This document shows, in pieces, positions 1-49,279 of a DNA stretch of 49,279 bases (position 1 is the first letter of the stretch; every line of letters starts with the position of its first letter). A program made the translations under genes and the position numbers. The stretch spans positions 1 to 49,279 of the forward strand of contig JBDRVV010000020.1 of NCBI GenBank assembly GCA_039802005.1, in the 5' to 3' direction. The DNA is from a candidate division WOR-3 bacterium (GTDB taxonomy: Bacteria > Hydrothermota > Tepidihabitantia > SM23-42 > JAOAFX01). The notes under the pieces were generated by a model. It was not told the origin of the DNA, did not search any database, and saw only the letters and a program-made list of their open reading frames with translations.

Positions 1-56
1 ATTTCACCACCAAGATAGTTGCACTTGGGACAGATTTTTTTTTCTTCGGTATCCAC
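1..56 (-). CDS. zinc-ribbon protein, N-terminal fragment cut by window edge
   Basis: The minus strand reads from a GTG at 56 off the left edge: VDTEEKKICPKCNYLGGE. It is identical to the first 18 codons of the zinc-ribbon gene at 1886-2188. A TATAAT (forward 63-68) ends 6 nt before the GTG, the same leaderless geometry seen at many genes in this window. The first CxxC of a zinc ribbon is visible; the rest lies outside the window. It is a paralogue or a truncated duplicate; which of the two cannot be decided here. Confidence 0.4.
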   Translation of the reverse strand, partial: MDTEEKKICPKCNYLGGE

Positions 57-99
57 ACCGATATTATAATCCAGCGGCGTTAAAAAAACGTTAAAAAAG
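1..99. repeat. direct repeat, copy A (99 bp or more)
   Basis: Bases 1-99 are identical to 2133-2231 in the same orientation; copy A continues beyond the left edge. Identity stops sharply at 99/2231. The repeat holds the first codons of a zinc-ribbon gene on the minus strand plus about 43 bp of its upstream region, including a TATAAT box. The pair brackets the secreted-protein gene at 193-1725. Confidence 0.95.
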
Positions 100-111
100 A
101 TGAGGTAAAAG

Positions 112-147
112 TCAACATTTTTAGGCAGGCGGAAAATGTTGATTTTT
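112..147. terminator. hairpin, possible terminator
   Basis: A perfect 10-bp AT-rich stem (112-121 with 133-142) encloses an 11-nt G-rich loop and is followed on the plus side by five T (143-147). It lies just past the stop of the minus-strand gene at 193-1725, so it may end that transcript, although the T tract favours the opposite strand. Inference only. Confidence 0.4.
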
Positions 148-192
148 GTCTTATATCTAAATATTCAAGGACCTTCAACTACTATTAACTCC

Positions 193-1725
193 TTATCTCA
201 CCACCACAACCCGCCCTGAAAATCTGCCATCAGGGGTATCAACGACAACAAAATATACTCCCGCAGAAAGAGCTTTGGTCTCAACTTTTGTCCCGTGCTG
301 ACCCGCATGCATATCCGATTCAAATAGACCCGCAACCAGCCTTCCTGAAATATCATACAATTCAATCCTTACCCGCCCTTGATTTTTAACTTGATAATTA
401 ACTCTAAATTTATCTCTTACCGGATTGGAGGTAATCGTTATTGGACTTGGCACTCTTGCAGATTGATTTTCTTTAATTCCAGTCTGTAGCCACTGGGCAT
501 CAAATTTGAGTTTGACAGGTGGATCGTAGTCAACCCAGCACACATAAGGTTCGCCATTACGCTGACCGACTGCGGGAAAATAGTATGGGTTACAGCTACT
601 ACTACCATTCTTGACATTAATTGATGCTGACCAAGGTGATGATACACTGTCATACCTTACCTTCTGGTAAAATATCTCCTCTTCCGCTCCACGGTATGCT
701 ACATGGTAATAGCCAAGACTATCATCAATTACAAGACAATGAGCGACATTCGCGGTTGAATTTGAATCGTAGATTATACCATAATTCCAGTTATCCCCAC
801 CGTTGGTGCTAAAAAAATAATATAAATCAGCATTATCTTCTAATGTATCTATTCGGACAAAAGTTATTAATGCTGAAGGAAATCCCCCATGGGTCATCTG
901 TAAATGGGGAAAACCATCACGGCAATTTACTGACGGAATAAACTCAATTAATGGACGCCAACGCCCGGGCATACCATTCAAGGTATTCTTTCTGAAGATT
1001 ATCTTTCCGTTCGTTTCATCGTTGCTCAAAAGTTGCCAGGCAACTCCAACCGACATTGAATCAGGTGGAGTTGAAATCCAACCATAGGCACAGCTCGGGT
1101 TTAAAAATCCATAATTTGTACTCGGATAACCGATGATCTGCCGGTCGGTCCAGGTCATACCATAATCTGAAGAACGGATAAAGGCGATTGAATCAAAACT
1201 CGTAAAGGCACAGAAAAGCCAGGGACCATTGGGATGAGCTGGACTACTGGTGCAGAGACTCGGGTCTCGCTCAGGTACTCCGGCTATTACTGAGATATCT
1301 CTGAATAGGCCAGAAGACAATGCCAGATTACGACGATAAGCACGGGTATTATATTCGTTTGCCCCCACATCCCAGAGGTCAAATGCCACATACAGAAATT
1401 CTGAGTCTTGCGCAGTAAAGATAGTCATTGAGGGATTCTGCAAATGCCCCTGACTTATGCTGAACCACAGATATTGACTCCAGTTTATACCATCAAGCGA
1501 GCGATATACCCTTATCCCGTAGCGTGTGGTGTCTTCAAAGAATCTTCCTGATACCGCAACGAATATTTCACCATTTGAGCGACGGGTTGCAACTGAAACA
1601 CCCTGATAAGCCCTTGCACTATCAATCACAACATCCTGGTCTGTCCACAAAGGACCCGGATTGTCTGCAGACATTATCGCCAATAAGGCGATTGTTATTA
1701 TTGAGATTTTTTGTAAATTATTCAT
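193..1725 (-). CDS. secreted BNR/sialidase-like beta-propeller protein with C-terminal sorting domain
   Basis: The 510-residue product has an N-terminal signal peptide (hydrophobic stretch about residues 6-20). Three Asp-box motifs of the BNR/sialidase propeller type are visible: SLDGINW near 76, SSDYGMTW at 185-192 and STNGGDNW at 306-313. Residues from about 430 to the end form a Por/T9SS-type beta-sandwich sorting domain (SNPVRDKFRVNY, YDISGRLV, LSAGVYFVV). The protein is probably exported and surface-attached or released. Sialidase catalytic residues (arginine triad) are not evident, so glycosidase activity should not be assumed. The start is supported by AGGAG 8 nt upstream of the ATG, with a 7-bp hairpin just before it. 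The gene stands alone between two copies of a 99-bp repeat. Confidence 0.8.
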   Translation of the reverse strand: MNNLQKISIITIALLAIMSADNPGPLWTDQDVVIDSARAYQGVSVATRRSNGEIFVAVSGRFFEDTTRYGIRVYRSLDGINWSQYLWFSISQGHLQNPSMTIFTAQDSEFLYVAFDLWDVGANEYNTRAYRRNLALSSGLFRDISVIAGVPERDPSLCTSSPAHPNGPWLFCAFTSFDSIAFIRSSDYGMTWTDRQIIGYPSTNYGFLNPSCAYGWISTPPDSMSVGVAWQLLSNDETNGKIIFRKNTLNGMPGRWRPLIEFIPSVNCRDGFPHLQMTHGGFPSALITFVRIDTLEDNADLYYFFSTNGGDNWNYGIIYDSNSTANVAHCLVIDDSLGYYHVAYRGAEEEIFYQKVRYDSVSSPWSASINVKNGSSSCNPYYFPAVGQRNGEPYVCWVDYDPPVKLKFDAQWLQTGIKENQSARVPSPITITSNPVRDKFRVNYQVKNQGRVRIELYDISGRLVAGLFESDMHAGQHGTKVETKALSAGVYFVVVDTPDGRFSGRVVVVR

Positions 1726-1738
1726 CTTTATCTCCTTT

Positions 1739-1755
1739 GCTCGGTTTCACCGAGC
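1739..1755 (-). promoter_or_regulatory. hairpin next to the ribosome binding site
   Basis: GCTCGGT (1739-1745) pairs perfectly with ACCGAGC (1749-1755) across a 3-nt loop, immediately upstream of the AGGAG used by the gene starting at 1725. In the mRNA this would be a 7-bp GC-rich stem abutting the RBS and could affect ribosome access. No regulator is evident. Confidence 0.4.
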
Positions 1756-1844
1756 CCACTGATTTACACAGAAATAGACACAGAAAGACGCGGATTGTGG
1801 TTGTGCGATAACCCCGTGCTGAACAATGTGAAGTATCGCACCAA

Positions 1845-1935
1845 TACATTTTTCGTTTCACGGTTCACGGTAAACGTTTCACGATTCATCTCCGTCTCCA
1901 TCTCTCCTTGTCTCTCTGTCTCCCTCTCTTTGCCT
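1845..1935. repeat. low-complexity tract: TTTCAC-type repeats then CT-rich repeats
   Basis: Bases about 1850-1890 contain repeated TTTCACG/TTCACGG words. Bases about 1890-1935 are built from degenerate TCTC/CTGTCTC words. The CT-rich part reads on the minus strand as the arginine/lysine-rich tail of the zinc-ribbon ORF, so that tail is probably repeat-derived. A similar but distinct pyrimidine tract lies at 49121-49223. Confidence 0.6.
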
Positions 1936-2188
1936 TAACATCACCTCCTTTCTTTTTTTGCTTCGCAAAATGCGCGGATGGACGCTGATTAGAATGCGGA
2001 TTATCGCGGATGGCATCCGCAAACCGAAGACCACAGGCAAAGCAATATTCGGCAAATGCACTCTTTATCCTTGCCCCGCATTGTGGACATTTAGAGATTA
2101 ACTCTATCCCGCAATAAGGGCAGATGTTATCCATTTCACCACCAAGATAGTTGCACTTGGGACAGATTTTTTTTTCTTCGGTATCCAC
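1886..2188 (-). CDS. small double zinc-ribbon protein
   Basis: The 100-residue product has two adjacent zinc ribbons: CPKC-x11-CPYC followed by CPQC-x11-CFAC. After about residue 60 it is basic and low-complexity (KQKKKGG, KAKRGRQRDKERWRRR), translated from simple-sequence DNA. I chose the GTG at 2188 because a TATAAT (forward 2195-2200) ends 6 nt upstream, a leaderless arrangement common here. The next upstream ATG (2296) lies inside an inverted-repeat element and would add residues encoded by repeat DNA. The 5' end is duplicated at the window's left edge. The function is unknown; zinc ribbons of this type bind nucleic acid or protein. Confidence 0.5.
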   Translation of the reverse strand: MDTEEKKICPKCNYLGGEMDNICPYCGIELISKCPQCGARIKSAFAEYCFACGLRFADAIRDNPHSNQRPSAHFAKQKKKGGDVKAKRGRQRDKERWRRR

Positions 2189-2231
2189 ACCGATATTATA
2201 ATCCAGCGGCGTTAAAAAAACGTTAAAAAAG
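2133..2231. repeat. direct repeat, copy B (99 bp)
   Basis: Identical to bases 1-99, same orientation, about 2.1 kb apart. It carries the 5' end and upstream region of the zinc-ribbon gene starting at 2188. Homologous recombination between the copies would delete the secreted-protein gene at 193-1725. Confidence 0.95.
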
Positions 2232-2263
2232 GGGAGAGGGATGTCTTTTTGGGGAAAACTTAC

Positions 2264-2393
2264 GAGGCTGTGTCGCAACCTCTGTAGCGGTCGCATTTAT
2301 GCGACAATAGAATTACAAAGCATTGAAATTTGATGATGTTTGATAAATCAAACCGCTACAATTGGACGAAATTTTGAATTGCGACACAGCCTC
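2264..2393. mobile_element. MITE-like inverted-repeat element, 130 bp, TTAC target duplication
   Basis: Perfect 15-bp terminal inverted repeats (2264-2278 and 2379-2393) are flanked by TTAC on both sides (2260-2263 and 2394-2397). Inside lie nested pairings: TGTAGCGG (2283-2290) with CCGCTACA (2353-2360), a 7-bp hairpin at 2290-2305 and a second 7-bp hairpin at 2338-2353. The whole can fold as a cruciform. There is no transposase gene inside, so this is a non-autonomous element or a structured intergenic repeat. Confidence 0.75.
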
Positions 2394-2462
2394 TTACCTA
2401 TTACAAAAAGGAGGGATTCGTATTTTGGAGTTAAAAGGCTTACGCCTTAACTCCATTTTCAA

Positions 2463-5400
2463 TTAATCTGTGCTGAGAATTTTTTTATAAAGTTTTATTG
2501 TTTCTGCGCCAGGTTCGGCATCCAATTCTTCTTTGAAATTTCTCTTTAAAATCTCAAACTGCCTTAAGGCGCCGTTTCGGTCACCCTGATTATACAAACT
2601 TTCCATAATAATCTGATGTGCCTTTTCATCAAGGTGATCAAATGCAAGTAGTCTCTGTGCCATGAAGATTGATTCCTGATAATCCATTTTTTCCAGAGAC
2701 CTTAACGCAAGCCAGGAAAGCATAATTTTCATCTTCGTCTTCAATTCCATATTCTTTCTTAAAATTGGTTCACTATAAAACTCAGGCAAAAAATCGTCTT
2801 TATACAGATCTAATGACCGGCGTGCACGGTCTTCTGCAGTATGTAATTTACCCTCGCGTTTTAAGCCCTGCCATTCTTTGTAAAGGTTTTCAAATGTCAA
2901 AAAATCTACTTCTATTATATCCATATCTAAAAGAATAAATTGTCCGCTCTGGATAATAACATCTTCACCCAATATTTTTTTAAGATGTGTCAGCGCAACA
3001 CGGAAATTTAACTGTGCTTTATCTTTTGTTGCCTCGGGCCAGAGGCTGGATGCCATTGCCTCTCTGGTGGCTCCACTTTTCGGAGCAACCAATAGCAGTC
3101 CGAGCAATTCCTGCGCTTTGCGCGAGGGCCATTCACTTTTTGATAATTCAGAGACATCCATCGGCCTCTTTATCTGTAGACCACCAAAAGTTGAAATGAT
3201 AGTTTTATCTATTATTAAATTGCTTGTTTTTTCTGAAATAAAATTACAGCATTTAATAAACCGAGCCTTTTTCAATTTCGGGTATAGCCACTTCATCCGC
3301 TCGGTCCCCCCCATATTAAAGAGCATTTGCAATCCATTAAATAATAGTTCTTCACCTTCTTTTTGCCCCAGATGAAATCCAAAGTCTATTAGTAAATGGC
3401 TCAATTGTGGCAGTTTCTTCCCTGATTCCAATAAATTTTTTGACTCCTTAAAATACTTAAATGCCTCATCTTTCTTATTCTGGTAAAGGTAAATTAGCGC
3501 CTTTTCACCCAATGCCCGGGCATAACGGGATTTGAGATTTAAGCTTTTAAGGCGGGGAAGTAACTTATCAATTATATCTATTGCCTGCAAAAAGTTTCCC
3601 TTCTTTCCGCATAAAATTGCTTTGAGACAATCCAAGTCTACCTGACCACCAATATCCATATCGTTGGGCGAAATACCATTTATTGTCTCTTCAGCCAGAG
3701 GGATATTATCCGTATCCAGATAAATTTTTGTCTTTAGCAACTGGACAGATGCCTTCAATCGTACATTATAAAAATTCTTCGCCCGCTCAATAACTCTATC
3801 TAATATTTGAATTGCTTTATCATTATCACCCCTGTGGATGTGACACAATGACATGTAGAGAAGATTTATCGAGATGGTGGGGTCGCGTTGTAATATTTTT
3901 GCATAGTTAAGAGACTCTTCAAAATTTTTCAACGCCGAATCCAAATTACCCATTTCCATCTCCGCAAGCCCAAGATTCATAAGTGAATCACCAATGTAAG
4001 GGAGAATATTATAGTGTTGGGCGACCTTTAATGCCCTGAAAATAGACTTCCTTGCCAATTCATAATCACCCTTCATAATCGCCACCATACCGATGCTGTT
4101 GAGTGTTTTATAAAATGCATCTGGGGCTTTGTCTTGAGGGATAATCGAGCTTAATTTTTCAGCTTCTTTTATTGCCTCTTGCAATAATCCCTTTCTCCTT
4201 AACAGCAGCAGACGGTCGGCCAGAAGTTTATAATAAAATGGGTTGGACTTTTGGATTCGGGAGAGTGCTTTATTCAAATATATTTCTGCACTTTCAAATC
4301 TTTGTGTGGAGAGCATTCGGTTAAAGAGCATCTCACAGTATGCTACAAAATCATCTTTCAATTTAGACTTTTCCAATTCCGATACAAATGACTCTGCCTG
4401 TTCCAGGGGAACTACATCTCGGCCTAATGTCCAGCCGAGATAGTTGAGTTTTGCCTTAATTATTATTCTTTCTCTTTCTGCATTAGAAATTTGTTCAGCC
4501 ATTTCTTCTGCTATCTTCAAGTAATGCCAGGCAGAATGGTAGTTATAGGTAGCAAAAAGTTTTGCAGAAGTATTGATAAGATATCTGACCAATTTTTTCG
4601 TTCCTTCGCCTTGAATTAAATACTTTGTGCGATGGTATAAGACCGTATTCTCATCCGCGCCAGAATTCGCTAAAACCCTCGCCAGTTTCCTATGCATTTG
4701 GCGCCTTTTTTCTGGTTCAATTCTTTGATACAGGATTTCCCGAATCAAAGGATGACAGAATTGCTTTTTATTATGAATTCCTTCAATAATTCTAAGATTG
4801 GTGAGTGTATTACAACTCTTAATAATCCTATTCCTGGATTCCGAAACCAATAATTTCTTAAGAATTTCAACATCAAAATTTTCACCAATCACTGCCGCGG
4901 CCTGGAGTAATTGCAGTTCAGATGATTTCAGTTGACTAAGCCGATAATTAATTACGCCTTCTACCGTGTCCGAAATAGTGAAGTCTTGATAATCACTTCT
5001 TATTGACCACTCATTTTTGTTGCTATCATACACAATGATGTTCTGACGGAGCAAGGCTTTTAATATTTCGGCGATAAAGAGCGGATTCCCTCTTGTGAGT
5101 GAATATAGCCATTGTAAAAAGTGTATTGGTATATCAATCATAAATTGCTCGCTTAATAGAGATTCAACTTCATTCTGAGATAGGTTATCAAGATTGATTA
5201 TGACAATTTGGCGGTTGGAATTAAGTTCATCTATAAGTTCTTGTAGATTTGAACTAATTTCATCGGACCGGGCGGTAGCGATACATAAGATAGGTTTATT
5301 ACTAATCCTCATAACAAGATAGCGTAATAAATCAAGGGCGTCGTCTCTAATCCACATAATGTCATCCAAGAATAAAATTAATACATTATATTTTGAAAGA

Positions 5401-5861
5401 TTTTCAAAAAATTGTTCAAAAGAATAGATTATCTGGGCGCGGTCTATCCTTTCTTCAACTTGCTGTAGCACAATGGGATAATGTATTTTGAAAACCGGCA
5501 TAATATAACTGAGGTATAAGGCAGATTCTGGTGGGAAAATCCTCGTAAGCCAGCGTTTCTCCATAGCACCTTCCAGATTTGTAATATATTCCTCAATTAT
5601 GGTTGAAAATGGCGCAAAGGCTTTGATTTCATCTTTTATTCCTTTTCCGATCAATACCTGAATATTGGATTGATTTATATTCTGAACAAATTGTTGTATT
5701 AACCGCGTCTTTCCAATACCAATATCACCTTTGATAAGCAAAAAATTGCCCTGATAATCATATGCCTTTTTTAGCATTTCTCTCAGTAATGTGAGTTCAT
5801 TATCTCTACCGATGAATGGAATGTCGAAAGTTTGAGTCTTTGTCAACGACTCATCCCACAT
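2463..5861 (-). CDS. large AAA/TPR transcriptional regulator with C-terminal SARP (winged helix + BTAD) module
   Basis: The 1132-residue product begins with an AAA/STAND ATPase: Walker A GDIGIGKT at 45-52 and Walker B LILFLDD at 161-167. TPR-like helical repeats run from about 380 to 860. The C-terminal 245 residues are an OmpR-type winged helix (LWPEATKDKAQLNFRVALTHL region) followed by a bacterial transcriptional activator domain ending LDAEPGAETIKLYKKI. In classical SARP/AfsR regulators the DNA-binding module is N-terminal; here it is at the C-terminus. It is expected to be a signal-responsive, ATP-dependent activator; ligand and targets are unknown. The promoter at 5869-5896 ends 7 nt before the ATG, so the mRNA is probably leaderless. 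Confidence 0.85.
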   Translation of the reverse strand: MWDESLTKTQTFDIPFIGRDNELTLLREMLKKAYDYQGNFLLIKGDIGIGKTRLIQQFVQNINQSNIQVLIGKGIKDEIKAFAPFSTIIEEYITNLEGAMEKRWLTRIFPPESALYLSYIMPVFKIHYPIVLQQVEERIDRAQIIYSFEQFFENLSKYNVLILFLDDIMWIRDDALDLLRYLVMRISNKPILCIATARSDEISSNLQELIDELNSNRQIVIINLDNLSQNEVESLLSEQFMIDIPIHFLQWLYSLTRGNPLFIAEILKALLRQNIIVYDSNKNEWSIRSDYQDFTISDTVEGVINYRLSQLKSSELQLLQAAAVIGENFDVEILKKLLVSESRNRIIKSCNTLTNLRIIEGIHNKKQFCHPLIREILYQRIEPEKRRQMHRKLARVLANSGADENTVLYHRTKYLIQGEGTKKLVRYLINTSAKLFATYNYHSAWHYLKIAEEMAEQISNAERERIIIKAKLNYLGWTLGRDVVPLEQAESFVSELEKSKLKDDFVAYCEMLFNRMLSTQRFESAEIYLNKALSRIQKSNPFYYKLLADRLLLLRRKGLLQEAIKEAEKLSSIIPQDKAPDAFYKTLNSIGMVAIMKGDYELARKSIFRALKVAQHYNILPYIGDSLMNLGLAEMEMGNLDSALKNFEESLNYAKILQRDPTISINLLYMSLCHIHRGDNDKAIQILDRVIERAKNFYNVRLKASVQLLKTKIYLDTDNIPLAEETINGISPNDMDIGGQVDLDCLKAILCGKKGNFLQAIDIIDKLLPRLKSLNLKSRYARALGEKALIYLYQNKKDEAFKYFKESKNLLESGKKLPQLSHLLIDFGFHLGQKEGEELLFNGLQMLFNMGGTERMKWLYPKLKKARFIKCCNFISEKTSNLIIDKTIISTFGGLQIKRPMDVSELSKSEWPSRKAQELLGLLLVAPKSGATREAMASSLWPEATKDKAQLNFRVALTHLKKILGEDVIIQSGQFILLDMDIIEVDFLTFENLYKEWQGLKREGKLHTAEDRARRSLDLYKDDFLPEFYSEPILRKNMELKTKMKIMLSWLALRSLEKMDYQESIFMAQRLLAFDHLDEKAHQIIMESLYNQGDRNGALRQFEILKRNFKEELDAEPGAETIKLYKKILSTD

Positions 5862-5868
5862 ATTATAT

Positions 5869-5896
5869 ATTATACAAATAATTATTTTGCTGTCAA
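5869..5896 (-). promoter_or_regulatory. promoter of the SARP-type regulator (leaderless)
   Basis: On the minus strand, TTGACA (forward 5891-5896), a 16-bp spacer and TATAAT (forward 5869-5874), 7 nt before the ATG at 5861. Confidence 0.8.
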
Positions 5897-6022
5897 GTTC
5901 GCTGTTAATTTGTTAATTTTAGTTTATACTGGAGTTAGACAATGTATTTGAAAATGTATCAAACTTGAAAAATGTTTTAATTGCAAAAATTTGGACAATT
6001 TTTTAGAATCATCTGCTCTCTA

Positions 6023-6050
6023 TTGACAAAATTGAATAATTATGTATGAT
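6023..6050 (+). promoter_or_regulatory. promoter of tgt (leaderless)
   Basis: TTGACA (6023-6028), 16-bp spacer, TATGAT (6045-6050), 6 nt before the ATG at 6057. An ATG at 6042 lies inside the promoter and cannot be the start. Confidence 0.8.
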
Positions 6051-6056
6051 ATCAGT

Positions 6057-7207
<1,151 letters not shown>

Positions 7208-7285
7208 ATTCAAATTTAATTTATTAGGGGAAAAAGCCCCATTTGGAGTTTGTGTAGAATTTAGTAAAAGAGCAAAGGAGTGAAT

Positions 7286-8326
7286 ATGTTTGGAAAAAAG
7301 AAAAAAGTAGTTGGTCTTGATATAGGCTCAAGTCAAACTAAGGTTGTTGAACTTTTGCCTGGCAAGACCAAAAGGCTGATAAATTACGGCATCTCTAAGA
7401 TATTGCCGGATGCAATTGTTGAAGGGGAGATTATTGACCGGGAAGCAGTCCTGGATTCAATTAGAACTCTTTTTGAATCCCGCAATATCACAACAAAGGA
7501 TGTCGTAATCGGTCTTGCTGGAAGGGATGTGATTATAAAACGTATTGTTATGGATCGTTTGAGCGAGGCAGAAACGAGGGAACAAATAAAATGGGAGGCA
7601 GAACAATATGTACCATTTGATATCAACGAAGTCTCCTTGGACTTTGATGTGGTGAATCCTAATTACGGTGAGAATCAACAAGAAGTTGTCCTTGTTGCGG
7701 CAAAAAATGAATTGATAAATAATCTTACCGCCCTCTTGAAAGAATTAAATCTCAATCCGATAATCATTGATACCGCTGCCTTTGCTCTACAAAATGCTTT
7801 TGAATACAATTATCAGCCAAGTCCAGATGAAACGATTGCATTGGTAAATATTGGTGCAGGAATGACAATAATAAATGTGATTAAAGGTGGTTCATCTTTA
7901 CTCGCACGAGATGTTTACTATGGCGTTAATTCCTATATAAATAAATTGCAGAAAGAAATCGGCTTTAATTATGAAGATGCAGCAAATGCAGTTAAAGGAA
8001 CAATACCAGTTGGTGCATCCCAGGATTCAATCCAGGGTGTTTTTGAATCGTTTGTTAATGATCTGAGCACACAGATTGAAAGAAGTTTGCAGTTCCTTTC
8101 TACGGTAACGGGTGAAGAAAAGGTGAGTAAGATGTTTATTACTGGTGGGGGTGCACTGATTTCAAATATGGTTGATTATCTTAAACGACGATTGAATGTA
8201 AGTGTAGAAGTATTTAACCCTTTCAAAAATATTCTTTATGACCCTTCAATTTTTGCACCTGAAGGGGTTGAAATGATTGGTCCAGTTTTAACCCAGGCAG
8301 TGGGCCTTGCATTAAGGGGGGACTAA
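7286..8326 (+). CDS. pilM: type IV pilus assembly protein PilM
   Basis: A 346-residue actin-like ATPase that anchors the inner-membrane alignment subcomplex of type IV pili or a type II-like secretion system by binding the PilN N-terminus. The phosphate-1 motif VVGLDIGSSQTKVVEL is at the N-terminus, and WEAEQYVPFDINEVSLDF and ITGGGALI are typical PilM/FtsA-fold blocks. The ATG at 7286 has AGGAG five bases upstream; an in-frame GTG at 7280 overlaps that RBS and is less likely. First gene of pilMNOPQ; its stop overlaps the pilN start by one base (TAATG). Confidence 0.92.
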   Translation: MFGKKKKVVGLDIGSSQTKVVELLPGKTKRLINYGISKILPDAIVEGEIIDREAVLDSIRTLFESRNITTKDVVIGLAGRDVIIKRIVMDRLSEAETREQIKWEAEQYVPFDINEVSLDFDVVNPNYGENQQEVVLVAAKNELINNLTALLKELNLNPIIIDTAAFALQNAFEYNYQPSPDETIALVNIGAGMTIINVIKGGSSLLARDVYYGVNSYINKLQKEIGFNYEDAANAVKGTIPVGASQDSIQGVFESFVNDLSTQIERSLQFLSTVTGEEKVSKMFITGGGALISNMVDYLKRRLNVSVEVFNPFKNILYDPSIFAPEGVEMIGPVLTQAVGLALRGD

Positions 8327-8928
8327 TGATAAAAATAAATCTATCGCCCAGCCCTAAAAAGGCAAAGGCGCCAAAAGCAAAAGCCGCAAAACCAGGCGCA
8401 CCGCCGATTAAATTGCCTTCTGTCAAATTAGGTGCACTTTATATTCTGGGGATTGCGGTCGTCGCCATCATTATTGCCCTTTTCCTGATTATTCAAAGTA
8501 CCAAAATTGGTGGACTCAATCGTAATATAAATCAATTACAGACACGCCTTGATGAACTGAAAATTTATGTTGCAACGGTTGATAGTTTGAAGCAGAGGGA
8601 AAAAGAACTTATGACTCTAATCAGTCCGATTAAGGAACTCAATAAAAATCGTTTTCTTATTGCGCATATACTTGATGAAATCTCTGCACGCATTCCAGAA
8701 TTCACCTGGCTTACAATGCTCAATGTAACAACACAAAATATTGATATCAGGGGTACAACGGCCTCAAATCTACTTGTTGCTGAATTTATGAATCGACTTG
8801 AAGAATCGCCATACATCGGCAACGTGGATTTGACTGTTCTTGAAAAAAAGACTGTTGAAAAGCAGGAAATGATGGAATTTACACTTACCGCAAATGTTAG
8901 AATTGATTCAACTGGAGGTACGAAATGA
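8326..8928 (+). CDS. pilN: type IV pilus assembly protein PilN
   Basis: A 200-residue bitopic inner-membrane protein. It has a short cytoplasmic N-terminus starting MIKINLSPSPKKAK (the PilM-binding INL-P motif), followed by a Lys/Ala/Pro-rich linker. One membrane helix lies at about residues 35-60, then a coiled coil, and the periplasmic ferredoxin-like fold ends in FTLTANVRI. It pairs with PilO to connect PilM to the secretin. The PilN family is usually about 180-210 residues. Its stop overlaps the pilO start (8925-8928, ATGA). Confidence 0.9.
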   Translation: MIKINLSPSPKKAKAPKAKAAKPGAPPIKLPSVKLGALYILGIAVVAIIIALFLIIQSTKIGGLNRNINQLQTRLDELKIYVATVDSLKQREKELMTLISPIKELNKNRFLIAHILDEISARIPEFTWLTMLNVTTQNIDIRGTTASNLLVAEFMNRLEESPYIGNVDLTVLEKKTVEKQEMMEFTLTANVRIDSTGGTK

Positions 8929-9497
8929 ACTTAAAAGAACCAAAAACCCAACAGGCAATTGTATTTTTTATCCTTTTGATACTGGTGTTAATTCTCTTTT
9001 TTAGATTTCCTTATACCTCAAACCAAAATAAGATAAAAACTCTTGAGGGAAAAAGGGATTCACTCCAGATCAAAGTTCAAGAAGCTGAAGCAGCCAAGGC
9101 GCGCCTACCTGAACTCCAGGCAAGGATAGCGAGACTTGAAGCGGAATGGGAAATTGCTAAAGAAATGCTTCCTCAGGAAAAGGAAATTCCAAAATTGATC
9201 CAGCAGATCTCAAATTCCGGTACAAAGGCGGGTGTAAGTTTCTTACTCTTTAAACCAAGTGGCCCTGTTCCAAAAGACAATTATTCTGAAATTCCGGTTC
9301 AGATCAAAGTCGCTTGCGGTTATCATCAACTTGGGAAATTTTTATCCAATATCGGCAATCTATCAAGGATTGTAAACGTTCCATCGATAAGAATTAATCC
9401 CGGCAAAGACCGTAGCACTGAAGCCGATTTACAGGCAATAACTTATACTGTTATAAAAAGACAGGAGGTGCCAAGTGGTGCTCCACGCCGTCGGTAG
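8925..9497 (+). CDS. pilO: type IV pilus assembly protein PilO
   Basis: 190 residues: one N-terminal membrane helix (about 12-28), a coiled coil (KIKTLEGKRDSLQIKVQEAEA onward, about 37-75) and a periplasmic ferredoxin-like domain (VPSIRINPGK). It is the PilN partner of the alignment subcomplex. It overlaps pilN by 4 nt and pilP by 23 nt, implying translational coupling. Confidence 0.9.
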   Translation: MNLKEPKTQQAIVFFILLILVLILFFRFPYTSNQNKIKTLEGKRDSLQIKVQEAEAAKARLPELQARIARLEAEWEIAKEMLPQEKEIPKLIQQISNSGTKAGVSFLLFKPSGPVPKDNYSEIPVQIKVACGYHQLGKFLSNIGNLSRIVNVPSIRINPGKDRSTEADLQAITYTVIKRQEVPSGAPRRR

Positions 9498-9873
9498 TAT
9501 TCTTACATTAATAGTAATTCTAAACCAGACACCAACAGCTGATTCTCTGTTTCCTGTAGAGAGATACGAGTATGAACCTGCAGGACGTAGAGATCCATTT
9601 GTTCCATTATTGGGTCTGGAATTGGGTGGTGGTAAGACTGGCCATTTAAGTCCGGAAAACCTACGTCTCATTGGTATTCTCTGGGGAGATCGTGGTTATT
9701 ATGCTCTTGTTAAGGATGGCCAGGATAATGGTTATATTTTAAAACGCGGGGATCGCGTTGCTGGTGGCCATGTAAGTGAAATAAATCGCCAGGCAATAAT
9801 TTTTGAAATTATGCATGCAGGAGTTGTAACAAAATATGAATTAAGACTCCAAGAGGGAAAAGAAAGGAGGTAA
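9475..9873 (+). CDS. pilP: PilP-like pilus lipoprotein/adaptor
   Basis: The 132-residue protein starts at a GTG preceded by AGGAGG (9464-9469 region). It has an N-terminal hydrophobic stretch, then the PilP core: YEPAGRRDPFVPL, GILWGDRGYYALVKDG, YILKRGDRV. PilP links the PilNO complex to the PilQ secretin in the periplasm. It is shorter than proteobacterial PilP and has no clear lipobox. Position between pilO and pilQ supports the call. Confidence 0.85.
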   Translation: MVLHAVGSILTLIVILNQTPTADSLFPVERYEYEPAGRRDPFVPLLGLELGGGKTGHLSPENLRLIGILWGDRGYYALVKDGQDNGYILKRGDRVAGGHVSEINRQAIIFEIMHAGVVTKYELRLQEGKERR

Positions 9874-9876
9874 ATT

Positions 9877-11472
9877 ATGAGATTTTTGTTAACAATTCTC
9901 TCAATACTCTCTCTGCTTAATGGTGTAGTTATTAAAGATGTTATTGTGAAATCCGAGGGAGTAAATACGAAATTGATCATTGAATCGGACGGACCATTTA
10001 TCGCTAATGCTTTCAGCCTCAAAGACCCATCAAGGATGGTTATTGACTGCTCCGGAGTATCCAGCAATCTCACAGGAAAGAATTATGTAATAAATTCTGG
10101 TGGTATAAAGGATATTTCAATTACAGGATTTGCCGGGCAGCCAGATTTAGTTCGGGTTGTAGCAAAGTTAAATCAAGATTACTCATTTTTGACTACAACT
10201 GAAGGCAACAATTTTGTAGTAACATTGCTAACCGGCTTAACTGCTCCGATACCTACCTGGCAGGCATTAAATGCCCAGGCAGCAGCTCCCGTTGCACCTG
10301 AGGCACCACCTCCAGCGGTTCCGAGTTCCAGGCCACCGGTCAGTATAACTGGCAGGCCTATCAGCATTGACCTTGAAAATGCGGATATTCTTACTGTATT
10401 AAGGGCACTTTCTGAATATGCGGGTGTAAATATTGTTGCAGGAAAGGATGTAAAGGGGACGGTTACAGTAAGACTCCATAATGTTCCCTGGAAACAGGCA
10501 CTGGAAATTATCCTTCGTGCTGCTGGCTATGCATATCGTGAGGACCCGGGTGTGATTAGGGTTGATACTGCAGAAAATCTTGATAAACAGGATTTTGATT
10601 TGCCGCTAATTTCTAATATTTATAAACTTGAATTTGCCAACCCTTCAGAAATGTTGACTAAGATTCAGGCAATGCTCTCACCAAAAGGTAAGGCAAATGT
10701 TGATGAAAGAACGAATTCTGTGGTTGTCACAGAGGTAGAACCCATTCATGATAAAATTAAACAACTTGTAAAATTGCTCGATACACCAACGCCACAGGTG
10801 GAAATAATGGCGAAGGTTGTTGATGTAGATGCCTCGCAATCCCAGGGACTCGGTATCAACTGGACATTAAAAGGGCTTGAGAGTAGATTATTGAGGGTTG
10901 ATGTCACAAGCAATCCCACGCCCGCGATTGCAGGTTACGGTGTATTTAATATTGGAACCGTTCCTTCACTTGCTCAGGTAAGTGCAACAATCAATATCCT
11001 CGAAGAAAAGGGAAAGGCAAATACTATCTCTGCACCACGGGTATCAGCAGTTGATAACAAAAAGGCCTCAATCCTTGGTGGACAAAGGTTTGGTATTCCA
11101 ACAAGGGATATGGCCGGCAATACGGTGATACAATTCTATACCGTGGGTACAAAACTTGAAGTTACTCCCCACATAAATTCTCTGGAAGAAATTACTATGG
11201 AGATTCATGCTGAGGTGAGTGAACTTGACCGTGCATCAGCATTGGCAGGCAGACCAATTATTACTACCTCTGAGGCGGACACAAGGGTTCTTGTAAAGGA
11301 TGGTAATACCGTTGTGATTGGTGGCTTTATTAGAAAGAAAGAGACAAAGAGTGTGCGGGGTATACCGATACTGAAAAACATTCCTATCATAGGGGCGCTA
11401 TTCCGTGAAACAACAACGACTTATGAAGATAGGGAATTATTGATATTCATTACACCAACGATAATAAAGTAA
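9877..11472 (+). CDS. pilQ: type IV pilus secretin PilQ
   Basis: The 531-residue outer-membrane secretin has a signal peptide (1-16) and an AMIN domain (about 20-115) that binds peptidoglycan. An Ala/Pro linker follows (VAPEAPPPAVP), then an STN/N0-N1 region (DADILTVLRALSEYAGVNIV-type block from about 165). The secretin barrel ends with the diagnostic GGFIRKKETKSVRGIPIL...GALFRETTT...RELLIFITPTII. It is compact, with one AMIN and few N domains. It is the last gene of pilMNOPQ and is followed by a strong terminator; the pilus motor and pilin genes are not in this window. Confidence 0.93.
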   Translation: MRFLLTILSILSLLNGVVIKDVIVKSEGVNTKLIIESDGPFIANAFSLKDPSRMVIDCSGVSSNLTGKNYVINSGGIKDISITGFAGQPDLVRVVAKLNQDYSFLTTTEGNNFVVTLLTGLTAPIPTWQALNAQAAAPVAPEAPPPAVPSSRPPVSITGRPISIDLENADILTVLRALSEYAGVNIVAGKDVKGTVTVRLHNVPWKQALEIILRAAGYAYREDPGVIRVDTAENLDKQDFDLPLISNIYKLEFANPSEMLTKIQAMLSPKGKANVDERTNSVVVTEVEPIHDKIKQLVKLLDTPTPQVEIMAKVVDVDASQSQGLGINWTLKGLESRLLRVDVTSNPTPAIAGYGVFNIGTVPSLAQVSATINILEEKGKANTISAPRVSAVDNKKASILGGQRFGIPTRDMAGNTVIQFYTVGTKLEVTPHINSLEEITMEIHAEVSELDRASALAGRPIITTSEADTRVLVKDGNTVVIGGFIRKKETKSVRGIPILKNIPIIGALFRETTTTYEDRELLIFITPTIIK

Positions 11473-11498
11473 TATAGAGAAAATCACGAATTAATAAT

Positions 11499-11541
11499 AA
11501 ATGAACCCCGAGGCACAGGACGTGTTTCGGGGTTCATTTAA
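11499..11541 (+). terminator. intrinsic terminator after pilQ
   Basis: A perfect 13-bp stem (11499-11511 with 11527-11539, AAATGAACCCCGA and its complement), 15-nt loop, followed by an AT-rich stretch. It separates pilQ from rsmD. Confidence 0.8.
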
Positions 11542-11547
11542 ATACTG

Positions 11548-12084
11548 ATGAGAATCCTTACAGGCTCATATAAAGGTAAGATACTCAAGGTTTCAAAAAA
11601 TGGAATCAGACCGACAAAGGCGATTGTGCGTTCAGCAATATTTAATATCTTGGGAGAAAATATTAATGATGCTTTTGTTCTGGATATATTTGCTGGTACC
11701 GGCGCAATGGGGATTGAGGCATTATCAAGAGGTGCCCGCTTTTGTATATTTATAGAAAAAAATCCCGCCGCACTTTTAAAGAATATAAAGGCACTTGACC
11801 TTAATGATAAAATAAAAGTGATAAAATTTGATTTTCGCCCGGGATTAAAAAAACTACGCGGTATGGCATTTGATATAGTATTTATTGATCCACCTTACAG
11901 AACAGGATATTTAAATGAAACATTGGCACTCTTATGTTTTTATAATCTGCTCAAAGAGGAATCTATTATCGTTGTTGAATATTCTAATTTTTACTCTCGT
12001 TCAATTGATAATAGATACGAAATTATTAAAGAAAGAAAATATGGTGATACGATTGTATCTTTTTTAAAATTAAAAAGGAGTTAA
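11548..12084 (+). CDS. rsmD: 16S rRNA (guanine(966)-N(2))-methyltransferase RsmD
   Basis: 178 residues, the normal length. It methylates the exocyclic amine of G966 in 16S rRNA. Seen: MRILTGSYKG start, RPTKAIVRSAIFNIL, the SAM-binding VLDIFAGTGAMGIEALSRGA and the catalytic FIDPPY. It lies just after the pilQ terminator and two bases before coaD, the common rsmD-coaD pair. Confidence 0.95.
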   Translation: MRILTGSYKGKILKVSKNGIRPTKAIVRSAIFNILGENINDAFVLDIFAGTGAMGIEALSRGARFCIFIEKNPAALLKNIKALDLNDKIKVIKFDFRPGLKKLRGMAFDIVFIDPPYRTGYLNETLALLCFYNLLKEESIIVVEYSNFYSRSIDNRYEIIKERKYGDTIVSFLKLKRS

Positions 12085-12086
12085 AA

Positions 12087-12569
12087 ATGAAAAAAGCAGT
12101 TTATGCTGGCACTTTTGACCCGATAACTTATGGACATATTGATGTAATAAATCGGGCAACAAAAATATTTGACAAAATAATCATTGGGGTTAGTGCCCGT
12201 CCTAAAAAGACTCTTTTTACTCTTGACGAAAGAATAAAAATGATAAAAGAGGTGTTCAAAAATAATAACAAAGTCATAGTAAAAGGATTTTCTTCATTAC
12301 TCGTTGAATTTGTTGAATCAGTTTCAGCAAAAACAATCATTCGTGGTATTCGGGCAGTATCAGACTTTGACTATGAATTCCAACTTGCGTTAATGAACAG
12401 AAAATTGAAACCGCAGATTGAAACGCTCTTTCTTATGCCGTCAGAAAATTATATATTTGTTAGTTCATCTCTGGTTAAAGAAATTGCCTCATTGGGCGGT
12501 GATGTTTCAAGACTTGTACCACCGGTTGTAATAAAAAATTTGAAGAAAAAATTTAATATTAAACCCTGA
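12087..12569 (+). CDS. coaD: phosphopantetheine adenylyltransferase
   Basis: 160 residues. It transfers AMP to 4'-phosphopantetheine in CoA synthesis. Seen: the TFDPITYGHIDVI nucleotidyltransferase signature (T/HxGH), GIRAVSDFDYEFQLALMNR, and YIFVSSSLVKEIA near the C-terminus. AGGAG precedes the ATG. It overlaps the convergent acyl-CoA ligase gene tail to tail by 11 bp. Confidence 0.96.
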   Translation: MKKAVYAGTFDPITYGHIDVINRATKIFDKIIIGVSARPKKTLFTLDERIKMIKEVFKNNNKVIVKGFSSLLVEFVESVSAKTIIRGIRAVSDFDYEFQLALMNRKLKPQIETLFLMPSENYIFVSSSLVKEIASLGGDVSRLVPPVVIKNLKKKFNIKP

Positions 12570-14193
12570 TGCTCCGTTCAATAAACATATGCCTTTTTAT
12601 CTTCTGGGTTGTGGTTTTGGGAAATTCTTCTTCGCGGAGCTCAAATTTTGTAATACGTTTGTAAACCGGCAAATCTTCGTTAATCTTTCTTATTTCATCT
12701 CTGATTATTTTTTCTATATCAGAAAATTCTAAATGTATATGATGGGTCATACTATATTCTTCTAACAACTCATAATCAGGGTATACCAATGCGCAGACTT
12801 CTTCATTTTTAGTTTCGGGGTCTATTCTGGGAACGACAAGGACTTCTTTTATCCATTTACTTGTTAGCAATTTTTCTTCTAATTCTTCAGGTATAATATT
12901 CTTCCCGGTTGGAGTTACAATGAGACTCTTTTTCCTGCCGGTGATGTGTATATAACCTTCATTGTCAATATAACCAAGGTCACCCGTATAAAGCCATCCG
13001 TCTTTTAAGATTTCATTTGTTGCTTCTTCATTTTTGTAATAACCGAGCATTACATTTGGACCCTTTACAATGATCTCGCCAATTCCATTTTCGTCCGGCT
13101 CAAAAATTTTGACCTCAACTTCCGGTAATGGTTTTCCAACAGAATTATTTTTGGGCCTTGACATAGGATTAACCGATATTACTGGTGCGGCCTCAGTCAA
13201 ACCATATCCCTGTAATATTGGAATACCAAACATTTCAAGCCCCTGAGCAACTTTAGCTGATAATGCTGCCCCGCCAGAGACTGCAAGGCGCAAATTTTCT
13301 AAACCCATTTCTTTTCTTATTTTACTGAAAAGAGGTTTGCGTAGAAATTTAAAAATAGAAGTTACACCACTGATGGTATTAAATATCAATTTTGTAGGAA
13401 TTGATGCACTGGCAATTTTTCTCTGAACACCGGCAAGAAATTTTTCAAAAAGAAGGGGAACCGCGATCAAACAGGTTATCTTCGCCTCTTTAAATGTGGC
13501 GATTAAGTCATTCGGTTTAAGGCTGGGCGGATAAAATATAGATACCCCACGATAAAGGGGGTATAAAAATCCACAGGTTGCTTCAAATGTGTGATGCATA
13601 GGAATTATTGATACAAAACTGTCGGTATAATATACAGGAATTGCTTTCTCTATTGCCTGTAAATTTGAAATGATATTTTTATGACTTAACATTACTGCCT
13701 TAGCAAGACCTGTTGTTCCTGATGTAAAGATTAGGATTGCAAGGGATTCAGGATCTATCTCTACTTGTTTTTCACTTTTAGCAGAAGGTATTTCTTTGAT
13801 TTTTTTCATGCTTATCAACCATTTTAAATCTTTTAATTCACCTTTGATTGATTCTATCTTGTAAATGTGTCCTTCCGAACATAATACTCCCCTTGCTCCA
13901 CTTTCTCTTAAAATATGGATTAATTCTGCTTCACCAAGCATTGCATCAAGTGGAACACAGATCAAACCAGCACGCACTATTCCAAGATAGCTGATTGCCC
14001 ATTCTGGACTGTTCTCGCCGAGAACACCAAATCTATCTCCGGGTTTCAACCCAAGGCTATATAAATATTGTTTTAGTGCCAGAACCCTATCCTTTAATTC
14101 TGAGTAGTTATAAACATTATTCCCTTTTTTTAAGGCAATCTTATCTGGATGATTTTTAACCGATTCCTCAAAGACCTCACCGATTGTCTTCAA
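12559..14193 (-). CDS. long-chain acyl-CoA synthetase (AMP-forming)
   Basis: The 544-residue ANL-superfamily enzyme activates a carboxylic acid, probably a fatty acid, to its CoA thioester through an acyl-AMP. Motifs: P-loop ILIFTSGTTGLAKAVMLSH (A3), GYGLTEAAPVI (A5), YTGDLGYIDNEGYIHITGRKK (A7-A8) and a C-terminal TTTQKIKRH with the catalytic lysine region. No transmembrane or ACP domain is seen. It is the last gene of the hpf-hprK-EIIA operon and overlaps the upstream gene by 17 bp. Substrate chain length cannot be told from sequence by eye. Confidence 0.88.
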   Translation of the reverse strand: MKTIGEVFEESVKNHPDKIALKKGNNVYNYSELKDRVLALKQYLYSLGLKPGDRFGVLGENSPEWAISYLGIVRAGLICVPLDAMLGEAELIHILRESGARGVLCSEGHIYKIESIKGELKDLKWLISMKKIKEIPSAKSEKQVEIDPESLAILIFTSGTTGLAKAVMLSHKNIISNLQAIEKAIPVYYTDSFVSIIPMHHTFEATCGFLYPLYRGVSIFYPPSLKPNDLIATFKEAKITCLIAVPLLFEKFLAGVQRKIASASIPTKLIFNTISGVTSIFKFLRKPLFSKIRKEMGLENLRLAVSGGAALSAKVAQGLEMFGIPILQGYGLTEAAPVISVNPMSRPKNNSVGKPLPEVEVKIFEPDENGIGEIIVKGPNVMLGYYKNEEATNEILKDGWLYTGDLGYIDNEGYIHITGRKKSLIVTPTGKNIIPEELEEKLLTSKWIKEVLVVPRIDPETKNEEVCALVYPDYELLEEYSMTHHIHLEFSDIEKIIRDEIRKINEDLPVYKRITKFELREEEFPKTTTQKIKRHMFIERSIRV

Positions 14194-14575
14194 TATTTCC
14201 TCCTAAGGTTATAATGTTATCCTTTGCCTTCTTTAATAATATTGGAACTAGCTCATCTACATTATATTTTTCTCGCAATAAAAAAAATTCAAGAAGCATT
14301 GGTAAATTTATACCACAGAGAATCTTTAAATTTTTATTTTCCTTTAGGACATTTAAACATGAGATTGCACAACTTCCGCCAGGGAGGTCAACAAAAATTA
14401 TTTTTTCCTGATTATCGGAATTTATTGATTTCTTCAGGATTTCTGTTAGTGATTCGCAGGATAAACTTTCATTTGAAATTACCTCAACCATATCCTGTTT
14501 GCCCAATATCTTTTCAACCGTGTTTAGTAATGCCTGGCTAAAATTACCATGTCCAATAATAATACCTTTAATCAT
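14177..14575 (-). CDS. PTS mannose-family EIIA domain protein
   Basis: 132 residues, one EIIA-Man domain. The phosphoacceptor His is in GIIIGHGNFSQALL (His-9), followed by IIFVDLPGGSCAISC and GINLPMLLEFF. No EIIB, EIIC or EIID is nearby, so a regulatory role in a PTS-Ntr-like chain is likelier than sugar uptake. It overlaps hprK by 4 bp (ATGA). Proteobacterial loci with hpf, hprK and manX in one cluster are a known parallel. Confidence 0.88.
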   Translation of the reverse strand: MIKGIIIGHGNFSQALLNTVEKILGKQDMVEVISNESLSCESLTEILKKSINSDNQEKIIFVDLPGGSCAISCLNVLKENKNLKILCGINLPMLLEFFLLREKYNVDELVPILLKKAKDNIITLGGNIEDNR

Positions 14576-15552
14576 TCTATATCCTCATCAAAATGAACAC
14601 TGGGGACTTCCTTTTTAAAAATAACCCTACGCAATTCATCATTGTATTCCTTAGCAACATTTATTCCTCTTAATTCTAAGAGATAGTTCATAGCAACAAC
14701 TTCGGTGATAACTGAGACATTTTTACCAGGTGTCAATGGTAGTCTAATATAAGGAATTTTGACTCCGAGAATTTTTTTCATTTTTTTGGTCAATCCAAGC
14801 CTTTCATATTCGCCTTTTGTTTCTTCCCAGTAAACAAGTTCAATTACTATTTCAATACGCTTACGCAGGCGAACCGCTTTGACACCAAATACTCTAAATA
14901 TATCAACGATACCGACACCACGAATTTCAAGGTGATGTTTAAGTTTATCGCTTTTCTCCGCGCCCATCCCTATAAGCATTTCTCCTCTACGCACAATCTT
15001 TACCAGATCATCTGCCACAAGGCGGTGTCCTCTTTCTACTAAATCAAGCGCACACTCACTTTTTCCAATACCGGGTTTGCCCAAAAATAAAACACCCACT
15101 CCGTAAATATCAATTAATGTCCCATGCAAATATAATGTTGGTGCCAGTTTATAATCAAGATATGTTGAAAGAGAATGGATAAAAGGTGTTGTTGATAAAG
15201 GCGTCCTTAAAATTGGGATTTTCCGTTTGTTTGCTTCATCAATAAATTTTTCATCGATCTTTAGCTTTTTGGTTACAATAACACAGGGAGTGCCAAGTTT
15301 CATTATGGTGGCAATTCGTTTTGCCTTTGTATCTTTATCAAGTGTTTTTAAATAAGATGTCTCTGTTTTTCCAATTATCATTATCCTTTCACTTAAAAAA
15401 TATCCGGTGTAACCAGCGAGAGCAAGTCCGGGTCTAAATATATCACAACTCGTTATTACTCTTTTATGAAGATGGTCGGCGCCGGTGATTATTTCAAAAG
15501 AAAAATCTTTTTTCTTCTCTTCATACAAAGTTTTTGCGGTAATCTTATTCAT
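14572..15552 (-). CDS. hprK: HPr kinase/phosphorylase
   Basis: 326 residues. It phosphorylates or dephosphorylates a serine of HPr or an HPr-like protein. The N-terminal domain precedes the P-loop GKPGIGKSECALDL (near residue 155). The family signature LEIRGVGIVDIFRVFG follows and the C-terminal half is well conserved. It lies between hpf and EIIA with ATGA overlaps on both sides. No HPr gene is in the window. Confidence 0.93.
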   Translation of the reverse strand: MNKITAKTLYEEKKKDFSFEIITGADHLHKRVITSCDIFRPGLALAGYTGYFLSERIMIIGKTETSYLKTLDKDTKAKRIATIMKLGTPCVIVTKKLKIDEKFIDEANKRKIPILRTPLSTTPFIHSLSTYLDYKLAPTLYLHGTLIDIYGVGVLFLGKPGIGKSECALDLVERGHRLVADDLVKIVRRGEMLIGMGAEKSDKLKHHLEIRGVGIVDIFRVFGVKAVRLRKRIEIVIELVYWEETKGEYERLGLTKKMKKILGVKIPYIRLPLTPGKNVSVITEVVAMNYLLELRGINVAKEYNDELRRVIFKKEVPSVHFDEDIE

Positions 15553-15866
15553 ACCCTTTTTGTTTTTGCAGAAATTCTTTTTCTTTCTTTAAATTTATCT
15601 TCGTATTTCTGCAATTGTCTCTCTGCTTTTTTTGCCACATCAATTATGCCCTGATATATATCTTGAGTATTCACCTTGCAGTTAATCGTGGAATGTTTTA
15701 CGCGGAGTATAAGTTCCACCATACTTATTGATTTATCTTTTTCAAGAATAAGATTGCCATCAATTATTATATGTTCAAATCTCTTTAATTTTGCAAATTT
15801 TTTCCCCGCAAACTCAGTCATTGCATCGGTCAATGTGAAATTCCTTGCCGATATTGTTATATTCAT
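15549..15866 (-). CDS. hpf: ribosome hibernation promoting factor (short form)
   Basis: 105 residues, HPF/YfiA family. The beta-alpha-beta-beta-beta-alpha fold starts with MNITISARNFTLTDAM and has a basic C-terminus (KYEDKFKERKR). It lacks the extra C-terminal dimerisation domain of long HPF. It is first in the operon hpf-hprK-EIIA-acyl-CoA ligase, with a strong AAGGAGG RBS and a recognisable promoter upstream. Confidence 0.9.
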   Translation of the reverse strand: MNITISARNFTLTDAMTEFAGKKFAKLKRFEHIIIDGNLILEKDKSISMVELILRVKHSTINCKVNTQDIYQGIIDVAKKAERQLQKYEDKFKERKRISAKTKRV

Positions 15867-15886
15867 TTGTTCCTCCTTAGGTATTA

Positions 15887-15914
15887 ATTATATAAAAAAA
15901 ATAAAACATCTCAA
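15887..15914 (-). promoter_or_regulatory. promoter of the hpf operon
   Basis: On the minus strand, TTGAGA (forward 15909-15914), 16-bp spacer, TATAAT (forward 15887-15892). It gives a short leader with AAGGAGG before hpf. The -35 overlaps the 3' end of the thiE gene by four bases. Confidence 0.7.
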
Positions 15915-16921
15915 GCCCCTTTTATTAATGATTGTAAATTTTTTTTCAAACTGCCTTCAAAGAGATAAGATACAATAGCAATTCCGTCGGCGCCGGCCTT
16001 TAAAACCTTTTTATAATTTTTATCATTTATCCCACCAATAGCAATGATCGGAATATTAATTTTACTTTTAAGTTTCCGGATTAAATCCAGACCACAAATC
16101 CGCGCATTCTGTTTTGTTTTAGTCGGGAATATAGCACCAACGCCCAGATAATCCGCTCCATTATCTTGGGCTTTTAATGCTTCTTTCAAATTATGGGCAG
16201 AAACACCTATAATAAACTTTTCACCCAGTATTTCTCTCGCCTTTCTCAGGGGTAAATCTTCCTGCCCAAGATGAACTCCATCAGCATTTACTGCTAACGC
16301 AATATCAATACGATTATTGATAATAAATTTCAGCTCAGGGTTGGTTATTAATTTTTTTATTTTCTCCCCATAATAATAAAACTTTTTATCCGGCAGATTC
16401 TTTATGCGCAATTGAATCATTGTCGCGCCATTATTCTGAAGAATTTGCAACATTTCATATAATGGCATTTTATCAATATATTTTTCATCAATGATTACAT
16501 ATAATTTCGGGTTGAATCTTTTCTGATTCTTTTCCAAAACCAATTTTTCAAGGTCGTATATTTGAAACCTTATTTTTTTAACAAACCCGCTCAACGATTT
16601 ATTCCCGTGTCGTAATATTTCTTCAATTATGCGGGCAGATTCCTTTGCCCTTGAGAAATTTGCCAATATGAGGTCTATATCCTTTTTACGTGGGAGTGAA
16701 TCGAATTTCGCCTTTCTTCCTAAATCAATTTCACTCTTCCGATAAAACACCAAATCACTTATTGGTAAGGATTTTTTTAATAGAAAAAGTTCGTTTCTCA
16801 AATTTCTTATCTTTTTGAGAATAGAAGAATCTTTTATTATAAACCTAATATAATCTTCAATGAATTTGAGTGATTCTGTAAGACGATTAAGATTTACATC
16901 GAGAATACACTGCCACTGCAC
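15911..16921 (-). CDS. thiE: ThiD2-ThiE fusion: thiamine-phosphate synthase with N-terminal ThiD2-like domain
   Basis: 336 residues. The C-terminal ~200 are ThiE, which joins HMP-PP to thiazole phosphate: KLYVIIDEKYIDK, GATMIQLRIKN, VHLGQEDLPL, IGVSAHNLKEA, YLGVGAIFPTKTK, IIAIGGINDKN. The N-terminal ~135 residues (ILDVNLNRLTESLKFIEDYIRF ... NFSRAKESARIIEEI) resemble the ThiD2 domain known at the N-terminus of cyanobacterial and other ThiE proteins, which acts as an HMP-P kinase. The start is GTG at 16921, set by a promoter whose -10 ends 5 nt upstream. That leaves no room for a TPP riboswitch. Confidence 0.88.
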   Translation of the reverse strand: MQWQCILDVNLNRLTESLKFIEDYIRFIIKDSSILKKIRNLRNELFLLKKSLPISDLVFYRKSEIDLGRKAKFDSLPRKKDIDLILANFSRAKESARIIEEILRHGNKSLSGFVKKIRFQIYDLEKLVLEKNQKRFNPKLYVIIDEKYIDKMPLYEMLQILQNNGATMIQLRIKNLPDKKFYYYGEKIKKLITNPELKFIINNRIDIALAVNADGVHLGQEDLPLRKAREILGEKFIIGVSAHNLKEALKAQDNGADYLGVGAIFPTKTKQNARICGLDLIRKLKSKINIPIIAIGGINDKNYKKVLKAGADGIAIVSYLFEGSLKKNLQSLIKGA

Positions 16922-16926
16922 AAAGA

Positions 16927-16954
16927 ATTATATAAAAATAAAATGAGGTGTCAA
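16927..16954 (-). promoter_or_regulatory. promoter of thiE (leaderless, GTG start)
   Basis: On the minus strand, TTGACA (forward 16949-16954), 16-bp spacer, TATAAT (forward 16927-16932), 5 nt before the GTG at 16921. Confidence 0.8.
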
Positions 16955-16961
16955 GTAAATT

Positions 16962-18326
16962 TTATTTTTTTATTTTCTTTTTCATTTTATTAATATACAT
17001 TAGATGGTCAGCCTTTTTCAAAAGATTTTTAATGCTCTCGGGAGCTTTCGGGTTGTAATATGACCAACCAGCACTTAGTGAGATATTGAAAGGTAATTGT
17101 TTTGATTGATTAAATACCTCGAGGCTTTTATGTAAACGTTCATAGAAGGTTTCGCCTTTTGCTTTTTGTATTTCCAATGTTAAAACGACAAATTCATCCC
17201 CACCAATGCGGGCAATGATGTCAGAACCCCGGAATGTCTTTTTTAGAATTTTTGTTGTCCAGATGAGTGCCTGGTCGCCCATTGGGTGCCCAAATTTATC
17301 ATTTATATCTTTTAAATTGTCCATATCTATAAATAACAATAACATCGTTTTGTTCGTGCGCTGTGCAATTCTCATTTGATGTTCAGCGAGGGTCATAAAT
17401 CCCCGACGATTATATAAGCCTGTCAGTTCATCGGTAAAAGAAAGCGCCTGAAGGGTTGCAGTCATCTGTTTCCGTTCGGTTACATCTTCAATAACACCGT
17501 CTATCCATTTTATATAGCCATTTTCATCAAAATGTGCCTTGGCATACACTGAGGCCCAGAATGTTGAGCCGTCTTTTCTTTTCATCTGTAATTCCCTATC
17601 CCGAACTTCGCCATTTTTGATTAATTCTTTAATAAACTGGATTCTGTCTTTCGGATTTTTATAAAATTTTTCTGCGGGGATATGTAAAATCTGTTTCATT
17701 GATTTATATCCAAATAGATTTAAAAATGCTGGATTAACTTGAATCAAATAACCAGGTGGCTTAGCAGTGGAACGGTAAACACCCAGATTTACGTTATTCA
17801 CAATTGTACGGAATTTTTCTTCACTTTCCTGGAGCGCCAAGAGTGTCATTTTCTGGGGGGTGATATCTTGAGTGATGGTTACGACATGCTCAACTTTGCT
17901 CTGGTCATTTTTTATTGCATAATAATGCTGGGCAATCCATCTATCAAATTTTGTTTTTGGATCAACAACATGTATTTCCGGTATATATATTTCACCACCT
18001 TTATCAAATATTTTTTGAACCTTTGATGCATATTTTTTTAAATAGGGGTAGCGCTTCTTTGCACTCCATCCTCTACATTTTTTTTCATTCTCAATTATCT
18101 TGTGTTTGGTAAGATTCCAGATCCTTTTCCATGCCGTGTTGTATGAAATAAGTTCGCCCGAACCCAGACGCACAGTAATACCAACGGGCGAATGTTCAAA
18201 GACTGCTTTGTGCAAGACCTGGTATTCATGGATTTTATGTTGTAAAATCTTTAATTGAGTTTTTAAAACCGCAATTTCCTTCAATAATTTCTCTTTGGAA
18301 ATCTTTCTGTTCTTCATTCTCTTCAT
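16962..18326 (-). CDS. PAS-PAS-GGDEF diguanylate cyclase
   Basis: 454 residues: an N-terminal coiled coil (about 5-40), two PAS domains (about 45-165 and 170-290, each ending in a PAC-like segment) and a GGDEF domain (about 300-454). The active site is RIGGDEFVV and the product-inhibition I-site RGSD lies five residues before it, so an active, feedback-inhibited cyclase making c-di-GMP is expected. No transmembrane helix, so it is a cytosolic sensor. Because pilus assembly genes are nearby, a link to motility or surface behaviour is possible but not shown. Confidence 0.92.
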   Translation of the reverse strand: MKRMKNRKISKEKLLKEIAVLKTQLKILQHKIHEYQVLHKAVFEHSPVGITVRLGSGELISYNTAWKRIWNLTKHKIIENEKKCRGWSAKKRYPYLKKYASKVQKIFDKGGEIYIPEIHVVDPKTKFDRWIAQHYYAIKNDQSKVEHVVTITQDITPQKMTLLALQESEEKFRTIVNNVNLGVYRSTAKPPGYLIQVNPAFLNLFGYKSMKQILHIPAEKFYKNPKDRIQFIKELIKNGEVRDRELQMKRKDGSTFWASVYAKAHFDENGYIKWIDGVIEDVTERKQMTATLQALSFTDELTGLYNRRGFMTLAEHQMRIAQRTNKTMLLLFIDMDNLKDINDKFGHPMGDQALIWTTKILKKTFRGSDIIARIGGDEFVVLTLEIQKAKGETFYERLHKSLEVFNQSKQLPFNISLSAGWSYYNPKAPESIKNLLKKADHLMYINKMKKKIKK

Positions 18327-18335
18327 TATTTTTGA

Positions 18336-18363
18336 ATTATATAGGAATAATTTTTAATGTCAA
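18336..18363 (-). promoter_or_regulatory. promoter of the diguanylate cyclase gene
   Basis: On the minus strand, TTGACA (forward 18358-18363), 16-bp spacer, TATAAT (forward 18336-18341), 9 nt before the ATG at 18326. Confidence 0.78.
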
Positions 18364-18377
18364 TATCCCAGCGGTGC

Positions 18378-18406
18378 TTGACAACCCAGCGGGTGTCCAT
18401 TATAAT
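18378..18406 (+). promoter_or_regulatory. promoter of the SNase-like gene (leaderless)
   Basis: TTGACA (18378-18383), 17-bp spacer, TATAAT (18401-18406), 5 nt before the ATG at 18412. It is the only clear promoter here with a 17-bp spacer. It lies divergently next to the diguanylate cyclase promoter. Confidence 0.78.
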
Positions 18407-18411
18407 CGTTT

Positions 18412-19182
18412 ATGAAAAATCCGATTTCATTACTTCTTTTAATTTTGCTCTTTTGTTCTAATAAAGAAAAGGTTGTTGAAGTAATAGATGGTGATACATT
18501 TAAAACAGATAAAGGAAAAGCCGTTCGTCTCTTAGGAATAAATGCGCCCGAAATGCTGGATCCGGGCGGGGATCTGGCTAAAGAATTTTTAATGAATATG
18601 ATTCTTGGAAAATCTGTGGTGCTGAAAAAAGATATAACAGAAAAAGACGATTATGGTAGATACTTATATTATGTTTATCTTGATGGAAAGTTCGTTAATG
18701 AAGAGATGATTCGTGTTGGACTTGCTGAGACGAGATTTTATCCCCCTGATACACAATTTAAAAATGAACTTCAAAATACAGAAAAAATCGCTATCAGGAA
18801 CAGAAGAGGTTTATGGGCATTTCCTGTGTTTCAAATCCCTGATACAACAGGTGTTTTAGGCAAGGAAATAATTTCATCCAAAACGCCTGATGAAATAATC
18901 TCATATCTTGATGCAAATAAATATTATGGAAAGATTAAAACAGTAGAGGGCACAATCGTCCTCACAAACAATACTGGTAAGGTCTGTTTTTTGAATTTTC
19001 ATAAAGACTGGAAACGCCACTTTACGGCAGTAATATTTGCCAGTGATTTTGATAAATTCCCGAAAAATCCAGAAGATTATTATCTCAATAGAAAAGTAAG
19101 AGTGACGGGCCTCATTAAAGAATATAATGGTAAACCCGAAATTATCTTAAAGAGTCCATCTCAGATTCAGATAGTAAAATAA
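18412..19182 (+). CDS. exported thermonuclease (SNase-like) with C-terminal OB-fold domain
   Basis: 256 residues. The N-terminal hydrophobic segment ends in LLFCSN, a possible but non-canonical lipobox. Residues about 20-140 are a staphylococcal nuclease fold: VIDGDTF (Asp-21 equivalent), VRLLGINAPE (Arg-35 and Glu-43 equivalents) and DDYGRYLYYVY (Arg-87 equivalent). The Asp-40 position is Asn, a variant also seen in other homologues. Residues about 165-256 look like an extra OB fold of the nucleic-acid-binding type (GTIVLTNNTGKVCFLNFH, RKVRVTGLIKEYNGKPEI). Probably an envelope-bound nuclease. It meets the importer operon tail to tail. Confidence 0.85.
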   Translation: MKNPISLLLLILLFCSNKEKVVEVIDGDTFKTDKGKAVRLLGINAPEMLDPGGDLAKEFLMNMILGKSVVLKKDITEKDDYGRYLYYVYLDGKFVNEEMIRVGLAETRFYPPDTQFKNELQNTEKIAIRNRRGLWAFPVFQIPDTTGVLGKEIISSKTPDEIISYLDANKYYGKIKTVEGTIVLTNNTGKVCFLNFHKDWKRHFTAVIFASDFDKFPKNPEDYYLNRKVRVTGLIKEYNGKPEIILKSPSQIQIVK

Positions 19183-19184
19183 AT

Positions 19185-19955
19185 TTATTTCAAAAAAATC
19201 TGAGGTACTTTTTTCTCGGGGTGAATGATTATTTCTGTTTCAACGCCGTAAACATCCATAACTAACTTTTTATCAATTATCATTTCCGGTGTGCCAATTT
19301 TGTAAATATTGCCTCTGTGTAAAAGAATTAGTTTTCTACAAAATTGGCTGGATAAATTGAGGTCGTGATTTACAATAACAACCGTCATTCCATTTTGGTT
19401 TAAATCCTTTAACAAGTCCATTATCCTAACCTGATGTAGAATATCAAGGTGGCTTGTTGGTTCATCAAGCAAAAGGATTTGAGGTTTCTGAGCAAGCGCA
19501 CGGCAGATAACGACCATTTGCCTTTCGCCGGAGGAAATGGAATTCACCAGTCTATTTCGTAATTTAGTTAAATTAGATTTTTCAATTGCCCATTCTACTG
19601 CTTCAATATCATCTTTTTTAAAATGTTGAAAAGGTTCAAGATAAGGGTACCTCCCCATTGAAATAATGTCCTCAACCGAATAATTATGTTGAAAATGTGT
19701 CTCCTGGGGAACAAATCCAATTATTCGCGCTAATTCTTTCTGCCTGATTGTTTTTATATCCCTCCCCATTATATGAATACTGCCGCTGAATTTCTTCAGA
19801 ATGCCTGCCATTATTCTTAAAATCGTTGATTTACCTGCACCATTGGGTCCAATAATCCCAGTAAATTCCCCATTTTCAATAGTTAAACTTATATTCTGTA
19901 AGACATTTTTTGTATTATATGAAAAACTCACATTTGATAATTCAATTACCTTCAT
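19185..19955 (-). CDS. BtuD/FecE-type ABC importer ATPase
   Basis: 256 residues. Walker A GPNGAGKST, Q-loop VPQETHF, signature SSGERQMVVICRALAQ (a variant of LSGGE), Walker B ILLLDEPTSHLD, H-loop VNHDL. It belongs to the family energising uptake of cobalamin, ferric siderophores or haem. It is the last gene of a three-gene operon with permease and binding protein, 3 bp after the permease. Confidence 0.92.
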   Translation of the reverse strand: MKVIELSNVSFSYNTKNVLQNISLTIENGEFTGIIGPNGAGKSTILRIMAGILKKFSGSIHIMGRDIKTIRQKELARIIGFVPQETHFQHNYSVEDIISMGRYPYLEPFQHFKKDDIEAVEWAIEKSNLTKLRNRLVNSISSGERQMVVICRALAQKPQILLLDEPTSHLDILHQVRIMDLLKDLNQNGMTVVIVNHDLNLSSQFCRKLILLHRGNIYKIGTPEMIIDKKLVMDVYGVETEIIIHPEKKVPQIFLK

Positions 19956-19958
19956 ATT

Positions 19959-20888
19959 TTATTTCAAACGATATAAATAGATAAAAAAGGGAACACCAAT
20001 TATTGAAGTTATTATACCTGTTGGTAATTCATAAAAAGTAAGTGAACGAGCGAGTGCATCTGCAAATAATACAAACGCAGACCCCAAAAATAGAGAGCCC
20101 GCAAGATTTTTGATATATTTAGGACCAAAAAGCATTCTTGAAATATGGGGAATGACAAGTCCCACAAAACCAATAGCACCGACGATTGATACAACAAAAC
20201 TTACAAGGAGTGTTACGATTAGAAATATTTCAATTGAGAATCTCTGTATATCTATCCCAAGTGCAATCGCTGACTCTGTGCCCGTAGATATAATATCAAA
20301 TTCACGATAGTATCTATAAAGATAGAGGAGTAAAATAATTGATATTATCCCAATGATTATGAGCATAGTTCTGTTTTGAGGGGTGATTACGACTCCTAAA
20401 TATCCCATTAAGAGATAGAGTATCTCATAAAGTTCTTTTCTTCCGGTTATCATTATTATCATTACAAGAGAACTGCATAAAAAACTCATAACGACCCCGG
20501 ACAGAATTAATCTATCCCTTAATAGACCACCTTCAACACGGGCAATGGCAAATACAAATATTCCAATCATCAGGGCACCGGCAAAAGAAAAAACAGGATT
20601 CGCATAACCAAATAATACAATACCTAACGATGCACCAAGTGCTGCACCGGATGCGGAACCCAGTGTATAAGGTTCAACAAGGGGATTACCAAATAGACCC
20701 TGAAGGACATTGCCACAAAACGCCAGTACACTGCCTGCAAATATACCAAGCATTATTCTATAAATTCGCAATTGTATTATTTCGGAACTTAATTCACCAG
20801 GACCAATAAACAACTCAAGGAGAATACTGAACAATAATATAAAAATCAAAAGAATTATTTTATTCAAAAATCTTCTCCAGTTGTTCAA
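19959..20888 (-). CDS. BtuC/FecD-type ABC importer permease
   Basis: 309 residues with about 9-10 membrane helices. FecCD family blocks: RIMLGIFAGSVLAFCGNVLQGLFGNPLVEPYTLG, AIALGIDI, GAIGFVGLVIPHISRMLFG and the C-terminal LPTGIITSIIGVPFFIYL. The start is TTG at 20888, inside the end of the binding-protein gene (29-bp overlap), indicating coupling. Substrate is most likely cobalamin or an iron chelate. Confidence 0.9.
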   Translation of the reverse strand: MNNWRRFLNKIILLIFILLFSILLELFIGPGELSSEIIQLRIYRIMLGIFAGSVLAFCGNVLQGLFGNPLVEPYTLGSASGAALGASLGIVLFGYANPVFSFAGALMIGIFVFAIARVEGGLLRDRLILSGVVMSFLCSSLVMIIMITGRKELYEILYLLMGYLGVVITPQNRTMLIIIGIISIILLLYLYRYYREFDIISTGTESAIALGIDIQRFSIEIFLIVTLLVSFVVSIVGAIGFVGLVIPHISRMLFGPKYIKNLAGSLFLGSAFVLFADALARSLTFYELPTGIITSIIGVPFFIYLYRLK

Positions 20889-21648
20889 AACCGAGCACGA
20901 GCCTTGGTCCGGGACGCAATATCCAGTCCTGATTTAGATTACTATAAATCTTGTGATTTTTGATTGCATTAACATTTTTCCAACCTATACGATTTTTGAT
21001 ATCTTCTGGGTGCAGAACGATTATTATCTCGGGATTTCGCATAATGACTTCTTCCTGATTAACAACAGGGTAATCTTTATTAATATCTGAAAATATATTT
21101 TCACCCCCGGCCATTTCTATTAATTCATTTAAGTATGATTTGCCGCCGATTGTAATTAAAGGTCTTGCACTGATTTCAATGTAGACTTTTTTCTTTATCC
21201 GGGATAAAGGTCTGATATTTGCTTTCATATAATTGATAAGAGAATCTGCATTTTTTTCTCTTTTTATGACCTTACCGAGTTCCGATATTTCTTTATAAAT
21301 ATCTTCAAGTTTTTCCGGAGCGGTAACAAATATTTTTAATCCATATTTTTCAATTTGATTTTTTATTCTTGATTGCTCGGGAAGATTTACGATAATAAGA
21401 TTCGGCTTAAGACTGATAATCCTTTCTATGGATGGATTTGAAAAATCACCAACCTTGTAAATCTTTTTTGCTGAATCTGGGAAATCACAATAGGTGGTCG
21501 TGCCAACAAGATAATTTTCGGCTCTGAGGGCAAAGATTATTTCGGTCATGGCCGGTGATAGAGAGACAATTCTAAGTTCATTGGAATGGAAAGATTTTTC
21601 ACATACCGCATTGATAAGGCATATAAGATAGACTAACTTTTTCCACAT
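20860..21648 (-). CDS. BtuF-like periplasmic binding protein of ABC importer
   Basis: 262 residues from the ATG at 21648: signal peptide (MWKKLVYLICLINAVC), then a two-lobed helical-backbone binding protein. IVSLSPAMTEIIFALRAENYLVGTTTYCDFP is a BtuF-like start; YKVGDFSNPSIERIISLKPNLII and WILRPGPRLVLGFEQLEKI follow. I prefer 21648 over the ATG at 21714. The promoter at 21656-21683 ends 7 nt before it, and the longer N-terminus would precede the signal peptide. No cobalamin riboswitch can exist in such a leaderless transcript. Confidence 0.85.
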   Translation of the reverse strand: MWKKLVYLICLINAVCEKSFHSNELRIVSLSPAMTEIIFALRAENYLVGTTTYCDFPDSAKKIYKVGDFSNPSIERIISLKPNLIIVNLPEQSRIKNQIEKYGLKIFVTAPEKLEDIYKEISELGKVIKREKNADSLINYMKANIRPLSRIKKKVYIEISARPLITIGGKSYLNELIEMAGGENIFSDINKDYPVVNQEEVIMRNPEIIIVLHPEDIKNRIGWKNVNAIKNHKIYSNLNQDWILRPGPRLVLGFEQLEKIFE

Positions 21649-21655
21649 ATTTTTG

Positions 21656-21683
21656 ATTATACCTAATTGAAAGAAAAAATCAA
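21656..21683 (-). promoter_or_regulatory. promoter of the BtuF-like operon (leaderless)
   Basis: On the minus strand, TTGATT (forward 21678-21683), 16-bp spacer, TATAAT (forward 21656-21661), 7 nt before the ATG at 21648. Confidence 0.78.
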
Positions 21684-21701
21684 TGAGATTTAGCAACCCA
21701 G

Positions 21702-21729
21702 TTGACTTTTGCAATGTTTAGTGTATTAT
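21702..21729 (+). promoter_or_regulatory. promoter of lysS operon (leaderless)
   Basis: TTGACT (21702-21707), 16-bp spacer, TATTAT (21724-21729), 5 nt before the ATG at 21735. Divergent from the BtuF promoter, with 18 bp between the two -35 boxes. Confidence 0.8.
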
Positions 21730-21734
21730 TCTGT

Positions 21735-23168
21735 ATGGAAGAGCGCATTAATAAACTAAATAAATTAAAAGAACTAAATATTAACCCTTATCCATATAGA
21801 TTTGATAGAACCCATAACTTCAGTGAAATTAAACAGAATTTTGAAAAACTATCCAGTTCCCAGATTGTGGTTAAAACTGCGGGAAGGATTATTGCGATAA
21901 GAGGGCATGGTAAGACTACATTTGCAACACTCAATGATGAAAACGAAAAGATTCAAATTTATCTTAGACAACAGGACCTGGGAGAAGAATTTACTGTTTT
22001 TGAAAACTTTGATATTGGCGATTTTATCGGCGTGGAAGGAAAGGTATTCAAAACGAAGACTGGCGAGATAACTATCCTTGTTGAAAAATTTGTTCTTCTT
22101 ACAAAATCATTGAGACCCCTACCAGAAAAATGGCATGGATTAAAGGATATTGAGATTAGATACCGCAAAAGATATCTTGATCTAATTGCAAACACAGAAG
22201 TGAGAGAAATATTCAAAAATCGTTCTAAAATAATTTCTCTATTACGAAAGTTCTTTGATTCAAAAGGATTTCTTGAGGTAGAGACTCCGATCTTACAACC
22301 GATATACGGTGGTGCTGCAGCAAGACCTTTTAAGACCTTCTATAATGCCTTGGGACAAGAGATGTATCTGCGTATTGCAGACGAACTTTACCTAAAAAGG
22401 TTGATTGTTGGCGGTTATGAAAGGGTGTGGGAATTATGCAAAGATTTTAGAAACGAAGGATTGGATAGATTCCATAATCCAGAGTTTACAATGATTGAGG
22501 CATATCAGGCATATACTGATTATTTTGGTGTAATGGAATTGGTGGAAGAACTCTTTGAATTTCTTGTGAAAAACCTTTATTCTGAAAATCGTATCACATT
22601 TCAAGATAGGACCGTTGAAATAAAGAGACCTTTTAAAAGAGTCAAATATACTGAGGCACTTAAAGAAAGATTGGGCGTGGACATTCTTGGAATTTCTGAA
22701 AAAGAACTTGATGCGTTATGTTTGAAATTTGGAATTAAGACCGAGGGACAAACGATTGGTTATAAAATTGACAAACTATTCAGTGAACTTGTTCAGAAGA
22801 ATCTACTGGAACCAACATTTGTCATTGATTATCCCAAGATTATTTCACCACTTGCCAAGGAACACCGCGACAATTCTGAACTTGTTGAAAGATTTGAGTT
22901 GATTATTTTCGGGCTTGAGGTTGCCAACGCATTTAGTGAATTGAATGACCCGATTGATCAGAGAAAGAGGTTTGAACAACAATTGGCCCAGAAAGAAGAA
23001 GGCATTGGTGAGATAGATGAGGATTACCTTGAGGCACTTGAATATGGCATGCCCCCGACCGGTGGATTAGGGGTAGGCGTTGACCGCTTATGTATGATAC
23101 TTTTAAATCAACCTTCAATACGGGATGTGATACTCTTCCCACAATTAAGGAGAGAGGATGCTCGTTGA
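21735..23168 (+). CDS. lysS: lysyl-tRNA synthetase (class II)
   Basis: 477 residues. N-terminal OB-fold anticodon-binding domain (about 35-140: TAGRIIAIRGHGKTTFATL) and class II core: motif 1 near FLEVETPILQPI, motif 2 FRNEGLDRFHNPEFTMIEAY, motif 3 GLGVGVDRLCMIL. Start MEERINKL at 21735 is set by the promoter 5 nt upstream; an in-frame codon at 21702 lies in the -35 box. It overlaps the next gene by 11 bp and heads a five-gene operon with lolC/E, lolD, mcsA and mcsB. Confidence 0.95.
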   Translation: MEERINKLNKLKELNINPYPYRFDRTHNFSEIKQNFEKLSSSQIVVKTAGRIIAIRGHGKTTFATLNDENEKIQIYLRQQDLGEEFTVFENFDIGDFIGVEGKVFKTKTGEITILVEKFVLLTKSLRPLPEKWHGLKDIEIRYRKRYLDLIANTEVREIFKNRSKIISLLRKFFDSKGFLEVETPILQPIYGGAAARPFKTFYNALGQEMYLRIADELYLKRLIVGGYERVWELCKDFRNEGLDRFHNPEFTMIEAYQAYTDYFGVMELVEELFEFLVKNLYSENRITFQDRTVEIKRPFKRVKYTEALKERLGVDILGISEKELDALCLKFGIKTEGQTIGYKIDKLFSELVQKNLLEPTFVIDYPKIISPLAKEHRDNSELVERFELIIFGLEVANAFSELNDPIDQRKRFEQQLAQKEEGIGEIDEDYLEALEYGMPPTGGLGVGVDRLCMILLNQPSIRDVILFPQLRREDAR

Positions 23169-24357
23169 ACTATTCGTTGCCCGCAGATACCTGCGCTCCA
23201 GAAACAGGAGGTTTTTTTCCCTATCCACGCTTATAGCGATTGGTGGCATATTTGTGGGTGTCAGTGCGTTGCTTATCACCCTTTCCATAATGAATGGTTT
23301 TCAAAATGAGCTGAGGCGGCGTATCCTCGGCGGGACACCGCATATAGTAGTTCGGAGATTTTTTAATGAGCCATTAGAAAATTATCGGGAGATTATGGAA
23401 AAACTTGAAGGGCTGTCATTTATTAAGGCAAAGGCACCTTTCATCATCACCAAATCTTTGATCCGAAATAAGAGAAATGTAGATGGGGTTGTAATCAGAG
23501 GTGTAATACCTGAATTAGAAAAGAATATAACCGAAGTAAGTGAGCACATAATTGATGGCGTATTTGACCTTGAAAACGGTTGCGTGATTGGTGTTGAACT
23601 GGCACATAATCTGAAAGCGAATGTTGGTGATACAATAATTATCACTTCGCCTTTTACCGAACAGATTGGACTTCTGCCTCGTTCAAAGCGATTGATCCTT
23701 AAAGGAATTTTTGATCTTGGTGTTTATGATTTTAATGCCACGATCGTTTATATGAATCTCAAAGATGTTCAATCATTATTTGAAATTGGCGACGCAGTGA
23801 GTGCGATTGAACTGAAGGTGGATGATGTTTATAAAACACCGGTTTATTCAAAAAAAATTGAAGAAAAAATTGGTTATCCATTTCGCGTCCAGGATTGGAT
23901 AGAATCAAATCATTCCGTATTCGCAGCATTAAAATTAGAAAAGATTGTTACATTCATTGTATTAACTTTGATTATAATTGTTGCCGGATTTAATATTGTA
24001 GGCACTCTGGTTAACATTGTCAAGAAAAAGACAAAAGAGATCGGTATTCTGCGTTCCTATGGTTTTACCAGAAGGCAGATTATGCGTGTTTTCATCTTCC
24101 TGGGAAGTATAATGGGTATCATTGGCACAATTTTAGGAATAGTGTTTTCAATTATTGCCTGTTATCTTTTAAATAAATATCAATTTGTAAACCTCCCGGG
24201 AGATGTATATTTTATCCAGACCCTACCTGTAGAAATGTCTTTTAATGATTTTGTTGCGGTTTCAATCGCTGCGATACTCATAAGTTTTTTGGCAACAATT
24301 TATCCTGCATTTCGTGCTGCAAGCCTTGTAACCGTGGAGGCATTACGCAATGAATGA
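23158..24357 (+). CDS. LolC/LolE-family lipoprotein-releasing permease
   Basis: 399 residues: N-terminal membrane helix (about 22-45), a periplasmic MacB-like domain (about 50-250) and three C-terminal helices (about 260-390) ending [45 protein letters not shown] is a typical LolC/E start. With the LolD-like ATPase it extracts lipoproteins from the inner membrane. One LolC/E gene only, so a homodimer (LolF-like) is likely. It overlaps lysS by 11 bp and lolD by 8 bp. Confidence 0.9.
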   Translation: MLVELFVARRYLRSRNRRFFSLSTLIAIGGIFVGVSALLITLSIMNGFQNELRRRILGGTPHIVVRRFFNEPLENYREIMEKLEGLSFIKAKAPFIITKSLIRNKRNVDGVVIRGVIPELEKNITEVSEHIIDGVFDLENGCVIGVELAHNLKANVGDTIIITSPFTEQIGLLPRSKRLILKGIFDLGVYDFNATIVYMNLKDVQSLFEIGDAVSAIELKVDDVYKTPVYSKKIEEKIGYPFRVQDWIESNHSVFAALKLEKIVTFIVLTLIIIVAGFNIVGTLVNIVKKKTKEIGILRSYGFTRRQIMRVFIFLGSIMGIIGTILGIVFSIIACYLLNKYQFVNLPGDVYFIQTLPVEMSFNDFVAVSIAAILISFLATIYPAFRAASLVTVEALRNE

Positions 24358-25024
24358 AATATTGATTGCTGAGAATATTGAAAAAATATATTATTTGAAA
24401 AATGAAACAATAAATGTTCTTCGTGGTATTGATCTCAAGGTAGAGAAAGGAAAGTTTGTGGTGATATTTGGTCCTTCGGGAAGCGGGAAATCTACCCTGC
24501 TTAATATCCTGGGGAGCCTTGATCGCCCTACAAAAGGAAGGGTATTATTTAATAATATTGACCTATTTAAAAATGATGACGAATCATTATCAAAGATACG
24601 GAATAAAAACATAGGTTTCGTTTTTCAATTCCACCACCTTTTACCTGAGTTCACGGTTTTAGAGAATATTATGCTTCCTGCCTATCTCAATGGCGAGAAT
24701 ATAAAATCTGCTCAAGAAAGGGCATTTGAGATTCTTGAGATGCTCGGGATAATAGATAAAAGTTCACGATTACCCGATGAACTTTCGGGCGGAGAGAGAC
24801 AAAGGGTAGCAATCGCCCGTGCTTTAATAAACAATCCGCTTTTGATCCTTGCCGATGAACCCACAGGTAATCTTGACTATGAAAATACGAATAAACTAAT
24901 GGATATGTTTATTCATCTAAAAAGTGAAGAAAGAACAATAATTCTGGTCACGCATTCAATGGATATTGCAAGATTGGGTGATATTGTTTATAATTTAAAA
25001 GAAGGAAGGTTATATGCTTTGTGA
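24350..25024 (+). CDS. lolD: LolD-family ABC transporter ATPase
   Basis: 224 residues: Walker [11 protein letters not shown]-loop [16 protein letters not shown] (LolD/MacB-type), signature [15 protein letters not shown], Walker [14 protein letters not shown]-loop THS. It is the partner of the upstream LolC/E permease. It overlaps mcsA by 11 bp. Confidence 0.93.
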
Positions 25025-25487
25025 TGATTGCAAGAAAAAGCCGGCAAGCATTTTTTTTAAAGATGTTTCAGGCGGACAGATAAAAGAAGTTCACCTTTGT
25101 GAAGATTGTGCCAAAAAAAAGGGTATTTTGAGTGAGAAAAAATTATCGCCCCTGGAAGTTCTCCAGAAATTACTTAAGAATACAAGTCACGAAGATGAAA
25201 ATGTGATATGCCCGGTATGTTTTTTGAATCTTGCTGAATTCAAGAAGGTTGGGAGATTTGGATGTGCCAATTGTCTTAATGTTTTTGAACCATATATCAA
25301 GACAATGATTAAAGAAGTCCAGAATAGCGAAAAGCATATCGGAAAAAGGGCAAAGCCGGGTGGTAGAAGGGCAATAGAGGTCTTCAGATTAAAAGAAGAA
25401 TTAAGGCGTGCCCTTGAAAAAGAGGCCTATGAAGATGCTGCTCAGATAAGGGATAAATTAAAAACATTGGGTGTTGAGAATGTTTGA
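25014..25487 (+). CDS. mcsA: McsA-like protein-arginine kinase activator
   Basis: 157 residues with four CxxC motifs (CDDC, CEDC, CPVC, CANC) in two zinc-binding units and a C-terminal UVR motif (LKEELRRALEKEAYEDAAQIRDKL), the McsA layout. McsA activates the arginine kinase McsB, whose gene follows with an 8-nt overlap when the ATG at 25480 is used. Known best from Firmicutes, where the pair sits with ctsR and clpC; neither is here. Confidence 0.92.
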   Translation: MLCDDCKKKPASIFFKDVSGGQIKEVHLCEDCAKKKGILSEKKLSPLEVLQKLLKNTSHEDENVICPVCFLNLAEFKKVGRFGCANCLNVFEPYIKTMIKEVQNSEKHIGKRAKPGGRRAIEVFRLKEELRRALEKEAYEDAAQIRDKLKTLGVENV

Positions 25488-26529
25488 TAATATCAAGTGG
25501 CTGATTTCTCCTGAATTTAATCAGGAATGCGAAGAAAAGGAAATAGTTGTTTCTACGCGCACAAGGGTAGCAAGGAATATTGAGGGTATCCCCTTTGAAA
25601 TAAAGATGAAAAATCAGGATGCAGAAAAACTTGTTCAGGTTGTAAAATCAGCATTAGAGATGAACTTTAAAGGAAAGTATCTGGATTTAAACAAAATGAA
25701 ACCACTTGAGAAAGAATCCCTTTTTGAATCTCATTTAATTTCGCCTGCGATAATAAAAAAGGAACAACCCACGGCAGTTTTTATAAGTGAAAAAGGAAAT
25801 GTTACAGTTATGGTGAATGAAGAAGATCACCTGAGAATTCAGGGTTTATCCTGTGGATTGAATTTGACAAATACCGCAAGTGCCGTATATGAGTTTGAAG
25901 AAATCCTTGGACAGGAGCTCGGATATGCCTACAACGAGAATTATGGATTCATTACTTCTTGCCCAACGAATCTCGGAACCGGGCTGAGGGCATCGGTTCT
26001 ATTCCATCTACCGGGGCTTGTTTACACAAATGAAATTGATAAAATTTTGAAGAGTACATACAGTTTGGGAATGACTGTTCGTGGCTTATATGGTGAAGGA
26101 ACCGAAATAAAAGGTAATCTATTCCAGATATCAAACCAACATACCCTTGGATTTAAGGAAGATGAACTGATAGAAAAGATAAACAAATTTGCACGGATGC
26201 TAATAGACCTTGAAAGAAAAGCAAGGGATGTAATAATGAAACGTGCAAGATTTGAACTTGAAGATAAGATATATCGTAGTGTTGCAATACTGCGTTCAGC
26301 AAGACTCATAAATAGTGATGAAGTTTTAAATCTTCTCTCAGCCGTAAGACTCGGAATAGGATTGGGCATAATAAATTTTCTTGAAATAAATGTTCTTAAT
26401 GAGATAATGCTCATTACAAGACCCGGTAATATACAACTATATTATGGAGAAATTCTTGAAGAACAGGAAAGGGATATAAGAAGGGCAGAATATATCAGAA
26501 ACCGTCTTGCAAAAATAGAAACCACATAA
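25480..26529 (+). CDS. mcsB: protein arginine kinase McsB
   Basis: 349 residues, ATP:guanido phosphotransferase family (B. subtilis McsB is about 363). It phosphorylates arginines in proteins, marking them for ClpCP degradation in Firmicutes. Seen: VVSTRTRVARNIEGIPF (phosphate-binding SxRxR) and TSCPTNLGTGLRASVLFHLPGL with the active-site Cys. The ATG at 25480 is preferred to an in-frame GTG at 25471. Last gene of the lysS operon; substrates and the matching protease are not in the window. Confidence 0.93.
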   Translation: MFDNIKWLISPEFNQECEEKEIVVSTRTRVARNIEGIPFEIKMKNQDAEKLVQVVKSALEMNFKGKYLDLNKMKPLEKESLFESHLISPAIIKKEQPTAVFISEKGNVTVMVNEEDHLRIQGLSCGLNLTNTASAVYEFEEILGQELGYAYNENYGFITSCPTNLGTGLRASVLFHLPGLVYTNEIDKILKSTYSLGMTVRGLYGEGTEIKGNLFQISNQHTLGFKEDELIEKINKFARMLIDLERKARDVIMKRARFELEDKIYRSVAILRSARLINSDEVLNLLSAVRLGIGLGIINFLEINVLNEIMLITRPGNIQLYYGEILEEQERDIRRAEYIRNRLAKIETT

Positions 26530-26627
26530 ATTTAGCACAAAATTTGTGCACCAACTATCAAATTTTATGCAAAAAAATTTATAAACTCCCAAGATTTCAA
26601 GGATAAATCCAGGCATATTTTTTGCAT

Positions 26628-26633
26628 TATAAT
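26628..26633 (+). promoter_or_regulatory. -10 box upstream of the outer-membrane-like protein
   Basis: TATAAT at 26628-26633, followed by AAGGAG and the ATG at 26653. No convincing -35 lies 16-17 bp upstream, so this is weaker than the other promoters. Confidence 0.45.
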
Positions 26634-26652
26634 TAGGTGAAAGGAGTTTATT

Positions 26653-27258
26653 ATGAAAAAGATCATAACTATCTTTTTAATGATATTGGTAACAGGCTTT
26701 GCACTGAAGATTGAGACTGTGCCAAAACAAAGAGAGGATGAGGTATTGATAAAAGGTCCGGTTGATAGAGGAGGCTTTGGTGGATTGACAATAAAATTTA
26801 CCGAGTTGAATGACCAATTTGCAATGTTAATGGGTGTAAGGGGTGGAGTTACATTTAATCGTTTTTTGGGCATAGGTGGTGGCCTATATGGAATGGTGAA
26901 TAGAATGGAAGTGAATACCAATTATCCAATGAGAAATTTCAATATGGATTTTGGTTACGGCGGCATTATACTTGAATTGATATTCGGTTCACGAAGATTG
27001 GTTCATTTTGGAACACATACTCTCATTGGCGGTGGTTCTGTTCAATACAGACTTCCCGCCTATGAAGAACCCTGGTATGAAGATTTTTTCTTTGTCTTAG
27101 AACCATCTGCAGAAATGACAATTAATATTACCAGAGTCTTTCGCGTTGATATTGGAGGCTCTTATCGCTATATTTATGGTGCAGAACTTGAAGGAATAAG
27201 TGACAGAAGTTTGAGTGGTGCAACCGGGCATATAACTTTTAAATTAGGAAAGTTTTGA
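26653..27258 (+). CDS. putative outer-membrane beta-barrel protein
   Basis: 201 residues: a cleavable signal peptide (MKKIITIFLMILVTGFA) followed by alternating Gly/aromatic strands (GVTFNRFLGIGGGLYGMV, FGYGGIILELIFGS, FRVDIGGSYRYIYGA) and ending ITFKLGKF with a terminal Phe, typical of small barrels. I recognise no specific family. A good RBS (AAAGGAG) precedes the ATG. It stands alone and meets the saccharopine-dehydrogenase-like gene tail to tail. Confidence 0.7.
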   Translation: MKKIITIFLMILVTGFALKIETVPKQREDEVLIKGPVDRGGFGGLTIKFTELNDQFAMLMGVRGGVTFNRFLGIGGGLYGMVNRMEVNTNYPMRNFNMDFGYGGIILELIFGSRRLVHFGTHTLIGGGSVQYRLPAYEEPWYEDFFFVLEPSAEMTINITRVFRVDIGGSYRYIYGAELEGISDRSLSGATGHITFKLGKF

Positions 27259-27277
27259 AGTTTCTCGTTTTAAAAGA

Positions 27278-28372
27278 TTAGAGTCCTCTAACTTTACGTT
27301 TTTTCAATTCTTTTTTAATAAATTCACAGAATTGCGGGTTCATACCAAGATATTCGGGCGGGATTACGCCAAATTGAGGATAATCTTTTATACATCGAGC
27401 AATGACCGCGCATGAATATGCAGTCATCCTTGCCATTGAAGTAATTTTGTTTTTTCTGTCATAATAATCAATTATCCGATATTTTTTCTGTTTCGCACCT
27501 GATTGTAATTGAATAATCAAAATAGTAATATCATATTCCGGTCCTTTGCTCAATTCCTCTTTAAGGTAATTGAACATAAACTCGTAACAAGGGATTTTAG
27601 TGTGGTTAAACTTTACCTCTTTGTTTGAAAAAAAGCCACATTCAATCAAAGTTTTAAAAATTGTTGCATGACCTGCATACCGAATCGTTTTTTCTTCCAT
27701 ATTTTTTATTGTACACATAGTCTTCAACAATGTGCGTAAGCCATCGGTATAAAATGCCTCCAGTTTGCCAATATCAGGGATATAAAATTCTTCTATTCCA
27801 GTGAGTGCGGGTACGGTTATTACTTTATTATTTTGGTAAATCCTTGCTGGTCTTGTATATTCTTCAATCAAATCACTCGGTGACCAGGTAATGCGATAAT
27901 TGAAAGGTGGAACTGGCTTTTGTGGAATGCCACCAACCATTATCTTCAAATTGTCAATTTTTTTCATATAGGTGTATGCTTCACCCACAAGGATATTACT
28001 CAAACCTGGCGCATAACCTGCATCAGGAACGATTTTTATTCCAGCCTTTTTTGCGTCCTGGTCAAGTAAAAAGGGGTCTTCTGAAGAATATGACATATCA
28101 ACCATATCAATCCCGGCTTCAATTGCACACTCCATTGAGTAGAACCCAAACCGCGCCGGCAGGGCGCCAACCACTAAATCATAATCGCTCATCAATCTTA
28201 TCAATCTTTTTTGGTCTTTTATATCAAATTTTACCTTTTTAATTTTAGGGCAATCCAAAGTTTTGAGGTTATTTTCATCAATGTCAAGGACGGTAATTTC
28301 AGAATAATAGTTTATTAGATATTTTGCTACAATTCTGCCCTGCATTCCACAACCGAGAATCAGTATTTTCAT
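27278..28372 (-). CDS. saccharopine dehydrogenase-family oxidoreductase
   Basis: 364 residues. N-terminal Rossmann fold MKILILGCGMQGRIVAKYL (GxGxxG), VVGALPARFGFYSMECAIEAGIDMVDMSYS, DAGYAPGLSNIL and a saccharopine-dehydrogenase C-terminal domain. Candidates include a lysine 6-dehydrogenase or another saccharopine-dehydrogenase-like enzyme of amine/amino-acid metabolism. The substrate is not certain. It overlaps the ABC-2 permease gene by 4 bp (ATGA), an odd pairing. Confidence 0.82.
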   Translation of the reverse strand: MKILILGCGMQGRIVAKYLINYYSEITVLDIDENNLKTLDCPKIKKVKFDIKDQKRLIRLMSDYDLVVGALPARFGFYSMECAIEAGIDMVDMSYSSEDPFLLDQDAKKAGIKIVPDAGYAPGLSNILVGEAYTYMKKIDNLKIMVGGIPQKPVPPFNYRITWSPSDLIEEYTRPARIYQNNKVITVPALTGIEEFYIPDIGKLEAFYTDGLRTLLKTMCTIKNMEEKTIRYAGHATIFKTLIECGFFSNKEVKFNHTKIPCYEFMFNYLKEELSKGPEYDITILIIQLQSGAKQKKYRIIDYYDRKNKITSMARMTAYSCAVIARCIKDYPQFGVIPPEYLGMNPQFCEFIKKELKKRKVRGL

Positions 28373-29655
28373 ACTATCCTCCTTAATTTTCCAAAACTGA
28401 ACTTCATGGTCAAAATTCTCTCTGACGAAAAGACTTTTGTAGCAATAAAAAGCAAGACGACAGCAAAGAAAAGTAGATAAAAAATTCCCAGTATCACAGG
28501 AAGTCTCTGTCCGAGGAGTAGAAACTTAAAGGCAAAGAATGTATGAGAGAATGGGATTAAAAATGTGAAGATCTTTAAACCCAGACTCATTGATCCGGGA
28601 TCAAAGGTCAGGGCAAAGAAATATGGGATTAGTATCATTATAGTGAGCGGCATAATCGTGGTCTGGGCATCTTTGACATCCTGGGCAAATAATGCTAAAA
28701 GTGTTGCTAAGGCAAGGGCATTAACTATCGATAAAAATATGCTTATACCCAATAAAATTTTGCCGTATGTATCAAGACTAAGATTTATACCTGTGCCCAA
28801 ACCCTGAAAATCAGCAGTTGTGCTCGTGCCTATACTACCAAATGAAGACATATAACTGCCCATCGCTAAAACAAAGAATAGTGCAAAGCATATAGCAAGG
28901 ACTACTGCCGCAAGCATCTTGGCAAGAACAATTGTAAATCGCGAAACAGGGACCGTAAGGATTGTCTCAAGGGTCTTGTTTTCCTTTTCCTGGGCAATTG
29001 ATGATGCAATCATTGTGCCAGTTATTATGATTAACATTAAAAGTGCCACGGGTACGATAACTGTTTGCGTTGAAATGTAGGCAATGATAAATGCTGCATT
29101 GCCCGGCTGAATGATATCTTTTAAGACAACGAATTCTTTAGCCTTTATAGGTTCGCGAAGTATTTCTAAATTTAGGCTGGGATTTATCTCCTTTAAAAAC
29201 AATTCTGCAACTTCTTTATTGAGTGTTTGTAATAAATTTCTCACACTTACACGCTGGGCAGAAGACGCAATTCCTAAGGAAGTTATTATTGAATAAACTC
29301 TGATTTCAGCACTCAGTTTATTTTTTAAATTTAATTCGTAATCTTCAGGAATTATCACAACCATAGAAAGGTTTTGTTCCTTTGCAATCCTTACCGCCTG
29401 GGTATCAGCCTCTGCAGAAATAACTGTGATTAAATTCTTTGTATTTTTTAAACCTTCAATTAGCGCGGAAGATGAATTTGTTTTATCTTTGTCCATAATA
29501 CCAATATGAACGGGTTTCATCGCCCTTCCGACTTCTCTTTGCATAACCTGACCGATAAAAAATAGTATAAATATGGACATTAAAAATGGAAGTATCATCC
29601 TTAAGGTCAGAAGGTCTTTTATTTCTTTTTGAAAGATATTTAAAAATTTCTTCAT
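28369..29655 (-). CDS. ABC-2 type exporter permease (NatB-like)
   Basis: 428 residues: one N-terminal helix (about 15-37), an extracytoplasmic domain (about 40-185) and five to six C-terminal helices. Family blocks GTMIASSIAQEKENKTLETILTVPVS and SSFGSIG are seen. It pairs with the ATPase encoded 8 bp upstream. The NatAB family includes sodium and peptide/antibiotic exporters; the substrate is unknown. Confidence 0.87.
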   Translation of the reverse strand: MKKFLNIFQKEIKDLLTLRMILPFLMSIFILFFIGQVMQREVGRAMKPVHIGIMDKDKTNSSSALIEGLKNTKNLITVISAEADTQAVRIAKEQNLSMVVIIPEDYELNLKNKLSAEIRVYSIITSLGIASSAQRVSVRNLLQTLNKEVAELFLKEINPSLNLEILREPIKAKEFVVLKDIIQPGNAAFIIAYISTQTVIVPVALLMLIIITGTMIASSIAQEKENKTLETILTVPVSRFTIVLAKMLAAVVLAICFALFFVLAMGSYMSSFGSIGTSTTADFQGLGTGINLSLDTYGKILLGISIFLSIVNALALATLLALFAQDVKDAQTTIMPLTIMILIPYFFALTFDPGSMSLGLKIFTFLIPFSHTFFAFKFLLLGQRLPVILGIFYLLFFAVVLLFIATKVFSSERILTMKFSFGKLRRIV

Positions 29656-29663
29656 TAATCTTT

Positions 29664-30383
29664 TTAACTTATACTCTTTACAAATACCTGCTCAAGGTTC
29701 TCTGCCCTGTATTTATTGCGTAATTCTGATGGAGTCCCGAATTCAACAATTTTGCCCTGATGGATGAACGCCACTCTATTTGATAAGAATTCAACTTCAA
29801 GCATATTGTGTGAAGAGACAATTACCGTTGTGCCGGTCCTTGCATAATCAATGATAAGATTTCGCACCTCAAGCGAATTTATCACATCAAGCCCCGATGT
29901 TGGTTCGTCAAGTATCACTAATTTCGGATTATGCATCAGGGCACGGGCAAGGAGCAATTTTCTTACCATCCCCTTGCTGTAGTTCCTGATAAGGTCATTC
30001 AGACGGTCTCCAAGTTTTGCTATCTCAACCGCCCTTTCTACTATACTTTGTTTTTCTTGATTGTCCTTTGCATAAAAACCTGCCATAAATTTAAGATAAT
30101 CAATCCCTTTAAGATTTTTGTATGCACCTGCTTCTTCTGGAAGATAACTTATCATTTCTCTTATCTTCGTGCCTTCTTTTAATACATTAAATCCAAATAT
30201 TTCTATAATTCCATCTGTGGGTTGCAAAAGTGTTGCGATCATTCTTAAAGTTGTTGTCTTACCTGCACCATTTGGACCGATCAGACCAAAAATTTCGCCT
30301 TCTGCCACATCAAAAGAAATTCCATCAACCGCCTTGATTTTACCAAAATTTTTGTATAAATCTCTGACAATGAGTGCGGGCAT
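29664..30383 (-). CDS. ABC-2 type exporter ATPase (NatA-like)
   Basis: 239 residues: Walker A GPNGAGKTTTLRMIATLL, Q-loop YLPEEAGAY, signature YSKGMVRKLLLARALM (variant of LSGGQ), Walker B LVILDEPTSGLD, H-loop SSHNMLEVE. First gene of a three-gene minus-strand operon; its promoter ends 5 nt before the ATG. Confidence 0.92.
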   Translation of the reverse strand: MPALIVRDLYKNFGKIKAVDGISFDVAEGEIFGLIGPNGAGKTTTLRMIATLLQPTDGIIEIFGFNVLKEGTKIREMISYLPEEAGAYKNLKGIDYLKFMAGFYAKDNQEKQSIVERAVEIAKLGDRLNDLIRNYSKGMVRKLLLARALMHNPKLVILDEPTSGLDVINSLEVRNLIIDYARTGTTVIVSSHNMLEVEFLSNRVAFIHQGKIVEFGTPSELRNKYRAENLEQVFVKSIS

Positions 30384-30388
30384 AGATG

Positions 30389-30416
30389 ATTATATTTAAA
30401 ACTTATTTATAGTCAA
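30389..30416 (-). promoter_or_regulatory. promoter of the NatAB-like operon (leaderless)
   Basis: On the minus strand, TTGACT (forward 30411-30416), 16-bp spacer, TATAAT (forward 30389-30394), 5 nt before the ATG at 30383. Confidence 0.8.
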
Positions 30417-30434
30417 GTTGACGATAAAAATTAC

Positions 30435-30462
30435 TTTACAAAAATAGATTTATGTATATAAT
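30435..30462 (+). promoter_or_regulatory. promoter of deoB operon (leaderless)
   Basis: TTTACA (30435-30440), 16-bp spacer, TATAAT (30457-30462), 6 nt before the ATG at 30469. Divergent from the NatA promoter with 18 bp between the -35 boxes, the same spacing as at the btuF/lysS pair. Confidence 0.78.
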
Positions 30463-30468
30463 AATTCA

Positions 30469-31635
30469 ATGGCAAGGGCTGTTGTTTTAATCCTTGATGG
30501 TGTGGGAGTGGGTGAGCTACCTGATGCTTATAAATACAATGACCAGGGAAGCAATACCCTTGGTAATTTATCAAAGGCAGTAGGCGGGCTGAAATTACCA
30601 TTCCTTGAGAATCTTGGACTCGGTAACATTCTTGAAATTCAGGGTGTGAAAAGAATTAAAAACCCAAAGGGATTTTTTGGCAAAATGGCAGAGATTTCTC
30701 CGGGAAAGGATTCAACGACCGGGCATTGGGAATTGATGGGGGTAATACTTAAAAAGCCTTTTCCAACGTACCCCGATGGTTTTCCTGAAGAAATTATAAA
30801 AGAATTTGAAAAGAGAATTGGTTACAAAACCCTGGGAAATTATCCTGCCTCAGGTACCGAGATCATAAAAGAACTTGGTGCGGAACATATTGCAAAAAAA
30901 ATGCCGATAGTTTATACATCGGCAGATAGCGTATTCCAGATTGCCTGTCATATTGATGTCTTCACTCTTGATGAATTATACAGATTTTGTGAGATAGCAC
31001 GAGAACTATTACAGGGTGAACATGGTGTCGCGCGTGTTATCGCCCGTCCATTCGCAGGACAACCGCCTGATTTTTATCGCACAAAAGACCGAAAGGACTT
31101 TTCTATGAAACCACCTGAGCCTACACTCCTTGATTATGCAAAAGAGAGTGGATTTGAGGTCATTGCGATAGGCAAAGTAGATGATATATTTGCTAAACAG
31201 GGTTATACAAAGTCCTTTCACTCTGTTAATAACCTTGAGTGCGTGGATTTTGTTATAAAATCATTGGGGGAAGTTGACCAAGGATTAATTGTAGCAAATT
31301 TTGTTCAATTTGATATGGACTGGGGACATCGTAATGATATATTGAATTTTGCCCGGGGATTAGAAGAAATGGATGCTGGAATTGAAAAAATTGTGCGGGA
31401 TTTGAAGGAGTATGATTTATTATTTATCACTGCCGATCATGGAAATGATCCAACTACACCATCAACTGACCATTCAAGAGAATATGTACCCGTTATTGCT
31501 TATTTTAATGCAAAGAAAGGAAAAGAAATTGGGGTGAGGAATACTTTTGCTGATCTTGCCCGGACGATTGCACGGTATATGAAAATAGACGGTTTGAAAA
31601 ATGGCGAAGATTTTCTTGATATTATAATGGGATAA
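30469..31635 (+). CDS. deoB: phosphopentomutase
   Basis: 388 residues, the usual length. It interconverts (deoxy)ribose 1- and 5-phosphates. Alkaline-phosphatase-superfamily metal sites: LILDGVGVGELPDA, GKDSTTGHWELMG with the catalytic Thr, DWGHRND and ITADHGNDPTTPSTDHSRE. Leaderless start at 30469. It is followed after 9 bp by cdd, so the two act together in nucleoside salvage. Confidence 0.95.
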   Translation: MARAVVLILDGVGVGELPDAYKYNDQGSNTLGNLSKAVGGLKLPFLENLGLGNILEIQGVKRIKNPKGFFGKMAEISPGKDSTTGHWELMGVILKKPFPTYPDGFPEEIIKEFEKRIGYKTLGNYPASGTEIIKELGAEHIAKKMPIVYTSADSVFQIACHIDVFTLDELYRFCEIARELLQGEHGVARVIARPFAGQPPDFYRTKDRKDFSMKPPEPTLLDYAKESGFEVIAIGKVDDIFAKQGYTKSFHSVNNLECVDFVIKSLGEVDQGLIVANFVQFDMDWGHRNDILNFARGLEEMDAGIEKIVRDLKEYDLLFITADHGNDPTTPSTDHSREYVPVIAYFNAKKGKEIGVRNTFADLARTIARYMKIDGLKNGEDFLDIIMG

Positions 31636-31644
31636 AGGAAATAG

Positions 31645-32034
31645 ATGAAGATATCCAGAGTTCTGATAAAAAAACTTAAAGAGACGGTAAAGTATGCATA
31701 TGCTCCATATTCAAAAATACAGGTGGGTGCCCTATTGTACTCTTCGGATGGGAAGATATATACTGGAACAAATATTGAAAATAGCTCTTATTCACTTACT
31801 ATCTGTGCAGAAAGAGTGGCAGTTTTTAAAGGTATCTCTGAAGGCGTTAAAAAATTTTCTTTATTACTTATGTATTCGCCACAGTATGATTTCATTCTTC
31901 CCTGCGGTGCCTGCTTACAGGTGCTTAACGAGTTTGCTCCGGATATCGTTATTGCAACTATGAATAAAAACGAAGAATTTAAATTTTTTCCTTTGGCTAC
32001 ATTATTAAAAAAACCATTTAAAATCAGGAGTTAA
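31645..32034 (+). CDS. cdd: cytidine deaminase
   Basis: 129 residues. It deaminates cytidine/deoxycytidine. AYAPYSKIQVGALL, GTNIENSSYSLTICAERVAVFKG (zinc Cys and catalytic Glu) and LPCGACLQVL (two zinc Cys). Tetrameric short form. Cotranscribed with deoB in a salvage unit. Confidence 0.95.
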   Translation: MKISRVLIKKLKETVKYAYAPYSKIQVGALLYSSDGKIYTGTNIENSSYSLTICAERVAVFKGISEGVKKFSLLLMYSPQYDFILPCGACLQVLNEFAPDIVIATMNKNEEFKFFPLATLLKKPFKIRS

Positions 32035-32036
32035 AT

Positions 32037-33818
32037 ATGTATTACATTGGAATTCTCGTAAGAGATTTAAAGAAAAAGCCATTCCATAATCTTATTGAAA
32101 ATCTGAAAAGGTTTGGTTCAAAAGTTGAACAGGCAGAGAAACATTTAATTGTTTTCTCCAATGATGATATAAATATAATTAACTGCCTGTTTAAACTTAA
32201 AGAGATTTATCCAGAGATTCGCACGGGCATATCTCAATACATAGGCATTGCTAAGGGACTGGCACGTATTGCCCAGATTGGAGAGATACTGACATCCGCA
32301 GATACCGAGCCAGCAATTCTTGAAAGTTTTGATATTACTTCATTGGGGATGCTTACAATAGAGGGCATGAAGACAGAGATTCTTGTCTGTCGTATTGACT
32401 GCCCAAAAGGAAAGGAAAGATTCCCTGAACTTAAAAAGCAAATAAGAATTATTCCCCGTCCTTTAATGATTGATGCCTTCAAAAATTTTCTTAATGTTAC
32501 AAAATCCGCTTTGATATTTGCACCGGATGGAACAGGAAAAACGGTATTCATTGATCAATTAGTTGAAGAGTTTGGGCAGGAAAAAGAAATTTTGAGAACA
32601 ACTGCGCCAGCCTATCTTTCCAATATTACATTAAAACCAGTTTGTGACCTATTAATTCAGTTATTCAAAATTCAAATAGATTTTACCCTTGAAGAAAAAC
32701 AAAAGATAATTGAAAGTAAATTAAAAGAGATAGGAATGAGGGATATCGGCACAAGTTATTTAGCAATCCTTGATTTCCTAAATATTGGTGAAGAAGAAAC
32801 TATATTAAGAAAGATGGAAACAAAGGTTCGGATTGAATTGATCATTAATACAATTTGTGATGTGATGACAAATCTATCCCATTTAAAACCCCTGGTTGTT
32901 ATTGTTGAAGATATAGAAAATCTTGATCCATCTTCAATAAATTTCCTACAACATTGTATTACAAAATTGTCTGATGAGAATATTATATTTATCTTTACCT
33001 CCAATCGTGCCCAGGTGAATTTAAAAGGAATAAAGGAATTTGAACTCTTAGAGATTGACCGTTCGCAGATAGAAGAATATTTATTTAACGAAATCGGAGA
33101 GAAGATAAATTTCCCATCCACAACTATCTTCAATATTGCCCAATATCTTGCCTTATACTATGAAGAACAGATTGATTACTTTTATGCACTTTACAGTGGT
33201 GAAAATCCACTTGTCAATTTCAGCCTGCCCTTTGCTGACTACAAAACAATCATTAAAAGACGGGTAGAATTGCTTGAAGAAAATAAAGAATTATTATATG
33301 CCCTTGCTGCCCTCGGTTACGAAATTGACCCACAAGATTTTCCTATTGCCGAAAATATTCAGGAACAACTTGAGTATCTTGTAGAGCACAACTTCTTAAG
33401 AAGAATAGATAAAAAATATTTCTTTACTTCGCCTTTACTCCACGAAACTATTTATGAACTTATCCCGGATAAAAATGCACGCCATACGCGGCTTGCAGAT
33501 TATTACCGCCGGCGTGAAGGATATGAGGAATATGCGCTGTTTCACTATATGAAATCAGAAAATTATAAACGGACGATGGAATATTTGCTGAAAGCCAGTA
33601 AGATTGCAGTAAAGAAAGGCGGTTATGAATCAGCCATAAACTATTATCTACAGGCATTAGAATTATGCCGAAGAGAAAAAGATGTCGCTGACCTTGAAAC
33701 ATTGATCGCAATAAACGAGGGGTTGGCGGATATCTATCGGTCAATGGGTGATGAGGAACAGGCGATGAAATATTATAAGGTGGTTCTTGATAGTTATAAA
33801 GAAATCCTGAAAGAATAG
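32037..33818 (+). CDS. AAA ATPase/TPR protein with degenerate cyclase-like N-terminus
   Basis: 593 residues, no membrane segment. Residues 1-120 look like the remains of a class III nucleotidyl cyclase domain (IRTGISQYIGIAKGLARIAQIGEILTS, TIEGMKTEILVCRI) lacking the catalytic aspartates. A STAND/AAA module follows: Walker A APDGTGKT at 162-169 and Walker B LVVIVEDIENLDPSS near 285. Helical repeats end in a TPR-like segment (SAINYYLQALELCRR, EQAMKYYKVVLDSYKE). This cyclase-AAA-TPR order is known in signalling proteins; here the cyclase part is probably a sensor or scaffold only. It starts 2 bp after cdd. Function not known; compare the AAA/TPR/SARP protein at 2463-5861. Confidence 0.75.
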   Translation: MYYIGILVRDLKKKPFHNLIENLKRFGSKVEQAEKHLIVFSNDDINIINCLFKLKEIYPEIRTGISQYIGIAKGLARIAQIGEILTSADTEPAILESFDITSLGMLTIEGMKTEILVCRIDCPKGKERFPELKKQIRIIPRPLMIDAFKNFLNVTKSALIFAPDGTGKTVFIDQLVEEFGQEKEILRTTAPAYLSNITLKPVCDLLIQLFKIQIDFTLEEKQKIIESKLKEIGMRDIGTSYLAILDFLNIGEEETILRKMETKVRIELIINTICDVMTNLSHLKPLVVIVEDIENLDPSSINFLQHCITKLSDENIIFIFTSNRAQVNLKGIKEFELLEIDRSQIEEYLFNEIGEKINFPSTTIFNIAQYLALYYEEQIDYFYALYSGENPLVNFSLPFADYKTIIKRRVELLEENKELLYALAALGYEIDPQDFPIAENIQEQLEYLVEHNFLRRIDKKYFFTSPLLHETIYELIPDKNARHTRLADYYRRREGYEEYALFHYMKSENYKRTMEYLLKASKIAVKKGGYESAINYYLQALELCRREKDVADLETLIAINEGLADIYRSMGDEEQAMKYYKVVLDSYKEILKE

Positions 33819-33871
33819 TCTGTGGGTTTGGGTTTGGGTGCTGGAAACATTTTAATAAAATCCATATTTAT

Positions 33872-35884
33872 ATGATTTTTTTTCTCTTTATTCAGATAAA
33901 CAATGATACATTACCAGCAGAAAGTCTTAATGTTGTTCACTATTCTGCAAAAATGATAACCTATAATCTTGATAGTGCAATTGTTATTTTAAATGATTCC
34001 GCATATATATCATATCGTGATATTCAATTATTTTCGGATAGTGCCTATTATTATATAGACAGAAAAACACTTGAGGCATTTGGCTTATGTCATTTGAGAC
34101 AGGTGAATGATTCTATAAAAGGGACGCATTTAAAATACAACCTTGAGACAAAAAAGGCAATGATGGATACTGGTAAGACACAGATTCAAAAAGGATTTAT
34201 TGAAGGGAAAAAAATTTACTGGGTGGAAGAGAAGGTCGTCAATGCCTATGATGGAAAATACACGACCTGCAACGATTCTCCGCCCCATTATTATTTTTAT
34301 GCACCAAGGATGAAGGTTTTTTTAGGTGATATGGTTATTGCCCGACCGATTTATCTCTACATATATGATATGCCGGTTATTGCGGCGCCTTTCTGGTTCG
34401 TGCCAATATCATCAAAAAGAAAATCAGGGTTATTGCCGTTCAAGGTTGGAAATTCACGTGCCTATGGGAAATTTATAAGGGGTTTTGCTTATTATTATGT
34501 CATTTCTGACTACGCTGACCTGACCCTTCAGATAGATGCAATGGAGAAAAAAGGTATGATGCCTCACCTTGAAGGTGTATGGGATTACAGTCCATATTCT
34601 GCAGGAAATTTTCATATCAATTATATAAAAGAGATTGATACAAGGCTAACAAGATACAGCATTGAAGCAAGAAATAACTCCCCGTATTTTCTTTTTGGCT
34701 CTAATTTTAATTGTGATATAAAATATATGAGTGATAATAGATACCGTTCTGACTATGCTGAGACGACAATCATCTGGGTGGATAAAGAGATAAGCTCCCA
34801 GGCAACGCTTAATCGTGATTTTGGTGAGATTAGAAACAGTGTGACGCTTGAAAGAAGGGTTGATTTTGGCGATACCACAACCTTTGAGAAGATTCCATAC
34901 TACACTGTTACAACCCCTTCAAGACAATTATTTTCTTTTCTCACCTATTCACTATCCGGACACATTAGTTATGACCGAAAATTTTATCCCCATGAGAAAA
35001 CAGAGGCCGGTGGTGCAAATATCCATACCAGTCCTTCCTTTAAGCAGAACATTCTTGACCTTTTCTCAATCTCACCGGGATTTGATCTTGATTTTGCAGT
35101 ATTCAGTGAAGATACCGCGGGCAATAAATACCCATCGCGATTCGGTTATTCATTCTTTACCAATGCCAGTACAAATTTATATCGGGTCTATAGTGTTGAA
35201 ATGTTAGGAATAAAAGGAATCCTCCATAAGGTAATGCCTGGTGTTTCCTATAATTATACACCGGATTTCAAGTTTGGCAGATTCCCAAGCGTATATGGTA
35301 TACCAAATTATGCGCATGTTCATAACATCGGCTTTGGTGTAAGCCAGGAATTTGAGGCAAAGGTTGGAGAAAAAAACGAAAAGAAAAATTTTGCGCAAAT
35401 TTCTTTAAACAGTGGCTACAATTTATTAAATGATACAATCTCACCGGTGAGTTATTCTATTAATCTACCTTTAAATCCGTTTCCCAAACCCATAACTGCA
35501 TTCAGCACCCGCTTGGGTGGCTCATATAATCTGTATACAAAAGAATATACATATACTATAGACCAGGGAACATCAATCCAGATGGAAAATTTTAAAATAA
35601 ATATCAACCAGAGTTATACAAAAGGAGGAAAATATCAGGTGAGCTTTGTCGGCGAGATAAAACCAACTCAGAACTGGACTGTCTCGTATAGTGGAAGATA
35701 TGATTATGGATTAAAAAAATTCGTTGATTACAGTCTTGCGTTAACGAGAAACCTCCATTGCTGGGAAGGGGTATTCAGTTTCTCTCAGTTCGCGAATGAC
35801 TGGCGCTACGATTTCAAAGTCCGAATAAAAGAAATACCCGAAGTTGCGATAGGCCGGGGCTTGCTTGGATATTTGATAGAATAA
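33872..35884 (+). CDS. lptD: LPS-assembly protein LptD (OstA family)
   Basis: 670 residues. A short hydrophobic N-terminus, then an OstA/LptA-like periplasmic beta-jellyroll (about 20-150: LDSAIVILNDSAYISYRDIQLFSDSA, TKKAMMDTGKTQIQKGF, KIYWVEEKVVNAYDGKYTTC). The OM barrel follows (PVIAAPFWFVPISSKRKSGLLPFKVG is the LptD barrel-entry motif; strands to the end). It inserts lipopolysaccharide or a related glycolipid in the outer leaflet, evidence for a diderm envelope. The upstream spacer contains a G-rich stretch but no clear promoter; its expression may continue from the deoB operon. Confidence 0.88.
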   Translation: MIFFLFIQINNDTLPAESLNVVHYSAKMITYNLDSAIVILNDSAYISYRDIQLFSDSAYYYIDRKTLEAFGLCHLRQVNDSIKGTHLKYNLETKKAMMDTGKTQIQKGFIEGKKIYWVEEKVVNAYDGKYTTCNDSPPHYYFYAPRMKVFLGDMVIARPIYLYIYDMPVIAAPFWFVPISSKRKSGLLPFKVGNSRAYGKFIRGFAYYYVISDYADLTLQIDAMEKKGMMPHLEGVWDYSPYSAGNFHINYIKEIDTRLTRYSIEARNNSPYFLFGSNFNCDIKYMSDNRYRSDYAETTIIWVDKEISSQATLNRDFGEIRNSVTLERRVDFGDTTTFEKIPYYTVTTPSRQLFSFLTYSLSGHISYDRKFYPHEKTEAGGANIHTSPSFKQNILDLFSISPGFDLDFAVFSEDTAGNKYPSRFGYSFFTNASTNLYRVYSVEMLGIKGILHKVMPGVSYNYTPDFKFGRFPSVYGIPNYAHVHNIGFGVSQEFEAKVGEKNEKKNFAQISLNSGYNLLNDTISPVSYSINLPLNPFPKPITAFSTRLGGSYNLYTKEYTYTIDQGTSIQMENFKININQSYTKGGKYQVSFVGEIKPTQNWTVSYSGRYDYGLKKFVDYSLALTRNLHCWEGVFSFSQFANDWRYDFKVRIKEIPEVAIGRGLLGYLIE

Positions 35885-35890
35885 TTTTTT

Positions 35891-37840
35891 CTAATTAACA
35901 ATCACAATCTTTTTTATTTCTTCAAAGACCGGGTTTTTTTCCGAATTCGCGACCATTTTAATAAAATAAACTCCTGCAGGTAAATCTTTGATATGGATTT
36001 TATGATAACCTGGTTGTTTCATTTGAGGTTCTACTGCCTTTATGATTCTTCCCGTAGCATCATAGATTCTAAATTCCACATACGCCTTCATATTTATTGT
36101 GTAATCAAATCTCATTTCCCGCATCGGATTGGATAACAATAATATCTTATTATCAAGATTGCTTTTTGAAATTTCTTCAACACCGGTATAGATATACGAT
36201 TTACAAAGAATCCAGGTATTCGGGTCAAATCTGATGGAATCAACACTATGGCTTACGAGCAATTCAATATGGGTGGGTGAACCGGTTATTGGAATATTCA
36301 ATAATGTGTCAGCATTTCCCATAAACAATTTAATCTGGACGGGCATATGAAAGACCGGTGGGGCATTCGTTTGAACCTGATGGATATTGGCGATGAATTG
36401 GTAATTATTTCCCGAAGGTGTGCAACTCCAGTAGATATTATAAATCGGATAACCCTGTCCATAGACCCATTCATTAAAGAACCAGGTTAAATCCGTCCCA
36501 TAAACCTGATTGAATATTCGTTTTAAATCTTCAGTACTGGCACAGCCATATTCAAATGAATCACGATATACTGCAAGCGCATTAAAGAATAGTGCTTGAT
36601 TTAAATATCTGAGCATATGGACAACCCAGGATGCCTTGCAATATGTATGTCCCCAGTCAAATAGTTGGCTTAATGGTGGATTATAGATTGGATGGCGTGA
36701 TTGGGCATCCGCAGTAAAATAATCATTTGCCCGGTTTTTCATTGTCGTGATAAAATTATTGTAGCCGAAGCGATACCAGTTATAATTTGCATCACTGTAG
36801 GTAGCAAATCCTTCATTGAGCCAGATATCCCTGAAATCAACACAGGTGACCATATCACCCCACCATTGATGAGAAAGTTCATGTGCCATCCCATTTTCCG
36901 AACTATTCAATATCCACCAGCGATGGATTGTGGTCTGAGTCTGGTGTTCCATACCACCCCAGGCATAAGGATAGACTGCATCCTGTCCATAACGGCTGAA
37001 TGGATAATCACCATAAAGGGAATCAAATAGATACATTGCATCCGGCAGATGCTGGAATGCAATCACAGATTGGGCTGAATCCTGGGGCCAGATAAAATGT
37101 CGGATTTCAACTGAATCACCATCCTGGTCATGATACCACTGGGACCATTTTGCAAATCTTGAGACACCAAAGTGCATAAGATATGTGGTAATCGGACTTG
37201 TTTCTTCATAGGTCCAGGTTTTGGTATTATTGGGATTATTTACGACATTTATCAATTGTCCATTGGCACATACTACAAAGGTATCAGGTGCCGTGACACT
37301 GATAATACAACCCTGGTCTGCCTTATCAAATGGTTCGTCATAACAGGGCATCCACATTCTTGCATCCCAGGGCTCACCAAGGGTATAGGCAAGTGAATGG
37401 AGGGTGTTACTATTATAATTTTTGGGCCAGTAGCAGAATCCGGTTTGGGAACTTGTTACACTCCAGGAACCACGATAATGGACTGCAATGTTAAATGAAT
37501 CACCATAATTGAATTGCTGGGGAAGATTGATATGGAGTGTCTCATTGGCAGTTGAGTATGTAGCATTGACATTGTTAACTTTTACGGAATCAATCGTCAG
37601 ACCATAGGAATGTAAGGTGGCAACATTCAAACCGTTGGTATTGCTTTTACATTTAATCCGATTAACACCCTGGATTGAACGGGATGTCATAGGCACATTC
37701 ACATCGAGTTGATACTTCAACACATCAAAAGAATGGAGAGATTCTGCAAAAACAAATTGCCTCTCGGGCAGTGGACAAAGCCATTTGCCTTCGGTATTAA
37801 AATCATTCCATTGCAAAAATATGATAAAAATAAATGACAT
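35891..37840 (-). CDS. secreted M1-family aminopeptidase with C-terminal sorting domain
   Basis: 649 residues. Signal peptide (short, MSFIFIIFLQW). M1 N-terminal beta domain, then the active site: WGGMEHQ (a GAMEN variant) and HELSHQWWG-x-NEG, giving HExxH with the second zinc Glu 18 residues later. The last ~80 residues form a Por/T9SS-like sorting domain (LLSNPMREMRFDYTI, YDATGRII, LPAGVYFIKM). An exported zinc peptidase probably feeding on peptides. Promoter and AAAGGAG RBS lie upstream. Confidence 0.9.
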   Translation of the reverse strand: MSFIFIIFLQWNDFNTEGKWLCPLPERQFVFAESLHSFDVLKYQLDVNVPMTSRSIQGVNRIKCKSNTNGLNVATLHSYGLTIDSVKVNNVNATYSTANETLHINLPQQFNYGDSFNIAVHYRGSWSVTSSQTGFCYWPKNYNSNTLHSLAYTLGEPWDARMWMPCYDEPFDKADQGCIISVTAPDTFVVCANGQLINVVNNPNNTKTWTYEETSPITTYLMHFGVSRFAKWSQWYHDQDGDSVEIRHFIWPQDSAQSVIAFQHLPDAMYLFDSLYGDYPFSRYGQDAVYPYAWGGMEHQTQTTIHRWWILNSSENGMAHELSHQWWGDMVTCVDFRDIWLNEGFATYSDANYNWYRFGYNNFITTMKNRANDYFTADAQSRHPIYNPPLSQLFDWGHTYCKASWVVHMLRYLNQALFFNALAVYRDSFEYGCASTEDLKRIFNQVYGTDLTWFFNEWVYGQGYPIYNIYWSCTPSGNNYQFIANIHQVQTNAPPVFHMPVQIKLFMGNADTLLNIPITGSPTHIELLVSHSVDSIRFDPNTWILCKSYIYTGVEEISKSNLDNKILLLSNPMREMRFDYTINMKAYVEFRIYDATGRIIKAVEPQMKQPGYHKIHIKDLPAGVYFIKMVANSEKNPVFEEIKKIVIVN

Positions 37841-37859
37841 TTATTTCTCCTTTCTACAT

Positions 37860-37887
37860 ATTATAGATATTCCACTAATAAAATCAA
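37860..37887 (-). promoter_or_regulatory. promoter of the M1 peptidase gene
   Basis: On the minus strand, TTGATT (forward 37882-37887), 16-bp spacer, TATAAT (forward 37860-37865), then AAAGGAG and the ATG at 37840. Confidence 0.75.
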
Positions 37888-37896
37888 GATAAACTA

Positions 37897-39354
37897 TTAT
37901 TTCCAGAATCCGAAGAAATAACCGATTGCCCTCACTATTATGTAGGCATGTAAAAACGAACCAACTCCTAAGATGATTGTCCAGATTATATGTGGTTTCA
38001 CTTTTTGTATTATTTCCTGACGATAAATTATAATGGAACCTATGAATGTAGCAATCATTGAAAATAAAAGGCTGACAAAAGAGAGCATTGCCGCGATTGT
38101 CACATAGGCAAAGGGGTTCGCACCTTTTACAAAATATTGAATGCCAATGAGGACAAAGGAGATGACAAGATATATAAACCACCAGAGAAAATACACACCT
38201 TTTATGTCATTTTTATAAAATTTTCTCAATCGTTCCGAAATATTCCAGGTGATATCTGCATTCTGTCTGACCAGTGCCTCAGCCGTGGTCAACTGGGTAT
38301 TGAAGAATAAAAGCCAGGCCATGAGCAAAAACAAAAAGAAACCAATTCTACCCAGAGGAACCGCAAAAAACTGTGCCTGGTGCTTTACCACATCAAAACC
38401 TTTTGGAATCAAACCCGCAGGTCTGAGTATAGAATCAGAGAGTCCGACAAAAATAAAGATTGTGAAAAGACTACCAAGAAAATAACCAATCCACAAAACA
38501 AAGTGAGACCGTTTTATCCATATCTTGAGTCTTGAAATATTTTCGCCATTTTTTTCGGGAATACATCCTATGCTGATTGGATTTGCCGATTTACCGAACC
38601 ACCCAGGGATGGCATCAATGTAGCCCGCCATACCCCAACCTGCATCCCTCATCCAGTATGTATACCAGATAAGCGTAGGTCCCGCACCAACCCAGGCAAT
38701 CGTTGAGCCCAGAACCCACCAATCCATATCCTTTGGTACCTGCCAGGCAAAAAGACTAAAAAACATGCGTGTGATTGTTGTGGATTTTATTGCCAGTAAA
38801 GCCGCAAATATTAGTATTATCCAGGCAATTATTGTTGTCCAGGTTGCAATGTGTTCAATGTATTTACGGGCAATTTTTGAGAGAAAAGCCACCAAAAAGA
38901 CGATTATAAATGTAATATATGCCCAGAAGACAGTTCCGGTTCTGACATCAATAGGCCAATTTAAAATTTCTCTCAGTGCTGAAGCGGCGGCTGTTGCCCA
39001 TGCTGGCAACATAAATGCAAGAAACATAAATAGACTGATAGAAATGATTGCCCCAGGATAAGAAAGAATTCTTGCATTACCCTGGACTGCATGTTCTCCA
39101 GATACTACAGTCCAACGTGCGAGTTCCTGAGCCCAGACAGTCTGAAAAAATAATGTCAAGACCATTAAGCCAAGCCAACCTACGCCAAATCGGGATGTCA
39201 GATGTGGATAGAGAATTACTTCGCTCGTGCCTAAACCAAGTGCTACAGTCATCATCACCGGACCAATCCAGACCATAAAATCTTTTTTAGAAGGTGGCAC
39301 CGGAACATCAGATTTTGTATTTATATTCAAAAATCCAATTTTCATTTCCTTCAT
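37897..39354 (-). CDS. divergent Nramp-like multi-pass membrane transporter
   Basis: 485 residues with about 11 membrane helices. The overall order resembles Nramp/APC carriers: WIGPVMMTVALGLGTSEVILYP in helix 1, QELARWTVVSGEHA after helix 2-3, and LFFNTQLTTAEALVRQNADI late. The canonical metal-binding DPGN of helix 1 is replaced by GTSE, so divalent-metal transport cannot be assumed. The promoter ends 5 nt before the ATG, supporting this start over the internal ATG. It is upstream of the M1 peptidase, which also has its own promoter. Confidence 0.65.
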   Translation of the reverse strand: MKEMKIGFLNINTKSDVPVPPSKKDFMVWIGPVMMTVALGLGTSEVILYPHLTSRFGVGWLGLMVLTLFFQTVWAQELARWTVVSGEHAVQGNARILSYPGAIISISLFMFLAFMLPAWATAAASALREILNWPIDVRTGTVFWAYITFIIVFLVAFLSKIARKYIEHIATWTTIIAWIILIFAALLAIKSTTITRMFFSLFAWQVPKDMDWWVLGSTIAWVGAGPTLIWYTYWMRDAGWGMAGYIDAIPGWFGKSANPISIGCIPEKNGENISRLKIWIKRSHFVLWIGYFLGSLFTIFIFVGLSDSILRPAGLIPKGFDVVKHQAQFFAVPLGRIGFFLFLLMAWLLFFNTQLTTAEALVRQNADITWNISERLRKFYKNDIKGVYFLWWFIYLVISFVLIGIQYFVKGANPFAYVTIAAMLSFVSLLFSMIATFIGSIIIYRQEIIQKVKPHIIWTIILGVGSFLHAYIIVRAIGYFFGFWK

Positions 39355-39359
39355 AAGTA

Positions 39360-39387
39360 ATTATATTAAAATTTCAAAAAAAATCAA
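39360..39387 (-). promoter_or_regulatory. promoter of the Nramp-like gene (leaderless)
   Basis: On the minus strand, TTGATT (forward 39382-39387), 16-bp spacer, TATAAT (forward 39360-39365), 5 nt before the ATG at 39354. Confidence 0.75.
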
Positions 39388-39414
39388 CCAGCATTTTTTA
39401 TTTGCACTTTTCGC

Positions 39415-39442
39415 TTGACATAATAAAAATTATGTGTATAAT
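39415..39442 (+). promoter_or_regulatory. strong promoter of the lysine-rich peptide gene
   Basis: Consensus TTGACA (39415-39420), 16-bp spacer, consensus TATAAT (39437-39442). It is one of the best promoters of the window, driving a unit of only about 115 nt. Confidence 0.85.
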
Positions 39443-39464
39443 TTTTATATAAAAAGGGGGTAAA

Positions 39465-39521
39465 ATGCCTAAATGCGCAACTAAGAAAACAAAAAAGAAA
39501 AGCAAAAAGAAAAAAAAGTAG
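39465..39521 (+). CDS. 18-residue lysine-rich peptide MPKCATKKTKKKSKKKKK
   Basis: ATG at 39465 follows a strong GGGGG RBS (about 39455-39460) and ends at TAG 39519-39521. Twelve of the 18 residues are lysine, with one Cys at position 4 and no acidic residue. The unit is complete: consensus promoter, RBS, ORF and a near-perfect terminator at 39538-39563, with nothing else encoded. It could be a nucleic-acid-binding micropeptide, comparable in composition with tails of bacterial histone H1-like proteins or ribosomal proteins, or the transcript may act as a small RNA. Not recognised from any described family. Confidence 0.6.
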   Translation: MPKCATKKTKKKSKKKKK

Positions 39522-39537
39522 GCTGATGTGAGAGATA

Positions 39538-39563
39538 AAGGGGAGGCAATGCCTCCCCTTTTT
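39538..39563 (+). terminator. intrinsic terminator of the lysine-rich peptide gene
   Basis: A perfect 10-bp stem (AAGGGGAGGC, 39538-39547, with 39551-39560), 3-nt loop, ending in a run of five T (39559-39563). Confidence 0.9.
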
Positions 39564-39565
39564 AC

Positions 39566-39593
39566 TTGATTTTATATAAAATCTGATTATAAT
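39566..39593 (+). promoter_or_regulatory. promoter of the LEA2-like lipoprotein gene (leaderless)
   Basis: TTGATT (39566-39571), 16-bp spacer, TATAAT (39588-39593), 5 nt before the ATG at 39599. It starts immediately after the preceding terminator. Confidence 0.78.
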
Positions 39594-39598
39594 TTTTT

Positions 39599-40042
39599 AT
39601 GAATAAAAAAATAGAAATTTTAATCTTCCTTTCTTTTATTCTGTGCTGTTCTGCAATAAAAGAACGCCTTGCAGTGAAAGAATGCAAATTCACTTTTATC
39701 TCTGCTAATGCTTATGACTTTACATTCTCAGATATGAAGGTTGATTTTGAACTAAAAATGCAGAATCCGAACAATGTTGATGCTACACTTGATAAGCTTG
39801 ATTACAAATTTTATGTTAATCAAACAGAAGTTTTCTCGGGAACAACTGGTAAAGGACTAAAAGTTTTGGCTGGTAAATCAGAGAATTTTACAACCACGAT
39901 TACACTTGAATATACAAAGATCGGACAGGCAATTGTTGAGGCGATAAGATTCAAAACTGCATCTTATAGTATCAAAGCGAAGGCATATGTTAAAACGATA
40001 GTCGGAGAGATCAGCTATCCTGTGGAGATTTCTCTAAAATAA
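39599..40042 (+). CDS. LEA14/WHy-domain (LEA_2) lipoprotein
   Basis: 147 residues: an N-terminal hydrophobic segment ending LCCSA, a probable lipoprotein signal. One LEA_2/WHy beta-sandwich follows: VDFELKMQNPNNVDATLDKLDYKFYVNQTEVFSG, then ITLEYTKIGQAI. Such domains occur in periplasmic or outer-membrane-anchored stress-related proteins. It overlaps the convergent flavoprotein gene by 9 bp. Confidence 0.78.
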   Translation: MNKKIEILIFLSFILCCSAIKERLAVKECKFTFISANAYDFTFSDMKVDFELKMQNPNNVDATLDKLDYKFYVNQTEVFSGTTGKGLKVLAGKSENFTTTITLEYTKIGQAIVEAIRFKTASYSIKAKAYVKTIVGEISYPVEISLK

Positions 40043-41176
40043 AAGACGTATACAAAGTGGTAAAAGAGAAGGAAGACTCTTAATAACTTCTCCTACAATT
40101 TCGCGGGTATTTATATCGGTTATTGTTTTCCCTGAAAAAAATCTTTTTCCAATTTCAAAAATTTTTTTATAGTCATTTTCATTCAACCGCAGATAGGTAT
40201 CCCGCACCTTTTTGTGAAATCTTATTTCCGAAAGTATTTCTTTTTCAATCTCCTTTTCAAAAAAATCCTTTTTGTTTTTCAGTCTTAACACTGCATTTCT
40301 ACCTGCGATCATACCTGATTTAATACCGTTTGCAATTCCTGCGCCGCTTAATGGGTCGGTGAACCTTGCCGCATCTCCAGCCAGAAAAAAATTTTTCCCC
40401 GAAAATTTTTTTAAAATCTTTGCGGGCACTCCACCAAATATTTTTTCTTTAATTACGCCATTGGGAAATTCGCTTTTTACCCATTCATCCAGATATTCCT
40501 TTGCCCTTTTTTTAGCCACCAGCGGTGATATGCCAAGTCCGACATTTGCTGAGATCTTTGATTTGGGAAATATCCATGCATAGCCACCGGGCGCAATCTT
40601 GTTATCAAATATAAGATATGTGTAATTTGGTTCAATTTTTATATTCTCAATTAAATATTCTGCACATACCTCAATTTCATTTACTCTCAATCTTGTATCA
40701 ATTCCTAACCATCTTCCCACCATTGAATTTATTCCATCAGCACCGATTATAAATCCGAAGCGATATTTTTTTAGTTTTCCATATTCGTTTACTTCAGCCA
40801 TACCATCCTCGATTCTAATTACCTTTGCATTTGTCTTTAATACCGCACCTTCTTTTACTGCGAGATACGCAAGTTCCTTATCAAATATCTTCCTGTTTAA
40901 GACCCAGCCAACATTCGGATATTCAATTTTGAACTCTTCACCAGTTGGACCACGGACAATAGAACCCTGAAGTGAAACGGCAGTCCAATCGGATTTTATA
41001 TCTAAATAATTTTTTATTGTACTTCTTGATAATCCTTCAGCACATTGTAACGGTATTCCAATCTGTGGATGTTCTTCAAATAATGCGACCGATAAACCTT
41101 CTTTTGCTGCCGTGAGTGCAGCGCTGCTTCCAGCAGGACCCGCACCTACAACAATTATATCAAATGATTCCACCAA
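40034..41176 (-). CDS. geranylgeranyl reductase-family flavoprotein
   Basis: 380 residues. FAD-binding IIVVGAGPAGSSAALTAAKEGLSVALFEE, QCAEGLSRS, NRKIFDKELAYLA, GGYAWIFPKSKISANVGLGI and GDAARFTDPLSGAGIANGIKSG. The family saturates isoprenoid chains (archaeal lipids, chlorophyll, quinone side chains), but related flavoproteins have other substrates. It follows a cupin gene by 3 bp, so they are cotranscribed. Substrate unknown. Confidence 0.85.
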   Translation of the reverse strand: MVESFDIIVVGAGPAGSSAALTAAKEGLSVALFEEHPQIGIPLQCAEGLSRSTIKNYLDIKSDWTAVSLQGSIVRGPTGEEFKIEYPNVGWVLNRKIFDKELAYLAVKEGAVLKTNAKVIRIEDGMAEVNEYGKLKKYRFGFIIGADGINSMVGRWLGIDTRLRVNEIEVCAEYLIENIKIEPNYTYLIFDNKIAPGGYAWIFPKSKISANVGLGISPLVAKKRAKEYLDEWVKSEFPNGVIKEKIFGGVPAKILKKFSGKNFFLAGDAARFTDPLSGAGIANGIKSGMIAGRNAVLRLKNKKDFFEKEIEKEILSEIRFHKKVRDTYLRLNENDYKKIFEIGKRFFSGKTITDINTREIVGEVIKSLPSLLPLCIRLLF

Positions 41177-41179
41177 TTA

Positions 41180-41521
41180 TTAAACGATCGGTATGACACA
41201 GATAAACTTAAAAGGCTTGTCTGAGTTGTTAACAAAACCGTGTTTTTCATTGGGCAAAACCAAAATTGCCGTACCTTTTGTTACAGGAATCTCTGACACT
41301 CCGTTATTCATAATTCCTTCACCTTCAATTATAAAAATCTCGTGTTCCATATTGGTATGAGTATGGATAGGAATTTCTCCACCTGGTTCAATTGTAAATA
41401 CGCGCATAGCATAATGGGGCGCACCATCATTTTTGGTTATTAACCATTGAAGGCTGACATCCCTTGTGCCGGGCATCTGTGGAATTTCTGGATTAATCTC
41501 TTCAATTTTTTTCATCTTCAT
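41180..41521 (-). CDS. small cupin-domain protein
   Basis: About 113 residues, a single cupin barrel. Motif 1 GGEIPIHTHTNMEHEIFIIEGEG (metal His residues and Glu) and motif 2 PNEKHGFVNNSDKPFKFI. A possible metal-dependent enzyme or sensor. I prefer the ATG at 41521; the longer reading needs a TTG that overlaps the -10 box. First gene of a pair with the flavoprotein. Confidence 0.85.
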   Translation of the reverse strand: MKMKKIEEINPEIPQMPGTRDVSLQWLITKNDGAPHYAMRVFTIEPGGEIPIHTHTNMEHEIFIIEGEGIMNNGVSEIPVTKGTAILVLPNEKHGFVNNSDKPFKFICVIPIV

Positions 41522-41529
41522 AATAGACA

Positions 41530-41557
41530 ATTTTATATAATTTCAGGAAAAAATCAA
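41530..41557 (-). promoter_or_regulatory. promoter of the cupin gene
   Basis: On the minus strand, TTGATT (forward 41552-41557), 16-bp spacer, TAAAAT (forward 41530-41535), 8 nt before the ATG at 41521. Confidence 0.65.
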
Positions 41558-41623
41558 TATAAAAGTGAGCAGTTTTTTTGTACCACCAAAATTTTTCATT
41601 AAGTAAATATGTATAATAAACCA

Positions 41624-41651
41624 TTGACTTTTGTGGTAATTTGTATATAAT
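41624..41651 (+). promoter_or_regulatory. promoter of the small-protein pair at 41672
   Basis: TTGACT (41624-41629), 16-bp spacer, TATAAT (41646-41651), then AAGGAGG and the ATG at 41672. Confidence 0.8.
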
Positions 41652-41671
41652 TATACAATCAAGGAGGCATA

Positions 41672-42082
41672 ATGGGATGTATTATCTTGATACTATATTT
41701 ACTACAGATGCCCAGCGATAGTATATTAGCCGGGCAGTCAGTAGTAAAGAAAAGTTATACAAAAGATGTAATTATTAGTGCTGGTACTGGTCTCGGCTTT
41801 GGGTTGGGCGCATACTACTGTAAAAATACCGCTGATAAGGCATACGATGCATATAAGAGTGCCAGCACAATGCGAAAGACAGTAGAGCAATGGAATAGAG
41901 TTGTGTTATATGATAAATTAAGCGTATTCTTTGGGGTGGGCTCAGCGGTATTTTTCACCCGAGCAGTGTACTACCAGATAAAAAATGTAAGGCAAACAAA
42001 AATTGGACAATTGATACCGAACTTGGAACTAAGATATGCCGAGAATAATAAATTAATCTTGGGATTTGATAAAAAATTATAG
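41672..42082 (+). CDS. small membrane-associated protein of unknown function
   Basis: 136 residues. The N-terminal segment MGCIILILYLLQM may be a short signal. Two further hydrophobic segments lie at about 28-45 (VIISAGTGLGFGLGAYYC) and 82-100 (LSVFFGVGSAVFFTRAVYY), with a charged helix between. The start has a full AAGGAGG and promoter. I do not recognise a family. It is followed after 8 bp by a lipoprotein gene, so the two probably work together. Confidence 0.65.
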   Translation: MGCIILILYLLQMPSDSILAGQSVVKKSYTKDVIISAGTGLGFGLGAYYCKNTADKAYDAYKSASTMRKTVEQWNRVVLYDKLSVFFGVGSAVFFTRAVYYQIKNVRQTKIGQLIPNLELRYAENNKLILGFDKKL

Positions 42083-42090
42083 GAGGAAGT

Positions 42091-42585
42091 ATGCGTAGAA
42101 AATTGATTATTTTACCTGTTTTGTTTCTATTATTTTGTTATTGTTCCGAAAGGCAGAGAACAAATCAATTTGATGTCACAAATAAAGGATTTTCAACGCC
42201 CACACCATGTTATACCTGGGGTAAACCTGTGTATGACCCATATGGTGGTTATTTGATTGGTGTTATTATTGGAATCGAATTTACAGATGCATTGCCGCGG
42301 ACATTTTCTTTTGACCATAAATTCTATTTCAATGGCCAGGATGTTCTTGATTTTAGTGAGACTGTAAATTCTGGTGCTAAAAATTATGGAATACAAATCT
42401 ATTGTGGAGGAGAGCCTTTCCCAATTGGTAATTATTGTCTTAAGATATACTGGGGTGAATTTGGATACGGTGCTTTTGTCTTTTCGGTTACGCCATCGGG
42501 CAATGCAACGAAATTCAAGGGTATAACATTGGAGGATGGCGTTGACAGAATAGAAAATTGGTTTTCAATAAATCTCGCTCAATAA
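42091..42585 (+). CDS. putative lipoprotein of unknown function
   Basis: 164 residues. The signal peptide ends LFLLFCYCSERQ, a probable lipoprotein attachment site. The mature part is beta-rich with Gly/Tyr/Pro (GGYLIGVIIGIEFTDALP, YCGGEPFPIGNYCLKIYWGEFGYGAFVF), like a small Ig- or jellyroll-like fold. No family recognised. AGGAGG precedes the ATG; it is second in a two-gene unit. Confidence 0.65.
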   Translation: MRRKLIILPVLFLLFCYCSERQRTNQFDVTNKGFSTPTPCYTWGKPVYDPYGGYLIGVIIGIEFTDALPRTFSFDHKFYFNGQDVLDFSETVNSGAKNYGIQIYCGGEPFPIGNYCLKIYWGEFGYGAFVFSVTPSGNATKFKGITLEDGVDRIENWFSINLAQ

Positions 42586-42610
42586 TCAATAATCTTAAGA
42601 ATATAGGCTA

Positions 42611-42638
42611 TTGACTTTCTTTGGCACATAATTATAAT
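42611..42638 (+). promoter_or_regulatory. promoter of the hdrA-kor operon
   Basis: TTGACT (42611-42616), 16-bp spacer, TATAAT (42633-42638), then AAGGAG and the ATG at 42666. Confidence 0.8.
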
Positions 42639-42665
42639 ACCATATAGAAACAAGGAGTTTTTACT

Positions 42666-44618
42666 ATGAAGAAAATCGGAGTTTTCATTTGCCATTGCGG
42701 AATAAACATTGCCAAAACAGTAGATGTAGAAGCACTCACTGAGGAGATAAAAAAATATCCGGGTGTTGTTCATGCCGAAAATTATAAATACATGTGTTCG
42801 GACCCTGGACAGAACTTAATAATTGAGGCAATAAAACAGAAAAATCTGGATGCGATAGTTGTTGCTGCATGCTCACCAACTCTACATGAAAATACTTTCA
42901 GAAATGCAACCGAACGCGGTGGATTGAACCGCTATACCTGTGAGATGGCAAATATACGTGAGCAATGCAGTTGGGTGCATGAAGAGAAAAATGTTGCTAC
43001 GCGGAAAGCAGGTGATATCATAAAAACGATGATAGAAAAAGTAAGATTTGATGAACCTTTAGAACCCATTTTTATTGATGTGACAAAGAAGGCATTGGTT
43101 ATTGGTGGAGGCGTTGCGGGAATTCAGGCGGCACTTGATATTGCTAATGCGGGGATAGAAACAATTTTACTGGAGCGGTCACCTTCAATTGGTGGCAGAA
43201 TGGCTCAACTTTCAGAAACATTCCCGACGCTTGATTGCTCCCAGTGTATCTTAACTCCAAAGATGGTGGAGGCAGCCCAGCATCCGAAGGTAAAACTGAT
43301 GACCTACTGTGAACTTGAAGATATTTCAGGCACCGTTGGTAATTTCAAAGTTAAGATAAGAAAAAAGGCCTCTTATGTTGATAATAGTAAATGCACGGGC
43401 TGTGGGGTATGTTACGAAAAATGTCCAATTAAAGTGCCTTCTGAATTTAATGAATTCTTGACTACCAGAAAAGCAATCTATACACCATTCCCACAGGCAA
43501 TACCAAACAAGCCGGTCATTGATGCCAAGAATTGCACTTATTTTGTAAAAGGTGGGAAGTGTCGGGTCTGCCAGATTGTCTGTCCGCCCCAGGCAGTGGA
43601 TTTCAATCAAAAAGATGAAATAGTTGAAGAAACCGTGGGGGCGATTGTGGTTGCAACGGGTTATGACATATATGAACCTGAAAAATTAAAAGAATATGGT
43701 TATGGCACAAGCCCGGATATCATTACTTCTTTGCAATTTGAAAGATTATTATCGGCATCCGGACCAACTGCAGGTGAAGTGAAAAGGCCTTCAGATGGCA
43801 AAATTCCCAAACGTGTCGTATTTATCCAGTGCGCTGGGTCAAGAGACAAAGAGAATCATCTTGAATATTGTTCCAAGATATGCTGTATGTATACTGCAAA
43901 GCATGCAATACTATATAAACATCGCGTCCATGATGGCGAGCCAATAATCTTCTATATTGATGTGCGCACGCCAGGAAAGGGATTTGAAGAATTTTATAAT
44001 CGTGCAACCGATGAAGGGGCAATATATATCCGCGGTAAGGTATCTAAGGTCTATCCAGAAAATGGGAAATTAATCGTTCTTGGTGCAGATACACTCGTGG
44101 GCAAGAAGGTTGAAGTGGAAGCAGACCTCGTTGTTCTCGCAATGGGTATGGTGCCGACGAGAAATAACGAAGAATTTATCCGTAAATTAAAAATACAGTG
44201 TGATGCCAATGCATTTTTGACCGAGGCACATCCAAAGTTGAGACCGGTTGAAACGAATACGCTTGGTATCTACATTGCCGGTGCTGCACATGGTCCGAAG
44301 GATATTCCTGAGACTGTTGCCCAGGCATCGGGTGCGGCAAGCAAGGCAATCGGGATTCTATCCCAGCCCAAGATTACATTTGAACCTTTGATTGCCTATG
44401 TTGATGAAGAACTCTGTTCTGGCTGTAGTGTGTGTATCGGTGTATGTCCATTTGGGGCAAGAGAAAAAGACAAAGAAAAGAATATTGCCAAGGTCATTGA
44501 TGCCTTATGCCAGGGCTGTGGTGCCTGCTGTGCCGCCTGTCCAAGTGGTGCGTCGCAATTGAAGAATTTGAAAGATAAAACAGTTATGGAGATGGTGGTT
44601 GCGGCAATAGAGAGGTAA
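42666..44618 (+). CDS. hdrA: HdrA-like heterodisulfide reductase subunit A (FAD, iron-sulfur)
   Basis: 650 residues. N-terminal domain GVFICHCGINIA. FAD-binding VIGGGVAGIQAALDIANAG and the HdrA Cys motif TLDCSQCILTPKM. A ferredoxin-like insert has Cys clusters CTGCGVCYEKC and CRVCQIVC, and C-terminal ferredoxin motifs are CSGCSVCIGVC and CQGCGACCAAC. In methanogens HdrA carries the electron-bifurcating flavin. HdrB, HdrC and MvhD are absent here, so the partner is probably the 2-oxoacid:ferredoxin oxidoreductase encoded just downstream. First gene of the operon. Confidence 0.92.
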   Translation: MKKIGVFICHCGINIAKTVDVEALTEEIKKYPGVVHAENYKYMCSDPGQNLIIEAIKQKNLDAIVVAACSPTLHENTFRNATERGGLNRYTCEMANIREQCSWVHEEKNVATRKAGDIIKTMIEKVRFDEPLEPIFIDVTKKALVIGGGVAGIQAALDIANAGIETILLERSPSIGGRMAQLSETFPTLDCSQCILTPKMVEAAQHPKVKLMTYCELEDISGTVGNFKVKIRKKASYVDNSKCTGCGVCYEKCPIKVPSEFNEFLTTRKAIYTPFPQAIPNKPVIDAKNCTYFVKGGKCRVCQIVCPPQAVDFNQKDEIVEETVGAIVVATGYDIYEPEKLKEYGYGTSPDIITSLQFERLLSASGPTAGEVKRPSDGKIPKRVVFIQCAGSRDKENHLEYCSKICCMYTAKHAILYKHRVHDGEPIIFYIDVRTPGKGFEEFYNRATDEGAIYIRGKVSKVYPENGKLIVLGADTLVGKKVEVEADLVVLAMGMVPTRNNEEFIRKLKIQCDANAFLTEAHPKLRPVETNTLGIYIAGAAHGPKDIPETVAQASGAASKAIGILSQPKITFEPLIAYVDEELCSGCSVCIGVCPFGAREKDKEKNIAKVIDALCQGCGACCAACPSGASQLKNLKDKTVMEMVVAAIER

Positions 44619-44620
44619 TT

Positions 44621-44917
44621 ATGAAGTTCTGGCGCCGACCCCTTGATGCAGATAAGATAAAAGTCCCTCAGGGTGAGATTCATATAATAAAGGACCGTTG
44701 CAAGGGATGTGGGTTCTGTGTTGAATTCTGCCCCAAAAAGGTCCTTGAATTATCAAGCGAGTTCAATATTAAGGGCTATCATCCGCCCTATGTAAAAAAT
44801 CCAGATGAATGCAGGGAATGCCATCTCTGTGAAATTATCTGTCCGGAGTTTGCCATTTATGTAACGTTAGGTAAAGAGCGAACTGTTGCGGAAATTCTCG
44901 ATAAAAAAACTTCCTAA
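44621..44917 (+). CDS. korD: 2-oxoacid:ferredoxin oxidoreductase delta subunit (2x[4Fe-4S] ferredoxin)
   Basis: 98 residues. Two clusters: CKGCGFCVEFCPKKV and CRECHLCEIICPEFA. KorD/OorD-like N-terminal extension with GEIHIIKDRC. It passes electrons from the catalytic subunits to ferredoxin or HdrA. It starts 2 bp after hdrA. Confidence 0.9.
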   Translation: MKFWRRPLDADKIKVPQGEIHIIKDRCKGCGFCVEFCPKKVLELSSEFNIKGYHPPYVKNPDECRECHLCEIICPEFAIYVTLGKERTVAEILDKKTS

Positions 44918-44919
44918 AA

Positions 44920-45297
44920 ATGGCAGTTATTGAAAAGAAAATAAAATTAATGGGTTCAAAGGGTGAGGCAGAGGTTGTAGCTATCTTTGATTCTGGTGCG
45001 ACATACTCCTGTATCCGTCCTGAACTTGCAAAAAAATTGGGCAAATTAGAATTACTACCAGAGCCAAAACATTTAGGAACTGCTAAAGAGAATGTTTCTG
45101 CAATAGCCAAGAAAAGGATAAGCCTTGATTTCAACCTCAATGGATATACATTAAGTGATGAATTTATGGTAATTCCTAAACTTTCCGACCAGGTAATCAT
45201 CGGCGCTGCAACATTGCAGAAATGGCGGCTGAAACTTGATTTTGAGAATGATAATATTATCATTGACCCAAGAGTCACAAAATTGCGTCTGTTGTAA
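44920..45297 (+). CDS. retropepsin-like single-domain aspartic protease
   Basis: 125 residues, no signal peptide. Catalytic VVAIFDSGATYSCI (DSGA, retropepsin type) and the flap-side/second block DQVIIGAATLQKWRLKLDF (hydrophobic-hydrophobic-Gly). One catalytic Asp implies a homodimer, as in retroviral proteases and bacterial clan AA peptidases. It begins 2 bp after the korD stop with no clear RBS, so it is coupled to it. Its place inside a kor operon is unexpected; it may process or regulate an operon product, or be a passenger. Confidence 0.8.
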   Translation: MAVIEKKIKLMGSKGEAEVVAIFDSGATYSCIRPELAKKLGKLELLPEPKHLGTAKENVSAIAKKRISLDFNLNGYTLSDEFMVIPKLSDQVIIGAATLQKWRLKLDFENDNIIIDPRVTKLRLL

Positions 45298-45627
45298 CAA
45301 AAATTAGACATTTTAGGTATTTAGGCATTTAATATGTGAAAGACTTATGGTAAAGCAAAAAGGGATAAAGGGCTCAAGATGGCAGGATATGATAAACGGT
45401 TTAGGTTTTGGTTTGGAAACGAGATTAGTCTATTGGTTGTCGTTTGTTGGTTACTAAGTCCAATAACTAAACCCTATCGCATTTCTAAACCGAAACCGAT
45501 GGCCAATTTCTTTCTTACAGGTATTAGTGATGGCCATTTTTGCCTTACTTGCCATTTATGCCATCTTTCACTTCTTTAGCCTTTTTGAGCCATCTTACCC
45601 TTTTATTTAATTTATCCAAGGAGGTCT
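45298..45627. repeat. noncoding 330-bp segment with large imperfect inverted repeat
   Basis: No credible gene. An imperfect palindrome pairs 45404-45436 (GGTTTTGGTTTGGAAAC core) with 45460-45497 (mixed complement) around a ~23-nt loop. Outer arms near 45355-45385 (AAAAAGGG...AGATGGCA) and 45555-45590 (complement of AAAAAGGC...AGATGGCA) also match. A 66-codon ORF across it is rejected. AAGGAGG at 45620 serves korA; no consensus promoter is visible. Confidence 0.6.
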
Positions 45628-46785
45628 ATGAAGGCAGACCCAAAAGGTGTATTAACCGGTGCCCATTATCTTGATGGAGACTATGCGGCAGCAGAAGGAG
45701 CGCTTGCTGCAGGTTGTAGATTCTTCGCAGGATATCCGATAACCCCTTCAACCGAAGTAGCAGAAAGGGTCGCCCAGAGATTTCCCGAGGTTGGTGGTGT
45801 ATTCATTCAGATGGAAGATGAGATCGCTTCTTCTATTGCAATCCTTGGTGCATCCTGGGCAGGTAAGAAGTCAATGACTGTTACTTCAGGCCCTGGTTTT
45901 TCTTTGATGCAGGAACACTTTGGACTTGCCGCAATGCTTGAGACGCCCTGTGTGATTGTTGATGTTCAGAGAGGCGGTCCTTCAACAGGATTACCGACTT
46001 TGACCGGACAGGCTGATATGATGCAGGTCCGATGGGGCTCGCATGGTGATTATGAGATAATTGCCCTTTCGCCAAATTCTCCACAGGAGGCATTTGACCT
46101 GACGATTGATTGTTTTAATCTTTCTGAACTATATCGGGTTCCGGTATTTTTGATGATGGATGAGTGTGTTGGACATATGACGGAAAAAGTGGTTATCCCG
46201 AAACCCGAAGATATTGAACTCGTGGAGAGACGATGGTACACAGGGCCGAAAGAAGCATATCTTCCTTTCAAACCAGATGAGGATTTAGTTCCCCGAATGG
46301 TAAAGGCGGGTGATGGATACAGATTCCATGTCACCGGTTTAACCCATGATGAACGTGGCTATCCAGTTATGAACTGGCAGGCACAGGAAAAACTGGTACG
46401 CCGGCTCGTAGAGAAGATTCGCAGGAATGCAGATAAGATTATTCGTTATGAAGAAGAAGAAACTGATGGTGCGGATGTGGTAATTGTCTCTTACGGAATT
46501 TCAAGTCGGGTCGCCTACAAGGCGATTTCCGATGCCCGGAAACATGGGATTAAAGTTGGATTTTTGAGATTGATTGTAGTCTGGCCATTTCCAGAAAAGA
46601 AAATCTACGAACTTGCAGGAAAGGTAAAGGCGCTCATAACTGTGGAAATAAACTACGGACAGATTGCCCTTGAAGTAGAGCGTTGTGCAAAAGGAAGATG
46701 CAAGACATTACTCGTCCCCCACGGTGGCGGTTGGGTCCATAATCCGGATGATATATTGGATGCAATAAAGGAGGGATTGAAATGA
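45628..46785 (+). CDS. korA: 2-oxoacid:ferredoxin oxidoreductase alpha subunit
   Basis: 385 residues. YPITPSTEVAERVAQRFPEVGGVFIQMEDEIASSIAILGASWAGKKSMTVTSGPGFSLM is the domain VI/I core of KorA/OorA, with DVQRGGPSTGLPTLTGQADMM and a C-terminal domain II (GADVVIVSYGISSRVA). It oxidises a 2-oxoacid, most likely 2-oxoglutarate judging from the D-A-B-C order, to acyl-CoA and CO2, reversibly. ATGA overlap with korB. Confidence 0.93.
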   Translation: MKADPKGVLTGAHYLDGDYAAAEGALAAGCRFFAGYPITPSTEVAERVAQRFPEVGGVFIQMEDEIASSIAILGASWAGKKSMTVTSGPGFSLMQEHFGLAAMLETPCVIVDVQRGGPSTGLPTLTGQADMMQVRWGSHGDYEIIALSPNSPQEAFDLTIDCFNLSELYRVPVFLMMDECVGHMTEKVVIPKPEDIELVERRWYTGPKEAYLPFKPDEDLVPRMVKAGDGYRFHVTGLTHDERGYPVMNWQAQEKLVRRLVEKIRRNADKIIRYEEEETDGADVVIVSYGISSRVAYKAISDARKHGIKVGFLRLIVVWPFPEKKIYELAGKVKALITVEINYGQIALEVERCAKGRCKTLLVPHGGGWVHNPDDILDAIKEGLK

Positions 46786-47705
46786 GTGAGATTGAGGCTA
46801 ATATTCCACCCACTACTCAGACAACTGCTGGCCATCCCAAAGAGGGCTTACTCAGGATGGACCGGATGCCCCATATCTGGTGTCCAAGTTGTGGTATAGG
46901 ACCGACACTCAGTGCATTTTTGATTGCCTTAGAAAAATCAAATCTCAATTTAGATAAAGTGGCGGTCGTCTCTGGTATCGGTTGTACGGGCAGGGTTGCT
47001 GGTTATGTAAAACTTGATTCTTTCCATACAACACATGGAAGGCCAATTCCTTTTGCGACGGGTTTGAAACTTGCTAATCCTGAATTGAAGGTTGTAGTAT
47101 TCTCGGGTGATGGTGACCTGGTGGCAATCGGTGGCAACCACTTAATCCATGCGGCAAGGAGGAATATGGATATTGTGGTGATTTGTGTGAATAACTTTAT
47201 CTATGGAATGACCGGGGGGCAGGTCGCAGCAACGACACCGGAAACTGCTATTTGTTCAACCGCGCCCTACGGAAATTTTGAGACTCCTTTCAATCTTCCA
47301 CACCTGATGGATACCTGTGGCGCAGTCTATGTTGCCCGCTATACCGCCCTTGATATAAGAAGGCTCTCCAATGCCATCCTTGAGGCATTCAATAAAAAGG
47401 GATTTTCTTTTATAGAAGTCATTGCACCCTGTGCTACACTATATGCAAGGTTAAATCGCCTTGGGACCGGACTTGATATTTTGAAGTATTATCATGACAA
47501 TAGTGTAATAAAACATAATGCAGATCCGAGAGAACTTGAAATAAAATTCCAGGGACCGATAATTGTTGGTAAATTCGTTGACCGGGAAAGGCCAACATTT
47601 ATTGAGGCAATGAATCAGCGTTTCAAGACTGTCTTAGGTGATAAATATCAATTATACGGAATGACCGATGAATGTGTGCCAGAAGCAGTTAGCGGAGAAG
47701 GATGA
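46782..47705 (+). CDS. korB: 2-oxoacid:ferredoxin oxidoreductase beta subunit (thiamine diphosphate)
   Basis: 307 residues. WCPSCGIGPTL, GIGCTGRVAGYV, FHTTHGRPIPFATGLKLANP and the ThDP/Mg site VFSGDGDLVAIGGNHLIHAARRN with NNFIYGMTGGQ. It shares the active site with KorA. Its stop overlaps the mntA start as ATGA (47702-47705). Confidence 0.94.
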   Translation: MSEIEANIPPTTQTTAGHPKEGLLRMDRMPHIWCPSCGIGPTLSAFLIALEKSNLNLDKVAVVSGIGCTGRVAGYVKLDSFHTTHGRPIPFATGLKLANPELKVVVFSGDGDLVAIGGNHLIHAARRNMDIVVICVNNFIYGMTGGQVAATTPETAICSTAPYGNFETPFNLPHLMDTCGAVYVARYTALDIRRLSNAILEAFNKKGFSFIEVIAPCATLYARLNRLGTGLDILKYYHDNSVIKHNADPRELEIKFQGPIIVGKFVDRERPTFIEAMNQRFKTVLGDKYQLYGMTDECVPEAVSGEG

Positions 47706-48046
47706 TGGCTCCTTATGATACATTTCTTTTAGATCTGATTCTTTCAGAAAAAAATAAAAGATTAGAAGATAAACGGCGCCGGCTTTTATCTATTACAGAA
47801 AATATCTTAATCTCAATGAAAAGGAAATACAGAATAAAAAGCGCCTACATTCTTGGGTCACTTCTCAAAAAAAGGTGGAATGATTCTTCTGATATTGATG
47901 TCGCAGTATCCGGTGCAAGTGAATATATACTTAACATAATAAAGGAATTGGAAGACGCTACTGAAAGGGAAGTAGATGTGATTGATTTGGACCATCATCC
48001 ATTTCCCGAGATTATTAAAACCAGAGGCAAGCAAATATATGGATAG
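47702..48046 (+). CDS. mntA: MntA-type minimal nucleotidyltransferase (antitoxin)
   Basis: 114 residues. The polymerase-beta-type motif GSLLKKRWNDSSDIDVAV (GS-x10-DxD) is intact, and the third Asp lies in VDVIDLDHHPF. In characterised MntA-HepT systems this enzyme transfers AMP to a Tyr of the HEPN toxin. The start is ATG 47702 (overlapping the korB stop) or the adjacent ATG at 47705. No promoter of its own. Confidence 0.87.
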   Translation: MMAPYDTFLLDLILSEKNKRLEDKRRRLLSITENILISMKRKYRIKSAYILGSLLKKRWNDSSDIDVAVSGASEYILNIIKELEDATEREVDVIDLDHHPFPEIIKTRGKQIYG

Positions 48047-48500
48047 AGGTAGACTTGCAACATTAAAGGCAGAGATAGATAATCAGATGGAGCTCATTGA
48101 AGAGATTTATAAAAAGATTGAAAAAAGGCAAGCAAATTTTAAAGAAAATGATGTTGGTATTGAAAGTATGGCATACCAGCTGCATAATCTTTACAGTGCC
48201 TATGAAGAGCTTTTTGAGATTGTCGCAGATTATTTTGAAAATGAAATTGAAGGCGTAAAATATCATTCAGACCTACTTCACAGGATGAAGATGGAGATTG
48301 AAGGAATCCGCCCTCCACTGATTTCTAAGGAGTTATGCCAATTATTTGATGAATTGAGAAGGTTTAGACATTTCTTCAGACACGCCTATAATATAGAACT
48401 GAATCCAGAAAAAATTGAGGATATTCTAAATATTTCATTGCAAATTCGGAGTAAATTCAAAAATGAATTGGAGCATTTTTTAAAGGCTCTGAGTAAATGA
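48039..48500 (+). CDS. hepT: HepT-like HEPN RNase toxin
   Basis: 153 residues from the ATG at 48039, which overlaps the mntA stop by 8 bp. All-helical HEPN fold; the catalytic motif RHFFRHAY fits R-x4-H-x-Y, with the RNase Arg/His and the Tyr that MntA modifies in known systems. It is longer than minimal HepT because of extra N-terminal helices. An upstream start at 47982 is inside mntA and rejected. Active-site residues look intact, so it may still be a working toxin. Confidence 0.85.
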   Translation: MDRGRLATLKAEIDNQMELIEEIYKKIEKRQANFKENDVGIESMAYQLHNLYSAYEELFEIVADYFENEIEGVKYHSDLLHRMKMEIEGIRPPLISKELCQLFDELRRFRHFFRHAYNIELNPEKIEDILNISLQIRSKFKNELEHFLKALSK

Positions 48501-48519
48501 CCCAATTGAGGAGGTTGTA

Positions 48520-49074
48520 ATGGCGGCCACACTTGAAATTCGTTTTTCTGGTTATGGGGGACAGGGTGTGATAAAGAGTGGTTATATTGTGGGCAAGGCT
48601 GCATCAATATTTGATAATAAGCATGCCACAATGACCCAGAGTTTTGGTCCTGAGGCAAGGGGTAGTGCCTGCAGTGCCCAACTTATTGTCTCTGAAGACC
48701 GAATCCTCTATCCTTATCTTACAAAACCCCAGATACTTGTTGCAATGTCCCGAGAGGCGTATGAAAAATTTGAGCCGGAGTTAGATGAGAGTGGAATTCT
48801 AATCGTTGATGAAGACCTCGTAAAACCTAAACCACCGAGAGGACAGATTAAAATTTTTTCAGTCCCGGCAACGAGAATCGCGGAACAACTCGGCAACAGA
48901 ATCGTTGCCAATATCGTGATGCTTGGATTCTTTACCGCAGTTACCAATGTGGTCAGTTATCAGGCAATGAAGGATGCAATTCCGGGCTCGGTTCCGGATA
49001 AGGCACTGCCTTTGAACTTAAAGGCGTTTGAAGAAGGATACAAATACGGTAGGCAGTTATTGGAAAAATCTTAA
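48520..49074 (+). CDS. korC: 2-oxoacid:ferredoxin oxidoreductase gamma subunit
   Basis: 184 residues. EIRFSGYGGQGVIKSGYIVGKAA, ATMTQSFGPEARGSACSAQLIVS and LVAMSREAYEKF are KorC/OorC hallmarks. It has its own GAGGAGG RBS (48510-48516), so translation does not depend on hepT. Separated from korB by the mntA-hepT pair. Confidence 0.93.
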   Translation: MAATLEIRFSGYGGQGVIKSGYIVGKAASIFDNKHATMTQSFGPEARGSACSAQLIVSEDRILYPYLTKPQILVAMSREAYEKFEPELDESGILIVDEDLVKPKPPRGQIKIFSVPATRIAEQLGNRIVANIVMLGFFTAVTNVVSYQAMKDAIPGSVPDKALPLNLKAFEEGYKYGRQLLEKS

Positions 49075-49094
49075 TTTAGAAAGACCCGGAAAAA

Positions 49095-49279
49095 ATGGAC
49101 AAATCAGATTGTATTGTCAGTCTTCTATTTCCCATCTTCAATCTTTCTTCTCACTTCTGTCTTCTGCCTTCTATTCTTATCACTTTTCACTTCTTCCTTC
49201 TCACTTCTCCCTTTTTGTTCTCCCAGACTCCGGAGTGGGTGTATCAGTATGTGAATCCGCAGTCTACCGAATATCCTTA
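49095..49279 (+). CDS. start of a secreted protein, cut by window edge
   Basis: Open from the ATG at 49095 to the window end (61 codons). Residues about 8-44 are hydrophobic and Phe/Leu/Ser-rich, a signal peptide. The predicted mature start near QTPEWVYQYVNPQSTEYP resembles the beginning of secreted repeat proteins of this kind of genome. The signal peptide is encoded by the pyrimidine-rich repeat tract at 49121-49223. The true start may differ; the RBS is weak (GGA 5-7 nt upstream). Confidence 0.5.
   Translation, partial: MDKSDCIVSLLFPIFNLSSHFCLLPSILITFHFFLLTSPFLFSQTPEWVYQYVNPQSTEYP
49121..49223. repeat. pyrimidine-rich degenerate repeat tract
   Basis: Built from TTCTCACTTCT, TGTCTTCTGCCTTCT and similar words; the 12-mer CTTCTCACTTCT occurs at 49147-49158 and again at 49197-49208. 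It reads as a hydrophobic Leu/Phe/Ser stretch in the plus-strand frame that continues into a secreted protein. Confidence 0.75.

Follow-up and report, generated by a model that had tools for sequence, protein, structure and literature searches.

The unit at 39415-39563 of the window (the whole 49,279-nucleotide stretch of DNA analysed here, from a candidate division WOR-3 bacterium) is, as read from its sequence, a real, self-contained and separately transcribed microprotein gene. It encodes MPKCATKKTKKKSKKKKK, and it belongs to a gene that is universal in a bacterial order, missing from the family libraries we used and easily dropped by gene-finding length cut-offs. The way in which the coding sequence has changed among relatives makes a translated, functional peptide very probable, and by analogy with known Lys-rich tails it is most likely a bare histone-H1-tail-like protein coating DNA or RNA.

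The first-pass annotation had described this stretch as a consensus promoter, a strong RBS, an 18-codon ORF with 12 lysines and a near-perfect terminator. The signals and the codon count hold up (Table 1), while the peptide contains 11 lysines rather than 12. The terminator hairpin is revealed by direct reading and by folding, although a stock terminator scan of the window leaves it unlisted, and an Rfam scan of the window at gathering thresholds gave no match. A single-sequence fold of the unit yields the terminator and a weak helix only.

Table 1. Features of the microprotein unit and of its downstream neighbour (window coordinates)
Feature	Position	Strand	Remarks
Sigma-70-type promoter TTGACA-N16-TATAAT	39415..39442	+	12/12 consensus match; -35 TTGACA 39415-39420, -10 TATAAT 39437-39442, spacer 16 nt; aligned with 16 orthologous units, across which the -35 is invariant
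Shine-Dalgarno GGGGG, purine-rich	39456..39460	+	Kept in relatives, there GGAGG
ORF MPKCATKKTKKKSKKKKK, 18 codons, stop TAG	39465..39521	+	ATG at 39465, TAG at 39519-39521; orthologues in 27/27 genomes of the order; third-position bias
Intrinsic terminator with T-run (stem 11 bp, loop 3 nt)	39537..39563	+	Hairpin AAAGGGGAGGCAATGCCTCCCCTTT at 39537-39561, starting 15 nt past TAG; T-run to 39563; sequence reading and RNA fold
Downstream promoter TTGATT-N16-TATAAT	39566..39593	+	Belongs to LEA_2 lipoprotein gene and stops 5 nt ahead of its ATG; equivalents in G001 and G002; the unit ends before it
LEA_2 (PF03168) lipoprotein gene	39599..40042	+	Neighbour, outside the unit; same neighbour in G001 and G002

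It had also been argued that such an investment in expression signals implies high expression. This was overstated, as the window holds six perfect 12/12 promoters on its two strands (5896 (-), 7180 (+), 16954 (-), 18363 (-), 18378 (+) and 39415 (+)) against 0.06 expected per shuffled window, so that a perfect promoter alone is not special here and loses weight as a sign of exceptional expression; from the sequence, high expression is nevertheless plausible. The composite of a SD, a short ORF and a hairpin follows only one of the six, that at 39415, and 300 shuffled windows contained no composite unit of promoter, SD, short ORF and hairpin. The gene also illustrates that overlooked microproteins can be sought by a strong promoter and a terminator flanking a short, biased ORF. 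At several of the six perfect promoters a start codon lies just 5-9 nt past the -10 box, which suggests that leaderless transcripts may be common in the window's genome.

Related genomes were searched with a model (R1) of the region from the promoter to the fourth codon, built from 17 units and run on 147 genomes of phylum WOR-3; statements about the window's genome as a whole are likewise those of pattern and model searches. The best R1 match is the unit in 27/27 genomes of the order (44-64 bits), among them eight that are absent from R1 itself (G010, G013, G014, G015, G017, G022, G023 and G026), and across the 147 phylum genomes nothing outside the order exceeds 31 bits. Broader sequence patterns likewise pick up the unit across the order. 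Reading of the ORFs gives 30 units in these 27 genomes (two each in G008, G020 and G024), and an additional one in G027, from family f3 of the class, brings the total to 31. The layout is the same order-wide: a promoter and GGAGG precede a Lys-rich ORF, 17-64 aa in length, and a GC-rich hairpin lies 3' of the stop in 30 of the 31 units. The other two species of the window's genus encode MPKCAATKKTKKKSKKK and MPKCATTKKTKKKSKKK, each with its own promoter, GGAGG and hairpin.

Beyond the order, a search with the pattern MPK[CS][GA], in which matches outside the order were judged by the matched letters alone, pointed to no other Lys-rich family, and in an all-genome pattern scan short ORFs of the Lys-rich architecture occurred only in WOR-3 records among the at least 117 stretches listed. 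The MPKCG-type pattern is unmatched in viral contigs, the miaA loci of genomes from other orders show no Lys-rich short ORF, and no paper in the literature library searched combines WOR-3 with lysine-rich or small proteins. GC-rich genomes of genus g28 (family f6 of the same class) encode Lys-rich peptides of 17-23 aa (MVKKAKKAVKKTAKKGKKK, MPAKKAKKAVKKIAKKK) that follow a SD AAAGGAGG and have a GC-rich hairpin past the stop; the sequence upstream of them is conserved but unlike that of the order (TTGTCCGTTCCGTAACCTG...). These genes lie near 1010-1070 (+) in L301, L302, L303, L304 and L305, and on the reverse strand in L293. Such peptides may be homologous to the order's unit or convergent with it.

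The 31 proteins range from 17 to 64 aa (median 35) and consist of 60% Lys, 13.5% Thr, 6% Ala, 5.8% Arg and 4% Val, with a single Glu in 1,099 residues, no Asp and no aromatic residues, giving net charges of +9 to +41. An N-terminus of the form MPK[CS][GA][SA] recurs in many of them, and the remainder is made of K3-4 runs parted by VT, TT, AT or a single A or T (repeats of the KKKVT / KKKKTT kind), with length differing by gain or loss of K3-4(V/T/A)T repeats. A polylysine-like chain of 17-64 aa would be expected to be disordered. The order's peptide is absent from the family databases searched: Pfam (E<=1) and NCBIfam scans of four longer members (the 18-mer is too short to scan) gave no match but a single meaningless NCBIfam one (E 0.54, far below the cut-off), and a sequence search of the PDB with a 45-aa member found none at E<=0.01.

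If the unit encodes a functional peptide then changes between relatives should be sorted by their effect on the protein, and this is what their sequences indicate. Seven pairs that are separate in the phylogeny show 42 nucleotide differences, 31 of them at codon position 3, while simulated neutral changes put through the same alignment treatment place a mean of 0.36 there and none of 300 runs reaches 0.74. The sole ungapped pair (G001-G002) agrees, with 5/6 differences at position 3. Length changes between units are whole codons, and Lys-to-Glu changes, a single A-to-G step away, are nearly absent. AAG makes up 66% of the lysine codons of the family and 30% of those in the long ORFs of the window, a comparison that pools genomes of mixed base composition and is suggestive only. 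Because of the third-position changes, the whole-codon indels and the near absence of acidic residues, it is the peptide, not the RNA, that is conserved, and on this sequence evidence selection is acting on its amino acids.

The surroundings of the unit change across the order. Most genomes of the order's second family have it between a divergent nfeD and a HepT-like - pilD - miaA operon (the HepT-like assignment is weak, its 22.3 bits falling short of the 23.5-bit cut-off), and G003, from the window's own family, has the downstream side of this synteny in common. In the window's genus miaA is located elsewhere and the unit adjoins the LEA_2 gene, as do the units of G001 and G002, where a promoter-like sequence again lies close 5' of the gene start. 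The second units of G008 and G024 are near another gene cluster, which we take to be MoxR/DUF58-like. Of the 31 units, 24 have TTGAC, the -35-like element of a following promoter, 3' of the hairpin. As the unit has its own terminator and the next promoter element lies downstream, it is transcriptionally self-contained, and we infer that the microprotein acts in trans. Many f2 units also carry a conserved TGCTACAC element 5' of the -35 box, at a distance of some 55-70 nt from the start codon (L061, L063, L068, L072, L073, L077, L093 and L295), possibly a regulator site or part of the divergent nfeD promoter.

By analogy with characterised Lys-rich tails, the peptide is probably a nucleic-acid binder, and it is an evenly balanced call that DNA, or the nucleoid, is its main target. 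It would bind the phosphate backbone by charge and with no sequence preference, acting as a free-standing counterpart of the disordered Lys-rich tail of histone H1, Hc1, Hc2, BpH1 or AlgP, and the result would be charge neutralisation and nucleoid compaction alongside ordinary HU proteins. The window's genome encodes HU, so the peptide would be an accessory. Such a charge-based mode would tolerate the length variation by K3-4(V/T/A)T repeats. HARE-HTH winged-helix proteins (PF05066) occur in 19/27 genomes of the order, often with a Lys-rich N-terminal tail (e.g. MKKVKRRKKKMKVMKKKKKK), so this lineage joins similar tails to a domain of a kind that binds nucleic acid. The HARE-HTH tail is about 15-25 residues long in L363, L364, L372, L376, L377, L378 and L381 and only MKKIKKKR is left of it in L374, from the window's genome, where tail and micropeptide are both short (one clade); in G009 (L069) an N-masked stretch follows the HARE-HTH ORF (3015-3251, reverse strand). 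Three points speak against the H1-tail reading: a protein that compacts DNA would hardly be expected to have just 18 residues, 11 of them lysines; rRNA, tRNA, polyphosphate or acidic proteins would be equally good partners for a polycation; and conservation of MPKCG/S at the N-terminus hints at a role more specific than charge alone. If the peptide is a nucleoid protein, the H1 tail can work without an attached domain and at 18 residues, which would make it a minimal charge-driven DNA compaction system. The fullest version of this proposal is put forward only tentatively: an order-defining, free-standing H1-tail microprotein, a pure polycation among the smallest bacterial nucleoid proteins, which apparently arose once, at the base of the order or earlier, and has a similar if different-looking 17-23-aa counterpart in f6.

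Two further readings would take the emphasis away from the protein. The unit could be a small RNA with a regulatory role, about 115 nt long and with an incidental ORF, an alternative already raised by the first-pass annotation and suggested by the short transcript unit, the strong terminator and a fold z of -2.15; yet the centroid fold contains nothing but the terminator, and it is the frame, start, RBS and stop that are kept while the terminator stem changes in sequence. The pattern said to favour such an RNA, with frame, stop or RBS lost and RNA structure conserved, is reversed in 27/27 genomes of the order, and we reject this reading on the codon-position test (31/42, 0/300), since differences cluster at synonymous positions and indels are whole codons; it is now very improbable. 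A short Lys-rich ORF followed by a terminator is also the textbook anatomy of a lysine-sensing leader peptide, in which the hairpin would be a regulated terminator of the downstream gene. Here the peptides reach 64 aa, and the neighbours vary between the LEA_2 lipoprotein gene, HepT-like-pilD-miaA and others at second copies, none of them lysine genes. The downstream genes moreover have promoter-like sequence of their own past the hairpin (TTGATT in the window's genus). An attenuator is thus rejected on the changing neighbours and the downstream promoters, the adjoining lipoprotein gene in the window's genus giving a leader-peptide role no support, and we regard it as hardly credible.

The main rival to an H1-tail-like protein keeps the peptide and changes its target. 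bTHX and eL41 are small basic ribosomal proteins, and a ribosome-associated microprotein that fills a rRNA crevice or aids assembly, as these and bS22 do, would share with them its size, its charge and its single-gene unit; the peptide is universal in the order, and some members start MPKCG, resembling the MPCG of bS22. However, several of these genomes have a separate gene for bS22 itself (MPCGRKRKLKKIKKHK..., with bS22 as its top PDB hit at E 1.7e-5), which is a constant 31 aa with a fixed His/Arg pattern, whereas the micropeptide is without a PDB match and its repeats let it vary between 17 and 64 aa. Outside the order, the pattern and model searches turned it up solely in G027, apart from the different-looking f6 group. 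Free length variation argues, though not decisively, against a fitted ribosomal protein, and overall we consider this reading unlikely, though it would make the peptide a new lineage-specific ribosome component. The bS22 gene (MPCGRKRK...) lies at L312:703-798 and L074:3013-3108 and in L313 and L314, and Pfam/NCBIfam scans of it are blank. Less probable still is a scaffold for polyphosphate or RNA condensates, in which the polycation would organise polyanion granules and not the chromosome. The Lys-rich tail of AlgP is required for polyP granule spacing (PMC9239181) and the sequence of the micropeptide is purely charge-based, but no polyphosphate or storage genes were recognised among the neighbours of the unit, and nothing specific indicates polyP.

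For an H1-tail-like protein, the closest known counterparts are chlamydial Hc1 and Hc2 and Bordetella BpH1, which are likewise Lys-rich, disordered and acid-free and set their length by short Lys-rich repeats; the Lys-rich C-terminus of Hc1 binds DNA, and Hc2 and BpH1 vary by such repeats (PMC2848022). In composition the micropeptides have the Lys-rich, acid-free, repeat-built, low-complexity character of H1-like proteins; in the Pfam and NCBIfam scans they matched no curated family model. Hc1 differs in having an N-terminal dimerisation domain, the micropeptide being domainless, and Hc2 in being 165-237 aa of mainly Ala-containing pentamers, compared with 17-64 aa and 60% Lys. The low-complexity Lys-rich tails of AlgP, PhaF and the eukaryotic histone H1 C-terminus are thought to bind DNA by charge, and AlgP peptides, from a tail that is H1-like, do bind DNA (PMC9239181). 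These tails, however, sit on a folded domain and use KPAA repeats, whereas the micropeptide is free-standing and without a Pro/Ala-rich repeat. The small ribosomal proteins bS22, bTHX and eL41 are similar in being about 25-31 aa and strongly basic but have a fixed length and pattern, unlike the variable micropeptide. Within the same genomes, the HARE-HTH proteins (RNA polymerase delta-type domain) have a tail with a similar K/V/T vocabulary that extends a winged-helix domain, whereas the micropeptide corresponds to the tail alone.
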